From positions 1-64,000 of the forward strand of contig NCRB01000004.1 in the NCBI GenBank assembly GCA_002894665.1: 64,000 nt of DNA, written 5' to 3'. The notes under the pieces are model-generated. The model did not search any database, was not told the origin of the DNA, and was given only the letters and a program-made list of their open reading frames with translations. The position numbers and the translations under genes were made by a program. Positions 1 through 64,000 of the stretch are shown piece by piece (the stretch's first letter is position 1; each line of letters begins with the position of its first letter). This stretch comes from Salinivenus iranica (GTDB lineage: Bacteria; Bacteroidota; Rhodothermia; Rhodothermales; Salinibacteraceae).

Positions 1-907
1 GCAGGCGGGGCAGCGAGAGCCACATCGTGACCCGTCCCAGCTGCGTGGCCGCCAGCCCGCTCCCCACCGACAGCGAGGCCAGCACCAGTCCGCCGGCCGT
101 GGACGGGGCCGCAAAGCGGGTGCTCAGCAGCTCAGGCACGTAGGTAAAGACGACGCCGAACAGGAGTGTGAAAAAGCCCGCGTTCAGGAGCAGCAGGCCC
201 ACGATCCGACGGTCGCCCAAGGCCGCCCGGGCCGCCGCCCGATAGCTTGCCCAGTCGACCGTGCCGCCCCCTGTCGGCACCTCCATCCCCACGGCCACGG
301 CGAAGCCCACTGGCAGGGCAAGGAGCGGCATCGCAAACGGCCAGTACCACGCCACGGCGGCGAGTGCGCCCCCGAGCAGCGGATACACGGCCGTTCCCAC
401 ACTCAGGGCCGTCGAGTTGTACCCGATGAGCTGGTTTCGGGTGGGGCCGTCGTAGAGCGTGCCGATGATGGTGATGCTGAGCCCCACCAGCGGCGCGGCG
501 GCCATCCCCTGGATCGCCCGCAGGCCCAGGAGCAGCTCAAAGTCGCGGGCAAACGCACAGGCCGTCCCCGCCACGCTGAACGCGAAGATGGTGGGCACGA
601 GGACCCGCTTGTACCCCCATCGGTCCGCGAGCACGCCAATCACCGGGGCCGACAGGATGCCGGGCAGCGAGTACGCGGTGACGACCCAGCCCACCTGCGC
701 CGGCGTAATGCCAAACACCTCCACCATCCGCGGGAACGCCGGCGACACACCCGACACGTTGCCCACCGCCACCATGGTGACGGCGAAGCAGAGCCAAAGC
801 GAGCGGTCGCGGGGAACGGTGACGGAGGCGGGCACGGACGCGCCGATGGGGATGCATGTGAGACAACAGCGCCCTGGGAAATTCAGACCCGCCCACTCGT
901 GTTGCAT
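1..907 (-). CDS. MFS transporter, partial (C-terminus beyond window edge)
   Basis: The minus-strand frame is open from an ATG at 907 to the left edge, so only the N-terminal part (about 300 residues) is visible. After a short hydrophilic start it shows alternating hydrophobic helices and the major facilitator loop 2-3 signature (ADRWGYKR) after helix 2, then a QLIGYNST loop and an acidic cytoplasmic stretch before helix 7. This supports a 12-TM proton-coupled exporter or permease; the substrate cannot be told. The ATG at 907 gives an odd Cys-rich leader, so the GTG at 835 (VPASVTVPRDRSLW) is the more natural start. No partner gene is visible in the window. Family call is firm; the exact start is not. 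Confidence 0.85.
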   Translation of the reverse strand, partial: MQHEWAGLNFPGRCCLTCIPIGASVPASVTVPRDRSLWLCFAVTMVAVGNVSGVSPAFPRMVEVFGITPAQVGWVVTAYSLPGILSAPVIGVLADRWGYKRVLVPTIFAFSVAGTACAFARDFELLLGLRAIQGMAAAPLVGLSITIIGTLYDGPTRNQLIGYNSTALSVGTAVYPLLGGALAAVAWYWPFAMPLLALPVGFAVAVGMEVPTGGGTVDWASYRAAARAALGDRRIVGLLLLNAGFFTLLFGVVFTYVPELLSTRFAAPSTAGGLVLASLSVGSGLAATQLGRVTMWLSLPRL

Positions 908-1194
908 CTGGGTCAATTAGGACCCACGACGATCCTGGAAGAATTCAACACCATGGCGGTCGGACCGGCACTACGGGTGTGAGGCGACCTGCACACCGGG
1001 ACGCTCTCACCGAGTCGAACTGCTCTTCTCTCCTCCCGGCCCCAGTTGGACAGATCCCCTGGCACAGAGATCGGGGGCACCTCATGGTTATCGGTGTCAG
1101 GCAAGCTCGATTCCCATCGCCGTATGGACATCGATTCCCCGTGTCCTAAGCCCCTAGGCAAAGGTCGGCGGCGGCAATTGGTATTGTAGCGCCC
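908..1194. other. Intergenic stretch between MFS gene and nucleotidyltransferase remnant
   Basis: No convincing coding frame, RNA gene or strong hairpin was seen. An 82-codon minus-strand frame at 913-1161 has no recognisable motif and is probably chance. The stretch may hold further decayed sequence from the adjoining remnant and the promoter of the MFS gene. Confidence 0.4.
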
Positions 1195-1422
1195 GTACGA
1201 ACCTCCGGGAGATTTTCCAGGTCGTCCAGGTCCCCGGTAGTACGCGGGAAGACATGGGGCTCGACGGCCTCCCCACCAACCATCAAATGTCCCCCTTCTC
1301 GTGGAGCAGTCTCAAGAGCTCTTTGAAGTCACCCGGTCGGGTTGTAGTCATAGTTGAGTTGGCGCAGCTGTTGGAGGGCCACCAGCCGCTCGTCCGGCAA
1401 TTGAGACTCCCAGTGCGCGTGG
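1195..1422 (-). pseudogene. Decayed two-gene remnant: small helical protein plus minimal nucleotidyltransferase
   Basis: Directly after the glgX stop codon, a minus-strand frame without a start reads AHWESQLPDERLVALQQL and stops at 1329. This resembles the C-terminal part of the small protein often encoded just upstream of DUF6036-like nucleotidyltransferases. The overlapping next frame begins DFKELLRLLHEKG, hits a stop near 1283, and resumes one frame over with VGGEAVEPHVFPRTTGDLD, the expected G-G and D-x-D region of such enzymes. It then jumps straight to DDLENLPEV, which resembles the usual C-terminal end (K-DL-DLE-LP), as if the middle had been deleted between two similar DLD-coding stretches. 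Stops, a frameshift and an apparent internal deletion make it non-functional. The family assignment rests on recalled motifs. Confidence 0.55.
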
Positions 1423-1425
1423 GGG

Positions 1426-3615
<2,190 letters not shown>

Positions 3616-3884
3616 AAAGGTGAGCATACGCGTCAGCGAGAACAGGCGAGAAGGGGGGGACGACCCCGTGTAAGAGGCTCCGGGTCGCATGGCCCCGCAC
3701 GTTGAAAGAAGAGGACCGGTCACGGTTCGGTGAATCCGCCTGGCGTGGCCGGATGTGGGGAAGGCTTTCGTAAAATGCGCGCCACGGGCGGAAAAAGACA
3801 TGGCGGAAACGCTCCCTCCCCCCCGCCAAATGGCGCAATTGGTTGGGATTTCTGCCCCCTGGTGCGTAGCGTGTATCGTGTCCG

Positions 3885-5945
3885 ATGAGTGCTGATTTGC
3901 GCTCGTTCTTCTTTCGCCGCCCCCACGCCTCCATGCCTCCCTCCAATTCCCTTCCGTCCGACTGGTCGCGCGTCGTCATCACGTCGGTCGCCCCGACGGT
4001 CGACGGGGGCGACTGGCCCATCAAGCGCGCCGTGGGGGAACGGGTGCAGGTGACCGCCGGGGTCATCGTGGACAGCCACGAGGTCCTCGCCGTCGACCTC
4101 GTGTACCGCCACGAGGACGCGAGCTCGAGCCACGTGGTGCGCATGTCGCCCGAGGGCAACGACGAGTACACGGGGGCCTTTACGGTGTCGTCCCTGGGCC
4201 GCTACATCTACTGGGTGCAGGCGTGGGTGGACCGCTTCGCCACCTGGCAGGATCAGTTTGAGCGGCGCGTGACGGGCGGCGAGGACCAGGCGGAGATCCA
4301 GAGCGAGCTGCTGGCCGGGGCGGACCTCCTGCGCGACGCCGCGGACAACGCCACGGGAACCGACCGCGAGACGCTCGAGGCCCACATTTCGGCGTTCAAG
4401 GACGGCGACGTGGAGGCCGCCCTCGGAGAGGACATTTCGGAGCTGGTGCACCGGCACGCCCCCCACTATCAGCAAACCACGAGCGACGACTACGAGGTGC
4501 TCACCGACCCCAAGCGGGCACGGTGCGCCGCCTGGTACGAATTCTTTCCCCGATCGACGCACGACACTCCGGGCACGCACGCCACCCTCGACGACGCCGC
4601 CGAGCGGCTGCCGCGCATCAAGGAGATGGGGTTCGATGTCGTCTACCTCCCGCCCATCCACCCCATCGGCGAGACGAACCGCAAGGGCAAGGACGACGCC
4701 CGCACGGCCGCCCCGGGCGACCCCGGCAGCCCGTGGGCCATCGGCGGCTTCCTGGAGGACGGATCCAAGGGCGGGCACAAGAGCGTCCACCCCAAGCTCG
4801 GCGGCCTCGATGCGTTCGACCGCTTCGTCGAGAAGGCCGATGCCCTCGGCCTCGATGTGGCGCTCGACGTGGCCTTCCAGTGCTCCCCCGACCACCCGTA
4901 CGTCGAGGAGCACCCGGAGTGGTTTTACCACCGCCCCGACGGCTCCCTCCGCTACGCCGAAAACCCCCCGAAGAAGTACGAGGACGTCCATCCCATCAAC
5001 TTCGAGACGGACGACTGGCAGGCCCTTTGGCGCGAGCTCAAGAGCGTCTTCGAGTATTGGATCGACCGGGGCGTTACGACGTTTCGGGTCGACAACCCGC
5101 ACACGAAGCCGTTTGCCTTCTGGGAATGGTGCCTGGCGGAGCTCCGCGAGGACACCCCCGAGCTCATTGTGCTGGCCGAGGCCTTCACCCGCGAAAAGAC
5201 GATGGCCCACCTCGCCAAGCTGGGTTTCAACAATTCGTACACCTACTTCACCTGGCGCAACACCGCCGCGGAGCTGCGCGCGTACGGGGAGGAGCTGTTC
5301 CAGACGGACCAGGCCGAATTCTTTCGCCCCAACTTCTGGCCCAACACCCCCGACATTCTCCACGACGAGCTGGTGCACGGCGGGCGGGCCGCCCACAAGA
5401 GCCGGTTCGTCCTGGCTGCCACGCTGTCGAGCGCCTACGGCGTCTACGGCCCGCCTTTCGAGCACGTCGACAACCGCCAGCGGGAGAACAAGGAGGAATA
5501 CGCCCACAACGAAAAGTACGAGGTGCGGCACTGGGACTGGGACGACCCCTCGTCGCTCCAGTCGTTCATGACGCGCGTCAACCGCATTCGCTCGGAGAAC
5601 CCGGCGCTGCAGTACATGCGTAACGTACACTTCCACGAAACCAAAAACCCAAACCTGCTGGCCTACAGCAAGGCCGCGGGCGACAACCTCGTCGTGGTCG
5701 TGGTGTCCCTCGACCCGCACGATGCCCAGGAGGGGCAACTCGTCCTGCCCACCGACGCCCTCGGCCTCCCCCCCGACGCCCCATTCGCCGCCCACGACCT
5801 CTTGCAGGACGCCAATTACACCTGGCAGGGCACGCACCAGTACCTCCAGTTGACGCCCGACGCCCCCGCCCATATTTTTCGGCTTGCCCGACGCACCACC
5901 GACGAGCCCGACCATCCGGTGTACGATCGGCTCGTGCACGCCTGA
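3885..5945 (+). CDS. glgE: Alpha-1,4-glucan:maltose-1-phosphate maltosyltransferase GlgE
   Basis: Transfers maltosyl units from alpha-maltose-1-phosphate to the non-reducing end of alpha-1,4-glucan. Visible GlgE traits: the N-terminal beta domain ([18 protein letters not shown]), the helical insert ending in [33 protein letters not shown], the nucleophile in [13 protein letters not shown] (about residue 403), the acid in VLAEAFTR (about 432) and FWPNTPDIL. 686 residues is normal for the family. An in-frame ATG at 3933 ([11 protein letters not shown]) is an equally good start. It is followed after 104 bp by the gene that makes its donor, so it is first of a glgE-treS/mak-glgB operon. Confidence 0.96.
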
Positions 5946-5948
5946 TCT

Positions 5949-6040
5949 TGGTGGAAAGTTTGAAGGTCAGAGGTTGGACGGTTTTGCACCTTTCCCCTCC
6001 TCCGACAACCTTCCACTTTCCAATCTTCTGCTTTCAATCG
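5949..6040. repeat. Heptad-built inverted repeat in the glgE-treS spacer (element A)
   Basis: The left arm (about 5950-5985, plus strand) is made of degenerate 7-base units such as GGAAAGT and TTGAAGG. The right arm (about 6000-6040) read on the minus strand has units such as GGAAAGT and GGAAGGT. The arms are similar when one is reverse-complemented, so the spacer RNA could fold into an imperfect long hairpin. It fills nearly all of the spacer between the glgE stop and the treS start. Confidence 0.55.
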
Positions 6041-6049
6041 TAGTCCCGT

Positions 6050-9000
6050 ATGCCCGACGACTTCCTCAGCGATCCCCTCTGGTATAAGGACGCCGTCATC
6101 TACGAGCTCCACGTTCGGTCCTTCTACGACTCGAACGACGACGGCTACGGCGACTTCCAGGGCCTCCGCGAAAAGCTGCCGTACCTCGAATCGCTGGGGG
6201 TGAACACGCTGTGGCTCCTCCCCTTCCTCGAAAGTCCGCTCAAGGACGACGGCTACGACACGGCCGATTATTTCAAGGTGCTGCCCGTGCACGGCACGCT
6301 CGACGACTTCCAGGCCTTCCTGGAAGAGGCCCACGCCCGCGGCATGCGGGTCATCACGGAGCTGGTGCTGAACCACACCTCGGACCAGCACCCCTGGTTT
6401 CAGGAGGCGCGCGACCCGGACTCGGACAAGCACGACTGGTACGTGTGGAGCGACACGGACGAAAAGTACGAGGACGTCCGCGTCATCTTCACCGACACCG
6501 AAGACTCGAACTGGACCTGGGACCCGAAGGCGCAAAAGTACTACTGGCACCGCTTCTTCTCCCATCAACCCGACCTCAACTTCGACAACCCCGAGGTGCG
6601 GGAGAAGATGAAGGAGGTCATGTTCTTCTGGCTCGACATGGGCGTGGACGGCCTGCGGCTCGACGCCGTGCCTTACCTCTACGAGCGCGAAGGCACCAAT
6701 AGCGAAAACCTGCCGGAGACGATCGCCTACGTCAAGGAGCTGCGCGCCGCCGTCGAGGAGCGCTACGGACCCGGCAAGGTGCTCCTGGCCGAGGCCAACC
6801 AGTGGCCCGAGGACACGCTTCCCTACTTTGGCGAGGACGCCGAGGGGAAGAGCACCGGCGTGCAGATGGCGTTCAACTTCCCCATCATGCCGCGGATGTA
6901 CATGGCGCTCCGCCGCGAGAATCGGCGCCCGCTCGTGGAGATGCTCGACCTTACCGGCGGCATCCCGGACGACGCCCAGTGGGCCCTCTTCCTGCGCAAC
7001 CACGACGAGCTCACGCTCGAAATGGTGACGGACGAGGAGCGGGACTACATGTACAACGAGTACGCGGTGGACGACCGCTTCCGCATCAACGTGGGCATCC
7101 GACGCCGGCTGGCCCCCCTCCTGGGCGGCGACCGGCGGCGCATCGAGCTCATGAACGCGCTCCTCCTCAGCCTCAAGGGCAGCCCCGTCCTCTACTACGG
7201 CGACGAGATCGGGATGGGCGACGACCCCTTCCTCGGCGACCGCAACGGCGTCCGCACGCCTATGCAGTGGAGCCCCGACAAGAACGGCGGCTTCTCGCGG
7301 GCCCCCCACCACAAGTTGTTTATGCCCCCGGTCAACCGCGGGCAGTACAGCTTCGAGTTCGTGAACGTGGAGGACGCCGAGCAGGACCCCCACTCCCTCC
7401 TCCACTTCACGCGCCGCCTCATCAGCCTGCGCCAACAGCACAAAGAGATCTTTGGGCGTGGGTCGCTGGACCTCCTTCCCGTGGAGAACCAGTCGGTCCT
7501 CACCTTCCTCCGCGAGCACGAGGGCGAGCGGATCCTGGTGGTGGCCAACCTGTCCCGCTTCGCCCAGTCGGTGTCGCTGCCTGCCGAGGAGGCCCTGCAG
7601 GGACAGGCCCCCGTCGAGCTCTTTGGGCAGACCGCGTTCCCGGCCATCGAAGAAGACGATTACCACCTCACGGTCGGGCCGCATCAATTTTTCTGGTTCA
7701 AGCTCGTGCCGAAGGAGGACCTTCAGGCGCGGCACCGTCGGCAGAGCGGCCTGCGCGTTGCCGAAAGCGGCCCCAACGGACAAGAACTGCCCGTCCTGCC
7801 CGTGGAGGAGGGGCTCCAAAACGTACTGGTGCCCACCATGGCGCAGGGCCGCGGCCCCGAACAGCTGGAATCGCTCCTCCCCGGATTTCTAAAGAAACAG
7901 CGGTGGTTCGGAAGTAAGGGAGGGCACCTCGAAAATGTCGCCGTCGCGGATGCGGTGCGTCTCCAGAGCGACCCGGCCGTGTACCTCTCCACCCTGCAGG
8001 TCACCCTGGCGGAGGGCGAGGCCTTTTATATGCTCCCGCTTATGGCCAGCCCCGAGGAGGACGCATCGGCGATCCTGAACGAGCACCCGAACGCCACCCT
8101 GGCCTGGCTCGAAGTGAACGGCACCCGCGAGCGCCGCCTCATCTACGACGCGACGGTGAACCCGGACTTCTGGTCGACCCTCTTTCGCTGGTGGCAGGGC
8201 GGGAGCAAGGGCCGGTCGCTCAAGGGCGTCTACACGGCGGACCCGTCGGAGGAGGCGCAGGGCGACACCCCGAACACCATCCGCCTCCTAACCGGAGAAC
8301 AAAGCAACACCTCCGCCGTCGTCAATGACGACTACTTCCTCAAAATCTACCGGCGGCTGGAGGAGGGGACCAACCCGGAGAAGGAGCTGCTCGACCACCT
8401 CACGGGCGCCCACTTCACGTTTGCCCCCCGCCTGCACGGCACCCTCGACTTCCGGCGCCACAACCGGCACTACACGCTCGGCGTGGTCCAGGAGGCCCTG
8501 CCGGTCGAAACCGACGGCTGGAACTACGCGCTCACCTGCACGACCCGCTTCCTGAACCGGGTCGAAAACGCCACCTTTCCCCGCGAACAGGCCCAGTCCC
8601 CGCCGTCCCCCCCCGGCGACGATCGGGCCACGGAGGACGGACGGGATGTCCCGGCCCCGGTGTGGCTCGAGGAGGTCGCGCCCGAGTTCATTTCGCTTGC
8701 GCAGGTGCTGGGGGTCCGCACCGCCGAGATGCACCAGGCCCTGGCCGACGCCGACACCGACGATCTCCGCCCGGTCGACGCCCCCTCCGACGCGGGAACC
8801 GAACTGGCGGCCCGGCTCCGCGAGGAGATGCGCGAGACCCGCTCCCTGCTTGAGGACCAGGACACCCTGGACCGTGCGGAGTCCCCATCGGCGGCCGCCT
8901 GGACGGCCGCCGCCGACCGGATCGAGGACCTGGCACGCCTGAGCGGCACCCACCAGCGCATTCGCATCCACGGCGACTACCACCTCGGCCAGCTGCTCCG

Positions 9001-9427
9001 CGCAGAGGGCGATTTCTACATCCTGGACTTTGAGGGAGAGCCGACGCGCCCCCTCTCCGAACGCCGCCGCCACGAAAACGCCCTCCGCGACGTCGCCGGC
9101 ATGGTGCGCTCCCTGGAATACGCCGTCCTCGCCACCTGGCAGGACCACACGGACACCGACCCCGACTACGCCCCCTGGGTCGACGCCCTCCTTCGGTGGA
9201 GCGACCGCACGTTCCTCGACGCCTACGCCGACATTGCCGCCGACGCCGCCTTCCTCCCCCCTCCCCCCGAGCGCGAGGCCTTCCTCTGGGGCTACCTCTT
9301 CCAGAAGGCCATCTACGAAGTCCGCTACGAGATCAACCACCGCCCCGACTGGGCGTGGCTTCCGCTCCGCGGCCTCCAGCGCCTGCTGCAGCCCGAGGAC
9401 CCGGCGCCCGCCGACCTCCAGGCCTAA
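6050..9427 (+). CDS. treS: Trehalose synthase-maltokinase fusion (TreS-Mak/Pep2)
   Basis: Bifunctional protein of 1125 residues. Residues 1 to about 560 are a GH13 trehalose synthase that interconverts trehalose and maltose: WYKDAVIYELHVRSFYDSN, the nucleophile in GLRLDAVPYLYERE (about 205), the acid in LLAEANQWPED (about 248), and FLRNHDELTLEM. Residues from about 610 are maltokinase: LLPGFLKKQRWFGSKG opens the domain, IHGDYHLGQLL (about 972) is the kinase catalytic loop and ILDFEGEP (about 990) the Mg-binding motif. The kinase phosphorylates maltose with ATP to give maltose-1-phosphate for GlgE. The fusion joins two consecutive steps of the GlgE pathway, and the gene lies between glgE and glgB. 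Confidence 0.95.
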   Translation: MPDDFLSDPLWYKDAVIYELHVRSFYDSNDDGYGDFQGLREKLPYLESLGVNTLWLLPFLESPLKDDGYDTADYFKVLPVHGTLDDFQAFLEEAHARGMRVITELVLNHTSDQHPWFQEARDPDSDKHDWYVWSDTDEKYEDVRVIFTDTEDSNWTWDPKAQKYYWHRFFSHQPDLNFDNPEVREKMKEVMFFWLDMGVDGLRLDAVPYLYEREGTNSENLPETIAYVKELRAAVEERYGPGKVLLAEANQWPEDTLPYFGEDAEGKSTGVQMAFNFPIMPRMYMALRRENRRPLVEMLDLTGGIPDDAQWALFLRNHDELTLEMVTDEERDYMYNEYAVDDRFRINVGIRRRLAPLLGGDRRRIELMNALLLSLKGSPVLYYGDEIGMGDDPFLGDRNGVRTPMQWSPDKNGGFSRAPHHKLFMPPVNRGQYSFEFVNVEDAEQDPHSLLHFTRRLISLRQQHKEIFGRGSLDLLPVENQSVLTFLREHEGERILVVANLSRFAQSVSLPAEEALQGQAPVELFGQTAFPAIEEDDYHLTVGPHQFFWFKLVPKEDLQARHRRQSGLRVAESGPNGQELPVLPVEEGLQNVLVPTMAQGRGPEQLESLLPGFLKKQRWFGSKGGHLENVAVADAVRLQSDPAVYLSTLQVTLAEGEAFYMLPLMASPEEDASAILNEHPNATLAWLEVNGTRERRLIYDATVNPDFWSTLFRWWQGGSKGRSLKGVYTADPSEEAQGDTPNTIRLLTGEQSNTSAVVNDDYFLKIYRRLEEGTNPEKELLDHLTGAHFTFAPRLHGTLDFRRHNRHYTLGVVQEALPVETDGWNYALTCTTRFLNRVENATFPREQAQSPPSPPGDDRATEDGRDVPAPVWLEEVAPEFISLAQVLGVRTAEMHQALADADTDDLRPVDAPSDAGTELAARLREEMRETRSLLEDQDTLDRAESPSAAAWTAAADRIEDLARLSGTHQRIRIHGDYHLGQLLRAEGDFYILDFEGEPTRPLSERRRHENALRDVAGMVRSLEYAVLATWQDHTDTDPDYAPWVDALLRWSDRTFLDAYADIAADAAFLPPPPEREAFLWGYLFQKAIYEVRYEINHRPDWAWLPLRGLQRLLQPEDPAPADLQA

Positions 9428-9469
9428 CCTCCCGCTTCCCTCGTCTCTCCTCTCTTCCGCTCGCGCCCC

Positions 9470-11338
9470 ATGCCCCGTCTCACCGACGACGATCTCCACT
9501 ACTGGACCGAAGGCACCCACACCCACAGCTACGAGCGCCTGGGCGCCCACCCCAACGCGCAGGGCACCTGGTTCACCGTGTGGGCCCCGAACGCTGATTC
9601 CGTCGAGGTGATCGGGGATTTCAACGGGTGGACGCCCGGCGACGACGTGCTCGAGCGCCGCGAGGGCGGACTCTGGGAAGGGTACGTCCGCGGCGCCCAG
9701 CCCGGCGACAAATACAAGTACCACCTGCACGCCAACGGGGAATGGCTCGACCGCACCGACCCCTACGCCTTCCGGATGGAGGCCCCCGCCCAGAATACCT
9801 ACTCGGGCCTCTCTGCCATCGTGACCGACCTGGACACCTACGACTGGAACGACGACGACTGGATGGCGACGCGGCAGGGGCCCAGCACCCTCAACCAGCC
9901 GCTCTCCATCTACGAGGTGCACCTCGGCTCCTGGCGCCACAAAGAACACGGCGAGTCCCTCAGCTACCGCGAGATGGCCGAGCCGCTGGCCGACCATGTG
10001 GAGAATCTCGGCTTCACCCACGTCGAGTTTCTGCCCCTGGCCGAGCATCCGTACTACGGCTCGTGGGGCTATCAGGTGCTGGGCTACTACGCTCCCACCT
10101 TCCGCTACGGCGACCCGCAGGGCCTCATGCACCTCATCGACACCCTCCACCAGCGCGGCATCGGGGTCATCATGGACTGGGTGCCCGGCCACTTCGCCAC
10201 CGACCCGCAGGGCCTCATCCACTACGACGGCTCCCACCTCTTCGAGTACGAAGACCCGCTCATGCGGGAGCACCCCGACTGGGGCACGCGCGTCTTCAAC
10301 TTCGGCAAGAACGGCGTGCGCAACTTTCTCATCTCGAATGCCCTCTTCTGGCTCGACAAGTATCACGTCGACGGCCTGCGCGTCGATGCGGTCGCCTCCA
10401 TGCTCTACCGCGACTATTCCCGCGAGGGCGACTGGTCGCCCAACCGCCACGGCGGCCGCGAGAACCTGGAGGCCATCCGCCTGCTCCAAGACACCAACGA
10501 GCACGTCTACGAGGAGTACCCCGAGGCCTTAATGCTGGCCGAGGAGTCCACGGCCTGGCCCGGGGTCACCACCCCCACCGAGCACGGCGGCCTCGGCTTC
10601 CTCTACAAGTGGAACATGGGCTGGATGCACGACACGCTCGACTACGTGAGCAAAGAGCCGGTGCATCGCAAGTACCACCACGGCGACCTTACCTGGACGC
10701 TCTCGTGGGCCTTCTCCGAAAACTACACGCTCCCCCTCTCCCACGACGAGGTGGTGCACGGCAAGAACTCCCTCTGGGGCAAAATGCCGGGCGACGACTG
10801 GCAGAAGGCCGCCAACCTTCGCCTCCTCTACGCCCATATGTTCGGCCATCCCGGGAAGAAGCTCCTCTTCATGGGCGGGGAGTTCGGCCAGCACCGGGAG
10901 TGGAATCACGACCAGCAGCTGGAGTGGTGGCTCAGCGACGAGCCGCTGCACGAGGGGCTGATGCAGTGGCTCGGGGACCTGAACCACTTCTACCAGGAGA
11001 CTCCTGCGCTGTGGAACGACACGGAGCAGGGATTCGAGTGGATCTCCTACGACGACCGCGAGAACAGCGTCCTCACCTACCGCCGCCTGAACGGCGACCA
11101 GTCGCTCGTCTTCGTCCTCAACTTTACCCCCATCGTTCGCGAAAACTACCGCATCGGGATTGCGGGGGACGGCCGGTGGCGCGAACGGCTCAATAGCGAC
11201 AGCGACGCCTACGGCGGCAGCAACGTGGGGAATCAAGGCCTCGTCCACAGCGACCCGATCGGGCATCACGGGCACTCCCACTCGCTGGAACTCACCCTGC
11301 CCCCGCTCGGAGCACTCATCTTAGAACAACCCGCGTAA
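9470..11338 (+). CDS. glgB: 1,4-alpha-glucan branching enzyme GlgB
   Basis: Cuts alpha-1,4 chains and re-attaches them as alpha-1,6 branches. 622 residues: CBM48 domain first ([20 protein letters not shown]), then the GH13 barrel with YEVHLGSWR, nucleophile Asp306 in [16 protein letters not shown], acid Glu358 in [13 protein letters not shown], and the His425-Asp426 pair in [12 protein letters not shown]. The C-terminal beta domain ends in [10 protein letters not shown]. The start ATG follows a pyrimidine-rich 42-base spacer after treS-mak. Last gene of the alpha-glucan operon; an inverted repeat follows its stop. The short N-terminus (no extra N1 module) is common outside enterobacteria. Confidence 0.96.
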
Positions 11339-11368
11339 CCGTCCGCCGCGTCGGCGCCCCCCTGTCTC

Positions 11369-11409
11369 TCAGAAGGAGCAGTATACTCAGATCACACGAC
11401 CCCTTCTGA
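11369..11409 (+). terminator. Possible hairpin terminator after glgB
   Basis: Perfect 8-base arms TCAGAAGG (11369-11376) and CCTTCTGA (11402-11409) flank a 25-base loop and are followed by a short TTTA stretch. The long loop and weak U-tract make this a candidate only. Confidence 0.35.
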
Positions 11410-11456
11410 TTTAACGACTTCTGAATATCACCCCGTTGATGGACGGCCGCCCCCTC

Positions 11457-11481
11457 CTTATTTACAAGTGGTCTAAATAAG
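11457..11481. promoter_or_regulatory. Perfect inverted-repeat operator candidate upstream of iron-uptake-like genes
   Basis: CTTATTTA (11457-11464) and TAAATAAG (11474-11481) are perfect 8-base arms around a 9-base centre, ending 24 bases before the ATG of the small lipoprotein that heads the TonB-receptor group. Size and A/T-rich arms fit a DtxR/MntR/Fur-type metal-responsive dimer site. The regulator identity is inference from the neighbouring genes. Confidence 0.5.
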
Positions 11482-11505
11482 CAAAAACCGCCACCGCGCG
11501 TCCGT

Positions 11506-11745
11506 ATGGATCGTTCCTTCCCTCGCTCTCCCCTGGCCGCCGGACTCGTGGCCTTCGTTCTTGTGCTCGTGATGCTTCCAGGCTGCTCGGACGACCCGGT
11601 CCTGGGCCCGTCCGACGGCACGGAGGAAAGTGGAGGAAGCTATAGCAACATCAACCGCCTCGCGCCCCCACCCGCCGCGGACTCTACGCAGCAGGGACCG
11701 CCGTCAGCCCAAGATAGCGCCGCCGTCAACCCCGAGCGCTTCTAG
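11506..11745 (+). CDS. Small lipoprotein ahead of TonB receptor
   Basis: 79 residues. A basic N-terminus and hydrophobic segment end in a lipobox (VLVMLPGC, Cys at about 27), so the mature protein is a lipid-anchored peptide of about 50 residues rich in Asp, Ser, Pro and Gln with no visible fold. It sits 25 bases after the inverted-repeat operator candidate and 52 bases before the TonB receptor, so co-regulation with iron uptake is likely. No family was recognised; the coding call rests on the clean signal sequence and position. Confidence 0.65.
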   Translation: MDRSFPRSPLAAGLVAFVLVLVMLPGCSDDPVLGPSDGTEESGGSYSNINRLAPPPAADSTQQGPPSAQDSAAVNPERF

Positions 11746-11797
11746 CCCCACCCTGTAGGCACCTGTCCGCGTACATACTGACTCGTGATCGTCCCGT

Positions 11798-14353
11798 ATG
11801 CATTTGCTTCGTCTCGCCTTCCTTTCCGTCTTTATACTTGGTCTAAATCACATTCCTGTATGCGCACAGGATGCCTCAACCGGACGGATTGAGGGACGCA
11901 TCGTCACCACCAGCGACGAAGCCCCCCTCCCCAGCGCAACCGTTGGGGTCGTGGGCGGCGAGCAATCCAGGGGCACGGTGACCGACGCCGACGGGCAGTT
12001 CGTCCTCTCCAACCTGCCGCCCGGCCGCACGACCCTTCAGATCCGGCATGTCGGGTATCTCACCACCACTCGCAACGTGCGGGTCCGGGCGGGCCGGACC
12101 CACCAGATTACGATCGAGCTGGAGAGTGCCACCGTGGAGCTGGCCGGGCTCGAAATTACGGGCACCACGCGCAACGCCCAGTCCGCTATTCCGGGCGCCG
12201 CCTCCAAGGTCGACGCCGCCGCCCTGAAGCAGATGGACCCCATCGGGACACAGTCGGCCCTCAAGCACATCCCTGGCATGTACGGCCTCACGGACGACGG
12301 AATGACCCAGACCCGCATGTCGGTGGGCATTCGAGGGCTCCAGCCGCGCCGGACGCAGCGCGTGCTCGTGATGGAAGACGGCATGCCCATCCAGCCCGCT
12401 CCCTACGTCTTCTCTCCGCTCTACTACAACTCGCCCATCGAGCGAATCGAGGAGATTGAGGTCATCAAGGGATCCTCCACCATTCGGCACGGCCCGCAGA
12501 CCATGGGCGGGGTCATCAACTATGTCACGAGCCGCCCGCAGCGTCGCTCTCCGGGAGGAACGATTCAGGTTACCCCCGGCAGCAACGGCTACCTGAGCAC
12601 CTTCGGCGAGCTTGGCGGCTTCGGCACCGACGACGTGCGCCCGCAGGTGCAGCTCCTCTTCAAGCGCGGCAATGGCTTCCGCCAGAACAACGACTTTCGG
12701 CAGGTCAACGGGACGGCCAAGGTGCAGGCTACTCTCGACGACAGTCGCTCCCTCTACGTCAAGGCCAACGTCGATTACGAGCGGTTGAACGCCACGTATA
12801 CGGGGCTCACGCCGTACACCCTGGAGACGGACCCGGACTTCAACCCGAAGGACGACGACCTCTATCAGATCTACCGGGCCTCGCTGGGCGCCATTTACAA
12901 CCGGCGGTACAGCGACGCGGCGGAGGCCACGACACGGCTCTACGCCAACACGTTCCACCGCCCCTGGTGGCGGGAGAAGGACGTGTTCGTGCAGGCCGAG
13001 GCGTACCAGGACCCGACCGTGGACGCCGACCCGGTGTCTCCCAACACGCCCGGCCCCCTCATGCGCGTCGGCATTAGCGACGCCGTCGACAATCTGACCC
13101 TGGACGACAAACCCTACTTCGGCAATATTCGCACGTTCTACGTGACTGGGGTGGAGCACTCCGTCGAAATCACGCACGGAATCTTGGGGCAGGAGGCCAA
13201 CCTGGAGATTGGGGGGCGCCTGCACTGGGAGCGATTCGAAGACAACCGGGAGATTAGCGATGAGGTCGGCGTGCGTGAGGGGGTGTACTATCAAGGCGAG
13301 GTATCGGACCCCGAGCCCGTCACCGTCATCGGCGGACAGTCGGTCTACGAGACGCGGGCGCTGTCGGCCTACGCCCTCGAGGACGTGCAGTGGGGGCCGC
13401 TTCGCCTCTCTCCCGGCGTCCGCCTCGAGGCCTTCGAGCAGTCGCGCATCGACCGCCTCAACGGCAGCCAGTACCGCGACCAGACCAGCCTGGTGGTGCT
13501 TCCCCGCCTCGGCTTCAACTGGACCCTCGGCACCGCCGACCTTGGGCCGGCGCTCGGCGAAGGCACGGTCCGTCTGTATGGAGGGGTTCACCGCGGGTAC
13601 ACCCCGCCCTCCAGCGCGACCTTCGCCATCGTGGGCTTCGACCCGCCCAGTGCGACCGGGCAGAGCGACGGCAGCTTCGACCTGAAGTCCGAAAAGAGCT
13701 GGAATACGGAACTCGGCGTCCGGGGACGATCGGCGGCCGGGCAGTTCGCCTTTACCGGGTTCTACCTGCGCGTCCAGGACCTGGTGGGGGGACGCACCCG
13801 CTTTCAGAAAAATCTGGGCGTGGTCGAAAGCTATGGCGTCGAGGCCCGCACCCAGATCAAAGGCGGCGCGTTCGCCGGGCCCCTGCCCACGCTGGACGTC
13901 TCCTACACCTACCTGCAGTCGGCCGTCGTGCAGGGCACTGTTGCGAGTGCCATCGACGGCACGCCCGAGGACATCAGCGGCAACGAATTGCCCGCCGCGC
14001 CCAACCACACCGCCACGGTGGGCCTTTCGAAGACCTTCTCCGACCTCGGACTCACCCTGACGACTGATCTCAGCTACACGGGGCGCTTCTACACCGACCT
14101 CGAAAACCTGGAAACCACTACCAACCGGGGCGAGCGCGGCCCCGTGCCCGCCCGCACGGTGCTCGACGCGGGCGCCACCTACGAGTACTCCGACGCCCTC
14201 AGCCTTCAGCTGACCGCCAAAAACGTCACGGACAACGTCTATATCGGTTCGCGGCTGCACTCCAACCCCCGCCAGCCCCAGGCCAACCTGAGCACCGGAA
14301 TCATCCCGGGCTCCCGACGCCAGATTAATCTGTCCCTCCAGTACGACTTCTAA
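11798..14353 (+). CDS. TonB-dependent receptor, FecA-like
   Basis: Outer-membrane transporter of 851 residues. Signal peptide to about residue 24 (CAQDASTG), then a carboxypeptidase-regulatory-like beta domain (GRIEGRIVTTSDEAPLPSA). The plug domain follows, with SVGIRGLQPRRTQRVLVMED, GMPIQPAPYVFSPLYY and VIKGSSTIRHGPQTMGGVIN. A 22-strand-type barrel ends in an aromatic residue (LSLQYDF). The plug wording resembles FecA-type ferric-chelate receptors, which fits the metal-operator-like site upstream and the DUF4856-like lipoprotein downstream. The exact ligand (ferric citrate, siderophore or other) cannot be read from sequence. Confidence 0.92.
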   Translation: MHLLRLAFLSVFILGLNHIPVCAQDASTGRIEGRIVTTSDEAPLPSATVGVVGGEQSRGTVTDADGQFVLSNLPPGRTTLQIRHVGYLTTTRNVRVRAGRTHQITIELESATVELAGLEITGTTRNAQSAIPGAASKVDAAALKQMDPIGTQSALKHIPGMYGLTDDGMTQTRMSVGIRGLQPRRTQRVLVMEDGMPIQPAPYVFSPLYYNSPIERIEEIEVIKGSSTIRHGPQTMGGVINYVTSRPQRRSPGGTIQVTPGSNGYLSTFGELGGFGTDDVRPQVQLLFKRGNGFRQNNDFRQVNGTAKVQATLDDSRSLYVKANVDYERLNATYTGLTPYTLETDPDFNPKDDDLYQIYRASLGAIYNRRYSDAAEATTRLYANTFHRPWWREKDVFVQAEAYQDPTVDADPVSPNTPGPLMRVGISDAVDNLTLDDKPYFGNIRTFYVTGVEHSVEITHGILGQEANLEIGGRLHWERFEDNREISDEVGVREGVYYQGEVSDPEPVTVIGGQSVYETRALSAYALEDVQWGPLRLSPGVRLEAFEQSRIDRLNGSQYRDQTSLVVLPRLGFNWTLGTADLGPALGEGTVRLYGGVHRGYTPPSSATFAIVGFDPPSATGQSDGSFDLKSEKSWNTELGVRGRSAAGQFAFTGFYLRVQDLVGGRTRFQKNLGVVESYGVEARTQIKGGAFAGPLPTLDVSYTYLQSAVVQGTVASAIDGTPEDISGNELPAAPNHTATVGLSKTFSDLGLTLTTDLSYTGRFYTDLENLETTTNRGERGPVPARTVLDAGATYEYSDALSLQLTAKNVTDNVYIGSRLHSNPRQPQANLSTGIIPGSRRQINLSLQYDF

Positions 14354-14416
14354 CCCCTGCGCCCGGTCGCTCCAGACTGGAGCCCCGGGCCTCTATTCGC
14401 ACTACTCACCAGCAAC

Positions 14417-15661
14417 GTGAACACGTTTATGCGACGTTTCGACTTTCGCTACACGCACATTCTTCTCCTTCCCCTCCTCGCCGTGGGACTGGTCCTGGCC
14501 GGGTGCGACAGCACCGGCCCAACGGGCGACGAGGACGAGGATCCACCGAGCCCGTTTGAGTATTCCTCTACGGACTATGAGGCAGAGACTGTTACCAACC
14601 TGCTCGCGTTCGATCTCGGGGTGCGGGCCAGCAATCCCTCCGAGAACCCGGAGTCCGTCTTCGATGAGCTATACACGGGCACGATTGCCGACAAGACGCT
14701 TCCGACCTCGGGCATTTCGGCCGAGCAGAGTACCTACGGCGACCTCGACGGCGGGGTCGACCTCTCGTCCCTGACAGACGATACGCCGCTCGCACGGAGC
14801 GAAAACTTGGAGAGCACCGACTCTCCCAATCCGGGCTCGCAGGTGACGACGGATGACTTGCTCGGGTTCTACTTTGAGCAGGCCGGCGCCGAGGACCTCA
14901 CCCGCACCGACAACGGCATCGTGCTGAACCAGTTTGCCGAAAAGATGCTGCTGGGCACGCCGATCTACGGGAAGGGAGCCGCGATTCTGAACGACTTCGC
15001 GGACGGAAGCATCTCCGGAGACGCGGCTGCACAGTGGGACGCCGCCTTTGGCTACTTCGGCTTCCCCCGCACCCTGGAGCCGTTCCTCGACTACAGCGGC
15101 GGCGAAGAAGGCCTGGCCAGCGGCCCCGCCCAGGACATCGACGGCAACGGGTCCGTCGACCTGACGAGCGAGTACGTCTACACCTGGGCCGCCTACGCCA
15201 TCGAGCGCTCCGCCGCGGCCGCAAACACCGATGGACCGTCCCCCGACTTCGCCCGAGATGCCTTCAACGCACTCGTGGAGGGCCGCGAAGACATTGCAAA
15301 TGGGGACGATCCCTCCGACCACGCCGCGACGGCCCGCGACGCCTGGGAGAAGGTCGTCGCCATCAACGTGATTCATTACATCAACTCCATGGAGTCGTCC
15401 CTGCAGGACGTGAGTGGCACCGTGGGGGAGGGCGACATCAGCGAGGACGCGTGGGGCGAGGCCAAAGCCTTTGCCTGGAGCCTCCAGTTCTACAGCAATG
15501 AACTCGACGCCTCGCAGGTGAACACCCTCCTTGAGGACATCGGCAACGATCCGCCGTACGGCGAGCTGACAGCCGATGAGTACGCCAGCAACCTGGCGGA
15601 TGCCACCCAAATCCTCCAGGACGCCTACGGCTTCAATGCCAGCAACGTAGAAGCGTGGTAG
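14417..15661 (+). CDS. DUF4856-like surface lipoprotein
   Basis: 414 residues with a signal sequence and lipobox (VGLVLAGC, Cys at about 29), followed by an acidic low-complexity linker and a mostly helical domain. The phrase WDAAFGYFGFPRTL and the helical pattern around it resemble DUF4856, a Bacteroidota family often next to imelysins and FecA-like receptors. The protein probably lies in the outer membrane and works with the receptor 63 bp upstream. The ATG at 14423 (MRRFDF) is an alternative to the GTG at 14417. Function inferred from context only. Confidence 0.72.
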   Translation: MNTFMRRFDFRYTHILLLPLLAVGLVLAGCDSTGPTGDEDEDPPSPFEYSSTDYEAETVTNLLAFDLGVRASNPSENPESVFDELYTGTIADKTLPTSGISAEQSTYGDLDGGVDLSSLTDDTPLARSENLESTDSPNPGSQVTTDDLLGFYFEQAGAEDLTRTDNGIVLNQFAEKMLLGTPIYGKGAAILNDFADGSISGDAAAQWDAAFGYFGFPRTLEPFLDYSGGEEGLASGPAQDIDGNGSVDLTSEYVYTWAAYAIERSAAAANTDGPSPDFARDAFNALVEGREDIANGDDPSDHAATARDAWEKVVAINVIHYINSMESSLQDVSGTVGEGDISEDAWGEAKAFAWSLQFYSNELDASQVNTLLEDIGNDPPYGELTADEYASNLADATQILQDAYGFNASNVEAW

Positions 15662-15774
15662 GGAACCAAGAGGATCACACGGCCCTTCGGCCGGTGATGC
15701 ATCCCCGATCGCCCCTCTTCCGCTCCGGCGGGGAGGGGCATCGGTGTCTGTTTCGTCCCTAGTGTGTTTGTCTC

Positions 15775-17280
15775 GTGCGCACGCGCGACCCCTCTTTTTT
15801 CCCACTTGCCGCCTCCAGCCGCCGGGCCCTCCAGCGGTACTGGCCCACGCCCGGCGTCGTGTGGGGGATGCTGGCGATTGCTTGTGTGGGCAGTCGGCTC
15901 GCCACCGCCATCTCCTACGTCGAGGACCCCGACAGCCTGCGGTTTGCCCTCAGCGTGGCGGATGCCTACGACGTGGCCGCCCTCCAGCCGCACTTTCCGG
16001 GGTACCCCGTGTTCTGGGCCTCGGTGGAACTCGTCTACCTCCCCACCGGGTCGCTCAGCGCGAGTTTTGCGATCGTGGGCGGCCTCGCAACCGTCGGCCT
16101 CGTGTGGGCCCTCACCCGACTCCGGGGCGTGCGCCTCCGGTCCATCGACGGCGCAATGATTGCGGGCGCCGTCTTTTTCAGCCCCCTGCTGTGGGTGATG
16201 GGAACCCGCTACATGCCGGACCTGCTGGGCACGGCGAACGCCCTGGCGGCCCTGACCCTGCTGGTACAGGCACTGTACGCGACGCGTGACGGACTGGACG
16301 AGCGGGCCGCCGCGGCCGGCATTGCCCTCACCGGCCTGCTCGCCGGGCTTCGACTGTCGGCCCTGCCCCTTGTGATCGTCCCTGCACTGTGGGTGCTGAT
16401 CCGCTCGCATCGGCCGACACGGCTCGTGGGCATCGGCACGGCCAGCGTGGCGGTCTGGCTCGTGCCCCTAATTCTCGATACGGGCTTCTGGACGCTGGTC
16501 GACGTGGCCTGGGGACAAACGACGGGACACTTCACCGAGTTTGGCGGCACGGTGCAGACGAACGCCGACCTGAGTCGCCGCCTCTCGGGGCTGCTGCAGG
16601 GCCTCTGGGCCGACGGCCTGGGGGCGTGGTGGCCGGAGCGGCACCCGCTGACGGGCGCGGTGGGGGTGGGCCTTCTCGGACTGAGTGCACTCGGCACCTG
16701 GCGTCTGGGACGCAGGGGACACTGGCGAAGCCGGCGGGTGCGACTCGTCGTGCTCTGCGCAGGACTCTACGCCCTCTGGATCTTCGTTGGGCAAAATGTG
16801 GTCCACAAGAGTCGGCACGTGCTGCCCCTCGTGCCCCTCCTTCTTCTGCTCCCCGCCGCTGGAGCGACGATGCTCTGGCGCCGCCGGCCACGAGGGCCTC
16901 GCGCGGCCGTCCTGGGCGTTGCGGGGACCTACGCCCTCGTGACGCTCGTCCTCGTGGCCCAGCACCGGGACCCGACAGCCATCGCGCAGGTGAAGTCGTT
17001 CGTGGAGGAGCACACCGAGCGCCCCGGCCCCACACGAGTGGTGTCCAAGCCCCTCGTCAACACCTACCTGCGGCAACAACGGGTGGACGCCCAGTTCCTG
17101 TCGGTCGAAGCTCCGGGGGACCGTCGCCAGGTGCGCCACGCCGACACGGGCCGGACCATCGTGGTGGGCAGCTACTCCGCATTCCCCGAGCTTTCGCCGA
17201 CTCAGACCAAACGGTTCTTCCACAACCCCCACGTCAATCGCATGTGGCCCCGAGTAACGGTTTCTATCTATGAGCACTGA
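15775..17280 (+). CDS. Polytopic membrane glycosyltransferase-like protein (GT-C type)
   Basis: 501 residues with about 10 predicted membrane helices and a C-terminal soluble tail. The first extracytoplasmic loop contains VEDPDSLRFALSVADAYD and FPGYPVFW. An acidic pair in the first loop and a helical membrane domain are the layout of GT-C enzymes (Pmt/ArnT-like, DUF2723-like), which move sugars from polyprenyl-phosphate donors. No substrate can be named. Its last 11 bases overlap the start of the FAD oxidoreductase gene, so the two are translated as a pair. The GTG start and a non-hydrophobic first 30 residues leave the exact N-terminus open. Confidence 0.6.
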   Translation: MRTRDPSFFPLAASSRRALQRYWPTPGVVWGMLAIACVGSRLATAISYVEDPDSLRFALSVADAYDVAALQPHFPGYPVFWASVELVYLPTGSLSASFAIVGGLATVGLVWALTRLRGVRLRSIDGAMIAGAVFFSPLLWVMGTRYMPDLLGTANALAALTLLVQALYATRDGLDERAAAAGIALTGLLAGLRLSALPLVIVPALWVLIRSHRPTRLVGIGTASVAVWLVPLILDTGFWTLVDVAWGQTTGHFTEFGGTVQTNADLSRRLSGLLQGLWADGLGAWWPERHPLTGAVGVGLLGLSALGTWRLGRRGHWRSRRVRLVVLCAGLYALWIFVGQNVVHKSRHVLPLVPLLLLLPAAGATMLWRRRPRGPRAAVLGVAGTYALVTLVLVAQHRDPTAIAQVKSFVEEHTERPGPTRVVSKPLVNTYLRQQRVDAQFLSVEAPGDRRQVRHADTGRTIVVGSYSAFPELSPTQTKRFFHNPHVNRMWPRVTVSIYEH

Positions 17281-18637
17281 TGCCTCTCCCTCCCTCACAG
17301 TGTTGGGCGCCGGCCCCGCGGGCCTCGCCACCGGCTTCTATGCCCGGCGGAACGGCCTCCCCGTGCGCCTGCTGGAGGCGAATGACAGCGTAGGGGGAAA
17401 CGCGCGCACCCTCCGCCTCGGCCCCTTCCGGTACGACACCGGCGCCCACCGCTTTCACGACAAAAACGACGCGGTGACGGCCGACGTGAAGGCGCTCCTG
17501 GGAGACGACCTCCGTCGGATTGATGCCCCAAGCCAGATTTGCTGGCGCGGCCGCCGCATCGACTTCCCCCTGGCCCCCTACGATCTGCTCCGAAAACTCC
17601 CCCTCTCGCTCCTCGCGCGCATTTCGTGGGACCAGCTCTCCATTCCCCGCGTCTCGAACGACGCCGACCACTTCCGGGAGATGGCCCACCAGAGCTACGG
17701 AGAAACCCTCGCGGAGCAGTTCCTCCTCAACTACACCGAAAAACTGTGGGGCGCCGACGCCGCCCAGCTTTCCCCGCGCGTAGCGGGCGACCGGCTCGAA
17801 GGACTCGACCTCAAGACCTTCGTGCTGGAGGCATTCGGCGGGGCGAAGACGAAGGCCCGGCACCTGGACGGCTCCTTCTACTACCCCAAGCACGGGTACG
17901 GTCAGATTGCCGAGGCCACCGCCGACGCCCTGGGCCGCGACCGCATCCGCACCGGCGCCCGCATCACGAGCATCGCCCACGACGGCAGCCGCCTCCAGCG
18001 CGTCACCGTAAACGAACGCGAGACAATGGACGTGGAGACGGTGGTGAGCACCCTGCCCCTCACGCTCGTGCTTCGACTACTCGATCCCGCCCCGCCGGCG
18101 TCCATCCAGAACCTCGGCGCGTCGATCCGCTTCCGACACCTCCGCCTGGCCGTCCTCGGGATCGACCGTCCCCAACTCACCCCGAACGCGTCCCTGTACT
18201 TTCCGTCCGAGCACATCCCGTTTACCCGCCTGTACGAGCCGAAGAACCGCAGCCCCAACCTCGCGCCGGCGGACCAAACGGTGGTCGTGCTGGAGCTGCC
18301 GTGCCACCGCGACGACGATGCGTGGAACCAGTCGGCCGACGCGCTCCGCGAAGCGGCCCACGCCCTCCTCGTCGCGCAGAACCTGATCGAAGGCGACGAA
18401 GTCGTCGCGTTCGACCACCACGCGGTGCCCTTTGCGTACCCCATTCTGGAAGTGGGGGCCGAAGACAAAGCCGAGCAAATTGGCGCCTACCTCGACGGCT
18501 TCGAGAACCTGCACCGCCTGGGACGAAGCGCCGACTTCACCTACACCCACGTCCACAACCTCTACGCCCGCGCAAAGGCCCTTACGACGCGTCTTGCGGA
18601 GGCCCCCTCCGGCGTCCCGTCCGCCCGGCAGACGTAG
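17270..18637 (+). CDS. FAD-dependent amine-oxidase-fold oxidoreductase
   Basis: 455 residues. The N-terminal dinucleotide-binding motif is VLGAGPAGLATGFYARRNG, followed by LLEANDSVGGNARTL (Glu binding adenosine ribose) and YDTGAHRFHDKN. This is the arrangement of the protoporphyrinogen oxidase, phytoene desaturase and UDP-galactopyranose mutase superfamily. LNYTEKLWGADAAQLSPRVA resembles the mutase/NAD(P)-binding group often found in polysaccharide loci. Overlap with the membrane glycosyltransferase gene suggests a role in glycan or glycolipid assembly. A carotenoid or other lipid oxidation role is the main alternative. Confidence 0.8.
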   Translation: MSTDASPSLTVLGAGPAGLATGFYARRNGLPVRLLEANDSVGGNARTLRLGPFRYDTGAHRFHDKNDAVTADVKALLGDDLRRIDAPSQICWRGRRIDFPLAPYDLLRKLPLSLLARISWDQLSIPRVSNDADHFREMAHQSYGETLAEQFLLNYTEKLWGADAAQLSPRVAGDRLEGLDLKTFVLEAFGGAKTKARHLDGSFYYPKHGYGQIAEATADALGRDRIRTGARITSIAHDGSRLQRVTVNERETMDVETVVSTLPLTLVLRLLDPAPPASIQNLGASIRFRHLRLAVLGIDRPQLTPNASLYFPSEHIPFTRLYEPKNRSPNLAPADQTVVVLELPCHRDDDAWNQSADALREAAHALLVAQNLIEGDEVVAFDHHAVPFAYPILEVGAEDKAEQIGAYLDGFENLHRLGRSADFTYTHVHNLYARAKALTTRLAEAPSGVPSARQT

Positions 18638-18732
18638 CAGCCCCCCGTCCCCGTCCCACGACGAGGCCCCGGGGCAGCCCCTCGCTCCGAGGCCCGGACG
18701 TCGACCGCCGGCCCTCTGGGGACGACGGGGCC

Positions 18733-20058
18733 CTACTCAGACAAAAGATTCGGCTCGTCCGGGTCGTGCGCCTCCTCGTCCACCTGCGCCTCCAGGCGCC
18801 CGTCCCGTTCCACGTCCGCCGTGCGGGCCTGGTCGCGAACGGACGAAGCCGGGCCGGTGCCCTCGCTCTTTGCATCCGATCCGGCCATGGGCACTTGGAC
18901 AATGCGGTACGTCGGCTCCGGCATCTCCACCCCTGCCTCGTCCAGCGCCGCCTTCACGAGCCGAATCGACTCGCTTTGCACCTTGGCGAAGTCCGTGCTG
19001 GACTGATCCGCCCAGCCGTGGTAGCGGACGGTCACCGAGGAGTCACCGAGGGTCACGATGCGAGCAAACGGCACCGGGTCCTCCAGAATGCCGTTCATCT
19101 CCGCCAGCGTGTCGGTCCCCAGCCGCTGCACCCTGGACAGGTCTTCTTCCGCCCCTACGCCCACCTCAAAGACAACTAGGCGGCGCGCATTGAGCGTGTA
19201 GTTGACGAGCACATTCTTGAACACCGTCGCGTTCGGCATCCGCACGTGGTTGCCTTCGAAGGTCAGGAGCACCAGCTCCCGGGCCGTCAGCCGCACCACC
19301 CGCCCTTCGTACTCCTCAATGGCCACAATGTCGTTCACCCGAAACGGCTGCCGGATGCTCATGAGAACCCCGGCCAGGTAGTTCTCAATGATGTCCCGAA
19401 ACGCAAACCCGACGGCCAGCCCGGCCACCCCGGCCGTTCCCAAGAGCGCGCCCACCAGCGACGTGACCCCGAGCAGGTCAAACGTGACAATCAGTCCAAT
19501 GAGCACCAGCACCACCTGGATGGATCGATAGATGAGGCTCCAGGCCAGTGGACTGAGTCCAAAGCGCCGGTTCGTCTCCCAATGCCCAATCCAGCGGGCG
19601 ATGAGGCCCGTGAGAAGAAGAATGACAAGCGCAATGAGCCCCACGGGCAGATATTCGAGGAACCCCGTCCCGTAGTCTTCGAGACGAGACACAACCGGGG
19701 CCACGCGATCCGCAAGATCGGTTTCCGCCGTCACGGAATTCTCGACGTAGCGCACGCCCCCGAACTCCTGGGCCAGCCGTTTGGCCTCGGCGGCCGCCTG
19801 CGGGTCCACGACGGTGCCCTCAAGGCGGGCCACCCCGTTCCGAACCGTCACCGAGATTCGTCCGAACGCGTCGATCTCGTTGAACGTGGCCTGCAGCCGC
19901 GCCTCTACCTGTGCATCCGCCGCCCGGGGGGCCTCCTGCGTCGTGTCCGCCGCCGCGGAATCGGGCCCTGGCACGGCCTGCTGGGCGACCGTGGGCGGGG
20001 CCGCTCCGCCCCACACGAGAACCCCGAGCACAAGACCGAGGCGAAGAAACCGGATCAT
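18733..20058 (-). CDS. MscS-family mechanosensitive channel with periplasmic BON domain
   Basis: 441 residues. A signal-like N-terminus (to about 25) leads to a BON domain at about residues 50-112 (ARLEGTVVDPQAAAEAKRLA), a fold that binds membranes or other proteins. Two helices follow, then the MscS pore helix with small residues (GTAGVAGLAVGFAFRDIIEN) and the beta domain VNDIVAIEEYEGRVV. The C-terminal tail is acidic. It releases osmolytes on hypo-osmotic shock, relevant to a halophile. The gene converges on the FAD oxidoreductase gene. Confidence 0.9.
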   Translation of the reverse strand: MIRFLRLGLVLGVLVWGGAAPPTVAQQAVPGPDSAAADTTQEAPRAADAQVEARLQATFNEIDAFGRISVTVRNGVARLEGTVVDPQAAAEAKRLAQEFGGVRYVENSVTAETDLADRVAPVVSRLEDYGTGFLEYLPVGLIALVILLLTGLIARWIGHWETNRRFGLSPLAWSLIYRSIQVVLVLIGLIVTFDLLGVTSLVGALLGTAGVAGLAVGFAFRDIIENYLAGVLMSIRQPFRVNDIVAIEEYEGRVVRLTARELVLLTFEGNHVRMPNATVFKNVLVNYTLNARRLVVFEVGVGAEEDLSRVQRLGTDTLAEMNGILEDPVPFARIVTLGDSSVTVRYHGWADQSSTDFAKVQSESIRLVKAALDEAGVEMPEPTYRIVQVPMAGSDAKSEGTGPASSVRDQARTADVERDGRLEAQVDEEAHDPDEPNLLSE

Positions 20059-20112
20059 CGCAGTCGCGGGACGTAGGCCCCGGTTGCGAAAGTGCGGTGT
20101 TGCGAATGGCGG

Positions 20113-20541
20113 CTACGCGGACTCTCCGTAGATCGTGGCGAGGAGCGAGCGGCGCCCGCCGTTGTCGCGGTGCTCGTTGAGATAGATGCCCTGCCACGTG
20201 CCGAAGGCGAGACGCCCATCGCGAATCGGGAGGGACAGGCTCGTGTCGAGCATCGCCGCCTTGATGTGAGCGGGCATGTCGTCGGGCCCCTCCACGGTGT
20301 GCTCGTAGTACGGCTGGTTCTCGGGCACCATCTCGTTGAAGTGGCGCTCCAGGTCGCGCCGGACGGCGGGCGCCGCATTTTCGTTGATCGTAAGGGACGC
20401 CGAGGTGTGCTGGAGAAACAGGTGCAGGATCCCCACCTGATACTCAGCGATGGCGGGCACCTGGTCGCGAATCGTGTCGGTCACCAGGTGAAAGCCGCGC
20501 TCTTTCGGCGGAAGGGTGATCTTGGTCTGAGTCCACTCCAT
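20113..20541 (-). CDS. yjbQ: YjbQ/UPF0047 family protein
   Basis: 142 residues from MEWTQTKITLPPKE (start 20541; a longer frame to 20670 would overlap the neighbouring gene with translated noise). Shows the family signatures HLFLQHTSASLTINEN, HFNEMVP and FGTWQGIYLNEHRD. UPF0047 proteins have been described as having weak thiamine-phosphate synthase activity and a conserved trimeric fold; the physiological job is still unclear. Same strand as, and 44 bases downstream of, the phosphodiesterase-like lipoprotein gene; its stop is followed by a short GTTGCGA-type repetitive stretch before mscS. Confidence 0.88.
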   Translation of the reverse strand: MEWTQTKITLPPKERGFHLVTDTIRDQVPAIAEYQVGILHLFLQHTSASLTINENAAPAVRRDLERHFNEMVPENQPYYEHTVEGPDDMPAHIKAAMLDTSLSLPIRDGRLAFGTWQGIYLNEHRDNGGRRSLLATIYGESA

Positions 20542-20585
20542 GAGGTTGTGGTTGTCGGGTGATTCGAGAGGCCAGCGAAGGGGGA

Positions 20586-21827
20586 TCAGGACTCCGGGCG
20601 CACGTCGACCCAGACGGGAAAGTGGTCGCTGGCCGGGGGCGCGCTGGTGTCCCGCTCGGTCGGTCGCCACACGCCGCTATCGTCCACCGACAGGCCCTCG
20701 GACGGCAGCACGTAGTCGATGCGCCCGCCCCATCGCGCAGTCGCGTCCGGTGTGAGATCGGGGAAGGCGTTCATGCCCGCGGAGGCGGCCGTGGGCACCA
20801 CGTCGCCCTGCGTGCGGGGATGGTCGAGGAGCGACCGCACGGCGTCCCGAAAGCGGCTCTCCTCGTCGGGATCTGCGTTCAGGTCGCCCATCACCACGAA
20901 CCGGGCGTCGGCGTGCAGTCCGCCCACCTGCCCCGAATCGTCCTCGATGTAGGAGTTCCCACTCAGGTAATCGGCCCAGAGCCGGATCTCGTCGTGGTTG
21001 CGGCGATCGTTGCGCTGGGCCACGCCGTCGAAGCCCGGCGGGGTCGGATGGCTGGCCAGCAGGTGCAGGACGGAGCCGTCCGGCAGGCGCACCGGCACGT
21101 CCCAGTGGCTCTTCGAGGAGAGGCGCATCTCGTCCCATTCCGCCTCCGAATACCACGGCTCGCCCGTGGTGGAATCAATCGGCACCGCGGCATCGGGCAT
21201 CGCGGACCACTCCAGGAGGCGGAAGGTGCGAATCGAGTCGCGAAGCACCGTGAGGTCGTCCCGCACAAACAGCGCCATGCCGTACTGGCCGGGGAAAGTG
21301 CCAAAGCCCCAGGCGTCGTTGCCGTAGGCTCGGCCGGCGTCGGTTTGCGAGGCGACACTGCCATCTTCGGGCGGCGCGGGCACCTCCGGGACCGTCGAGA
21401 CGACCCGCCCGTCGTTGTTCAGGTCGAACCCACTGGGAATCCCCGTATTCACGGGCAGCATGACCGGCTGGTAGGTGATGCCCTCCACCGAGTCGGCCTG
21501 CGGGGAGGACAGGTAGTGGTGCACGAATCGCTGTGCGTTGTGCCCCTCCGGATCGCCGGCCCGGTAGCCTGGATCGCCCGGCTGGTCGTACGTCATCTCG
21601 TTGACGAGCAGGACATCGGGCCGGAGCGACTGAATCTGGGCCGCGGCCGCCTGCAGTCGTGGGTGGTCGCGCCGGCGAAGATCCGCCGTGCGAACGTCCT
21701 CAATGTTGTACGTCATCACCCGAACGGGATCTGCCGCCCCCTCCTCTTGCTCCCCACATCCGAACACCAGCCCCACCGTCACCAGAACCGCGAGAAGTCT
21801 TGCACTGCCCGACAACCAATCATTCAT
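20586..21827 (-). CDS. Endonuclease/exonuclease/phosphatase-fold lipoprotein
   Basis: 413 residues. A lipobox (VGLVFGC, Cys24) makes it a secreted lipoprotein. The EEP fold is shown by MTYNIEDVR, VLLVNEMTYDQP (metal Glu), LLASHPTPPGFDG, RFVVMGDLNADPDE (catalytic Asp-x-Asn) and the C-terminal ASDHFPVWVDV (catalytic His). Members act on nucleic acids or phosphodiesters. Outside the cytoplasm, a nuclease or phosphodiesterase that scavenges phosphate is plausible but not shown. Divergent from the Bor-like genes across a 132-bp AT-rich gap. Confidence 0.87.
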   Translation of the reverse strand: MNDWLSGSARLLAVLVTVGLVFGCGEQEEGAADPVRVMTYNIEDVRTADLRRRDHPRLQAAAAQIQSLRPDVLLVNEMTYDQPGDPGYRAGDPEGHNAQRFVHHYLSSPQADSVEGITYQPVMLPVNTGIPSGFDLNNDGRVVSTVPEVPAPPEDGSVASQTDAGRAYGNDAWGFGTFPGQYGMALFVRDDLTVLRDSIRTFRLLEWSAMPDAAVPIDSTTGEPWYSEAEWDEMRLSSKSHWDVPVRLPDGSVLHLLASHPTPPGFDGVAQRNDRRNHDEIRLWADYLSGNSYIEDDSGQVGGLHADARFVVMGDLNADPDEESRFRDAVRSLLDHPRTQGDVVPTAASAGMNAFPDLTPDATARWGGRIDYVLPSEGLSVDDSGVWRPTERDTSAPPASDHFPVWVDVRPES

Positions 21828-21959
21828 GTCAATACCGACAGAGTGAGAAACGACACGACGCTGTAATTTATCAACATAGCCTTTACACTTTGCGAACTAT
21901 CTTCTTCCCTTTGACCAAGCTCTATCTTCACTGATTCCTCAACTCGTCTTCCTGCCCCC

Positions 21960-22361
21960 ATGTCCCGTCTCAGCAAACGGATCCCAACCGTCGCCCTTCT
22001 GGTAGGTCTCTGCCTGCTCGTCTCCGGGTGTCTTAAGACGCAAATCGTCACGGATCGGACGGCCTCGGGCGAGAAGGCCGAGCTGCTGTGGGCCCATGGG
22101 TTCGTCAACGGCCTGGTGCCCCCCGTCAACGCGCCCCTGGACGCAGCACCGGTGTGTGGCGAAGCGGGCGTGTCGGAGGTCTATTTCCGACAAACGTTCG
22201 TCCAGTGGGTTGCCCAGGGGCTCACCAGTAACCTCTATGCCCCACAGCGCTTTACGGCAACCTGCGCCCAGGGCGGCATGTCGGCGACCGTTCTGCCTCC
22301 GATCGATCTCCCCGAGCGTGCGTCCGGGGGCGCCCCTCCGGCGTCCGCAGCCACAAAATAG
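21960..22361 (+). CDS. Bor-like lipoprotein 1
   Basis: 133 residues with signal and lipobox (LCLLVSGC, Cys at about 22). The mature part shows the Bor/Iss pattern: AHGFVNGLVPP, then a Cys-containing segment VCGEAGVSEVYFRQTF, then LTSNLYAPQRFTATCAQ. In lambda Bor the equivalent is ICGG...QTFVNG...GIYTP...VYC, with two conserved cysteines that could form a disulfide. Bor and Iss are outer-membrane lipoproteins tied to serum survival in enterobacteria; a halophile must use the fold otherwise. A paralogue follows 55 bases downstream. Confidence 0.72.
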   Translation: MSRLSKRIPTVALLVGLCLLVSGCLKTQIVTDRTASGEKAELLWAHGFVNGLVPPVNAPLDAAPVCGEAGVSEVYFRQTFVQWVAQGLTSNLYAPQRFTATCAQGGMSATVLPPIDLPERASGGAPPASAATK

Positions 22362-22416
22362 CCGTCGGCGGGCGCCTTGTCACATCCCGATTCGCTCACT
22401 ACACGCCTTCGTTCTC

Positions 22417-22845
22417 ATGCGATCTCTTGTCCCCGCTCTTCTCGCCTGCTGCCTTCTCCTCACCGGTTGTTATCAGGCCCAGATGACCACCGGCCGGGAG
22501 GCGTCGAACACGGTCGTCGAAAAGAAGTGGGCCCCCGCGTACCTCTACGGCCTCGTGCCGGCCCGCGTCGATGTCTCCGATGAGTGCACAAACGGAATCG
22601 CGACGGCGGAGCGCAAGATGTCCTTTCTGAACATGCTCGTCAGCGGGCTTACGCTCAGCATCTACTCCCCGCAGTCCGTGACCGTAACCTGCGCCGGCGG
22701 AAGCATGTCCGCCCACACGCCCCCAGCAGACGCGCAGCGTCTCCCCGGCCCCCCCGCGGACGATGCGGACGCCGGGCGACGGGCCGCGGCGCGCCAGTCG
22801 CTCTTCTTGCAGGAGGCCGTGCCGGGTCGCGTCCAGTCCGAATAG
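22417..22845 (+). CDS. Bor-like lipoprotein 2 (tandem paralogue)
   Basis: 142 residues from ATG 22417. The lipobox is LLLTGC, and the same layout as the upstream gene follows: YLYGLVPARVDVSDEC, FLNMLVSGLTLSIYSPQSVTVTC. The two Cys and the L-x-IYSPQ motif align with the first copy, so this is a diverged tandem duplicate. Its C-terminal 45 residues are an extra Asp/Ala/Pro-rich tail absent from copy 1. Convergent with hisS. A longer upstream frame is translated noise through copy 1. Confidence 0.72.
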   Translation: MRSLVPALLACCLLLTGCYQAQMTTGREASNTVVEKKWAPAYLYGLVPARVDVSDECTNGIATAERKMSFLNMLVSGLTLSIYSPQSVTVTCAGGSMSAHTPPADAQRLPGPPADDADAGRRAAARQSLFLQEAVPGRVQSE

Positions 22846-22894
22846 GTCCTTTCTAGGGGGGCATGCTGCTGGTGCCCCAGCGATGTGGGCGCTC

Positions 22895-24208
22895 TTAGGC
22901 CGCCCCCTCCGCATCGACCTGTGCGGTCAGGTGCTCCACGAGGTCGGCAAACGGAACCTCCGTCTGCTCCCCGCTCGCCATTTCCTTCACCGTGGCGGCC
23001 TCGGCCTCGAGTTCGTTGTCGCCGATGATGAGCGTGTAGGGGGCCGCCTGGCGGTTGGCTTCCTTCATCTGCGCCTTGAGGGAGCGCCCCTTCAGGTCGT
23101 GGGCCACATGCAGGCCCGCGTCGCGGAGGGCCTGTGTGGTGCGAAAGACCCACCGCTCGGCGGCCTCGCCCAGGGCGGCAATGAACACATCGGGACGGGG
23201 CACGCGCGGGCGCTCGGTGCCCGCGGCGTCGAGGACCAGGAAGAGGCGCTCCATCCCGGCCGCAAACCCGACGGCGGGGACCGGCGCGTCGCTCCCCAGC
23301 ACCTCGGCTAGCCGGTCGTAGCGCCCGCCCCCGGCCAGGGCGCTCTGGGCCCCGAGGGCCGCGCTTTCGAGTTCAAAGGTGGTCTCGGTGTAATAGTCGA
23401 GGCCGCGGACGAGGAACGGATCCTCCTCGTAGTCCACCCCCAGGTCGGCCAGCAAGCCCTTCACGCGGTCGTAGTGCGCCAGGCTGTCGTCGCCGACGAA
23501 GTCGATCAGCTGGGGCGCTCCCTGCAGGATGTTCTGTTCGTGCTCCAGCTTCGTGTCGAGGACGCGGAGGGGGTTGCGCTCCAGGCGGCGCCGGCTGGTG
23601 TCCGACAGTTCGTCTTCGTAGGTCTGGAGGTAGTCGCGCAGGGCCGCCACGTACTCCTCGCGACGCTCGGGCGTGCCCAAGGTGTTGAGGCGGAGGCGCG
23701 TTTCAGGAATGCCGAGGGCCTCGTAGATTGCCATCATAGAGGCAATGGTTTCGGCATCGGCCCGGGCATCGTCGGTACCGATGACCTCGACCCCGAACTG
23801 GTGAAACTGTCGGTAGCGCCCCTTCTGCGGCTGCTCGGCCCGGAAGCACGGCCCAACGTAGTACAGCTTCTGCACGCCGCCGCGCTGATCGAGATGGTGC
23901 TGGAGAAAGGACCGCATCACGGGCGCCGTCACCTCCGGCCGGAGCACGTACTGCGTGCCCGATCGCTCGAACGCGAACATCTCCTTCTGCACGATGTCGG
24001 TGGCCTCCCCTACGCCCCGCGCCACGAGCTCTGTGGGCTCCAGCACGGGCGTACGGATCTCGTCGAAATTGTGGCGCTCCAGGACCTCGCGCACGGTGGC
24101 TTCCACAAAGCGCCACTCCGCACTGGCGGCGACGCGGGTGTCCCCGTCGTCGGTATACGGGTCCGGCAGGATGTCGAAGGTGCCCTTGATGTTTTGAAAA
24201 GTACTCAC
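22895..24208 (-). CDS. hisS: Histidyl-tRNA synthetase
   Basis: 437 residues. Class II catalytic core: motif 1 region (IRTPVLEPTELVARGVGE), motif 2 (GPCFRAEQPQKGRYRQFHQF), and the HisRS signatures LVRGLDYYTETTFE and LAGGGRYDRLAEVLG. The C-terminal anticodon-binding domain contains VFIAALGEAAERWVF and LIIGDNELEAEA. Attaches histidine to tRNA-His in the cytoplasm; essential and single-copy in most genomes. The start ATG at 24208 (MSTFQNIKGTFDILPD) fits the usual N-terminus. A ptsN-like gene lies upstream on the same strand after 39 bp. Confidence 0.97.
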   Translation of the reverse strand: MSTFQNIKGTFDILPDPYTDDGDTRVAASAEWRFVEATVREVLERHNFDEIRTPVLEPTELVARGVGEATDIVQKEMFAFERSGTQYVLRPEVTAPVMRSFLQHHLDQRGGVQKLYYVGPCFRAEQPQKGRYRQFHQFGVEVIGTDDARADAETIASMMAIYEALGIPETRLRLNTLGTPERREEYVAALRDYLQTYEDELSDTSRRRLERNPLRVLDTKLEHEQNILQGAPQLIDFVGDDSLAHYDRVKGLLADLGVDYEEDPFLVRGLDYYTETTFELESAALGAQSALAGGGRYDRLAEVLGSDAPVPAVGFAAGMERLFLVLDAAGTERPRVPRPDVFIAALGEAAERWVFRTTQALRDAGLHVAHDLKGRSLKAQMKEANRQAAPYTLIIGDNELEAEAATVKEMASGEQTEVPFADLVEHLTAQVDAEGAA

Positions 24209-24247
24209 GGATCGGTCGGTTGATGGGTCGAACAGATGTACGGGACG

Positions 24248-24733
24248 CTACCCGCGCAGGGCCGTCTCGCCTTCACGAAGGGTCTCGATGATGGATTCCG
24301 GAGTGTCGGCCCCGAGGAGACGCTCCCGAAAGCCGTCGCGGCTGACGAGACGGGAAATGCGGCCCAGAATTTTGATGTGTTGGGACTTGTGATCTTCGGG
24401 CCCGACCAGCAGAAGCACCAGCCGCACCGGCGTGTCGTCGATGGCCCCGAACTCGATCGGCTCGGCGGTCGTGGCGAACGACGCGACGGTTTCTGTGGCC
24501 GCCGACGTTTTGGCGTGCGGGAGGCCCAGCCCCTTCCCGACCCCGGTGGACATCATCTCCTCTCGCTCGAAGATGGCGGTGCGCACCGACTCCAGGTGGT
24601 CGATGCCTTCGTGCCCCTCCAGTAGATCCACGAGGGCATCAATCACGGCTGTCTTTGAGGTGCCGGGCAGCCCCAACCGGATGCGCTCGGGGCTCAGGAG
24701 TTGATTGATTTCCGTGATCTGCGTCGGCGACAT
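24248..24733 (-). CDS. PTS IIA (PtsN/fructose-type) regulatory protein
   Basis: 161 residues from MSPTQITEINQLL (24733); an in-frame extension to 24949 is not family-like. Shows the EIIA-Fru/Ntr fold with GVGKGLGLPHAKT (phosphorylatable His73) and VRLVLLLVGPEDHKSQHIK. PtsN-type proteins take phosphate from a PTS chain and regulate potassium and nitrogen-linked processes rather than carrying sugar. No EI, HPr or sugar permease is visible here. Lies 39 bp upstream of hisS on the same strand. Confidence 0.88.
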   Translation of the reverse strand: MSPTQITEINQLLSPERIRLGLPGTSKTAVIDALVDLLEGHEGIDHLESVRTAIFEREEMMSTGVGKGLGLPHAKTSAATETVASFATTAEPIEFGAIDDTPVRLVLLLVGPEDHKSQHIKILGRISRLVSRDGFRERLLGADTPESIIETLREGETALRG

Positions 24734-24868
24734 CCCTCGGACAATTCGATGATGAGGCGCAGCGGCGGGCGGGAATCTTCGAATTCTAGAAAGGGCGAAC
24801 GGTCCCGTAAAGCCAGGTGTTCGCCGGCAGCCGCTTTTGAAGCAGATTGCACGGAGCCCCGTCCCCCC

Positions 24869-25398
24869 TAGGGCTCCGTCAAGATCGTGGGCCTGCCGTC
24901 CGACGACAACGTCGACTCGCTCCAGGAGCGCATTGACACCCTCTCCCACGCCTTCCGCGACCGGGGCGTGTTTGCGTCCGCCACGGTCATCGACGCCAGC
25001 GGCAGACCATCAACGTCTGGATCCACGACCGGAGTCCCGACTGGCGCCTGTCACTGGAGATCGGCAACCTCGACCTGGCGCTTCTCAGCGGATACAAGCT
25101 CTCCCAGAACTGGGACGCCCAGCTTCGGCTCGTCACGGCGCTCCGCGACCCGGACGAGGAGGCGAAGGCCCGCGACTTTCTGGCGAAGCTGATCGACCTC
25201 GGCCGCTTCTCCAACGCCACGGCCACGGTGGGGACGGTGCCCTTCTCAGACTACATTCGGCGGGCCCCGCAGGCCGACCTCAACATCTTCGGCCTTCAGC
25301 CGGAGCCGGATTTTGAGGTCATCCGGCGGCTGGTGGATGCGACGGACTCCACCTGCATGTTTGTGCGCGACTCGGGGCGAGAGTCCGCCCTGGCGTAG
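24869..25398 (+). pseudogene. 3' remnant of an SLC12/Na-K-Cl cotransporter-like gene, frameshifted
   Basis: The first visible frame (from 24881) reads KIVGLPSDDNVDSLQERID and on to ATVIDAS. Near 25000 the reading moves to another frame (from 25003) as QTINVWIHDRSPDWRLSLE and continues to a stop at 25398. The closing part DLNIFGLQPEPDFEVIRRLV and STCMFVRDSGRESALA resembles the cytoplasmic C-terminus of bacterial SLC12-type (amino acid/cation-chloride) permeases. All membrane helices are missing. 5' truncation plus a one-base indel mark it as a relic; no start codon or promoter is evident. Family call from recalled motifs. Confidence 0.65.
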
Positions 25399-25403
25399 CC
25401 GCT

Positions 25404-26213
25404 TCAGCCGCGGCCCTGCGCCTCCGGGGCTCGTTCAAAACGAGTCACCCCGTCGCGCACGAAGCGGGCCTCCTCCGACACGAACCGGCGCTCCTCGACC
25501 GCAACGGCTTCGCGGTCGATGGTGATCCGGTTGTAAAAGTTGACGGCGCCGGTCGGCTCCCGCCAGCGATTGCTGGTGGCCGTGCCGGCACTCGCCACCA
25601 CCAGGCGGTGCCGCTGTACGGTCAGCGTTTCGACGTGCGAGACGTGGAGGTGTCCGCATAGAATGAGGTCGACCCCCATCGCCGCCGCCGTATCGAGCGT
25701 CTTGCGAGCCTGGCGGGCCACGTCGTGCCGCCCCACCGACTGGATCTTGGTCAGGTGGTGGTGAAGGACGAGCACACGCGCCGCGGCGGCGGGCACCCCG
25801 GCAAAGTACTCCCGAATGGCGGCCCGGTCCCCGTCGGTGATGCGTCCGCCCTTGATCGTGGCGCCGTGGGCCGTGGCGATGCCGAGCACCGCTACCCCGT
25901 CGGCCTCGAACGAGGGGGCGAGGTTCTCCGTGATGGCCCGCTTGTATCGGCGGAGGGGCGTCCACAGCCGCCGGACGGGACGCCACCACGGGTAGACGTC
26001 GTGGTTGCCCGGCACGACGAGCGTCGGGGGCACAATGGCGGCCAATAGCTCTTGTGCCGCGGCAAACTCTCGCGGCCGGGCCCGCTGGGTAAGATCGCCG
26101 CTCAGCACCACCAGGTCGACGTCCGGGGCGTTGGCCTCCTCCACCAGCGCCTCAACAATGTCGGGGTGCGCGATGCGGCCGAAGTGGAGGTCGGAGATGT
26201 GGGCAATGGTCAT
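25404..26213 (-). CDS. Calcineurin-like metallophosphoesterase
   Basis: 269 residues with the full dinuclear metal site set: ISDLHFGRI, VVLSGDLTQ, VVPGNHDVY, VLVLHHHL and LILCGHLHVSH. No signal peptide, so cytoplasmic; related to Icc/CpdA-like and YkuE-like phosphodiesterases. Substrate not determinable (cyclic nucleotide, UDP-sugar lipid or other). It lies 213 bp downstream of the E2 gene on the same strand, with a heptad inverted repeat in that spacer, so it may be the last gene of the pdh transcript or have its own promoter. Confidence 0.88.
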   Translation of the reverse strand: MTIAHISDLHFGRIAHPDIVEALVEEANAPDVDLVVLSGDLTQRARPREFAAAQELLAAIVPPTLVVPGNHDVYPWWRPVRRLWTPLRRYKRAITENLAPSFEADGVAVLGIATAHGATIKGGRITDGDRAAIREYFAGVPAAAARVLVLHHHLTKIQSVGRHDVARQARKTLDTAAAMGVDLILCGHLHVSHVETLTVQRHRLVVASAGTATSNRWREPTGAVNFYNRITIDREAVAVEERRFVSEEARFVRDGVTRFERAPEAQGRG

Positions 26214-26292
26214 AGGGACGGCTACTCGAGCGGAATCAGTTCCCGTCTGGAGGAGCCCTCACGCTACACAGACTGCTTCCGACCGAGGGATC

Positions 26293-26368
26293 GTATTGTG
26301 TATTCCGTATTGCGTATTTCGGACGCCGTTAGTCGGACGGATACGCAACACGAAATACGGAATCTCGC
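26293..26368. repeat. Heptad-built inverted repeat (element B) between pdhC and the metallophosphoesterase gene
   Basis: Left arm 26293-26320 is four consecutive 7-base units, each GTATT followed by two variable bases. The right arm (about 26339-26367), read on the minus strand, contains the same kind of unit (GTATTTC, GTGTTGC). The AT-rich arms contrast with the GC-rich surroundings and flank an 18-base centre. Confidence 0.75.
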
Positions 26369-26426
26369 TTTCGTCAGGCAGCAAGGCCTCCGATGGCGCC
26401 CTCCCCACATCTGTGGAGCTACGCTG

Positions 26427-27812
26427 CTACAGAAGAAGATTCATCGGCTCCTCCAGGTACGACCGGACGCTGTCGAGGAACTGGGCCCCGGTCGCGCCGT
26501 CGACGACGCGGTGGTCGCAGGAGAGGGTCACCTTCATGCGCTTGCCGGGCACCACCTCGCCGTCCTCCACGACGGGCGTGTCGCGGATCTCGCCGATCGC
26601 CAGGATGGCCGAGTTGGGCGGGTTGATGATAGCGGTAAACTCCTCAATGCCGAACATGCCGAGGTTGCTCGTGGTGAAGGTCGCCCCCTCGAACTCCTCC
26701 GGCTCCAGGTCGCGGCTCCGGGCGCGCTCCGCCAGCTCCCGCGTCTCCCGCGCAATTTCTGTGAGGCCTTTGCGGTCCGCGTCGCGCACGACCGGCGTGA
26801 TGAGCCCCTCGTCGATCGCCACCGCGATGCCCATGTGCACGCGGTTGTATTTTCGGATTTCGCCCTCGTCGGGCAGGTACGCCGCATTCACGTACGGGTG
26901 ATCCTTCAGCGCCAGGGCGCAGGACTTCGTGATGAGGTCGTTGAAGGAGATCTTGGCCCGGCCCTGCTCCTCCGCCAGTTCGTTCAGGTCTTCGCGAAGC
27001 GCCACGGCGTCCTCCACGTCGATGTCGACGGTGAGGTAGAAGTGGGGGGCCGAGTATTTGCTCTGGGCCAGCCGCCGGGCAATGGTCTTGCGCATCTGCG
27101 AAATGTCTTCGCTCGCGTAGGGCGCCTCGTCGTCGGGCAGTTCGTAGGTGGGCGCCTCGGCGGTCGGCTGCGGGGCGGGCTCGGGCGCACGCTCCTCCCG
27201 TTCGGGGGGAGGCGCCGGCTCTCCTTCTTCGATGCGCGCCTCTACGTCGCGTCGCACAATGCGTCCCTCCGGCCCCGATCCGTCGACTCGGGCGAGATCG
27301 ACGTCGTGCTCCTGCGCAATGCGACGGGCCAGCGGCGACGCCTTGATGCGGCGGCCCTCCGCGTCGGTCCCCGCCGGCACCGGTTCGGGCGTCCGCTCGC
27401 GGAGCTGCCCGTCGCCGGACGGCTCCTCCACGACCTCCTCGGTGTCGGCCGACGGCTCCGTCGTGTCGGGGGTGTCCTCGGCCTCCTCCTCGGCCTCGTC
27501 AGTCGCCGCTTCCGCGTCGGCCGCGGCGGAGTCGTCCCCGTCCTCGCCACCGAGCAGGTCGGAGATGTCCTCGCCCTCCTCCCCAATCACGGCGATGAGC
27601 TGTCCGATGGGAACCGAGTCGCCCTCGTCTATCACCTTCTTGAGCAGAACCCCCTCGTCGAATGCCTCCAAGTCCATGGTGGCCTTGTCCGTCTCCACCT
27701 GCGCGAGAATGTCGCCCGCAGACACCTGGTCTCCCTCGTCCATCAGCCAGGCGGACAGAACGCCCTCTTCCATGGTGTCGCTCAGCTTGGGCATTTCGAT
27801 TGGCGTCGCCAT
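26427..27812 (-). CDS. pdhC: Pyruvate dehydrogenase E2, dihydrolipoamide acetyltransferase
   Basis: 461 residues. One lipoyl domain (residues 1-80) with lipoylated Lys43 in VETDKATMDLEA. A long acidic linker (about 85-145) rich in Glu, Asp and Ala precedes the E1/E3-binding domain (about 155-195, SPLARRIAQEHDVDLARVDG). The catalytic domain ends with the CoA-transferase signature SCDHRVVDGATGAQFLDSV. Transfers the acetyl group to CoA in the pyruvate dehydrogenase complex. Third in the order E1alpha, E1beta, E2. The unusually acidic linker is typical of halophile proteins. No E3 gene is in the window. Confidence 0.95.
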   Translation of the reverse strand: MATPIEMPKLSDTMEEGVLSAWLMDEGDQVSAGDILAQVETDKATMDLEAFDEGVLLKKVIDEGDSVPIGQLIAVIGEEGEDISDLLGGEDGDDSAAADAEAATDEAEEEAEDTPDTTEPSADTEEVVEEPSGDGQLRERTPEPVPAGTDAEGRRIKASPLARRIAQEHDVDLARVDGSGPEGRIVRRDVEARIEEGEPAPPPEREERAPEPAPQPTAEAPTYELPDDEAPYASEDISQMRKTIARRLAQSKYSAPHFYLTVDIDVEDAVALREDLNELAEEQGRAKISFNDLITKSCALALKDHPYVNAAYLPDEGEIRKYNRVHMGIAVAIDEGLITPVVRDADRKGLTEIARETRELAERARSRDLEPEEFEGATFTTSNLGMFGIEEFTAIINPPNSAILAIGEIRDTPVVEDGEVVPGKRMKVTLSCDHRVVDGATGAQFLDSVRSYLEEPMNLLL

Positions 27813-27817
27813 GTTAC

Positions 27818-27903
27818 GATTTTAGATTTTTGGGTTTGGATTTTCGAGAAGAAAAGCGGAGCTCTGAACTTCGGAGACCATCCAAAATCCAAAGTCCAAA
27901 ATC
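27818..27903. repeat. Heptad-built inverted repeat (element C) in the pdhB-pdhC spacer
   Basis: Left arm 27818-27845: four units of the type GATTTTN (third unit GGGTTTG). Right arm 27882-27902 on the plus strand: CCAAAAT, CCAAAGT, CCAAAAT, which reads as GATTTTG-type units on the minus strand. The arms end 5 bases from the pdhC start codon and run into the pdhB stop codon, so the element fills the whole 89-base spacer. Confidence 0.8.
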
Positions 27904-28885
27904 ATTTGGCGTACAGGACCTGCAGGCACTTGTCGACCGTTTCGTCAACGCCCGGCATGTACGCGTCCATGAGGTTGGGGGCGTAGGGGGCCGGCGTGTC
28001 GGGCGCCGTGACGCGCAGGATGGGGGCGTCGAGGTAGTCGAAGGCCCGATCCTGCACCTGGTGCGTGACCTCCGAGGCCACGCTCGCGAACGGATTGCTT
28101 TCGTCGATGACGACCAGGCGGTTGGTCTTCACCACCGACTCCACGATCGTCTCGATGTCGAGCGGCTTGATGGTGCGCGGGTCGATCACCTCGGCCTCGT
28201 AGCCCCGCTCCTCGAGCTCGTCGGCCGCGTCCATGGCGATGTGGTAGCTCTTGCTGTGCGCCACGATCGTCACGTCGTCGCCCTCGCGCGCCACGCGGGC
28301 CGACCCAATCGGGATCGTGTAATCCTCCGCGTCGCTGACCTCGTCCTTCATCCCGTACATCAGCTCACTCTCGAGGAAGACGACCGGATCGTCGTCGCGG
28401 ATGGCGGTCTTCAACAGCCCCTTTCCATCGTCAGGGATCGAGGGCGCAACCACCTTGAGGCCCGGGAAGGTGGAATAGAGCGCTTCGGTCGAGTTGGAGT
28501 GGGTGGCGCCAAGCTGCCCGGCCGCCCCGTTCGGTCCGCGAAAGACAATGGGGACCGTAAACTGGCCGCCCGACATGTACTGCATGTTCGGGGCGTTGTT
28601 AATGACCTGGTCGAACGCCACGAACGAGAAGTTAAACGTCATGAACTCGACGATGGGCCGCAGGCCGTTCATGGCCGCCCCGATGCCGAGTCCCGCAAAG
28701 CCGAGCTCACTAATCGGCGAGTCGATCACGCGGCGGGAGCCAAACTGATCGAGCATTCCTTTGCTCACCTTGTAGGCGCCGTCGTACTCGGCCACCTCCT
28801 CGCCAATGAGGAAGATGTCGTCGTCCCGTTCCATCTCCTCGGTCATCGCGGCGCGGAGCGCCTCGCGGAATTGCAGCGTAGCCAT
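27902..28885 (-). CDS. pdhB: Pyruvate dehydrogenase E1 component, beta subunit
   Basis: 327 residues from MATLQFREALRAAMTEEM (28885); 28 further in-frame residues upstream are repeat-derived leader. Transketolase-type pyrimidine domain with FLIGEEVAEYDGAYKVSKG and DSPISELGFAGLGIGAAMNG, then the C-terminal domain with VIDPRTIKPLDIETI. Forms the thiamine-diphosphate E1 heterotetramer with the upstream alpha subunit and decarboxylates pyruvate. Both flanking spacers hold heptad inverted repeats. Length matches the family. Confidence 0.96.
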   Translation of the reverse strand: MATLQFREALRAAMTEEMERDDDIFLIGEEVAEYDGAYKVSKGMLDQFGSRRVIDSPISELGFAGLGIGAAMNGLRPIVEFMTFNFSFVAFDQVINNAPNMQYMSGGQFTVPIVFRGPNGAAGQLGATHSNSTEALYSTFPGLKVVAPSIPDDGKGLLKTAIRDDDPVVFLESELMYGMKDEVSDAEDYTIPIGSARVAREGDDVTIVAHSKSYHIAMDAADELEERGYEAEVIDPRTIKPLDIETIVESVVKTNRLVVIDESNPFASVASEVTHQVQDRAFDYLDAPILRVTAPDTPAPYAPNLMDAYMPGVDETVDKCLQVLYAK

Positions 28886-28892
28886 GTCGTTC

Positions 28893-28992
28893 GAGTGTAG
28901 AATTTGGAGTTCGGAATGGACACATGAGCGGACCGGGAGCGGCCGTCGGGATCGCACGTCCTTCCGCAATCCCCCCTCCCACGTCCGCAGTC
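28893..28992. repeat. Heptad-built inward-facing repeats (element D) in the pdhA-pdhB spacer
   Basis: Left arm 28893-28920 is four 7-base units on the plus strand, each starting GA (GAGTGTA, GAATTTG, GAGTTCG, GAATGGA). Right arm 28958-28992 is five units that read on the minus strand as GACTGCG, GACGTGG, GAGGGGG, GATTGCG and GAAGGAC. The right arm ends 1 base from the pdhA stop codon and the left arm starts 7 bases from the pdhB ATG. The two arms share phase and the leading GA but not full complementarity. Confidence 0.65.
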
Positions 28993-28993
28993 G

Positions 28994-30379
28994 TTAGGCA
29001 ATGAAGGGGTAGTCCTCCTGGGTGTACACGTCATCGTAGATCGCCTCCTCGTCGGGGAAGGGGGCCGCGTCGGCCGCGTCGATCGCATCGACGACCTTCT
29101 GCTCGGCCTCCTCATCGATCGCGTCGATGTCGCTATCGGTGGCGATCCCGCGATCCACAATGTACTGCTGCAGCCGGGCGATGGCGTCCTCGCTCTTGCG
29201 CTGATCAAGTTCGTTCGCGGCGCGGTACTCGGCCGGATCGGTGATCGAGTGGCCCTGGTACCGGTAGGTGCGCACCTCCAGCATCGAGGGCTGCCCCTTC
29301 CGCGCGTAGTTCTCGACGTGGTCGCGCACCGCCTTGTTGACGCTGAACACATCCATGCCGCTGGCGAGCGAGCAGGGGAAGTCAAAGTTGTACCCGTGCT
29401 TGAAGAGGTCGGGCTTGCTAAAGGCGCGGTCGACCGCCGTCCCCATCGCGTACTGATTGTTCTCGCAGATAAAGACGATGGGCAGCTCGTAGATACCGGC
29501 CAGGTTGCAGGCCTCGCGGAACGCGCCCTGGTGCATCGCACCGTCCCCGAAGAAGCAGAGGCACACGTTGTCCTCGCCCCGATACTTGTGGGCGAAGGCG
29601 ATGCCGGCCCCGAGCGGCAGGTGCGCCCCCACGATGGCGTGCCCCCCCATCATTCTCTTCTCGGCGTCGAAGAAGTGCATCGACCCGCCCTTCCCCTTCG
29701 AGCACCCCGTCGACTTGCCGAAGAGCTCCCCCATGCACTCCTCGGGGGTCATGCCCATGGCCAGCCCCATGCCGTGGTCCCGATAGGCGGTGATGATCGA
29801 ATCGTCCCCCAGGTCGACGGCGCTGACACTGCCCGTCGAGACCGCCTCCTGCCCGATGTACAGGTGGAGGAAGCCCGAAATCTTCTGTCGCTGATACATC
29901 TGCCGGCACCGGTTTTCGAAGCGGCGCTGCAGCAGCATGCTGCGGAGGAGATCCACCACCTCGTCGTCCGAAAACCCGAGCTCGTCGTGCGAAAACTGCC
30001 CGGCCGGATAGGTATCAAACGAGACGGTTTCCTCAATCGGGCCCTCGGGAATCTCGATCGACTGCTGCGTCCAGGGCCCTTCCGGCTCATCCTCGGCGGC
30101 CCCGTCGCCCGACAACGGGCTGGAGCGTTTTTCCGTCGTCGTGCCCCCCGACTCGTCGGCGTCGTACCGTTCGAGGGCCTCCGCGATTTCCTTTGCGTAG
30201 GTCGGGCCGATGCCCTTCAGGTCTTCCAGGGAGTCGACGTCGCGGAGGCCGTCGAGGGTCGTAACACCGGCCTGCTTCAGTCGGGCCGTATGGGGAAAAT
30301 CCTCCGGGAAGCCCGTCCCTTCATCGGAGCTTCCGTTCAGGCCAGAGGCGGATTCGGAGGCCAAGGAGTCGTCAGCCAT
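28994..30379 (-). CDS. pdhA: Pyruvate dehydrogenase E1 component, alpha subunit with N-terminal helix-hairpin-helix extension
   Basis: 461 residues from MADDSLASESASG (30379). Residues 33-72 form a helix-hairpin-helix-like unit (LKQAGVTTLDGLRDVDSLED followed by LKGIGPTYAKEIAEAL), then an acidic linker to about 130. The E1alpha core follows: FLHLYIGQEAV, the thiamine-diphosphate motif GDGAMHQGAFREACNLA with NNQYAMGT, and RTYRYQGHSITDP. Decarboxylates pyruvate together with E1beta. The core is of normal length; the first 130 residues are additional. First gene of the pdh operon; a much longer upstream frame (to 31276) is antisense noise. Confidence 0.93.
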   Translation of the reverse strand: MADDSLASESASGLNGSSDEGTGFPEDFPHTARLKQAGVTTLDGLRDVDSLEDLKGIGPTYAKEIAEALERYDADESGGTTTEKRSSPLSGDGAAEDEPEGPWTQQSIEIPEGPIEETVSFDTYPAGQFSHDELGFSDDEVVDLLRSMLLQRRFENRCRQMYQRQKISGFLHLYIGQEAVSTGSVSAVDLGDDSIITAYRDHGMGLAMGMTPEECMGELFGKSTGCSKGKGGSMHFFDAEKRMMGGHAIVGAHLPLGAGIAFAHKYRGEDNVCLCFFGDGAMHQGAFREACNLAGIYELPIVFICENNQYAMGTAVDRAFSKPDLFKHGYNFDFPCSLASGMDVFSVNKAVRDHVENYARKGQPSMLEVRTYRYQGHSITDPAEYRAANELDQRKSEDAIARLQQYIVDRGIATDSDIDAIDEEAEQKVVDAIDAADAAPFPDEEAIYDDVYTQEDYPFIA

Positions 30380-30685
30380 GACGAACGTCAAGGTTGGGTG
30401 ATGGAAAGCGTGTAAGGACGAGCACACCGGAGCGGCAGACGTTCGCCCCTCGCACAAGAATCGACGATGTATACCAAAGAAGCAATTGCCCGTCTGTGAT
30501 CGTCGCCCCCTTGTATCTTGCCCCCTCGGGGCGGTTTCGATCCGGGCGATTCTTTGTCGCCTCCCCACGAAGAAAGCGCTTCCGAACCGATTACGTTGCC
30601 ATTCAGGCGCCCACCGATTAGGTTTTTGCTGCTCAGGCCCGTGGCCTGCCTCCACCCACTGTTTCGTTGCTCCCCTCCATCCCCC

Positions 30686-31432
30686 GTGTCTTCGTCCGCT
30701 TCCCCGAGCACCGACGCCCTGGTGATCGTCCCGACCTACAATGAGGCCGACAACATCGGCCCGGTGATGAACCTGGTGCTGGCCCAGCCCACCCCGATCT
30801 CCATCCTGGTGGTCGACGACAATTCGAATGACGGGACGGCCCAGGTGGTGAAGGACGCCATGGAGGCGGCCCCCGACCGCATCGACCTTATTGAACGAGG
30901 CGGCAAGCTGGGCCTCGGCACCGCCTACCTCCGCGGCTTCCGCTACGCCCTGGCCCGCGGCTACACCTACGTCTGCGAAATGGACGCCGACCTGTCGCAC
31001 GATCCCGACGACCTGCCGCGCCTCATCGAGCCGGTAAAGAACGACGAGGTCGACCTTGCCATCGGCTCGCGCTACGTGGGCGGAGTCCGCGTCATCGACT
31101 GGCCGCTCTCTCGCCTCGTCCTCTCGTACGCCGCCGGCATCTACACCCGCGCCATCACACGCCTCCCCATCCGCGACGTGACGGCGGGCTTTAAGTGCTT
31201 CCACCGCCGCGTGCTGGAGGCCATCGACCTCGACCGCGTGAACTCGGACGGGTACGCGTTTCAGGTCGAAATGCACTACCGCACCTGGCAGGCGGGCTTC
31301 CGGATTCGGGAGGTTCCGGTCATCTTCACCGAGCGCACCGAAGGACAGTCCAAGATGAGCAAAGCAATTGTGCGCGAAGCGGCCTGGAAGGTGTGGGAGC
31401 TTCGCCTCCGCGACCTTCTTGGCCGCCTGTAG
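30686..31432 (+). CDS. Polyprenol-phosphate mannosyltransferase-like GT2 (DPM1 type)
   Basis: About 248 residues from a GTG at 30686 (SSSASPSTDALVIVPTYNE); frames reaching upstream to 30518 are not family-like. GT2 signatures: LVIVPTYNEADNIGPV, VVDDNSNDGTAQVV, CEMDADLSHDPDDLP (metal DxD) and DVTAGFKCFHRRVLE, ending in VPVIFTERTEGQSKMSKAI. It lacks C-terminal membrane helices, as in single-domain DPM1. Likely transfers mannose or glucose from a nucleotide sugar to a polyprenyl phosphate at the inner membrane, giving the donor for GT-C enzymes. Divergent from pdhA. Confidence 0.9.
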   Translation: MSSSASPSTDALVIVPTYNEADNIGPVMNLVLAQPTPISILVVDDNSNDGTAQVVKDAMEAAPDRIDLIERGGKLGLGTAYLRGFRYALARGYTYVCEMDADLSHDPDDLPRLIEPVKNDEVDLAIGSRYVGGVRVIDWPLSRLVLSYAAGIYTRAITRLPIRDVTAGFKCFHRRVLEAIDLDRVNSDGYAFQVEMHYRTWQAGFRIREVPVIFTERTEGQSKMSKAIVREAAWKVWELRLRDLLGRL

Positions 31433-31578
31433 CCCCCTTCTCGGCGCACGCCCCCACGTCTAGGACCCGACCGGTTTTCCCGCGTTTCTAATAGACCGAG
31501 TGCTCGCAGGCCCCTACGTTGTCGCGTACGAGTACTGCAAATGCCATCGACTCCTCCGCTCCAAACGTCCCCTCTGCC

Positions 31579-32838
31579 ATGAGTTCTCCTTCGTTCGACG
31601 ACGTGGCCCCGCCCGCCGGCGACCGCATTACCATGACGGACGGCACCCTCGAGGTCCCCGACCGACCGATCATTCCCTTCATTGAGGGCGACGGCACGGG
31701 GCCCGACATCTGGAACGCCGCCCAGCCCGTCTTCGACGCCGCAGTCGAGGCCGCCTACGGCACCGACCGTGAGATCCAGTGGATGGAGGTCTTCGCCGGC
31801 GGCAAGGCCCAGGACAAATTCGACGAGTGGCTCCCCGAGGATACCTTTCAGGCCATTCGCGAATACCTCGTCGCCATCAAGGGGCCGCTCACCACGCCGG
31901 TCGGCGGCGGCATCCGCTCGCTCAACGTGGCCCTGCGCCAGGAGCTCGACCTCTTCGCCTGCGTCCGCCCGGTCCGGCACTTCCCCAACGTGCCCTCGCC
32001 GCTCAAAAATCCGGAGCTCGTGGACATGATCACGTTCCGCGAGAACTCGGAGGACATCTACGCCGGGATCGAGTACGAGATGGGCACCGAGGAAAACGAG
32101 AAGGTCAAGACGTTCCTGATCGAGGAGATGGGCGAGACGGCCATCCGGTTCCCCGACACGACGGCCATCGGCGTGAAGCCGATCTCGGAGGAGGGCACCA
32201 AGCGCCTCGTCCGCTCCGCCATCGAGTACGCGATCGAGCGCGGGCGCGACAGCGTAACGCTCGTCCACAAGGGCAACATCATGAAGTTCACCGAGGGCGC
32301 CTTCCGCGACTGGGGCTACGAGGTGGCGAAGGAGGAATACGACTCGGAGGACCTAGACGGCGGGCCCTGGCAGGTCATCACGCTCGACGACGGCCGCGAG
32401 ATCATCATCAAAGACTACATCGCCGACGCCTTCCTGCAGCAGATTCTCCTGCGGCCCGATGAGTACGACGTCATCGCCACGATGAACCTGAACGGCGACT
32501 ACATCTCCGACGCGATGGCGGCCGAGGTCGGCGGCATTGGTATTGCGCCGGGCGCCAACATCAACTACAACACGGGCCGGGCGCTCTTTGAGGCCACGCA
32601 CGGCACCGCGCCGAAGTACGCCGGGATGGACAAGGTGAACCCGAGCTCGCTCATCCTCTCGGGCGAGATGATGTTCCGCTACATGGGCTGGGAGGAGGCC
32701 GCGGACGCGATCATTGACGGACTGGAGGAAACGATCCGTCAGAAGCGCGTGACGTACGACTTCGAGCGCAACATGGAGGACGCCGAGCTGCTCAAGTGCA
32801 GCGAGTTCGGCGAGGCCATTGTCGAGAACATGGGCTAA
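31579..32838 (+). CDS. icd: NADP-type isocitrate dehydrogenase
   Basis: 419 residues from [15 protein letters not shown] (31579); a further in-frame ATG at 31519 gives a 20-residue leader of low credibility. Signatures: [45 protein letters not shown] (substrate phosphorylation-site Ser in the E. coli enzyme), [20 protein letters not shown] and [19 protein letters not shown]. Oxidatively decarboxylates isocitrate to 2-oxoglutarate in the TCA cycle. A strong intrinsic terminator follows, so it is transcribed alone. Confidence 0.96.
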
Positions 32839-32881
32839 ACGACCCGGACGGCAAACACCATTTGCAACGTCACCGCATCCG

Positions 32882-32916
32882 GCGGCATCGTGGGGAAACC
32901 CCACGGTGCCGCTTTT
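32882..32916 (+). terminator. Intrinsic terminator after icd
   Basis: A 14-base-pair stem with one G-U pair (GCGGCATCGTGGGG at 32882-32895 with CCCCACGGTGCCGC at 32899-32912), a 3-base AAA loop and a TTTT run. It sits 43 bases after the icd stop. Confidence 0.85.
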
Positions 32917-33128
32917 CTATGTTCAGGGACGAATCGATGCTTCAGGCCGCTGGAAACCTCTCGCTGGGGAAGCGTACCCGCCCCCAAATTCTCATCCCCC
33001 CCCTTCTCCCTTGCACTTCAGTCCTCCGGAGGGTAACCTTCGCGTTTCAACTGATTGCGGCCCGAAACCCTCCCTCCCGGTTATGCTGTTTCCACAAATG
33101 TTTTGACTCATATATACCTTGGATCGAA

Positions 33129-33578
33129 ATGCGCAGTACGACCCTAATCGATGACAACGGCCACATGGTCACGGTAAAGGCCCCAGATGACCAGCCGGCC
33201 AACGACCCCAAGGAAGACGACCACCACGACTTCTTGACGGACCACTGGATGGATGTCGCGGCGGCCTCCTTCCTAGGCTTCAAACGACACGGCATTGGCA
33301 CCGTGGTCGTCACCAAACGCGACCCCGCTGAAGGCCGGGTCCACGAGGCCGTGGGCATGCACAACCTGATGTACAGCCCCGCCGCGGGCGGCTGGCTCAA
33401 GCAGCAGGCCGAGCGCCTCCCGGACGACTGGCTGGACACCCGCTTCCAGTCCTACGACCCAAACGAGTCGGCCCTCGTGGTCATGGCGGACGACGACGGC
33501 TCCTTCCGGGCCTACGCGGTGAACGGCTCTCCCGCCCCGCCCCGCAGCTACGAGCTGGTGAATGCGCGACAGAATTGA
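33129..33578 (+). CDS. Conserved-looking acidic protein of unknown function
   Basis: 149 residues from MRSTTLIDDNGHMVTVKAP (33129). No family recognised. It is soluble and acidic, with a central segment FLGFKRHGIGTVVVTKRD and a C-terminal part ending in YELVNARQ. Aromatic and glycine spacing looks like a small alpha/beta or beta-sandwich protein. The frame is open far upstream, but the AT-rich stretch just before 33129 looks like a promoter region, which favours this start. Third-position GC bias is the same as for the neighbours, supporting real coding. Isolated between icd and the convergent glycosyltransferase gene, so context gives no function. Confidence 0.65.
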   Translation: MRSTTLIDDNGHMVTVKAPDDQPANDPKEDDHHDFLTDHWMDVAAASFLGFKRHGIGTVVVTKRDPAEGRVHEAVGMHNLMYSPAAGGWLKQQAERLPDDWLDTRFQSYDPNESALVVMADDDGSFRAYAVNGSPAPPRSYELVNARQN

Positions 33579-33615
33579 CCCCGCCCGGCGCGTCCGGCCT
33601 CTGCGTCCTGCGCCC

Positions 33616-34770
33616 CTACGCAGCCGCCCCGGTGGCGTGCATGCCGGCCACGTCCTCAAAGAGCGCGTCGTAGGCACCGATCTGTTCGGGCCAGTCCAAC
33701 CGAGCGGGCATGTCGCGGAGGGTGTCGGGGGGCAGCGGGCGCTCCGCTCCGGTCACAATCTCTCGGAGACTGTCGAAAAGCTCGTCGGTGTCCTCGTACA
33801 GGATGGGCGCGTGGAGGAGCGGGCGGTGGTGCGTCTCGGGAATGAGCTCGGGATAGCTAAGCCGGTTGGGCAGCAGCGGATGGCACCCGCAGTAGATGGC
33901 CTCCTGGATGGCAACGCCGAAAAACTCGTGCCGCGCCGTCGACACCACCACGTCGGCGCGATGGAGGAGGCGACTGTACGCGTCGAAGTCCTCGGCGTAG
34001 CCGTAGTGGAGAATGCGCTCGGCGTACCGCTCGAAGGCCCGGTCAAACGCCGCCGGCGGGTCCCGAAAGTGCTCCCCCGCCAGGATGAGCTCGAAGTCCG
34101 CCCCCACGTCGTCGAGCCGGTTCATGACCCGGAAGAAGGCCTCCGGATTCTTGGCGTAGTTCCAGCGCTGATTCCACAGCACGATGGGGGGACTCGACCG
34201 ATCGGAGCGGCGGGTCCGTTCGCCGGCGTGGGCGTCGTGGGCCCCTAGGTCGAGCCCCGGGTGCAACACCGTGCTCTTCTTGCGCAGGGCGCGCACCGTG
34301 TGCAGGTTGGTAAAGTCCGGGAAGTCGCGCAGGAGCTGCGGCAGCGCCTCGATAAACTCGTCGAAGTGCGACTCTGTGTTGAATACGACCCGGTCCGCCG
34401 CCAGGGCCGACAGGTAATTCGTGATGGCGTAGGCCCGTTCGCGCTCTTCGTCCGGGGGCCGCAGGTCGGTGAGGCGGTTTTCGTGGAAGTACAGCACCAC
34501 CGGCACGCCGTCGAGGCGGGGACGCGCCAGCGAAAGCACTGCGGGCAGGTTCACCATGCTGGTCGCAAACACCACATCGGGCGCAAACCCGTCCGTGACG
34601 GCCGCCCGCGCTTTTTCGGCCAGGGTGACCCCGCCGCCCTCCATTCGCCAGCGCCAGAAGCGCCCCGGCATTGTGAGCGCGCGCACCCGGTGTCGGCTGT
34701 GCTCCGCGATCCCCTCGAGGAACCGCTGATGCGTGCCGCGAAACCAGGGCTCAAGGGCGAGGATGTTCAT
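33616..34770 (-). CDS. Putative tRNA-queuosine alpha-mannosyltransferase (QTMAN/GTDC1-like, DUF3524 + GT4)
   Basis: 384 residues. The N-terminal domain has the DUF3524 pattern: ILALEPWFRGTHQRFLEG, MPGRFWRWRMEGGG, LYFHENRLTDLRPPDE and NYLSALAADRVVFNTESH. The C-terminal GT4 domain has LWNQRWNYAKNPEAFF, LAGEHFRDPPAAF and EFFGVAIQEAIYCGCHPLLP. Vertebrate GTDC1, with the same architecture, attaches mannose to queuosine in tRNA-Asp, and bacterial homologues exist. The likely job is mannosylation of queuosine in tRNA; another small acceptor cannot be excluded. Followed upstream by a 79-residue gene on the same strand. Confidence 0.8.
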   Translation of the reverse strand: MNILALEPWFRGTHQRFLEGIAEHSRHRVRALTMPGRFWRWRMEGGGVTLAEKARAAVTDGFAPDVVFATSMVNLPAVLSLARPRLDGVPVVLYFHENRLTDLRPPDEERERAYAITNYLSALAADRVVFNTESHFDEFIEALPQLLRDFPDFTNLHTVRALRKKSTVLHPGLDLGAHDAHAGERTRRSDRSSPPIVLWNQRWNYAKNPEAFFRVMNRLDDVGADFELILAGEHFRDPPAAFDRAFERYAERILHYGYAEDFDAYSRLLHRADVVVSTARHEFFGVAIQEAIYCGCHPLLPNRLSYPELIPETHHRPLLHAPILYEDTDELFDSLREIVTGAERPLPPDTLRDMPARLDWPEQIGAYDALFEDVAGMHATGAAA

Positions 34771-34799
34771 GCGACCCGGCGATCGGTGGAGAAGGGCAA

Positions 34800-35039
34800 C
34801 TACTGGTCGTTCCCGAGCCGCTCCTGCAGCGCGTCATCCTCCTCGGGAGTGGCCGGTCGCACAATCGCGATGCTTCGTTCCTGGAGGGCCGATCGGAGCG
34901 ACGGGTCGCGCACCTCCTCCGGCGTAATGAGCGCCTCCTCCCCAGGCCCGATTCGGAGCACCCGCGACGTCATGGAGACGCGCACCTCCTCGGATCCGTT
35001 GTTCGTAATGAGCATGCCGCGGCGATCTCGGTCCGCCAT
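34800..35039 (-). CDS. Small protein of unknown function
   Basis: 79 residues, MADRDRRGMLITNNGSEEV onward, with RVLRIGPGEEALITPEEVRD in the middle and an acidic C-terminus (TPEEDDALQERLGNDQ). The pattern of short beta strands suggests a small beta-barrel or beta-sandwich domain; no family was recognised. No signal peptide or membrane segment. It lies 29 bases upstream of the mannosyltransferase-like gene on the same strand and is probably co-transcribed with it. Coding bias fits the neighbours. Confidence 0.6.
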   Translation of the reverse strand: MADRDRRGMLITNNGSEEVRVSMTSRVLRIGPGEEALITPEEVRDPSLRSALQERSIAIVRPATPEEDDALQERLGNDQ

Positions 35040-35135
35040 AGGCCCCGTATGTACCTGTTCAGAAAAAGATGAGGCTGGACGTCGGGTCGTGATGGTCCGG
35101 AGACATCTTCACGACGATTCAACGTACAAGACACT

Positions 35136-35930
35136 ATGAAAGCGCCGGGCGGGCTGTCTACCACCCACCGACGAATTATCGCAAAATCTCGTGGACGGGC
35201 GGTGGAGAATCGGCGAGCGTTCTTGTCGCTTTTTCGACCGATTGCGGCGGGGGCCCGTGCCCTCGGGCGGGGACTACTGGACCTGTTGTACCCGCCCCGG
35301 TGCTTGGGCTGCGGGGCCCGCCCCGAGTCGCCCCGCCTGCCCCTCTGCCCCCGCTGCCTTTCGTCGTTGGAGCGAGCCCCCGAGATGGCCGTGGCCGCCC
35401 GCCTCGACCGGCTGCCCGGAGGCCGGGGCGCCATCCATCGGGCCCTGGCGCTCTGGATTTTCGACAAGCACGGGACGCTCCAGGCCGTGCAGCACGCCCT
35501 GAAGTATCGCAGTCGGCCGCGCTACGGCGTGCCCCTCGGCCACCTCGTTGGCGAGGCCTACGCCGAGGCGCACCCGCCCCCCGAGGGAGTCGTGCCCGTT
35601 CCCCTGCACACCACCCGTCGACTGGAGCGCGGCTACAACCAGAGCCGCACGCTCGGCCGGGGCGTCGCCCACGCCCTCGAGGTGCCGTTGCGCTCCGACC
35701 TGCTGGCTCGTCCCCGTCCCACCCGCTCGCAAACCAATCTCTCTCGCTCGGCGCGATGGCAGAACGTGCGCGATGCCTTCTCGGCGTCCGACGACGCGGC
35801 AGACGGGCACTGGCTCCTGGTGGACGACATCCTCACCACCGGCTCCACCTGCGTGGCGGCGGCCCAGACGCTGCACGACGCGGGCGCCGAGGCGGTGAGC
35901 CTGGCCACCCTCGCCCTCGCCCGGCAGTAG
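35136..35930 (+). CDS. comF: ComF-family phosphoribosyltransferase-like protein
   Basis: 264 residues. After a basic N-terminus, a four-Cys zinc-binding unit (CLGCGARPESPRLPLCPRC, about residues 55-73) is followed by the double-zinc-ribbon/phosphoribosyltransferase core: HALKYRSRPRYGVPLG, VVPVPLHTTRRLERGYNQS and the PRPP motif WLLVDDILTTGSTC. ComF is needed for DNA uptake in naturally competent bacteria, probably at the inner membrane face; homologues also occur in non-competent species. No other competence genes are nearby. The true start may be internal (ATG-poor N-terminus), but 35136 is the first ATG. Confidence 0.9.
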   Translation: MKAPGGLSTTHRRIIAKSRGRAVENRRAFLSLFRPIAAGARALGRGLLDLLYPPRCLGCGARPESPRLPLCPRCLSSLERAPEMAVAARLDRLPGGRGAIHRALALWIFDKHGTLQAVQHALKYRSRPRYGVPLGHLVGEAYAEAHPPPEGVVPVPLHTTRRLERGYNQSRTLGRGVAHALEVPLRSDLLARPRPTRSQTNLSRSARWQNVRDAFSASDDAADGHWLLVDDILTTGSTCVAAAQTLHDAGAEAVSLATLALARQ

Positions 35931-35957
35931 CGTGCGCCGCACGAGGAAGCCGCTCCG

Positions 35958-36491
35958 TTAGCCGAGCTTGTCGGCGTGCTTCTGGCGCAGCTTCGCCACC
36001 TTTGGCGAAATCACCGACTGGCAGTAGGGCAGGGAAGAGTTGTTGCGGTAATAGTCCTGGTGCTCCGCCTCCGCCTCGTAAAAGACATCAAGCGGCTCCA
36101 GCTCCGTCACGATCGCGTCCTCAAACACCGACGCGTCCAGCTCGTCGATCACCGACGCCGCCGTCTCCTTCTGCTCCTCATCGTGGTACAGAATGATCGA
36201 GCGGTACTGCTCGCCCACGTCCGGCCCCTGACGATCTTTCGTCGTGGGGTTGTGGATCGTGAAGAAAATCTCCAACAGGTCCCGGTACGAGACCACCGCC
36301 GGGTCGTACGTGAGCTGGGTCACCTCGGCGTGGCCGGTCGTCCCGTTGCAAACCTGACGGTAGGAGGGGTTCGGGACGTGCCCCCCGGCGTATCCGGACA
36401 CCACGGACTCCACCCCGTCCACCTCCTGGTACACCGCTTCCAGGCACCAGAAACAGCCGCCGCCGAGGGTCGCTTTGCGCAGATCAGACAC
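35958..36491 (-). CDS. msrA: Peptide methionine sulfoxide reductase MsrA
   Basis: 177 residues. The catalytic Cys lies in GGGCFWCLEAVYQEVDGVES, followed by SGYAGGHVPNPSYRQVCNGT and FFTIHNPTTKDRQGPDVGEQ, all diagnostic of MsrA. It has no signal peptide and reduces methionine-S-sulfoxide in cytoplasmic proteins. No MsrB domain is fused, and resolving Cys residues near the C-terminus are limited to SLPYCQSVIS. Convergent with comF. The first ATG at 36491 fits the family start. Confidence 0.96.
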   Translation of the reverse strand: MSDLRKATLGGGCFWCLEAVYQEVDGVESVVSGYAGGHVPNPSYRQVCNGTTGHAEVTQLTYDPAVVSYRDLLEIFFTIHNPTTKDRQGPDVGEQYRSIILYHDEEQKETAASVIDELDASVFEDAIVTELEPLDVFYEAEAEHQDYYRNNSSLPYCQSVISPKVAKLRQKHADKLG

Positions 36492-36723
36492 GAAGTTTCA
36501 GGAGTTGTGAGTAAGGGATCGATTGGAAAAAGCCAAAACGCATCCCCCACCCTGCGGTTGCCCGCTCCCGCCCCATCGACCTGCTCAATCTCGTTACGTC
36601 CGGCCGCCCGGCCCCGGATTCACGAACGACTAACACCGCATCGGGCGGCAAAGGGACCCGCGAGCCCATAGGTTGCGACGTGTATCCCTCTTCCGTTCTT
36701 GTTGCATCCAAGTCCTGTCCCTC

Positions 36724-37152
36724 ATGGCCACCGAACGCACCCTCGCAATTCTGAAGCCCGACTGCGTCCGCAAAGAACTGATCGGGGAGGTCCTCCGTCG
36801 CATTCAGGAGGCCGGATTTCAGATTCGGGCGATGAAAATGCTCACGATGTCGAAGGCCGAAGCGGAAGGGTTTTACGCCGTCCACGAGGACAAGCCGTTC
36901 TTCGACGACCTCACGGACTTCATGTCGAGCGGCCCCTGCGTGCCCGTCGTCCTGGAGAAAGACAACGCCATCGACGACTTCCGGGCCCTCATCGGCGCCA
37001 CGGACCCCGACGACGCCGCCGAGGGCACCATCCGAAGCGACTTTGCGGGCTCCATTCAGGAGAACATCGTGCACGGCTCCGACTCGCCCGCCAACGGACA
37101 GAAAGAGGCGGCCTACTTCTTTCCCGAGCACGAGATTGTCGCCAACCGGTAG
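36724..37152 (+). CDS. ndk: Nucleoside diphosphate kinase
   Basis: 142 residues from [18 protein letters not shown] (36724); an in-frame ATG 17 codons upstream is not family-like. Signatures: [55 protein letters not shown] and the active-site His in [10 protein letters not shown]. Equilibrates nucleoside di- and triphosphates using ATP. Six bases separate its stop from the NamZ-like gene, so they are probably co-transcribed. Confidence 0.97.
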
Positions 37153-37158
37153 CCGCTC

Positions 37159-38436
37159 ATGGTGTCTCCCTTCCGTCCCGACACGGGGGCTTTTTGGGCC
37201 CTTCTCCTCGCGGTGGGCCTGCTCGCGACCGGCTGCGGCACCGACACGCGCCCCCCGGTGCGCACCGGCGCCGAGGTCCTGGCGGCGAACAATTTCGCGG
37301 CGCTGCAGGGCGAGCGCGTCGGGCTGATCGTCAACCACACGGCCCGGGTGGACACCGCGCACCTCATCGATCGGGTCGCCCGGGCGCCCACCGTGGAGTT
37401 GGGCACGATCTTCGCCCCCGAGCACGGCCTTCGCGGGACGGCGGGGGCGGGCCAGGCGGTCGAGAGCGGGCGCGACCCGCGCACCGGCACGCCCGTCCAC
37501 AGCCTCTACGGGGACACGCGCCGCCCTACGCAGGAGATGCTGGCGGGGCTCGACGCCCTCGTGTTCGACGTACAGGACGTGGGGGCGCGCTTCTACACCT
37601 ACACGACCACCATGGGCCTTGCGATGCAGGCCGCCGCCGAGGCCAACGTCCGCTTCGTGGTGCTTGATCGGCCCAATCCCCTCGGCGGCACCTACACGTC
37701 CGGCTTCGTGCTGGACCCCGACCACGAGTCGTTTGTCGGGCGCTACCCCATTCCCGTGGCCCACGGCCTGACCGTCGGCGAGCTGACCCGCCTCGTCAAA
37801 GGCAAACGGATGCTTCCGGGGCTCGACTCGCTGTCCCTCTCCGTCGTTAACCTCGACGGCTGGGACCGCGCCATGCGGTGGCCCGACACGGGGCGCGACT
37901 GGACGCCCCCCAGTCCGAATCTCCCGACCTGGGAAACCGCCCTCGTCTACCCCGGCATGGCGTTCTTTGAGGCCGTGGATGTGAACGAAGGACGGGGCAC
38001 GGCGCATCCTTTTCTCCAGATTGGGCTCCCGTGGCCCGCGAGCGAAGTACAGGCGGTGGTGGACACCCTCCGGGGCCGTTCGCTGCCAGGGATCGCCGTC
38101 GACACCACTCAGTACACGCCGCAGCCCCGAACGGGCGCCCCCACCCCTCGATACGAGGGGCACTCCCTCCATGGGCTCCGACTGCGCATCACCGACCGGA
38201 CGGCCGTCCGCCCCGTCGAGCTGGGCATTCACACCCTCCATGCCACCTATCAGCAGGCGCAGGTGCGGGGCGACTCGGCTTTCATTCAGCGCCCCACCCA
38301 CCTCGACCGCCTGGCCGGCACCGACCGGCTCCGCCGGCTCCTCCGCCAGGGAGCTTCTCCATCCAACATCGTTGAGTCGTGGCAGGCCAGCGTCGATCGG
38401 TTTCGCGAAGAAAGAGGGCCGTCTCTCCTGTACTGA
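37159..38436 (+). CDS. NamZ-like exo-beta-N-acetylmuramidase (DUF1343) lipoprotein
   Basis: 425 residues with signal and lipobox (VGLLATGC, Cys at about 26), placing it in the periplasm or outer membrane. The DUF1343 core shows VGLIVNHTARVDTAHLIDRV, FAPEHGLRGTAGAGQ, FDVQDVGARFYTYTTTMG, LDRPNPLGGTY and TWETALVYPGMAFFEAV. The family founder, Bacillus NamZ, releases terminal MurNAc from peptidoglycan fragments. A role in muropeptide recycling fits the nearby PBP4-type carboxypeptidase. Directly downstream of ndk. Confidence 0.88.
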   Translation: MVSPFRPDTGAFWALLLAVGLLATGCGTDTRPPVRTGAEVLAANNFAALQGERVGLIVNHTARVDTAHLIDRVARAPTVELGTIFAPEHGLRGTAGAGQAVESGRDPRTGTPVHSLYGDTRRPTQEMLAGLDALVFDVQDVGARFYTYTTTMGLAMQAAAEANVRFVVLDRPNPLGGTYTSGFVLDPDHESFVGRYPIPVAHGLTVGELTRLVKGKRMLPGLDSLSLSVVNLDGWDRAMRWPDTGRDWTPPSPNLPTWETALVYPGMAFFEAVDVNEGRGTAHPFLQIGLPWPASEVQAVVDTLRGRSLPGIAVDTTQYTPQPRTGAPTPRYEGHSLHGLRLRITDRTAVRPVELGIHTLHATYQQAQVRGDSAFIQRPTHLDRLAGTDRLRRLLRQGASPSNIVESWQASVDRFREERGPSLLY

Positions 38437-38471
38437 CCGCGCCAGGCCGTGGATGCCCCGCTGACGGCGCC

Positions 38472-38714
38472 TTACGCGTCCGCGGCGTCCGCCTCGTCGT
38501 CGGGCCACCAGAGCAGGCCGTACCCAACTACCGCGTAGCCCGCAAGAATGAGCAGCGGCGATACCGTCAGCGAAACGAAGCCCAAAAACTCACCCTCCAG
38601 ATACATCGCCGTGAACCCGACCACGATGAGCAACAATCCTCCCAAAAGCAGCAGGTAGTTGCGCTTTTCGAAGACGAGCGCTCGTCGCCGCTTCTGCTTC
38701 GAAGACTTGGGCAT
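38472..38714 (-). CDS. Small membrane protein, DUF3098-like
   Basis: 80 residues from MPKSSKQKRRRALVFEKRNY (38714); longer frames upstream overlap the divergent gene's leader. Basic N-terminus, then two membrane helices: LLLLGGLLLIVVGFTAMYL, and PLLILAGYAVVGYGLLWW preceded by LGFVSLTVS. The N-in hairpin with F(E)K-NY before helix 1 and SPLLILAGY in helix 2 resembles DUF3098, a small protein typical of Bacteroidota, often near cell-division or undecaprenol genes. Function unknown. Confidence 0.75.
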   Translation of the reverse strand: MPKSSKQKRRRALVFEKRNYLLLLGGLLLIVVGFTAMYLEGEFLGFVSLTVSPLLILAGYAVVGYGLLWWPDDEADAADA

Positions 38715-38860
38715 AATCAGAGAACAACACGACAATTCAAAAAAAGATGAGGGCCCCGCCCTCCCTAAGCGCGGCCCGATTTTGCGTGACGGAGCGGAAA
38801 CCAAGGGGCGCGGCGAAAGGTTCCAGTTTCTTGCACGCTTTTGCCCCACTCCCCACTCGT

Positions 38861-40306
38861 ATGCGTCGCTCCTGGCTGCTCGTCTCGTTCGTCTGCGTCG
38901 CCGTGGTCCTTGGCGGCATGGGCCCCGCCTCGACCGCTCCTCCGCTGAGCGACCGCATCGACACGCTGCTGCAGCGCTGGCAGGCCAACGACGCCTTTTG
39001 GGGCGTGAGCATCTACGATGTGGACACGGGCGAGATGCTCTACAGCCGAAACGCGGAGCGCGGCTTCCTCCCGGCCTCCAACCAGAAGCTGGTCACCACC
39101 GCGGCGGCGCTCGACCTGCTCGGGGGCACGCACCGCTACGAGACGACGCTCCATTTCGACGGCACGACGGAGGGGGCCGTACTGCGCGGCGACTTGATGC
39201 TGGACGGCAGCGGCGACCCCACCTTTGGCAGTTTGGAGATGCGCAGCCCCGATCCGCTGAAAGCCTGGGCGGAGCGCCTGGCGGAGATGGGGGTGGAGCG
39301 GATTGAGGGCCGCCTGATCGGCAACGACAACGCCTTCGACGACCGCCCCTACCCCGACGGCTGGACGGTCAACTACATTACCCGCCAGAAGGGGCGCCAC
39401 CTGGGGGCCAGTGCCGGGGCCCTGTCGTACCGGGACAACGTCGTTCCCGTCACCATCGACGCCACGAGCCCCGGCGAGCCCCCTCGGGCGGCCGTCCACC
39501 CCCCAGAGATCGTGTCGCTGGACAACCAGGCCACCACCAGCGCACGCTGGCGGGGCAGCACCCTGCAGGTCGAGCGCACCTTCTCCACGAACGAGCTGGT
39601 CCTGACCGGCTCCGTCGCCCGCTCCTACGACGGCAGCCTTGCGGTGCCCGTCAGCAATCCGACGCACTTCACCCTCCGGAGCTTCCAGCATCACCTCGAA
39701 GAGGCGGGGATCAAAACAGACCTGGACCTGGTGGACATCGACACCCTCGAAGACGCCCCGGCGCGCACGTCGCCCCTCTTCGTGTCGCACTCCCCCCCGC
39801 TCGCCGAGATCGTCTCCGTCATCAACAAGGAAAGCAACAATTTTTACGCCGAGCAGGTCTTCCGAAGCTTTGGCTGGGGCGGGTCCACACGTGGGGCGGC
39901 CCGCCGGACCGAATCCTTCCTGCGCAGGGCCGATGTGGACCCTCGGACCGTGCGCATTTCGGACGGCTCGGGCCTCTCGCGCAAAAACCTGATCACCCCA
40001 CGGGCCCTGGCCAAGCTGCTGGCCCACATGGCCGACCACTCCGAACGCGACGCGTTTCAGTCCTCACTCGCCCGGGGCGGGGAGCGCAACACCACCCTCA
40101 ACTACCGGCTGGACGGGGGCGTGTCGGCCAAGACGGGCTCGCTTGAATTCGTACGGGCCCTTAGCGGCTACACCGAGCGCCCCAACGGAAACCAGGTCGC
40201 GTTCGTCCTCTTCGCCAACAACTACACCGGGCCGTCCTATCAGATTACGGAGACCATCGACGCCGTGGTCGAGGCCATCCGCTCCGTCCCCCGCGTAGCG
40301 TCCTGA
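38861..40306 (+). CDS. dacB: D-alanyl-D-alanine carboxypeptidase/endopeptidase (PBP4, peptidase S13)
   Basis: 481 residues from MRRSWLLVSFVCVAVVLGG (38861), a clear Sec signal peptide; the 38-codon extension upstream is noise. Penicillin-binding motifs: SxxK in ASNQKLVTTAAALD (Ser73, Lys76), SxN in NKESNNFYAEQVFRS, and KTG in SAKTGSLEFVRALSGY. The PBP4-type insertion between motifs 1 and 2 is present (YRDNVVPVTIDATSPGEPP). It trims stem peptides or cuts cross-links in the periplasm. Upstream of mreD, 34 bases apart. Confidence 0.94.
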   Translation: MRRSWLLVSFVCVAVVLGGMGPASTAPPLSDRIDTLLQRWQANDAFWGVSIYDVDTGEMLYSRNAERGFLPASNQKLVTTAAALDLLGGTHRYETTLHFDGTTEGAVLRGDLMLDGSGDPTFGSLEMRSPDPLKAWAERLAEMGVERIEGRLIGNDNAFDDRPYPDGWTVNYITRQKGRHLGASAGALSYRDNVVPVTIDATSPGEPPRAAVHPPEIVSLDNQATTSARWRGSTLQVERTFSTNELVLTGSVARSYDGSLAVPVSNPTHFTLRSFQHHLEEAGIKTDLDLVDIDTLEDAPARTSPLFVSHSPPLAEIVSVINKESNNFYAEQVFRSFGWGGSTRGAARRTESFLRRADVDPRTVRISDGSGLSRKNLITPRALAKLLAHMADHSERDAFQSSLARGGERNTTLNYRLDGGVSAKTGSLEFVRALSGYTERPNGNQVAFVLFANNYTGPSYQITETIDAVVEAIRSVPRVAS

Positions 40307-40340
40307 TTCGCCCGGTTTTTCGCTCGTCTCGCCCGTCGGC

Positions 40341-40808
40341 ATGTCCGCCTCCGCCCGCCGCCTCCTTGTCGCCCTCGGTGTATTCGTCCTTCAGTGGCTC
40401 ATCCTGGGCCGGCTTCGGCTCTGGGGCGCGTACCCCGACGCCGTCCTGCTCTTCCTCGCGTGGTATGCCCTGCGCGAGGGGCGACAGCGCGGCACCCTCA
40501 CCGGATTCGCCCTCGGGGCCCTGATGGACGTGGTCTACGGCACCTGGGGCATCCACATGTTCGTAAAGACGCTGGTCGGGTTCAGCGTTGGGTCGTTCGC
40601 GATCGACGAGCGGGCCGCCCTCCTCATCCGCCCGCTCCAGGCCGTGCTGGGCAGCCTGGCCGTGGCCCTCCTCCACAACGGCCTGCTCGTGGTGCTGCTG
40701 GCCCTCCAGACGGAGGCGACGATCGGATTCCTAATTTACGGGCTGTGGCTGGGCTCGGCCGCCTACACCGCCGCCGTGGGGTACCTCACGTCTCTCTTCA
40801 TGCAGTAG
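40341..40808 (+). CDS. mreD: Rod-shape-determining protein MreD
   Basis: 155 residues and five to six membrane helices with almost no loops. YPDAVLLFLAWYALREGR and TGFALGALMDVVYGTWGIHM match the MreD pattern (D-x-x-G-x-x-x-G in the centre). MreD is an integral partner of MreC and PBP2 in the elongation machinery. MreB and MreC are not in the window, so it is displaced from the usual mreBCD order. Follows dacB after 34 bases, both acting on peptidoglycan. Call rests on size and helix pattern. Confidence 0.8.
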   Translation: MSASARRLLVALGVFVLQWLILGRLRLWGAYPDAVLLFLAWYALREGRQRGTLTGFALGALMDVVYGTWGIHMFVKTLVGFSVGSFAIDERAALLIRPLQAVLGSLAVALLHNGLLVVLLALQTEATIGFLIYGLWLGSAAYTAAVGYLTSLFMQ

Positions 40809-40809
40809 A

Positions 40810-40845
40810 GCGCATGCCGTAGGGCGCATGCCGCAGGGCGCGTCC
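40810..40845. repeat. Tandem 14-base repeat between mreD and dapA
   Basis: Two near-identical 14-base units (GCGCATGCCGTAGG at 40810-40823 and GCGCATGCCGCAGG at 40824-40837) plus a partial third unit fill the 36-base gap between the convergent mreD and dapA stop codons. Fourteen is twice the 7-base period of the inverted-repeat elements elsewhere. Confidence 0.6.
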
Positions 40846-41753
40846 TACGCCGCGGCCACGTCCAGGAAGTCGTCGAAGGCCGCCAGGACGCGCTGCCGCA
40901 CCGGGGCCCGTTCGTCCAGGGCCACGAGGGGGAGGCGCACGTGCGGTTCCATCCACCCCATCGCCGCGCACACGTCCTTGATCGGGATGGGATTCGTTTC
41001 CAGGAAGCACGCCCGCATGGCTGGCAGCAGCTCAAAATGCTTCTCGCGGGCCGCGGCGAGGTCGCCCGCGCGGGCCGCCGCCACCATCGCACGCGTGGGC
41101 TCCGGCAGGGCGTTGGCGACGACGGACACGACGCCGTCGCCCCCCATGGCCAGAATGGGAAGCGTCATCTCGTCGTCTCCGGAGTAGACCCCAAACCCCT
41201 CGGGCCGATGCTGCAGAATATCCCCGATCTGCTCAAGGTCGCCGGAGGCCTCCTTCACCCCCACCACCTGCGGCACCTCCTCCGCGAGGTGCAGCGTCGT
41301 TTCGGCCTTCACGTTGAAGCCGGTCCGGCCGGGCACGTTGTAGAGGATGAGGGGCGCGTCGGCCGCCGCGGCGATCGTCTCGACGTGCGCCACGAAGCCG
41401 TCCTGGGGCGGCTTGTTGTAGTAGGGCCCCACCACCAGCAGGCCGTCCGCCCCGGCCGCCACGGCCGCCTCCGAGAAGCGCACACTCTCGTCGGTGTTGT
41501 TGGTGCCCGTGCCCACGATGACGGGCACGCGTCCGTCCGCCGTCTCGACTGCACAATCCACAAGTCGACGGCGCTCCTCGGCGGTCACGGTCGGGTTTTC
41601 GCCCGTGGTGCCCAGCACCACGAGGCCCGACACCCCGCCGGTGATCTGTCGCTCAATCAGATCGCAAAAGGCGGCCTCATCAATCTCGTCGTCGGCCGTG
41701 AAGGGAGTCACGAGCGCAGGGGCCACCCCGCGGAAAAAGAGGTCGTCGGCCAT
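40845..41753 (-). CDS. dapA: 4-hydroxy-tetrahydrodipicolinate synthase
   Basis: 302 residues from MADDLFFRGVAPALVTPFT (41753); an upstream extension to 41903 overlaps dapB sequence. Signatures: LVVLGTTGENPTVTAEER, LLVVGPYYNKPPQDGF, ILYNVPGRTGFNVKAET (proton-relay Tyr) and the Schiff-base Lys in VGVKEASGDLEQI. Condenses pyruvate with aspartate semialdehyde, the first step of lysine/meso-diaminopimelate synthesis. Followed on the same strand by dapB upstream (40-base gap), making a dapB-dapA pair. Confidence 0.96.
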   Translation of the reverse strand: MADDLFFRGVAPALVTPFTADDEIDEAAFCDLIERQITGGVSGLVVLGTTGENPTVTAEERRRLVDCAVETADGRVPVIVGTGTNNTDESVRFSEAAVAAGADGLLVVGPYYNKPPQDGFVAHVETIAAAADAPLILYNVPGRTGFNVKAETTLHLAEEVPQVVGVKEASGDLEQIGDILQHRPEGFGVYSGDDEMTLPILAMGGDGVVSVVANALPEPTRAMVAAARAGDLAAAREKHFELLPAMRACFLETNPIPIKDVCAAMGWMEPHVRLPLVALDERAPVRQRVLAAFDDFLDVAAA

Positions 41754-41793
41754 CGGTCGGGAAGAGGGATTGTTAGAAGGTCGCGCGTCGGTG

Positions 41794-42549
41794 CTACGTG
41801 GACGGGGCCGCGTCGGCGAGCCAGTCCGACAGCATGTCGTCGAGGGTGAAGAGGCCCGATCGGCCCTGAATCCACTCGGCGGCCCGGACCGCCCCCACCG
41901 CAAAGCCGCGTCGGCCCTTGGCCCGGTGCCGGAAGGCGATGCGGTCGAAGGGGCTGTCGAAGCTCACCGTGTGCTCCCCGTGAACGGTGCCCGCCCGGGT
42001 AGCCGTGACGTGAACGGCGGACGGATCGATCCGCCCGTGCTGCGTCTCCGGTTCCACGTGGTCCTTTCGTTCCAGTCCCTTCACCACATGCTCCCCCAGC
42101 ATGGTCGCCGTGCCGCTGGGGCTATCGGCCTTTTGGGTGTGGTGCGTCTCCTGAACGAAGGCGTCGTAGTCCTCCAGCTCATCGAGAAGCGGCAGGGCGG
42201 CCTCCAGGGCCGTTCGGAGCACGGCGACGCCCACCGAAAAGTTGGGCGCGTAGAGCAGGCTCGCCCCGTGCTCCTGTACCCACCCCTCCACGGCATCGAG
42301 CTCGTCATACCATCCGGTGGTCCCCACCACCGCCGGCAGGTTCCACTCGCAGTACCGGCGAAGGTGATCGAGGGCGCACCCTGGAAGCGAAAAATCCACG
42401 GCCACGTCCACGTCCGAGAGGGCGGACGGGTCGGCGTCTTCGAAGGGGCGCCCGGAATCAAAGCGGGGCCCAATCGTGTGTCCCTGGTCGGTCGCCACCT
42501 CCGCGACGGCCTGTCCCATTTGTCCGGTGCCCACGAGTGCAAGAACCAT
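41794..42549 (-). CDS. dapB: 4-hydroxy-tetrahydrodipicolinate reductase
   Basis: 251 residues from MVLALVGTGQMGQAVAEVA (42549), the NAD(P)-binding start of DapB. Other signatures: VDVAVDFSLPG region, AVVGTTGWYDELDAVE, LLYAPNFSVGVAVLRTA, ETHHTQKADSPSGTA (catalytic His and Lys) and VHVTATRAGTVHGEHTVSF. Reduces the DapA product in the DAP pathway. Upstream of dapA in the same direction with a 40-base gap. About 220 bp separates its start from tRNA-Ala. The longer 5' frame to 42687 is unlikely to be translated. Confidence 0.96.
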   Translation of the reverse strand: MVLALVGTGQMGQAVAEVATDQGHTIGPRFDSGRPFEDADPSALSDVDVAVDFSLPGCALDHLRRYCEWNLPAVVGTTGWYDELDAVEGWVQEHGASLLYAPNFSVGVAVLRTALEAALPLLDELEDYDAFVQETHHTQKADSPSGTATMLGEHVVKGLERKDHVEPETQHGRIDPSAVHVTATRAGTVHGEHTVSFDSPFDRIAFRHRAKGRRGFAVGAVRAAEWIQGRSGLFTLDDMLSDWLADAAPST

Positions 42550-42768
42550 GTGAAGGAAAACCGATAAACGAGAGAAACGACGAAAGCGGTCGTGCCGGGA
42601 CCTCCTTGTAAGGGCGACGGCGGCCAGTATTCCGGCCGCAAATTTTTGTGAAATGGGCAGCTCCACTGCGGAGCGTGGAACGTCCACAGTTGGCGCATGT
42701 AGATCGCACTGGAACGCGAGAGATCACCCGCTGAGGGACTCTCGCCCCGATGCCCCCACGGGCGCATC

Positions 42769-42844
<76 letters not shown>

Positions 42845-42862
42845 CAACATGTTGGCTTTTTT

Positions 42863-42921
42863 GATGCCCCGGGCTGCGCCCCCTCCCTCCCCGCCCCGCA
42901 GTCCCGGGGCATCTTTTTTTG
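42863..42921 (+). terminator. Intrinsic terminator after tRNA-Ala
   Basis: Perfect 11-base arms GATGCCCCGGG (42863-42873) and CCCGGGGCATC (42903-42913), with an inner CTGCG/CGCAG extension, followed by a run of T from 42914. Typical GC-rich terminator for a single-gene tRNA transcript. Confidence 0.85.
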
Positions 42922-43137
42922 CCCGTCCGGCGGCCGCGGCCCCTCCCCTCCTCACCGGGGTCGGAAGCGCTTCCAACAATTCTTCGTCGTTTCTGTAGCA
43001 GAAATGTGCGCCGGAAGTCCTACGGCGTTGTATCCTCTCCCGGCTACCGTTTACCTTAGAACTCTCCTCTCCCGTAGACGGGAGCCGGAGCGCATCCATT
43101 TGTCCGTGTCCGTCGCATTATCTCGTTCCGATACCCC

Positions 43138-44220
43138 ATGGCCCAGACACCCCTCACCCGCATCGCCGACCTGCTCGGCGACGAAGCCGACGACCTCCTC
43201 AACCACACCTGTGACACCATCCCGAAGAAGGACCTGCACCTCCCGGGCGGCGACTTCGTGGATCGCGTGTGGCACGACTCCGACCGCAACCCGCGCGTCC
43301 TCCGCTCGCTCCAGCAGCTCTTCGACCACGGCCGGCTGAGCGGCTCCGGCTACCTCTCCATCCTGCCGGTCGACCAGGGCATCGAGCACTCCGCCGGCAC
43401 CAGCTTCGCCCCGAACCCGATCTACTTCGACCCCGAGAACATCGTGAAGCTGGCGATGGAGGGGGGCTGCAACGCGGTCGCCTCCACGTACGGCGTGCTC
43501 GGCTCGATCGCCCGCAAGTACGCCCACAAGATTCCCTTCATCCTGAAGGTCAACCACAGCGAGCTGCTTAGCTACCCCAACCGCTACGACCAGGTGCCCT
43601 ACGCCCAGGTCGAGGACGCCTACGACATGGGCTGCGTCGGCATCGGCGCCACCGTGTACTGGGGCTCTGAGGAGTCGAATCGCCAGCTGCAGGAGATCTC
43701 GAAGATGTTCTCCTACGCCCACGAGCTGGGCATGGCGACCATCCTGTGGTGCTACGTGCGCAACAAGTCGTTCGTCATCAACGGCACCAACTACGAGGCC
43801 TCCGCCGACCTCACCGGACAGGCCAACCACCTCGGCGCCACCATCGAGGCCGACATCATCAAGGCCAAGCAGCCCACCGTCAACGGCGGGTACAAGGCCG
43901 TGCAGGAGAACCTCGACGGGGGCTACGCCAAGGACGCCTCGGGCGTGTACGAGAACTTGACGACCGACCACCCGATCGACCTGACGCGCTACCAGGTCGC
44001 AAACAACTACATGGGCCGCTGCGGGCTCATCAACTCGGGCGGCGCCAGCGGCGAAAACGACCTGGAGCAGGTCGTGCGCACCGCCGTGATCAACAAGCGC
44101 GCCGGCGGCATGGGCCTCATCACTGGACGCAAGTCGTTCCAGAAGCCGATGGAGGACGGCGTCGAGATTCTGAACGCGATCCAGGACGTCTACCTCAACG
44201 ACGACATCACCGTCGCGTAG
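43138..44220 (+). CDS. fbaB: Class I fructose-bisphosphate aldolase (FbaB/DhnA type)
   Basis: 360 residues. Signatures of the archaeal-type/DhnA class I aldolase: [72 protein letters not shown] (Schiff-base Lys region) and the phosphate-binding [13 protein letters not shown] and [15 protein letters not shown]. Reversibly cleaves fructose-1,6-bisphosphate in glycolysis/gluconeogenesis. Preceded by an about 215-bp gap after the tRNA terminator; a hairpin (GAGGGCG/CGCCCTC) lies 30 bases after its stop. Confidence 0.95.
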
Positions 44221-44249
44221 GCCTCGATTGCCATTCTGAACGACAGTTT

Positions 44250-44280
44250 GAGGGCGGCCTCCATCCCGGGGGTCGCCCTC
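44250..44280 (+). terminator. Possible terminator hairpin after fbaB
   Basis: Arms GAGGGCG (44250-44256) and CGCCCTC (44274-44280) with a 17-base loop, but no T-run follows. It could terminate or simply protect the 3' end. Confidence 0.35.
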
Positions 44281-44366
44281 GCTGTATGTTGACGTCCCGC
44301 TGAACTCGACCGCGCCCCTTTGCGTTCGGATGACCCGCTTTCTCGCGCCCACGTCGTCCCCAACGC

Positions 44367-46187
44367 ATGCCCGACGCTGACTCTTCTCCCACGGCCCCCA
44401 ACGGCGCCTCTGCGCCTCCCTCCGATTCCCCCATGCCGTCCGACCTCGCCCCCTACACGACCCACTACCCGTCCTGGGCCCAGGAGCTGGCGCGCAAGTA
44501 CTTCACCAAAACCGTCTCCACCTTCATCCTGCACGGCGACATTCGCGACGTGGTGCCCACGCAGAACCGCGACGGCAACCGCATCTATCCGTCGCTCCGC
44601 CGCTTCCTCACCGACGACCTCTTCGCCGCCCGCGACCTCGTGGTGTTCTACGACCGCAGCGCCGGCATCCACTTCGCCGACGAGGCCTCCAAAAAGGACT
44701 TCAACCGCGCCCTCTCCGGCCACGACACCATCTTCGGCACCGAGTACCAGAAGAACCTGCCGAAGGACCCGCCGCGCGTCTTTTCGCTCCTGGAAAACTA
44801 CTTCCGCCTCCGCCTCTCCGACGGCAAGCGCGTCGCCTGCATCCTCGACTACGCCGAAACGATCGTGCCCATGGCCGAGGCGTCGATGTACTCGGCCGAG
44901 GACCGGCAGGCGCTCGTCTACCTGCAGAAGTGGTCGCGCGAGTCGCTCTTTCTGGAGAACGACTTTACCCTCACGCTCCTCACCGAAAACCTGACGGACC
45001 TGAACCAGCAGTTCGTCCAGAGCCCCCACACGGCCGAAATCCACGTCCCCATCCCCGAGGAGTCGGACCGGCGGCAGTACATCGAGTGGGCCCTCGAGGA
45101 CCGACGCGACACCTTCGACGCGCACTCCGACGTGTCCGGCGCCGCCCTGGCCAGCAACAGCGCCGGCCTCAACTACACCCAGCTCCGCACCATCCTGGCC
45201 GACACGCTGGAGAACAAGAACCGGCTGACGCCCGACACGCTCTCGGACCTCAAGAAGGAGTTCATTGAGGCCGAGGCGTACGGGCTCCTCGAGTTTATCG
45301 AGACCGACAACACGCTCGACCTCGTGGCCGGGCACACCGAGGCGAAACACCACCTCCGCCAGGCCGCCCGCGCGGTGCAGACGGGCCGCCACGAGGTGCT
45401 GCCGATGGGCTACCTGGTGAGCGGCCCCGTCGGCTGCGGCAAAACCTTCCTCATCAACTGCTTCGCCGGCGAAATCGGCATCCCGATGGTGAAGCTGAAG
45501 AACTTCCGCTCGCAGTGGCAGGGCGTAACGGAGGGCAACCTGGAAAAAATCCTGAACCTGCTGGAGGCGATGACGCCGGTGGCCGTGATGATTGACGAGG
45601 CCGACGCCGCCCTCGGCGACCGCGATGCACAGGGCGACAGCGGGGTGAGCCAGCGCGTCTTCTCGCAGATCGTCTCGTTCATGAGCAACCCGAAGCACCG
45701 GGGCCGTGTGATCTTCTTCCTCGTCACGGCCCGCCCCGACCTCATGCCCGTCGACCTGAAGCGGCAGGGCCGAGCCGAGGAGCACCTCTCGCTCTTCTAT
45801 CCGCACACGCGAGCGGATCGGGAGGAGCTGCTGCAGGTGATGATGAACCGGACGGGCGTGGACCTGCCGATGGACGCCGTGCCGCGCGAGCTGCTCGAGG
45901 GCGAGCGCACCTACAGCGGGGCCGACATGGAGGCCGTCCTCACGCGGGCCGCCTTCCGCGCCGCGGGTCAGAACGACGGCCACGTGACGCCCGAGATTCT
46001 GCAGGAGACCGTCAACGACTTCATCCCGCCTACCTACCCCACGGAGGTGGAGCTGCAACAACTGGCCGCGGTGCTGGAGTGCACGAGCCGCGACCTGCTC
46101 CCCGAGCGCTTCCGCCAGATGGACCGGGCGGACGTGGTCGAACGCCTCACCATGCTGAAGCGGCAGGTGGACTCGTCGGTGGTGTGA
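44367..46187 (+). CDS. AAA+ ATPase, Ycf46/FtsH-like core without protease
   Basis: 606 residues. The N-terminal half (to about 310) looks like a degenerate nucleotide-binding unit (KTVSTFILHGDIRDVVP, RVACILDYAETIVPMAE) without a P-loop. The C-terminal AAA module has Walker A GPVGCGKTFLINCFA (about 352), pore-like segment LKNFRSQWQGVTEGNLEKIL, Walker B AVMIDEADAALGD (about 405), a sensor 1 region FFLVTARPDL, and a lid with TYSGADMEAVL. No zinc-protease domain follows. The architecture resembles Ycf46-type ATPases of cyanobacteria. Substrate unknown; probably a protein remodeller. No obvious partner gene. Confidence 0.8.
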   Translation: MPDADSSPTAPNGASAPPSDSPMPSDLAPYTTHYPSWAQELARKYFTKTVSTFILHGDIRDVVPTQNRDGNRIYPSLRRFLTDDLFAARDLVVFYDRSAGIHFADEASKKDFNRALSGHDTIFGTEYQKNLPKDPPRVFSLLENYFRLRLSDGKRVACILDYAETIVPMAEASMYSAEDRQALVYLQKWSRESLFLENDFTLTLLTENLTDLNQQFVQSPHTAEIHVPIPEESDRRQYIEWALEDRRDTFDAHSDVSGAALASNSAGLNYTQLRTILADTLENKNRLTPDTLSDLKKEFIEAEAYGLLEFIETDNTLDLVAGHTEAKHHLRQAARAVQTGRHEVLPMGYLVSGPVGCGKTFLINCFAGEIGIPMVKLKNFRSQWQGVTEGNLEKILNLLEAMTPVAVMIDEADAALGDRDAQGDSGVSQRVFSQIVSFMSNPKHRGRVIFFLVTARPDLMPVDLKRQGRAEEHLSLFYPHTRADREELLQVMMNRTGVDLPMDAVPRELLEGERTYSGADMEAVLTRAAFRAAGQNDGHVTPEILQETVNDFIPPTYPTEVELQQLAAVLECTSRDLLPERFRQMDRADVVERLTMLKRQVDSSVV

Positions 46188-46271
46188 GGCTGCTGTTCAC
46201 CTCGCTTATTATGCCGACCCGTTTACCAGAAGATCGCTCCCGATACCGACACAGCCCTGCCGTTCATGCGC

Positions 46272-46300
46272 TTGACAGGAGTGCCCATTCATCATATGCT
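46272..46300 (+). promoter_or_regulatory. Near-consensus sigma70-type promoter
   Basis: TTGACA at 46272-46277, a 17-base spacer, and TATGCT at 46295-46300. It lies 70 bases upstream of the frameshifted membrane-protein gene and points toward it. Such an enterobacterial-looking promoter is unusual among the GC-rich spacers of this window. Confidence 0.55.
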
Positions 46301-46369
46301 GAACGGATCCGTGATACGACACGGAGGAAGTCCAGATATGATATGTTATGCACACAGGGGTAAAAGAAC

Positions 46370-46817
46370 ATGAGAAAGAGCTGGTCGCATGCTACCAATA
46401 CCGCTTTGCTTCTCCCCAGTATTGGCATGGGGGTAGGTGCCTATGCCGGGGCGTTTTCGACTCGTCTCGGGGCCCTTTCCTTTATCTCGGTCTTGACCGC
46501 TGCGTTTTTTTACGGAGGAGCTTGGTGGGTAGCACGCTCCCCGTCAGCCTTCAATATGCCGAATCAAGCGGCATACGACGCGTTGCCTATAGAGAGTCAA
46601 CGAAAGGTAGTTGCTTGCACTTTGCCGTTTTTTTTACTGGTCGGCCACGATATGGCTGGGATTTTTTATCGTAGGTTTTTCCTTCGAAACAACGGCGGCT
46701 CTTGTCGCAGCCGCTGTGCTAGCCAACATAGCGGAGGGAGCACTCGCCATCCGTTTTCTATTTTTGAAGGCGCCCCGAAAGGTCCGCGAGTTCCAAGAGG
46801 CCGGGCAGGACAGGTGA
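46370..46817 (+). pseudogene. Membrane protein gene interrupted by a +1 frameshift in a T8 run
   Basis: The first frame (46370 on) encodes MRKSWSHATNTALLLPSIGM and two or three helices (GVGAYAGAFSTRLGALSF, ALSFISVLTAAFFYGGAWW), then VVACTLPFF. At the run of eight T (46628-46635) the coding signal moves one frame: dropping one T gives a continuous protein through YWSATIWLGFFIVGFSF, TTAALVAAAVLANIAEGAL and KAPRKVREFQEAGQDR to a stop at 46817. Rejoined length is about 148 residues with four or five helices. No family recognised. Either a broken gene, or a length-variable tract that switches the gene on and off. Confidence 0.65.
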
Positions 46818-47019
46818 GGGTAGATAGGTGTGCATAACCTTCCACTACAGCCGACGCTGGGCGGTTGCTGTTTTCTAGCGGCGTCGATTCGCCTGCTTCT
46901 TTCGTGATACGCCACTGCCAGCGCGGCTGAGTTTCCCCGTTATATATCCCCCAAACTTCTCGTCGCGGTGATGAGTTGAAAACGTTCAGCAGTCTAATAT
47001 TGTCGGCAAGCCAACTGCC
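46818..47019. other. AT-richer spacer between frameshifted membrane gene and toxin-antitoxin pair
   Basis: No recognisable gene. Base composition is lower in GC than the flanking core genes, in line with the accessory nature of this patch. The stretch before 47020 should include the promoter of the toxin-antitoxin pair. Confidence 0.4.
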
Positions 47020-47277
47020 ATGCTTCGAACGTACGAAGGCATTCTCGAAGGCGACCGCGTACGGTGGGCGGGAGAAAACGGACCGGCGACCGATCGACCG
47101 CTCCGTGTACACATCACCGTGCTTGAAGAGGAACCCGAAAGGGAAAAGCGGGGCGAGAAGATGGCCGATGCGCTCTCCAAGCTGGCGGAGTCTGGCGCGT
47201 TCAGCAAGATTGAGGATCCCAGCGCATGGCAGCGTGAGATCCGGCAGGACCGCCCCCTTCCTGGTCGTGACCGCTAA
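47020..47277 (+). CDS. Antitoxin, AF2212/DUF104-like
   Basis: 85 residues. The N-terminal segment MLRTYEGILEGDRVRWAGEN and the following RPLRVHITVLEEEPE match the short beta-hairpin pattern of AF2212-like antitoxins (Y-x-G, G-x-V, hydrophobic strand). The C-terminal half is helical and charged (ADALSKLAESGAFSKI) and ends in WQREIRQDRPLPGRD, typical of a region that wraps around a PIN toxin. The stop lies 5 bases before the toxin ATG, so translation is coupled. It should neutralise the toxin and may autoregulate the operon. Confidence 0.78.
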   Translation: MLRTYEGILEGDRVRWAGENGPATDRPLRVHITVLEEEPEREKRGEKMADALSKLAESGAFSKIEDPSAWQREIRQDRPLPGRDR

Positions 47278-47282
47278 GGCAG

Positions 47283-47654
47283 ATGCTTCTCGACAGCAAT
47301 CTGATTATCTACGCAGCGCGGCCCGAACATGAGGCGCTGCGCGACTTCATTGCTCGTGAGGTCCCTTGCGTATCGGTCATTAGCAAAGTGGAGACGCTGG
47401 GCTACCACGGGCTCGGCGAGAATGAAAAACGGTTTTTACAGGAGTTCTTCGATGCGGCCGACGTGCTCTCGGCATCACAATCAATGATCGACGCAGCAAT
47501 TCGACTTCGCCAACAGCGCCGCATGTCCCTCGGCGATGCGCTCATCGCGGGAACGGCGCTCAGTCACGGCCTGCCACTGGCCACACACAACACGGAAGAC
47601 TTCGCGTGGATCGAGGAGTTGGAAGTCGTCGATCCGCTTGCCAACCAGTCGTAA
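47283..47654 (+). CDS. vapC: VapC-like PIN-domain toxin
   Basis: 123 residues. PIN-domain acidic residues are visible in MLLDSNLIIYAARPEH (Asp4), CVSVISKVETLGYHGL (Glu near 37), RRMSLGDALIAGTALSHG (Asp near 82) and LATHNTEDFAWIEEL (Asp near 102). VapC toxins are magnesium-dependent ribonucleases, commonly cutting tRNA or rRNA. Directly follows its antitoxin gene, in an AT-richer patch with a frameshifted gene, in line with recent acquisition. Confidence 0.9.
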   Translation: MLLDSNLIIYAARPEHEALRDFIAREVPCVSVISKVETLGYHGLGENEKRFLQEFFDAADVLSASQSMIDAAIRLRQQRRMSLGDALIAGTALSHGLPLATHNTEDFAWIEELEVVDPLANQS

Positions 47655-48109
47655 AGGGCTGTATCCCCCACCAGCGCTTCCGATGATGGGCGGACGCTTG
47701 ATTCCAGCGATCCCTTCTCTTCCGTTTCAATCATAGCTTTCCATCGCACGTCGCGGCAGAGGGTCCCGGTCTCCCTCAGCACATCGAGGCCGCGCGCAAT
47801 TCGTTGTGAACCGATTGCCGACAAAGAATCCCAATCAACACCTGAAAAATAGAACTCAAATCCGCGCCAGCGTCGCTCCAAACTTAATTTATTGGATCAG
47901 TCGCACTCCAGGAACACTCGTTCCCGACAGTCACAGCGCTTCGCTCGTGTGAAGCCCATCCGACCGTCGGTAGAGCCACCATCGATCGTCGGATAGACCC
48001 TCCGACGCGACGAATTGCACGGTCGCACGATGGAGCGGATGACACTGGGATTCTTCCCCGTTATGTTGGGGGTGTCTGTCGATTGCTCCCACCGACCGTC
48101 CGCCCCGGA
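47655..48109. other. Intergenic stretch without recognised gene
   Basis: 455 bases between vapC and the first amidohydrolase gene. A minus-strand frame at 47564-47881 (TTG start) encodes no recognised motif and partly overlaps vapC antisense; treated as chance. No strong hairpin or RNA gene was seen. GC is lower up to about 47.9 kb and then rises, so the edge of the accessory patch probably lies here. Confidence 0.4.
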
Positions 48110-49858
48110 ATGATCGCTTCCCCCCTCCGCCGCCTCGGCCTGCTGGCCCTCGCCGTGCTGTTGGCGGCCGCGCCCCCCCTTCACGCGCAGGACTACGACT
48201 TCACGATCCCCGACGTGACCGACACCTACGCCCTGGAGAACGTCCAGGTCGTGCAGGCGCCCGGCGAGGTGATCGACGAGGCGACCGTGGTCGTTCGCGA
48301 CGGCCTCATCGAATCGGTGGGGCCGGACGCCGAGGTGCCCTACGACGCCCGCCGGATCGACGGCGACTCGCTGGTCGTCTACGCCGGCTTCATCGACGGC
48401 CTCTCGCACGCCGGCGTCGAGATGCCGGAGGACGAGGAAGACAACGGCGACGAGATCGACCCCGGCGATCCGCCCTTCGACGCGGCCGGCATTCAGCCGG
48501 ACCGGTCCGTCCGCTCCTTCCTGACGCCGGACGATTCGGACCTAGAGGGCCTCCGCGAGGTCGGCTTCACTGCCGGGCATGTGGTGCCGGAAGGACAAAT
48601 GCTGCCCGGAGCGAGCGCCCTCGCCCTCTACGGCGGCCAATCGGCCAGCGACATGGTGCTCGAATCCGGCGCCACGCTCTTCGCCCAGATTGAGACGGCG
48701 GACGGCTACGTGTACCCCGCCACGGAGATGGCCGTGATCGCCAAGATGCGGCAGCTCGTTCGCGAGGCCGCCCGGCGCCAGGAGCTGGAAACGGCCTACG
48801 AGCGCAATCCCACCGGCCAGCCGCGCCCGCCGCAGGACCCGGTGCACAGCGCCCTCTTTCCCGTCCTGGACGGCGACACGCCCCTCGCCTTCTACGCCGA
48901 CGGCGCCCTCCCCATCCACCGCGTCCTCAACCTGCAGCAGGAGCTGGACTTCCCGCTCGTGCTGGCGGGCCTGGCCGAGAGCCACGCCACGGTCGACGCG
49001 CTCCAGGACACCGACGCGCCCCTCTTCCTCACGCTCGACCTCCCCGAAGAACCCACCCGCACCGCCCAGGGCGACACCACCATCGCCGACACCACCGACT
49101 CGCCGTCGCGCTACTACCGCCCCGACGCCCGGACGCCTACGCACGCCACCGCCCCCGACGAGGCGGAAAACCTGGAGATTCGCCACGCGATGGAGCGGCA
49201 GGACTACCTCGAAACCGCCGCCACCCTCCACGAGGCCGGGCTCCGCTTTGGGTTCACGACGCGGGAGGCCGACGCCGGCGACGTGCGCGACAACCTCCGC
49301 ACCATGATCGACGAGGGCCTCCCCGAATCCGTGGCGCTGGCCGCCCTCACCACGCGGCCCGCCTCCGTCCTCGGCCTCAACACCCGGCTCGGTACGGTTG
49401 AGGAGGGCAAGATTGCCAACCTTGTCGTGACTGACGGCTCCTACTTCGCGGAGGACACGGAGGTGCAGCACGTGTTCGTCGATGGGCAGCTGTACGATTA
49501 CAGCGGCGGCGAGAGCGACGGAGGAGAGGTCAGCGGCGACGTGTCGAAAGTCCTCGGCACGTGGTCGTACACCCTCGAAACGCCGCAGGGCGACCGGTCC
49601 GGCACCCTCACAATTGAAGGCGATGAGTCCGGCCTGGAGGGGACCATCACGAATTCGCAGGGCACCGAGAGCGAACTGGAGTCCATTTCGTTCGACGGCA
49701 CCACCCTCTCCTTTACCGTGTCGCCAGCGCAGGGCCCCTCGCTCTCCGTCACCGTCACTGTAGAGGCGGACGCCTTCGAGGGCTCCGTCTCCACCCCAGG
49801 CCCCTCCCTCACCATCACCGGCGAACGCACCAGTGCTCCGAATGCAATGAGGAAGTAG
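48110..49858 (+). CDS. Secreted amidohydrolase-family protein 1 (metal-site residues missing), with C-terminal beta domain
   Basis: 582 residues from MIASPLRRLGLLALAVLLAA (48110), with a Sec signal ending near LHAQDYDF. Amidohydrolase composite-domain strands (ALENVQVVQAPGEVIDEATV) lead to VVYAGFIDGLSHAGVEMPED, where the usual HxH metal motif should be but only one His remains. The C-terminal amidohydrolase end is conserved (LTTRPASVLGLNTRLGTVEE and GKIANLVVTDGSYF). A beta domain of about 90 residues follows (GTWSYTLETPQGDRSGTLTI). First of three tandem paralogues; probably a pseudoenzyme or one with altered chemistry. Confidence 0.82.
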   Translation: MIASPLRRLGLLALAVLLAAAPPLHAQDYDFTIPDVTDTYALENVQVVQAPGEVIDEATVVVRDGLIESVGPDAEVPYDARRIDGDSLVVYAGFIDGLSHAGVEMPEDEEDNGDEIDPGDPPFDAAGIQPDRSVRSFLTPDDSDLEGLREVGFTAGHVVPEGQMLPGASALALYGGQSASDMVLESGATLFAQIETADGYVYPATEMAVIAKMRQLVREAARRQELETAYERNPTGQPRPPQDPVHSALFPVLDGDTPLAFYADGALPIHRVLNLQQELDFPLVLAGLAESHATVDALQDTDAPLFLTLDLPEEPTRTAQGDTTIADTTDSPSRYYRPDARTPTHATAPDEAENLEIRHAMERQDYLETAATLHEAGLRFGFTTREADAGDVRDNLRTMIDEGLPESVALAALTTRPASVLGLNTRLGTVEEGKIANLVVTDGSYFAEDTEVQHVFVDGQLYDYSGGESDGGEVSGDVSKVLGTWSYTLETPQGDRSGTLTIEGDESGLEGTITNSQGTESELESISFDGTTLSFTVSPAQGPSLSVTVTVEADAFEGSVSTPGPSLTITGERTSAPNAMRK

Positions 49859-49939
49859 CTTTAGACTGCTCGCCGGACGGCTGATCGGCCGCCGCCCGCC
49901 CCTGTCCCCCTGCTTTTTGCACCACGGTTTTCACGCCCC

Positions 49940-51364
49940 ATGACTTCTGTGTTTTCCTCTCGCCTTCCGGTTGCCCTCGGCGTCGTCCTCGTCGCGACGC
50001 TGCTCACCACCCCCGCCGCGGCGCAGGACCAACTGCGCGGCGACGCCCCGAACGACTGGCTCATCCAGGACGCGACCGTCCTCACCGTCACGAACGGCAC
50101 CCTCGAGACCGGCGACATTCTGGTGCGCGACGGGCAGATCGCGGAGGTGGGCCAGGACCTCTCGGCCCCCAGCGGTGTGGAGGTCTACGATGCCAGCGGC
50201 GAGTACGTGATGCCCGGCATCATCGAGGCGCACCAGCACATGGGCATCAGCAACGTCAACGAGGCCACGAATCAGGTGACCGCCGAGGTGGGCGTCGGCG
50301 ACGTGCTCGACCCGTACGACATCGGCATCTATCGCGCGCTGGCCGGGGGCGTCACCACGGCGCACGTGATGCACGGCTCGGCCAACCCGATTGGCGGGCG
50401 CAACGAGACCATTAAGCTGCGCTACGGCGTCACGAATCCCGATCGCCTCAAGATGGAGGACGCGCCGCGCACCGTGAAGTTTGCCCTCGGCGAAAACCCG
50501 ACCGGGCTCTACGGACAGGGCCGCGACCAGGTGCCGCGCACCCGCATGGGCGTCGAGCAGGTGATTCGCGAGGCCCTGACGGAGGCGGAACGCTACATGG
50601 AGAAACAGCAGGCCTATCAGACCGGCGATCGGGCGCAGCCGCCGGAGCATAGCGAGCGCCTGGAGGTGCTGGCCGGCGTGCTCCGCGGCGACATTCTGGT
50701 GCAGGCGCACGCCTACCGCGCCGACGAGCTGCTGATGCTCATGCAGGTGCTCGAAGACTTTGGCGTGCAGGATCTCGTTTTTCACCACGTGAACGAGGGC
50801 TTTAAGGTGGCGCCCGAGCTGGCCGCGTTCGGGGACGACGGCGCCGGCGCCTCCGTCTTCTCCGACTGGTGGTCCTACAAGTTTGAAGTCTACTACTCGA
50901 CCGCCTACAACGCCGCCATCCTCACCGAGAACGGCGTGAATGCCTCCATCAACTCCGACATCCCCGGGGAGCAACGCGACCTCTTCCTCCAGGCGGCCAA
51001 AACCCAGCGCTACGGCGACCTGTCGGACACGCAGGCCCTTTCCCTCATCACGATCAACCCGGCCAAGCAGCTCGGCATCGACGACGAGGTCGGCTCCATC
51101 GAGGAAGGCAAAGCCGCCGACCTCGCCATCTTCAACGAGCACCCGCTCTCCGTCTACACGAAGCCCCAGCGCACGTACGTCGACGGCGTGGTGCGCTTCG
51201 ACCACGAGCAGGACCCCGACGACATGCGTCTTCGGGTCGACCCCGAGGGCACCGTCGACCTCGCCCGGGACGGATGGAGCCGCCACGCCGCCCACAGCTG
51301 CCTGAAGGGCGTGACGCACCTGCGGGCCACCCACCAGGGCGTGACCCTCGAGAATGCCGAGTAA
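49940..51364 (+). CDS. Secreted amidohydrolase 2 (intact HxH)
   Basis: 474 residues with a Sec signal ending near AAAQDQLRG. YVMPGIIEAHQHMGISN holds the HxH metal pair. Further ligand candidates are the His in VQAHAYRADELLMLMQV and LVFHHVNEGFKV, and the Asp in INSDIPGEQRDLF. The closing INPAKQLGIDDEVGSIEEGK and ADLAIFNEHPLSV strands complete the imidazolonepropionase-like fold. Likely a periplasmic metal-dependent hydrolase of cyclic amides or peptides; substrate unknown. It is the only one of the three neighbours with a full metal site. Its 3' end comes within 44 bases of the next start. Confidence 0.88.
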   Translation: MTSVFSSRLPVALGVVLVATLLTTPAAAQDQLRGDAPNDWLIQDATVLTVTNGTLETGDILVRDGQIAEVGQDLSAPSGVEVYDASGEYVMPGIIEAHQHMGISNVNEATNQVTAEVGVGDVLDPYDIGIYRALAGGVTTAHVMHGSANPIGGRNETIKLRYGVTNPDRLKMEDAPRTVKFALGENPTGLYGQGRDQVPRTRMGVEQVIREALTEAERYMEKQQAYQTGDRAQPPEHSERLEVLAGVLRGDILVQAHAYRADELLMLMQVLEDFGVQDLVFHHVNEGFKVAPELAAFGDDGAGASVFSDWWSYKFEVYYSTAYNAAILTENGVNASINSDIPGEQRDLFLQAAKTQRYGDLSDTQALSLITINPAKQLGIDDEVGSIEEGKAADLAIFNEHPLSVYTKPQRTYVDGVVRFDHEQDPDDMRLRVDPEGTVDLARDGWSRHAAHSCLKGVTHLRATHQGVTLENAE

Positions 51365-51407
51365 CCGCCGTCGCTCCGCCCCGCGCTCTCGACCGCTTGC
51401 TTTTCCG

Positions 51408-52775
51408 ATGATGCTGATCCCCATGCTCTCCTCCGACTCCGTCTTGTCCCGCGCCCTCGGCCTGTGGGGCCTCCTCCTGCTCTTCGGGGCAGGCCTGCTT
51501 CTCCCCCACGCCACCCAGGCCCAGAACACGCCGGGCGCGCAGGGGCCGTACGCCCTCACCAACGCCCAAATTCTCGTGACGCCCAGCGACACGGTCGCGA
51601 ACGGGACCGTGGTGATCCGCGACGACTCAATCGCTGCCGTCGGCCCGAACGTCTCGGTGCCCTCGGACGCGGAGACCATTGACGTGGCGGGGCAAACGAT
51701 CTATCCCGGCTTCATCGACAGCGGCACCCACCTGGGGCTCCAGGAGGTCGGCTCCCTCTCCGAAACCCAGGACTTTAACGAAATCGGGGACCTGACCTCG
51801 CACATGAACGCCCTCACCGCCGTGAACCCGAACACAGTGCACGTCCCGACGACGCGCGTTCACGGCATCACCGCGGTCATCACCGAGCCCGAGACCGGAA
51901 TGCTCCCCGGCACCGCGGCCCTGATTGGACTGCACGGCTACACCCCCGAGCAGATGCACCTGGGCGGGGTCACCCTCACGAAGCTGGACTTTCCCTCCAT
52001 TGGGCGCCAAGGGCCCTCCGACGACCGCGCCCCCGAAACCATCGAAAAGGAATCAGAGGAGGCCCTTGACAAGCTCAACGAGGTGTGGGACGCGGCCGAG
52101 CGCTACGCCGCCATCGACTCGGCGGTGGCCGTGCAGCCGGAGGCCCGCCGGCAGCCCACCCACCTCCCCGCGATGGAAAGCCTCGTGCCGGTCATCCGGG
52201 GCGAACAACCGATTCTCATCTCGGCGAATGCCGCCTCCGATATTTCTGAGGCGCTCGACTGGGCCGAGGAGCGCGGCGTGCTCGACCAGGTGATCCTGGG
52301 CGGGGCCCTGGAGGGCTGGCGCGTGGCCGACGAAATTGCGGCGGCCGGCGTGCCCGTGCTCGTCGGGTCGATCATGCAACCGCCCAGCCGCGAGAGCGAC
52401 CGCTACGACAAGGCGTACCGCACCCCCGCCCTGCTCCACGACGCGGGCGTCCCGGTGGCCCTCCGCTCCGGCAAAACCGAGAACGTGCGCAACCTCGTCT
52501 TCCACGCCGGCTTCGCCGCCTCCCACGGCCTTGGCAAGACAGACGCCCTCCGGGCCATTACGACCACCCCGGCCCGAATCTTTGGCGTCGAGGACCACGT
52601 CGGCACAATCGAGGCCGGCAAGCGCGCCAACCTTTTCGTGGCGAACGGGGACCCACTCCAGCCCGACACCGACGTCCAGCACCTCTTCATCGACGGCTAC
52701 AAGCTGCCGCTCGACAACCGCCAGACGCGGCTCTACGACGAGTTCCTGAACCGGAATCCGGGGCTGGAAAAGTAG
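51408..52775 (+). CDS. Secreted amidohydrolase-family protein 3 (metal-site residues missing)
   Basis: 455 residues from MMLIPMLSSDSVLSRALGL (51408), with a hydrophobic signal ending near HATQAQNTP; an upstream frame from 51354 overlaps gene 2. YPGFIDSGTHLGLQEVGSLS shows T-H where HxH is expected. The strand LISANAASDISEALDWAEE lacks the usual H-A-H ligand. The C-terminal ITTTPARIFGVEDHVGTIEA and GKRANLFVANGDPL are intact. As in gene 1, metal ligands are lost while the fold persists; it may pair with gene 2 as a non-catalytic partner. Confidence 0.82.
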   Translation: MMLIPMLSSDSVLSRALGLWGLLLLFGAGLLLPHATQAQNTPGAQGPYALTNAQILVTPSDTVANGTVVIRDDSIAAVGPNVSVPSDAETIDVAGQTIYPGFIDSGTHLGLQEVGSLSETQDFNEIGDLTSHMNALTAVNPNTVHVPTTRVHGITAVITEPETGMLPGTAALIGLHGYTPEQMHLGGVTLTKLDFPSIGRQGPSDDRAPETIEKESEEALDKLNEVWDAAERYAAIDSAVAVQPEARRQPTHLPAMESLVPVIRGEQPILISANAASDISEALDWAEERGVLDQVILGGALEGWRVADEIAAAGVPVLVGSIMQPPSRESDRYDKAYRTPALLHDAGVPVALRSGKTENVRNLVFHAGFAASHGLGKTDALRAITTTPARIFGVEDHVGTIEAGKRANLFVANGDPLQPDTDVQHLFIDGYKLPLDNRQTRLYDEFLNRNPGLEK

Positions 52776-52846
52776 GTACGGCCGTGTGGCGGGTGGGGCA
52801 TCGCCCCATCTTGTCCTCCCGCGTCCGCCCCGCTGCCCGTCCCTTC

Positions 52847-53332
52847 CTACTCTTCGCCGTGATCGTCCCCGGGGATGACCTGCGTGGCCGTGTCGTCGCG
52901 GAGCTCGGGGTGGCTGATCTTGCCCCCGAGGTTGGCGGTGTACCCGATAAGGGCGACACTCACCAGGGCGAGGAGGAGGGTCGCCTGCACGGTCCACCGC
53001 GCCAGCCGCTGGCGGACGGCCCCGTACAGAAGGGCCCCGAGCGCCCCAACGCTCGTCGCCAGGCCCGCCACGAGCCCATACCACGCGAAGTGCTCGTGCG
53101 TCTCAATCGCATCGTGCGAAACCCCGGCCAGGCCCTCCACCACCTCTTCCGCGGGCTCCCCGGTGAGGTACACGGCAATAATGGCAAGCCCGGCCACGGC
53201 GAGGAGGCCCAGGCTGGCCTTCTGCACGTCCGCCTGTCCGCGCCAGAGGCCGAACGCGAGGAGGATGGCGCCGAAGAGATTCCCTAGAAGGGGAATGTGA
53301 TTGAGCACAAGGTGCCAGTGGGCAGCAGACAT
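52847..53332 (-). CDS. Four-helix membrane protein of unknown function
   Basis: 161 residues, MSAAHWHLVLNHIPLLGNLF at the start, then helices ILLAFGLWRG, ASLGLLAVAGLAIIAVYL, ETHEHFAWYGLVAGLATSVG and TVQATLLLALVSVALIGYTA, ending in an acidic His-containing tail. Conserved histidines in or next to helices (HWHLVLNH and THEHF) could bind heme or metal, as in DUF2231-like membrane proteins. Function not known. Lies downstream of the DUF2202 lipoprotein gene on the same strand. Confidence 0.7.
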   Translation of the reverse strand: MSAAHWHLVLNHIPLLGNLFGAILLAFGLWRGQADVQKASLGLLAVAGLAIIAVYLTGEPAEEVVEGLAGVSHDAIETHEHFAWYGLVAGLATSVGALGALLYGAVRQRLARWTVQATLLLALVSVALIGYTANLGGKISHPELRDDTATQVIPGDDHGEE

Positions 53333-53424
53333 GGGTCGAGGCTGGGCAATGCGGGTTCGTAGACGATCGGAAGGAACGCTTCGTTCTGTTGAAGCGAGTA
53401 GCGGGCCGGTCCCAAGAGCAGCGG

Positions 53425-54144
53425 TCAGCTGGGGCCCCGCTCCATCTCGCTCTCAATGATTGACTGGTAGTCCGACGGGGCCAGATACTGAGGCTCGTAG
53501 GTGACTCCACGTTGCCCCAGGGCCCGCACGTAGGCCCGAAGATGGTTGCGCGAGCCCTTGGCCAGGTTCTCGTATACGAGGGTGATGTCCTCGTTGTCGA
53601 CGAACGTCGCAAGGGCGTCCCGCACGTCCACAATGTCGATCTCCTCGACCACCGCCCCCACCTTCAGGGCCTCAATTTCAGACTCCTGCCCGGCGGCGAC
53701 GAGCGAGTCGTGCAACGCCTGGAGCTCAGCGTTCGCAAACGTCCCCGGCGGACGGTCCGCTGCGGGATCGGGCAGATCATAACGGTCCAGCAGCAGCCGA
53801 ACCGCGGTGGTGTGCGTCTCTTCGCTCGACGAGATGTTGTCGAGCGCCCGGACAGGCCACGTTTCGTAAAGCGTCCGGTACACGTCGCGGGCCAGTTTTT
53901 CTTCTTCTCGCAGGAACTGAAGGTTGGCCGCTTCCGCGTCGCTCACGGACTCCAGGGGAAGCTGATTGAGGCGATCGCGCAGGGCCGTCGTGTCGAAACG
54001 AGACCCTCCCCGGTCATCCACAGAGAAAAAGGGACGGGGCGCCTCGGGGTCATTGGAGTCGCAGCCCGTCCAGATTCCCCCCGCCACGCCCAGCAGGGCG
54101 ACCAGCGGAAGAATCCAGATCCATCGATCAAAGAGTCGGTCCAT
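53425..54144 (-). CDS. DUF2202 (ferritin-like) lipoprotein
   Basis: 239 residues with an N-terminal hydrophobic segment and lipobox-like VAGGIWTGC (Cys at about 28), then a four-helix domain. LREEEKLARDVYRTLYETW and NISSSEETHTTAVRLLLDRY carry the Glu and His of the DUF2202 ferritin-like di-metal pattern, repeated in the second half with ENLAKGSRNHLRAYVRALGQ. Members are extracytoplasmic and of unclear function, possibly metal or oxidant related. An approximately 200-bp gap upstream contains half of a heptad-type repeat. Downstream lies a His-rich membrane protein gene. Confidence 0.85.
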   Translation of the reverse strand: MDRLFDRWIWILPLVALLGVAGGIWTGCDSNDPEAPRPFFSVDDRGGSRFDTTALRDRLNQLPLESVSDAEAANLQFLREEEKLARDVYRTLYETWPVRALDNISSSEETHTTAVRLLLDRYDLPDPAADRPPGTFANAELQALHDSLVAAGQESEIEALKVGAVVEEIDIVDVRDALATFVDNEDITLVYENLAKGSRNHLRAYVRALGQRGVTYEPQYLAPSDYQSIIESEMERGPS

Positions 54145-54164
54145 GGCTGTGGGTCACACGCTGT

Positions 54165-54196
54165 GATTGGAAACAGGAAATAGAATAGAGTGAAAG
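54165..54196 (+). repeat. One-armed heptad repeat upstream of the DUF2202 gene
   Basis: Four adjacent 7-base units (GGAAACA, GGAAATA, GAATAGA, GTGAAAG at 54169-54196) about 20-50 bases upstream of the lipoprotein start (minus strand). They read in the same style as the left arms of the inverted-repeat elements, but no matching right arm was found before the PII-like gene. Confidence 0.4.
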
Positions 54197-54338
54197 GTAC
54201 CCCCCGCGGCAGTTTTCGGAGGCACAGGGGAACGACCTCCTGCCCCACCGGGCGCCTTCCCTCCAGGGGCGCCCCGTGGAATCGGAGCCCACCGCTTCAA
54301 TGTCCGCGCGTTTGGGCACCGTCACGTGCGCTACCGGC

Positions 54339-54692
54339 TCATTCCGTCTCCTCTTCCTCGTCCTCCGGCCCCACCGAGAACGTCCGAATGTCGATTCCAC
54401 GCTCCACCCGCAGTACGAACACCTTGCCGTCGCCCCGCCGGCCCGTTTGCGCCGCCTCCGCGATCGCGTGGGCGAGGGGCTCCACCCGGTCGGCGGAGCA
54501 CACCACCTCCAACTTCACCATATCGGCGTAGGGCGACACCTGCGGGCCATAGGATTCTCCGCCGTCGGGGTCGGCCTCGCGCCCAAACCCGTTCACCTCG
54601 CTCAGGCTGGCCCCCGGCACCTCCAGTCCCCGGAGCCGCTCCACCACTTCGTCTTGCACGATGGGGCGAATGTAGGCAACAATCATGTTCAT
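54339..54692 (-). CDS. PII-like signal protein next to CzcA efflux genes
   Basis: 117 residues from MNMIVAYIRPIVQDEVVERL (54692; ATG at 54686 is an alternative). PII ferredoxin-like fold: first strand MIVAYIRP, T-loop region GFGREADPDGGESYGP lacking the uridylylated Tyr motif of GlnB, then VKLEVVCSADRVEPLAHAI and the B-loop-type QTGRRGDGKVFVLRVERGID. It follows czcA by 75 bases on the same strand. PII proteins of the 'NG' group are known near CzcA-type metal exporters; this fits. It probably senses a ligand to control the exporter or its expression. Confidence 0.85.
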   Translation of the reverse strand: MNMIVAYIRPIVQDEVVERLRGLEVPGASLSEVNGFGREADPDGGESYGPQVSPYADMVKLEVVCSADRVEPLAHAIAEAAQTGRRGDGKVFVLRVERGIDIRTFSVGPEDEEEETE

Positions 54693-54767
54693 GGGTGGGT
54701 GATGGGTTGTGGCACGGATACGAAGGAGACTGCGCGGAGACACTCGAGAGATCGCCCATCTACGGGG

Positions 54768-57700
54768 CTACGCCGTGACGCTGCCCCGGAGCGTTTGCTG
54801 CTCGCCCCCGTCCACCTCCCGCACGATGGCCTGCTCAGACGGGGCCTCGGGATTAAACCAGCCGTAGAGCGTGGGCAGCAGAAGCAGCGTAGACGCCACG
54901 AGCGTTGGAATGCCGCCCACCACCACCGCCGCAAGGGGCCGCTGCACATTTGCCCCGATGCCCTCGGCCACCAGGAGCGGCAGGAGCCCGAGCAGCGTCG
55001 TGAGCGTGGTCATCAGGATGGGCCGCAGGCGCAAGAGGGCCCCCTCCCGCACGGCCTGCACGAGCGACCGCCCCCGCTGTCGCAGGTTGTCAATAAAGCT
55101 GATCATGACCACCCCGTTCTGCACCGCAATGCCGAGCACCGCAATGAACCCAACCGACGCCGGGACGCTCATGTAGAGCCCCATCGCCCACAGCAGCACG
55201 GCGCCCCCCACCAGCGACACCGGGATGTTGAGAAACACGAGAACGGCCTGGCTGAGCGAGTTGAAGGTCATGAACAGCAGCACGAACACAATGGCCAGCG
55301 TGATCGGCAGGATGAGCATGAGGCGCCGCTGGGAGCGCTGCTGGTTCTCGAACTGACCGCCCCAGTCCACCGTGTATCCGGCGGGGAAGTCGACTGACGC
55401 CCGTACGGCCTCCTGGGCCTCGGCGACGAAGCTGCCGGCATCGCGCCCACTCAGGTTGATCCCAAGTGTGATCTTGCGCTTTCCGTCCTCGCGCGAGACC
55501 TCGGCCGGGGCTTCCGTCAGGTGGACGGACGCGACGTCGCGGAGGCGCACCTGCGCCCCGTCTGGCGTTTGCAGCGGGACGTTGCGGATCGACTCCACCG
55601 AGCTGCGAGAGGCCTCCTGGAATTTCCCCACCAGCGAAAACCGACGGTCGTCTTCCAGAATCGTGCCGACCTCTTCGCCCCCGATGGCCACGTTGATGGC
55701 CCGCTGGACGCGGCCCACGCTCAGCCCGTAGCGCGCCGCCGCGTCCCGGTCGATGGTCACCTCAACGTAGCCGAAGCCCGCAATCTGCGAGGGAAGCACG
55801 TCTGCCGCCCCCGGCAGGTCGGACACGACCGCCGACACCTCCGACTGCAACCGCTTCAGCTCCTCCAGGTCCGGGCCGAAGATCTTGATGGCGATGTCGC
55901 TCTTGGTGCCGCTCACCATCTCGTCGAGCCGAAGGGCGATGGGCTGGGTGAACGCGAAGTTGGCCCCCGGAATCTGGTTCACACGCGTCCGCATCGAGTC
56001 CACGAGCGCCTCCTTCGAGTCGAAGCGCCACGTGTCGCGGGGGGCCAGCCCCACGAACATGTCCGTCAGGTTCTGCCCCATCGGATCGAAGGCAACGGCG
56101 GGCCGCCCCGTCTTGCTGACGGCCTTGGTGACCTCGGGAAACGAGGTGAGGGCAGTTTCCACCTTCGCCTGCACGTCGGTCGACGTCTGGAGGGCGGCGT
56201 CCGGCTCCAGCGCCACCTGGAGGGCGACGGAGCCTTCCTCCAGGTCCGGCGCAAACTCCGTCCCGAGCGTGGCAAACAGCCCAATGCCGCCCCCAACGAG
56301 GAGGACGCCGATCCCCACGGTTGCCCAGCGATGGCGAAGCGCGGTGTCCAGCATCGGCTCGTAGGCCGCCTTCAGCCACGCGACGAAGCGGTTGGTCGAC
56401 CCGGACGCGGCGGGAAGGGCCCGGTCCGGGTTCCGCCGCCCGTTTCCCTGCACGGCCCCGTCCGCCTCGTCCGACGCGTCCGCCTCGGCGGCCCCGACCG
56501 ACGCCAGCAGGTACGAACTCAGCGCAGGAGCCATGGTGAGGGCCAGAAACAGCGCGGCGGTGAGGGCGAAGGAGACGGTGTAGGCCATCGGCCGAAACAT
56601 GCGCCCCTCCATCTGCTGAAGGGTGAAGAGGGGCAGAAAGACGGCGATGACGACCCCCACCGAGAAGGCAATGGGCCGGGCCACCTCCCGCCCCGCCCGC
56701 ACCACGATGAGGCCGATCGAGGCGTCGGGGTTCTGTTCCCGGAGCCGATAGATGTTCTCCACCATCACGATCGCCCCGTCCACAAACATCCCGAGCCCGA
56801 TGGCCAGGCCGCCCAGGCTCATCAGATTTGCCTTGAACCCGAAATAATTCATCAGGATGAACGTCGTGAGCGCCGTCATGGGCAGCACGAGGCTCACGAT
56901 GAGGGCCGAGCGCCAGTCCCCCAGAAAGCCAAGCAGCACCAGGATCACGAGAATTCCCCCGATGAGCAGGCTCGTGGTGACGGTGGAGATGGCCGCACTC
57001 GTCAGCTCGTTTCGATTGTAGAACACCTCCACGTCCACGCCCGGCGGGAGGGCCTGCTTCAGGTCGTCCATTTTGGCCTGCACGTTCTTCACCACCTGTT
57101 GGGCGTTGGCGCCCCGCCGCATCATCACAATGCCGACCACCGTTTCGCCGCGGCCGTTCATCGAGGCCGCGCCGTGCCGCACCGCGTGGTCGATCTGCAC
57201 CTCCGCCACGTCGTTCACGAGGATGGGGGTGCCATCGCGGCTCGCGATCACGGTATTCTTAAGGTCCTCCACAATGTCGCGATCCTTCGCCCCCAACCGC
57301 CCCACGCCCCGCACCACGTACTGCTGGTCGTTGCGGACGATGTAGTTGCCGCCCGAATTTTGATTGCTCTCGCGGAGGGCCTGGTAGGCCTCCTCGAGCG
57401 AGAGGTCGTAGTTGACGAGCTGGTCGGGGTCGAAGCGGACGTGATACTGCTTCACGAAGCCGCCCAGCGCATTGGCCTCCACCACGCCGTTGACGGTGCG
57501 GAGCTCCGGCGCGAGGATCCAGTCCTGCATCGTGCGCAGCTCGCGGGCCGAGTACGAGCGCCCGTCCTTCGGCGTGTCCACCAGCGCGTACTGATACACC
57601 TGCCCCAGAGCCGTCGAGAGGGGCCCCAGCGACGGCTCCGCCGTTTCCGGGAGGTCGCCCTTTACCTGGTTGAGCCGCTCGGACACGAGCCGACGAACAA

Positions 57701-58013
57701 AGTACGGGTCCATGTCCTCCTCAAAAACGAGGGTCACCACACTCAGGCCGAACTGACTCAGCGAGCGATTTTTTTGGACGCCCTCCAGGTTGGTCATGCT
57801 GATCTCGATGGGGTACGTCACCAGCTTCTCCACCTCAACGGGCGACATGCCCGGCACGCGCGTCAGGATCTGGACCTGGTTGTTGGTGAGCTCCGGGTAG
57901 GCGTCCACCGGCACCTGACGCCAGCTGTAGATGCCCCACCCCACCAGCACGGCCATGAGGAGCAGGATCAGCACCCGGTTCTTGACGACGGACGTGACGA
58001 GACGGTCGAACAT
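54768..58013 (-). CDS. czcA: Heavy-metal efflux RND permease (CzcA/CusA family)
   Basis: 1081 residues from MFDRLVTSVVKNRVLILLL (58013); the 33 residues upstream are not family-like. RND layout: helix 1, large periplasmic loop with DAYPELTNNQVQILTRVPGM and KLVTYPIEISMTNLEGVQ, then LGMFVDGAIVMVENIYRLRE in the central helices, a second loop, and a second helix bundle with LGIAVQNGVVMISFIDNLRQ. Proton-driven export of divalent or monovalent metal ions through CzcCBA. Flanked by the adaptor gene upstream and the PII-like gene downstream. Confidence 0.94.
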   Translation of the reverse strand: MFDRLVTSVVKNRVLILLLMAVLVGWGIYSWRQVPVDAYPELTNNQVQILTRVPGMSPVEVEKLVTYPIEISMTNLEGVQKNRSLSQFGLSVVTLVFEEDMDPYFVRRLVSERLNQVKGDLPETAEPSLGPLSTALGQVYQYALVDTPKDGRSYSARELRTMQDWILAPELRTVNGVVEANALGGFVKQYHVRFDPDQLVNYDLSLEEAYQALRESNQNSGGNYIVRNDQQYVVRGVGRLGAKDRDIVEDLKNTVIASRDGTPILVNDVAEVQIDHAVRHGAASMNGRGETVVGIVMMRRGANAQQVVKNVQAKMDDLKQALPPGVDVEVFYNRNELTSAAISTVTTSLLIGGILVILVLLGFLGDWRSALIVSLVLPMTALTTFILMNYFGFKANLMSLGGLAIGLGMFVDGAIVMVENIYRLREQNPDASIGLIVVRAGREVARPIAFSVGVVIAVFLPLFTLQQMEGRMFRPMAYTVSFALTAALFLALTMAPALSSYLLASVGAAEADASDEADGAVQGNGRRNPDRALPAASGSTNRFVAWLKAAYEPMLDTALRHRWATVGIGVLLVGGGIGLFATLGTEFAPDLEEGSVALQVALEPDAALQTSTDVQAKVETALTSFPEVTKAVSKTGRPAVAFDPMGQNLTDMFVGLAPRDTWRFDSKEALVDSMRTRVNQIPGANFAFTQPIALRLDEMVSGTKSDIAIKIFGPDLEELKRLQSEVSAVVSDLPGAADVLPSQIAGFGYVEVTIDRDAAARYGLSVGRVQRAINVAIGGEEVGTILEDDRRFSLVGKFQEASRSSVESIRNVPLQTPDGAQVRLRDVASVHLTEAPAEVSREDGKRKITLGINLSGRDAGSFVAEAQEAVRASVDFPAGYTVDWGGQFENQQRSQRRLMLILPITLAIVFVLLFMTFNSLSQAVLVFLNIPVSLVGGAVLLWAMGLYMSVPASVGFIAVLGIAVQNGVVMISFIDNLRQRGRSLVQAVREGALLRLRPILMTTLTTLLGLLPLLVAEGIGANVQRPLAAVVVGGIPTLVASTLLLLPTLYGWFNPEAPSEQAIVREVDGGEQQTLRGSVTA

Positions 58014-58032
58014 CGTGGCGACGGCACATGTC

Positions 58033-58130
58033 GAGGAGCGAATGTCGAATGGAGGGAAGTGTCCCACTGGAGGTCCCTCCGCGCCTCCATGCCCCCAGGG
58101 CTCACTCCCCACGCTCAGGCGAGCCCTCCC
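58033..58130. repeat. Possible heptad element (E) in the czcB-czcA spacer
   Basis: Four 7-base units in a row (GAGGAGC, GAATGTC, GAATGGA, GGGAAGT at 58033-58060) form a left arm like those of the pdh spacers. The right part of the spacer, read on the minus strand, is G-rich with weaker 7-base phasing (GGGAGTG, GGAGGCG). Left arm is fair evidence; right arm is weak. Confidence 0.4.
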
Positions 58131-58136
58131 TGGCGC

Positions 58137-59258
58137 CTATTGACGCTGGTTCAGAGCGCTCACGATCTGGTAGGCCCCGCCCGAGACAACCTCGGTCCCC
58201 GGCGCAAGAGAGGGCACTGGCACATCGCCATCGGCGCTGGCGTCGGCGTCGACGTACACGCGGCGGAAGGTGCGCTCCCCCTCCCGCACGAGCACGTAGG
58301 CGCCGGAGGCATCGGTGAGCAGCACATCGGCGGGAAGGGCCGCCCGCGGCGATCCCGTGCGCCGAACCCTGACGGTGGCGTACATGCCGGGACGCAGCGC
58401 GCCGTCGGCATTGTCGAGCACCACCCGGGCGCTCGCGGCGCGGCTCTCGTCGTCCACCTGCGGGGTGATGCGGTCGAGGGTGCCCTCGTAGCGGCGATTG
58501 GCCATCGGGGTGGTCACGGTGACGGACTGGCCGGTGCGCACCTGATCCAGCGACCGCTCGAAGACGCTCGCCACCACGCGGATGGGCTGGAGGTCGGCGA
58601 TGTGGTAGAGCTTGTCGCCCTGGGCCACCGGCGCGCCGAGGACGGTCATGCGGTCGAGGACCACGCCGGAGAGGGGCGCCTCCAGCGGAAGCGTGGATAG
58701 GTCCTCGTCTCCGGTCGCCACGCGCTCAATGCGCTCAGCCCGCACGCCGATGGAGCGGAGGCGCTGGCGGGCGGCCTGCCACTGTCGCTCGGCCGCCCGC
58801 AGGTTCTTCTCGACCGCCACGCCCCGCTCGTCGAGCCGGCGCTGACGGTCCAGCTCGTCGCGGGCCTGTCGCAGGTCCGCCACCATCTGGCTGAAGTCCG
58901 GCGCCGCCACCTCCGCCAGCACGTCGCCCCGCTGCACCTCGTCGCCCGGCGACACGTGGAGCCGTTCCACGCGTCCGCTGATGAGCGCCGTGGCGAAGGC
59001 CTCCTGGTCGGCACTGGGGCGCACGCGGGCCGGCAATTGCAGGGTGGTCGTCACCGGCTGCTTGGTCACCGTCGTGGTCTCGACGCCGACCTCCTGCCGC
59101 TGCGCCTCCGAGAGGGTGATCGTGTTCGGGGAGGCCGTAGTATCGGGGGGCGCGGACGAAGAAGCGCCCTCCTCTCCGCCGCACCCGCTCAGCGCAAGGG
59201 CAAAAACGGCAAGCACTGCGAGCAATGGGAAGGATCGCAACGAGCGAGAGCGAGTCAT
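58137..59258 (-). CDS. czcB: RND efflux periplasmic adaptor (CzcB/CusB family) lipoprotein
   Basis: 373 residues. Lipobox FALALSGC (Cys at about 25) anchors it to the inner membrane. The adaptor fold follows: VTTTLQLPARVRPSADQEAF, the lipoyl-like half RVERLHVSPGDEVQRGDVLA, a coiled-coil hairpin (about residues 120-180), second lipoyl half LSTLPLEAPLSGVVLDRMTV and beta-barrel DKLYHIADLQPIRVVASV. Links CzcA to CzcC across the periplasm. Order in transcription: czcC, czcB, czcA. Confidence 0.93.
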   Translation of the reverse strand: MTRSRSLRSFPLLAVLAVFALALSGCGGEEGASSSAPPDTTASPNTITLSEAQRQEVGVETTTVTKQPVTTTLQLPARVRPSADQEAFATALISGRVERLHVSPGDEVQRGDVLAEVAAPDFSQMVADLRQARDELDRQRRLDERGVAVEKNLRAAERQWQAARQRLRSIGVRAERIERVATGDEDLSTLPLEAPLSGVVLDRMTVLGAPVAQGDKLYHIADLQPIRVVASVFERSLDQVRTGQSVTVTTPMANRRYEGTLDRITPQVDDESRAASARVVLDNADGALRPGMYATVRVRRTGSPRAALPADVLLTDASGAYVLVREGERTFRRVYVDADASADGDVPVPSLAPGTEVVSGGAYQIVSALNQRQ

Positions 59259-59297
59259 AGCGGCAAGAGGGAGTCAGAGAGCAGTCGTCCGGGAGGA

Positions 59298-60659
59298 TCA
59301 CCGGGACGATGATCCGTTCAGGGTCGCATCGCGGGGGCGGAGGGCTCCCTCCACCACGACGGGGGCGTCGGACGGCCCCACCCCGAGGGCATACTCCAAG
59401 TCGTAGAGGGCGCGGACATACTGGGCCGTCAGGCGCGTCCGCAGGAGGGCGGCCGAGCGGGCGGACTCGATGGCGTCGAGCAGTTCGAAGAGCGTGAGGT
59501 CGCCCTCCTGGTAGACGTACTGGGCGTTCTGGAGAAGCGAATCGGTGTCCGCCAGGACTGTCTGTGAGACGTTCTCGATGCGCGTTCGGTAGCTCTGCAG
59601 GTCATGCAGCGCGGTGCGCACGTCCGTCTGCACCCGGCGCCGGGCCGCGGTCAGGCGGGCCTGCGCCTCGGACCGACGGCTTCGCGTTGCCTCCACGGTG
59701 GTTTGTCCGCCGTCCCAGAGGGGAAGCTCCACGTTGAGCGCGGCCGTGAAGCCGAAGGTGGTGCCACTGCCGGGGACGTTTTGCGTCTTCGGCCCAGCCG
59801 AGACGCTGAGATTGGGCAGGCGCCCGTAGCGGGCGCTCGTGAGCTGCTCGCGCTGGGCCACCAGGGTGGCACGGGCCGCCTGCATCTGCCCACGCTGCTG
59901 GAGGGCACGCTGGAGAGCGGCCTCCGGCGACACGTGCACGGGACGGTACCGCAGCGTTCCCGCGACGGACACCTCCGGGGGCGCCGCAGTGTCCGCCCGG
60001 GCCCGCTGGGTCGAGTCGGGGCGGAGGAGGGAAAATAGGCCGGTGCGCGCCGAGCGCAGCGCGCGCGTAGCCTCCGCCAATCCGTCCTCGTACTGCGCCC
60101 GGGCCGTCTGAATGCGTGCCTGCCGGAACGTCCCCAGATCGCCCTCTTCCACCCGCACCCGAGCGGCACGGGCAACCGTCCGGAGGGCCTCGGTAAAGCG
60201 GCGATGGATGCGGTGACGACGGTTGGCGACCACTACGTCCAGGTAGCGGCGGCGCAAAGTGCGGAACATCGACGCGGCCGTTTCCTCGGCCTGTGCAGTG
60301 GCGGCGCGGGCGGAGGCGGCGGCCGCGGCGGACCGGGCCCTCTGCTCCCCGGGATAGCGAAGCGGCTGTGTGATTGAAAGATACCACTGGTCGTCAACGC
60401 CGTCGCCCTCCAGGTTCGTCCGCTCCTCCGAGACGTTCAGCGAAGGATTCGGAAAGAGGGCCTCGGCGCGGGCGGCCTTTCCGGCGGCGCGTCCCCGGGC
60501 CTGCGCGGCCCGGAGGCGGGGATTGTTCGCCATCAGCAAGTCTCGGGCCTCATCAAATGTCAGGGAGTCCGCCATCGGCTGGCCGTGGAGGGCCGAAGGC
60601 CTCATCATGAGGACAACCAGGAACAGAACACCCGTCCAGCGAAGGCCAGCAACAGACAT
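59298..60659 (-). CDS. czcC: TolC-family outer membrane efflux protein (CzcC type)
   Basis: 453 residues with a Sec signal (to about residue 27). Two repeats of the TolC fold show long alpha-helical segments (DSLTFDEARDLLMANNPRLR, and LTSARYGRLPNLSVSAGPKT) and beta strands such as WYLSITQPLRYPGEQRA and TAALNVELPLWDGGQTTVEA. Forms the outer-membrane exit duct of CzcCBA. First gene of the czcCBA-PII series; a direct-repeat operator candidate lies about 135-155 bases upstream. Confidence 0.92.
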   Translation of the reverse strand: MSVAGLRWTGVLFLVVLMMRPSALHGQPMADSLTFDEARDLLMANNPRLRAAQARGRAAGKAARAEALFPNPSLNVSEERTNLEGDGVDDQWYLSITQPLRYPGEQRARSAAAAASARAATAQAEETAASMFRTLRRRYLDVVVANRRHRIHRRFTEALRTVARAARVRVEEGDLGTFRQARIQTARAQYEDGLAEATRALRSARTGLFSLLRPDSTQRARADTAAPPEVSVAGTLRYRPVHVSPEAALQRALQQRGQMQAARATLVAQREQLTSARYGRLPNLSVSAGPKTQNVPGSGTTFGFTAALNVELPLWDGGQTTVEATRSRRSEAQARLTAARRRVQTDVRTALHDLQSYRTRIENVSQTVLADTDSLLQNAQYVYQEGDLTLFELLDAIESARSAALLRTRLTAQYVRALYDLEYALGVGPSDAPVVVEGALRPRDATLNGSSSR

Positions 60660-61026
60660 CTGGGGCGGAGGGTCGATCGTCAGAACGAGGCGAAAGCGGT
60701 TGCCTTTCGCGGCCGTGAACGCCTCTCAGCAACCGTCACGTCCTTGGACGCCCCCTTCCTGCCGAGGATCTTAGGGCCCGATGAGAAGTGGATTAGAGAT
60801 CCATTAGAGATGCGACCCTTCCTCTTTCCCGCCGCGAGCGGTCCGCCCTCACGTCCGTGGCAGACGGCCCACAGCACCGCGCCTCCACCGACCGGCCCTC
60901 GGACAAGGGGTGTGCGTGGCTGTCGCTCGGCGACGTCCGAGAGGGATCGACCCTCGGCGTGCGTTTTCTACTGTCGGGGCAGGAGGCCTGATCGCCACAG
61001 CCGCCCCCCTGCCACGCGAGGGTTTC
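60660..61026. other. Regulatory spacer between histidine kinase gene and czcC
   Basis: 367 bases without a credible gene. The only strong feature is the direct repeat described separately; a possible -10 element (TAAGAT on the minus strand) lies downstream of it. The rest is GC-rich with no clear hairpin. Confidence 0.45.
60792..60811 (-). promoter_or_regulatory. Direct-repeat response-regulator site candidate upstream of czcC
   Basis: Two identical 9-base units ATTAGAGAT (60792-60800 and 60803-60811) spaced exactly 11 bases start to start, i.e. one helical turn. OmpR/PhoB-type regulators bind such head-to-tail repeats. On the minus strand the site precedes czcC, and the cognate regulator gene is two genes upstream. 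Confidence 0.55.
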
Positions 61027-62523
61027 TCACCCTCCCGCCTCGGCGGTCGTCGGTGCGGGCGCCGCGGCAAGCACAATGTCGAACTGGCTGCCCTCCCCCG
61101 GCGTCGAGGCCACCCGAAGCGTCCCCCCGTGCGCTTCCACGATGCGACGGACCAGCGCCAGGCCGAGCCCACTCCCCTCCGACTCGGCGGTGCTCGCCTC
61201 CGCGCTCCGAAAGAAGCGCCCCCCCACATGCGGAAGGTCTTCGGCTTCAATGCCCATGCCCGTATCCTGACACCGGAGCACCCCCCGGCCGTCCTCCTCC
61301 GTTACCGTTACCCGCACCCGTCCCTCCTCTGTATACTTCACCGCGTTGTCCACCAGATTCTGCACCGCCTCACGGAGCAGGTCGGGCTGTCCATCCACCC
61401 AAACCTTCTCTGTCTCGATGCAGAGCTCCAAGTTCTTCTCCGCGGCGCGTGACTGGGCGGACTCGATTTCGTCGCGAACGAGCGCCCCCAGTGCCACCGG
61501 CTCGGTGGACAACTCCTCGCCCTGATCGAGTCGCGTGAGCGTAAGCAAGGCCCGGACGGTGCGCACCATATTGCCCAGCTTGCGGTCCAGCAGCTGGAGG
61601 GTCGACTCGTAGCTTTCGGTGGAGCGGGACCGTCGCAGGGCAATTTCGACGTGGCCCTGGAGCACCGTGAGCGGCGTCTGCAGCTCGTGGGCCGCGTTGG
61701 AGGTAAAGGTGCGAAGCGCCTCGAAGCTTTCTTCGAGGCGGTCGAGCAGGCCGTTGACGGTGCGGGCCAGCAGGGCCGTTTCGTGGTCGGCGGCGTCCGG
61801 CACCGCAATGCGTTCGTCCAGGTCGGCCGAGGTGGTGCTCTCGGCAAACGCCGTGATGCGGCGGAGCGGCCGGAGGACTCGTGTGGCCGCCCAGGCAACC
61901 ACCGCCATGAGCCCCCCGAACAACAAGGCCACGACGACGGCCAAGACGATGCCATACTGCGCAAGGGCCGCCTCGTACGTCGGGAGTGGGCGCGCCACCT
62001 GCACGTAGCCCTGCGTCGTTCCCTCCTGCACGATGGGACGCACGAGGTAGTACAGGGACTGCCCCCCGGCCTCGAAGGTCCGGAGGGTCGGGATCCAGTC
62101 GTACGGCGTGGTGGGCGCCAGGGGCTGCTCAGGGTAGAGGGCACTCAGCGAGTCGATATTGGTGGAGGCACGGAGCACGCGGTTGTTGCGATCAAACACC
62201 TGCACGAAGACAGGGTCCACGCGGGGGTCGGCCAGGCGGTGGTGGACCTCGGACCAGGCGTGCCCCCCGACCTGCAGGGTGCCCCCCACCTGCACGATGT
62301 CGGCCTCAATTTCGTTGGCCTCGGCCCGGAGGACCTCCACCGCACTCCGCTGCAGCGCCACGTAGACGGCCCCCCAGGCCAACACGCCCAGCAAAAGGAG
62401 CCCGATCGCCAGCGCCGGCCCCACCACACTGAGCAGGCGACGCCGGAACGAAGGCCGGGTCGACGCCGAGTCGCCGATCGACGGATCCGCGTCGTTTGTG
62501 AGTTCAATCATGCGAGTGCTCAT
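61027..62523 (-). CDS. Sensor histidine kinase (CzcS/CusS-like)
   Basis: 498 residues. Helix 1 near residue 30-55, periplasmic sensor region of about 130 residues, helix 2 around 190, HAMP linker (RVLRPLRRITAFAES), HisKA with the phosphorylated His in SNAAHELQTPLTVLQGHVEI, and ATPase motifs VQNLVDNAVKYTEEG, CQDTGMGIEAEDLPHVGG and GSGLGLALVRRIVEAHGG. Its gene overlaps the response regulator gene by 20 bases and precedes czcC on the same strand, so it likely senses periplasmic metal ions. Confidence 0.93.
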   Translation of the reverse strand: MSTRMIELTNDADPSIGDSASTRPSFRRRLLSVVGPALAIGLLLLGVLAWGAVYVALQRSAVEVLRAEANEIEADIVQVGGTLQVGGHAWSEVHHRLADPRVDPVFVQVFDRNNRVLRASTNIDSLSALYPEQPLAPTTPYDWIPTLRTFEAGGQSLYYLVRPIVQEGTTQGYVQVARPLPTYEAALAQYGIVLAVVVALLFGGLMAVVAWAATRVLRPLRRITAFAESTTSADLDERIAVPDAADHETALLARTVNGLLDRLEESFEALRTFTSNAAHELQTPLTVLQGHVEIALRRSRSTESYESTLQLLDRKLGNMVRTVRALLTLTRLDQGEELSTEPVALGALVRDEIESAQSRAAEKNLELCIETEKVWVDGQPDLLREAVQNLVDNAVKYTEEGRVRVTVTEEDGRGVLRCQDTGMGIEAEDLPHVGGRFFRSAEASTAESEGSGLGLALVRRIVEAHGGTLRVASTPGEGSQFDIVLAAAPAPTTAEAGG

Positions 62524-63214
62524 CGTCCGTACAGGAGGTGTACCGGTAGCCGACGCCGCGCACCGTCTTGATGGGCGACGGGCACCCCGCCTCGTCTAGC
62601 TTGCGCCGTACGTAGTTCACGTACACGTCGATCAGGTTGGTGCCCCGGTCAAACTCATGCCCCCACACGTCCCGGTGAATCGTGTCCCGGCTCAGCGCCT
62701 GCCCTCGCCGCGCCATCAGATACGCGAGCAGATCGAACTCGGTGGGCGTAAGGGACACCTCCTGCCCGTCGTACGTGCAGGTCTGCGCCGCCGGATCCAG
62801 CACGAGCGGCCCGTCCCGCAGGCCCTCGGGTTGCTCCGTCCGATCCACGCGCCGAAGGAGGGCCTCCACCCGCGCCAGCAGTTCGTCGAACGCAAAGGGC
62901 TTGGGGAGGTAGTCGTCCGCCCCCGCGCGGAGCCCCTTCACCCGGTCCTCGACCGCGTCGAGCGCCGTGAGCATCATAATGGGCAGGCCCGGCTGGTGAA
63001 GCCGGAGGCGCTCGCACACGTCAATCCCCGACAGATCCGGCAGTCGGATGTCGAGCAGCACGAGGTCGACTGCTGTCTGCTGCGTATGCTCCAGCGCCCG
63101 ACGCCCCTCCTGCACCCAATTCACCTCGTAGCCTTCCTCCCGAAGGCCCTGTTGAATGAAGGACGCAACGTCGGGCTCGTCTTCAACGAGGAGAAGCTGA
63201 GGGGCAGCACGCAT
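62504..63214 (-). CDS. OmpR-family response regulator (CzcR/CusR-like)
   Basis: 236 residues from MRAAPQLLLVEDEPDVASF (63214; ATG 63241 is an alternative). The receiver domain has the acidic pocket (VEDEPD), the phosphoacceptor Asp in VDLVLLDIRLPDLSG, and Lys in LPKPFAFDELLARVEALLRR. The winged-helix DNA-binding domain shows VSLTPTEFDLLAYLMARRG, HEFDRGTNLIDVYVNYVRRK and the ending KTVRGVGYRYT. Overlaps the kinase gene. The 11-base-period direct repeat upstream of czcC is its likely target. Confidence 0.94.
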   Translation of the reverse strand: MRAAPQLLLVEDEPDVASFIQQGLREEGYEVNWVQEGRRALEHTQQTAVDLVLLDIRLPDLSGIDVCERLRLHQPGLPIMMLTALDAVEDRVKGLRAGADDYLPKPFAFDELLARVEALLRRVDRTEQPEGLRDGPLVLDPAAQTCTYDGQEVSLTPTEFDLLAYLMARRGQALSRDTIHRDVWGHEFDRGTNLIDVYVNYVRRKLDEAGCPSPIKTVRGVGYRYTSCTDDEHSHD

Positions 63215-63324
63215 CGGCCTGGGCTTCGGGTGGGCGACCAACGGACGGTTCTGTACGACGCTGCGTTGGCGGTCGTGCCCGCCCCGCCCCTGCTTTAATC
63301 CAACTCTAATGCCCCCCGCCCCAC

Positions 63325-64000
63325 CTACACGCGCTCAAACAGGGCCCCTTCGATCGTGAGGCCGGGCCCGAAGGCCATCGCGACGCCCCGCTCCGGCGGC
63401 GCCCCGTCGCCCTGCGCCCGCTGCTCGAGAATGCGCTGGAGCACGAAAAGAATCGTGGGCGAGCTCATGTTGCCGTAGTCGCGGAGCACGGACAGGCTCT
63501 CGGTCACGTCGTCTTCGGTCAGGTCGAGCGCCTCCTGGGCGCCCTCGACAATGCGACGCCCGCCCGGATGCACGGCCCAGAAGTCGAGGTCGTCGGGCGA
63601 TAGGTCGTGCGGGCCCAGTAGATTCTCGACGTAGGACGGGAGGTTGTCCCCCACCACGTCCGGCACCCGGGACGACAGGCCCATCTTGAACCCGGTGTCG
63701 CCAATCGCCCAGGTCATGTCCTCCATCGAGTCGTCGTCCAGGTGACAGCGGCCGTCGGCATAGGCGAGGCGGCCCTGCGCATCGGCCCCGTCGCGGGCGC
63801 TGAGCACCGCCGCGGCGGCCCCATCGGAGAAGAGCGAGTTCACGATGACACTCTCTAGCGAATCGTCGATCTGGAAGTGGAGCGTGCAGAGCTCCGTGCA
63901 CACGACGAGCACCCGGGCGTCGGGCTGGCTCTGGCAGAAGCCGTGCGCTACGCGAAGCGCATTGAACGCGGCGTAGCACCCCATGAAGCCGATAAAGGTG
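63325..64000 (-). CDS. Type III polyketide synthase, partial (N-terminus beyond window)
   Basis: The frame is open from the right edge to a stop at 63325, giving about 224 C-terminal residues. The edge reads FIGFMGCYAAFNALRVAHGF, where Cys in GCYAA is the active-site nucleophile of chalcone-synthase-like enzymes. Other catalytic residues: His in FWAVHPGGRRIVEGAQEALD and Asn in RDYGNMSSPTILFVLQ; the ending MAFGPGLTIEGALFERV is the family C-terminal signature. Makes alkylresorcinol/pyrone-type or other polyketides from acyl-CoA and malonyl-CoA. On the same strand as the response regulator gene, 110 bases upstream of it. Confidence 0.93.
   Translation of the reverse strand, partial: TFIGFMGCYAAFNALRVAHGFCQSQPDARVLVVCTELCTLHFQIDDSLESVIVNSLFSDGAAAAVLSARDGADAQGRLAYADGRCHLDDDSMEDMTWAIGDTGFKMGLSSRVPDVVGDNLPSYVENLLGPHDLSPDDLDFWAVHPGGRRIVEGAQEALDLTEDDVTESLSVLRDYGNMSSPTILFVLQRILEQRAQGDGAPPERGVAMAFGPGLTIEGALFERV

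Follow-up and report, generated by a model that had tools for sequence, protein, structure and literature searches.

A QTMAN-like glycosyltransferase in a halophilic Salinivenus genome in which no tRNA-type TGT, QueF, QueG or QueH was found

The window, by which we mean the whole 64,000-nt stretch of Salinivenus iranica DNA analysed here, encodes a protein that on sequence grounds is a member, by descent, of the bacterial QTMAN_N/GT4 family. This family is already named in Pfam, is common in the class of the window's organism and is found in several other phyla. Because the substrate pathway was not found in the genome and residues that are otherwise invariant differ, we do not file the protein as a working queuosine mannosyltransferase. 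Our favored reading, which we hold tentatively, is that, once queuosine had been lost, an ancestral Q-tRNA glycosyltransferase was retained together with QueA to act on another acceptor, and that the enzyme would still be active.

The gene is a single ORF on the minus strand with an ATG start. Pfam places QTMAN_N, which we take to be the former DUF3524, at residues 2–173 (E 2.1e-51, 174.5 bits versus a cut-off of 25) and Glycos_transf_1 at residues 192–315 (E 9.8e-10). The features of the locus are as follows.

33616..34770, minus strand: QTMAN-like glycosyltransferase, 384 aa (ORF, Pfam and AlphaFold2 model)
34252..34767, minus strand: QTMAN_N domain (PF12038), residues 2–173 (Pfam)
33826..34197, minus strand: GT4 half (PF00534), residues 192–315, holding R202, K207 and E282/E290 (E-x7-E) (Pfam and alignment counts)
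34732..34734, minus strand: residue 13, T for S (S in 96/96 readable relatives) (alignment)
34462..34467, minus strand: residues 102–103, DL for the commonest YP, inside FHENRLTDL (alignment)
34153..34155, minus strand: residue 206, A for D (D in 97/97 relatives) (alignment)
34800..35039, minus strand: 79-aa gene, predicted small alpha/beta protein (ORF, alignment and structure prediction)

This is the one QTMAN_N match in the window's genome (G000), the assembly of which is 98.76% complete; the domain has no match in any of 14 control genomes. An AlphaFold2 model with 18 bacterial members aligned as input (pLDDT 89.0, pTM 0.88) predicts a fold that, by structure comparison, matches those of GT-B GT4 enzymes such as glycogen synthase (2bis), MshA (3c4q) and PimA (2gej), with TM-scores of 0.66–0.70 by query length, whereas sequence identity is 9–16% across the 50 rows listed. 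The sequence of the window protein alone found no match in the PDB, and the family profile matched two glycosyltransferases there, in the GT4 half only. The residues R202, K207, E282 and E290, which we take by analogy to be those of the GT4 donor site, are all retained. The initial annotation had called the protein a QTMAN homologue with DUF3524 and GT4 architecture, and this assignment is borne out by the Pfam domains, the model and the fold matches: QTMAN_N scores above its curated cut-off, and the GT4 half, the GT-B fold and the E-x7-E pair are present. Three residues invariant in bacterial members are changed, however, and a supply of Q-tRNA (TGT plus QueG or QueH) was not found in G000. 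The likeness to animal QTMAN (GTDC1) is at the level of domain architecture, QTMAN_N plus a GT4 half. The sole tRNA gene detected in the window is a tRNA-Ala (GGC) at 42769–42844.

In a sample of the phylum, QTMAN is present in 80 of 296 genomes, 76 of them in the window's class and four outside; 216 genomes do not match, and the 20 of these that were listed include no member of the class. A scan of named genomes, from which the best 80 of at least 586 loci were kept, found members in Rhodothermales (and other Rhodothermia), Balneolales, Chloroflexota, Saprospirales, Marinimicrobia, KSB1, Calditrichota, Desulfuromonas and others. These proteins share the architecture and have a similar length, with 37–74% identity among those best 80. 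A PF01702 TGT match is present in 41 of the 43 QTMAN-positive genomes tested from this set, whereas G000 has only DpdA; four of the 43 come from the window's class, including one (Longimonas) from its family. The two without a match, L159 and L169, are metagenome assemblies whose completeness is not stated. Because TGT is common generally, the figure of 41/43 supports a link between QTMAN and Q only weakly. None of the 80 loci has TGT, QueA or QueG beside QTMAN (flanks of at most 3 kb per side, often less), so gene context does not link the family to QueA.

Fifteen genomes of family f15 carry two QTMAN paralogues each (for example, G053 with L002 and L056, and G142 with L007 and L057). In a quick tree, for which no support values are stated, one paralogue falls with Saprospirales and Marinimicrobia and the other with the Balneolales/Rhodothermales branch. 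The two may decorate different tRNAs or different hydroxyls.

The queuosine pathway was searched for in 80 genomes of the window's class (tgt, queG, queA and GluQRS) and in 27 of its family (PF01702, QueF, QueC, QueH and QTMAN_N). Absence here is absence at search sensitivity, and the fact that several families are jointly missing from the same near-complete genomes argues that it is real. Matches to tgt (TIGR00430) at E <= 0.001 occur in 76 of the 80 class genomes and exceed the cut-off in 74. No match was found in G146, G194, G198 and G302, all of the window's genus, and in G000 one TGT-domain protein reaches 26.1 bits against a cut-off of 306.75, with no match listed for the other. The only further genome of the 80 below the cut-off is G287, where the gene is split across two contigs. 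With PF01702, a full TGT is found in 11 of the 27 family genomes, a fragment in G310, DpdA alone in G000 and no TGT in G146, G194, G198, G302 and G314; the TGT-positive members of the genus, G299 and G318, both keep QueF too. Exactly five of the 80 class genomes lack a queG match (TIGR00276), namely G000, G146, G194, G198 and G302. QueF is above the cut-off in nine of the 27 family genomes, every one of them among the 11 TGT-positives, and was not found in G000 nor in five other near-complete TGT-negative genomes of the genus. QueH was found in none of the 27 and was therefore rejected as a substitute for QueG. QueC at E < 1e-60 is present in the nine QueF-positive genomes and in G000 and was not found in G146, G194, G198, G302 or G314; matches of 25–37 bits elsewhere in the genus (Pfam cut-off 22) lie in 470–650-aa frames of TGT-negative genomes and were judged to be other proteins.

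We considered whether G000 has a divergent tRNA TGT, but DpdA accounts for both of its proteins with a TGT domain, encoded on contig C90 (E 2.2e-153 and 1.4e-113). They belong to a Dpd-type 7-deazaguanine DNA-modification island at G000:C90:52000-62000 (L040) and G000:C90:24000-32000 (L115), which contains two DpdA, two DpdB, DpdD, weak matches to DpdC and the QueC copy noted above. An apparent QueE and an apparent FolE2 can also be read there from their sequences. The mannosyl-queuosine initially predicted for tRNA-Asp of this halophile therefore fails the check that the initial annotation itself had set, a queuosine pathway in the genome: no TGT other than DpdA, and no QueG, QueH or QueF, was found in G000.

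QueA, by contrast, was found when tgt, queA and queG/queH were checked as the initial annotation had proposed, although its motifs are altered. It is present in all 80 class genomes (PF02547; G314 lies outside that sample), and the G000 protein scores 427 bits, above the cut-off. Two QueA proteins occur in 39 of the 80; all sampled genomes of f14, f15 and f16 have a longer (~1030–1040 bases matched) and a shorter (~975–995) form, and G230 has two long ones. QTMAN_N is present in 22 of the 27 family genomes, among them all six TGT-negative ones of 98–99% completeness (G000, G146, G194, G198, G302 and G314) and the less complete TGT-negative genus members G316, G317 and G319. No QTMAN match was found in TGT-negative G315 (83% complete) and G320 (93%); in G304 (87%) QTMAN was found but neither TGT nor QueF, and in G311–G313 (56–62%) neither QTMAN nor TGT. 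In a QueA tree, G000 and G302 group with TGT-positive G299 (96%), and trees of neighboring genes are weakly supported on the choice between a single and a double loss of TGT. Elsewhere in the class, the one-contig and QTMAN-positive genome G178 has a TGT split over two frames (G178:C1:2356004-2357112), which could reflect either incipient loss of TGT or misassembly.

Conserved positions were defined from an alignment of 99 QTMAN sequences, in which five pairs are identical over the first 300 residues and four of these pairs are one genome twice or nearly so. At 36 sites conservation is at least 97% among the 97 sequences other than G000 and G146. Three of these (S13T, P103L and D206A) are altered in the window protein and none in G146. 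In a leave-one-out comparison the window protein still has the most departures, three versus two for the next six sequences, one of which (L169) comes from a genome without a TGT match. The sister genome G302 shares all three changes, which excludes misassembly of a single genome as their source. Both motifs quoted in the initial annotation are present in the protein, but FHENRLTDL is not the usual motif of the family: of the 97 other bacterial sequences, 92 have Q at position 99 and 67 have Y at position 102, and all 96 that are readable at position 103 have P there, making FHENQLTYP the commonest form. G146 has H14R, as does TGT-positive G013. In QueA, TAGLHF is replaced by PAGLHF (G000 and G302) or KSTLHF (G146, G194 and G198), and GTFRP by GVFRE (G000) or GKSKP across the TGT-negative genomes. 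Both motifs are intact in the solved QueA proteins 1vky, 1yy3 and 1wdi and in the four TGT-positive relatives aligned.

Comparisons of coding sequences indicate that QTMAN and QueA are both under purifying selection in TGT-negative genomes. By the method of Nei and Gojobori, dN/dS for QTMAN is 0.085–0.22 in eight TGT-negative pairs: G000–G302 0.206 (14 synonymous and 9 amino-acid changes), G000–G146 0.221, G146–G194 0.142 (252 codons), G146–G198 0.141, G314–G194 0.124, G146–G314 0.118, G319–G316 0.088 and G314–G316 0.085. Five TGT-positive pairs give 0.046, 0.052, 0.113, 0.030 and 0.064. A binomial test of changes against site numbers, which ignores transition bias and gives rough p-values, yields 2.5e-4 to 3e-41 for QTMAN in six TGT-negative pairs and 1.6e-11 to 1.4e-35 for QueA in three pairs within TGT-negative groups. 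For QueA, dN/dS within these groups is 0 for G000–G302 (17 synonymous and no amino-acid changes), 0.014 for G146–G194, 0.065 for G146–G198 and 0.083 for G194–G198; between the two TGT-negative groups it is 0.14–0.19, and for the TGT-positive pair G003–G008 it is 0.044. The QTMAN gene of G194 is frameshifted by one base within a run of seven G, which may be real or a sequencing error, and is the only two-piece QTMAN gene among the loci compared. We did not adopt faster evolution after TGT loss as a result because the rate tests are mixed for both proteins. For QTMAN of G000 versus G299, two outgroups give low p-values (0.0006 and 0.0002) and the other three do not (0.32 to 1); for G146 versus G299, none of five outgroups gives p < 0.05; and QueA tests are significant in two of four cases.

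QTMAN was reportedly first identified by Zhao et al. in 2023. The animal enzyme is described as a tRNA-Asp queuosine alpha-mannosyltransferase in PMC12518689; PMC11705514 equates GTDC1 with QTMAN and places manQ on tRNA-Tyr in a mosquito, so tRNA preference is not fixed even among animals. Among the matches listed from the open literature, no title or abstract opening concerned bacterial QTMAN or queuosine loss in Salinibacter. Q34 of tRNA-Asp is also acted on by GluQRS. This enzyme is above the cut-off in eight of the 80 class genomes, seven of which are QTMAN-positive (G095, G166, G178, G218, G230, G245 and G253); the eighth, G301, lies outside the phylum sample searched for QTMAN. The two enzymes would compete if they worked on the same Q34, which points to another tRNA for bacterial QTMAN and suggests that tRNA-Asp is a doubtful target for the bacterial family. 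A GluQRS candidate in G000 was rejected: its 216 bits fall short of the 276.7-bit cut-off, and its frame of 495 aa is probably GltX.

The 79-residue gene said to lie just upstream is confirmed, on the same strand as the QTMAN gene and 29 bases from it. Of the 38 genomes of the order that were examined, 33 have a homologue within the QTMAN locus, with both TGT-positive and TGT-negative genomes among them; none was found in the QTMAN loci of the remaining five (G198, G296, G321, G322 and G323) or in the Balneolaceae-like loci fetched. Fifteen positions are invariant across 18 sequences of this small family, and the window's member has no match in Pfam, NCBIfam or PHROGs. A GINS-like identity was rejected, the top PDB fold match having a non-significant E of 0.098. 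Given the frequent adjacency in the order, it is reasonable to suppose that the gene may be a partner of QTMAN.

How might these observations be reconciled? We suggest that the ancestor of the class had a retaining GT-B sugar transferase, which probably glycosylated Q in tRNA. In the window's lineage TGT, QueF and QueG would have been lost, with no QueH at hand, and the QTMAN gene and queA kept. QTMAN and QueA would then have changed at otherwise conserved residues, yet been held by purifying selection. With R202, K207, E282 and E290 present, QTMAN may still be an active sugar transferase; we infer both this activity and the sugar. Its acceptor would now be something other than Q34, possibly the product of the altered QueA, the acceptor and the QueA connection being likewise conjectural. 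Persisting constraint speaks against a dead relic and the residue changes against an unchanged job, which makes a re-aimed transferase the best single reading. Counting against it are the small margin by which the window protein stands out in the alignment, the mixed rate tests, the QueA dN/dS of 0.14–0.19 between the two TGT-negative groups and a gene context that offers no tie to QueA.

Slow decay, in which QTMAN and QueA are disappearing leftovers of a lost Q pathway, seems unlikely to us. The frameshift in G194 and the lack of a QTMAN match in G320 and G315 fit decay and count against the re-aimed transferase, as does a dN/dS that in most cases moderately exceeds that of TGT-positive pairs, the pattern expected of partial relaxation; the changes at family-invariant residues can be read the same way. 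Purifying selection is nevertheless still significant in pairs within the TGT-negative genomes, QueA of G000 and G302 differs by synonymous changes only and, among the loci compared, the broken gene is confined to G194. It is rather unlikely that the bacterial branch was never queuosine-specific, with another acceptor in all these bacteria and TGT loss irrelevant. Such a history would account for the retention of QTMAN without TGT in six near-complete genomes, for loci that adjoin no TGT, QueA or QueG and for the seven genomes that pair QTMAN with a GluQRS competitor, if both act on tRNA-Asp Q34. It sits poorly with a Pfam family named for tRNA-queuosine mannosyltransferase, with the TGT found in 41 of 43 tested genomes and with unusual residue changes that fall in the TGT-negative lineage. 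That co-occurrence, together with the retention and constraint of QueA and QTMAN, would also suit a Q still made by an unrecognised transglycosylase with precursor salvage and mannosylated by QTMAN. We regard this as improbable, since three parts of the pathway (TGT, QueF or preQ1 salvage, and QueG/QueH) would have to be replaced, and the QueA motifs shared by three solved proteins are changed here; TGT is moreover so common that 41/43 is weak evidence.

A more specific and highly speculative form of the re-aimed reading is that QueA and the transferase constitute a two-step tRNA modification needing no 7-deazaguanine, in which a cyclopentane unit is placed onto another aminomethyl-bearing nucleoside and a sugar is then added. 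A candidate acceptor for the altered QueA in such a scheme is 5-aminomethyluridine at the wobble position. If this were true, the product would be an undescribed hypermodified nucleoside.

The Pfam name of the family would lead annotators to mannosyl-queuosine, and the genome contradicts this. QueA and a putative Q decorator that outlive the pathway under selection offer a natural case in which to look for other activities of both enzymes, and the TGT-positive relatives are a good place to look for bacterial mannosyl-queuosine.
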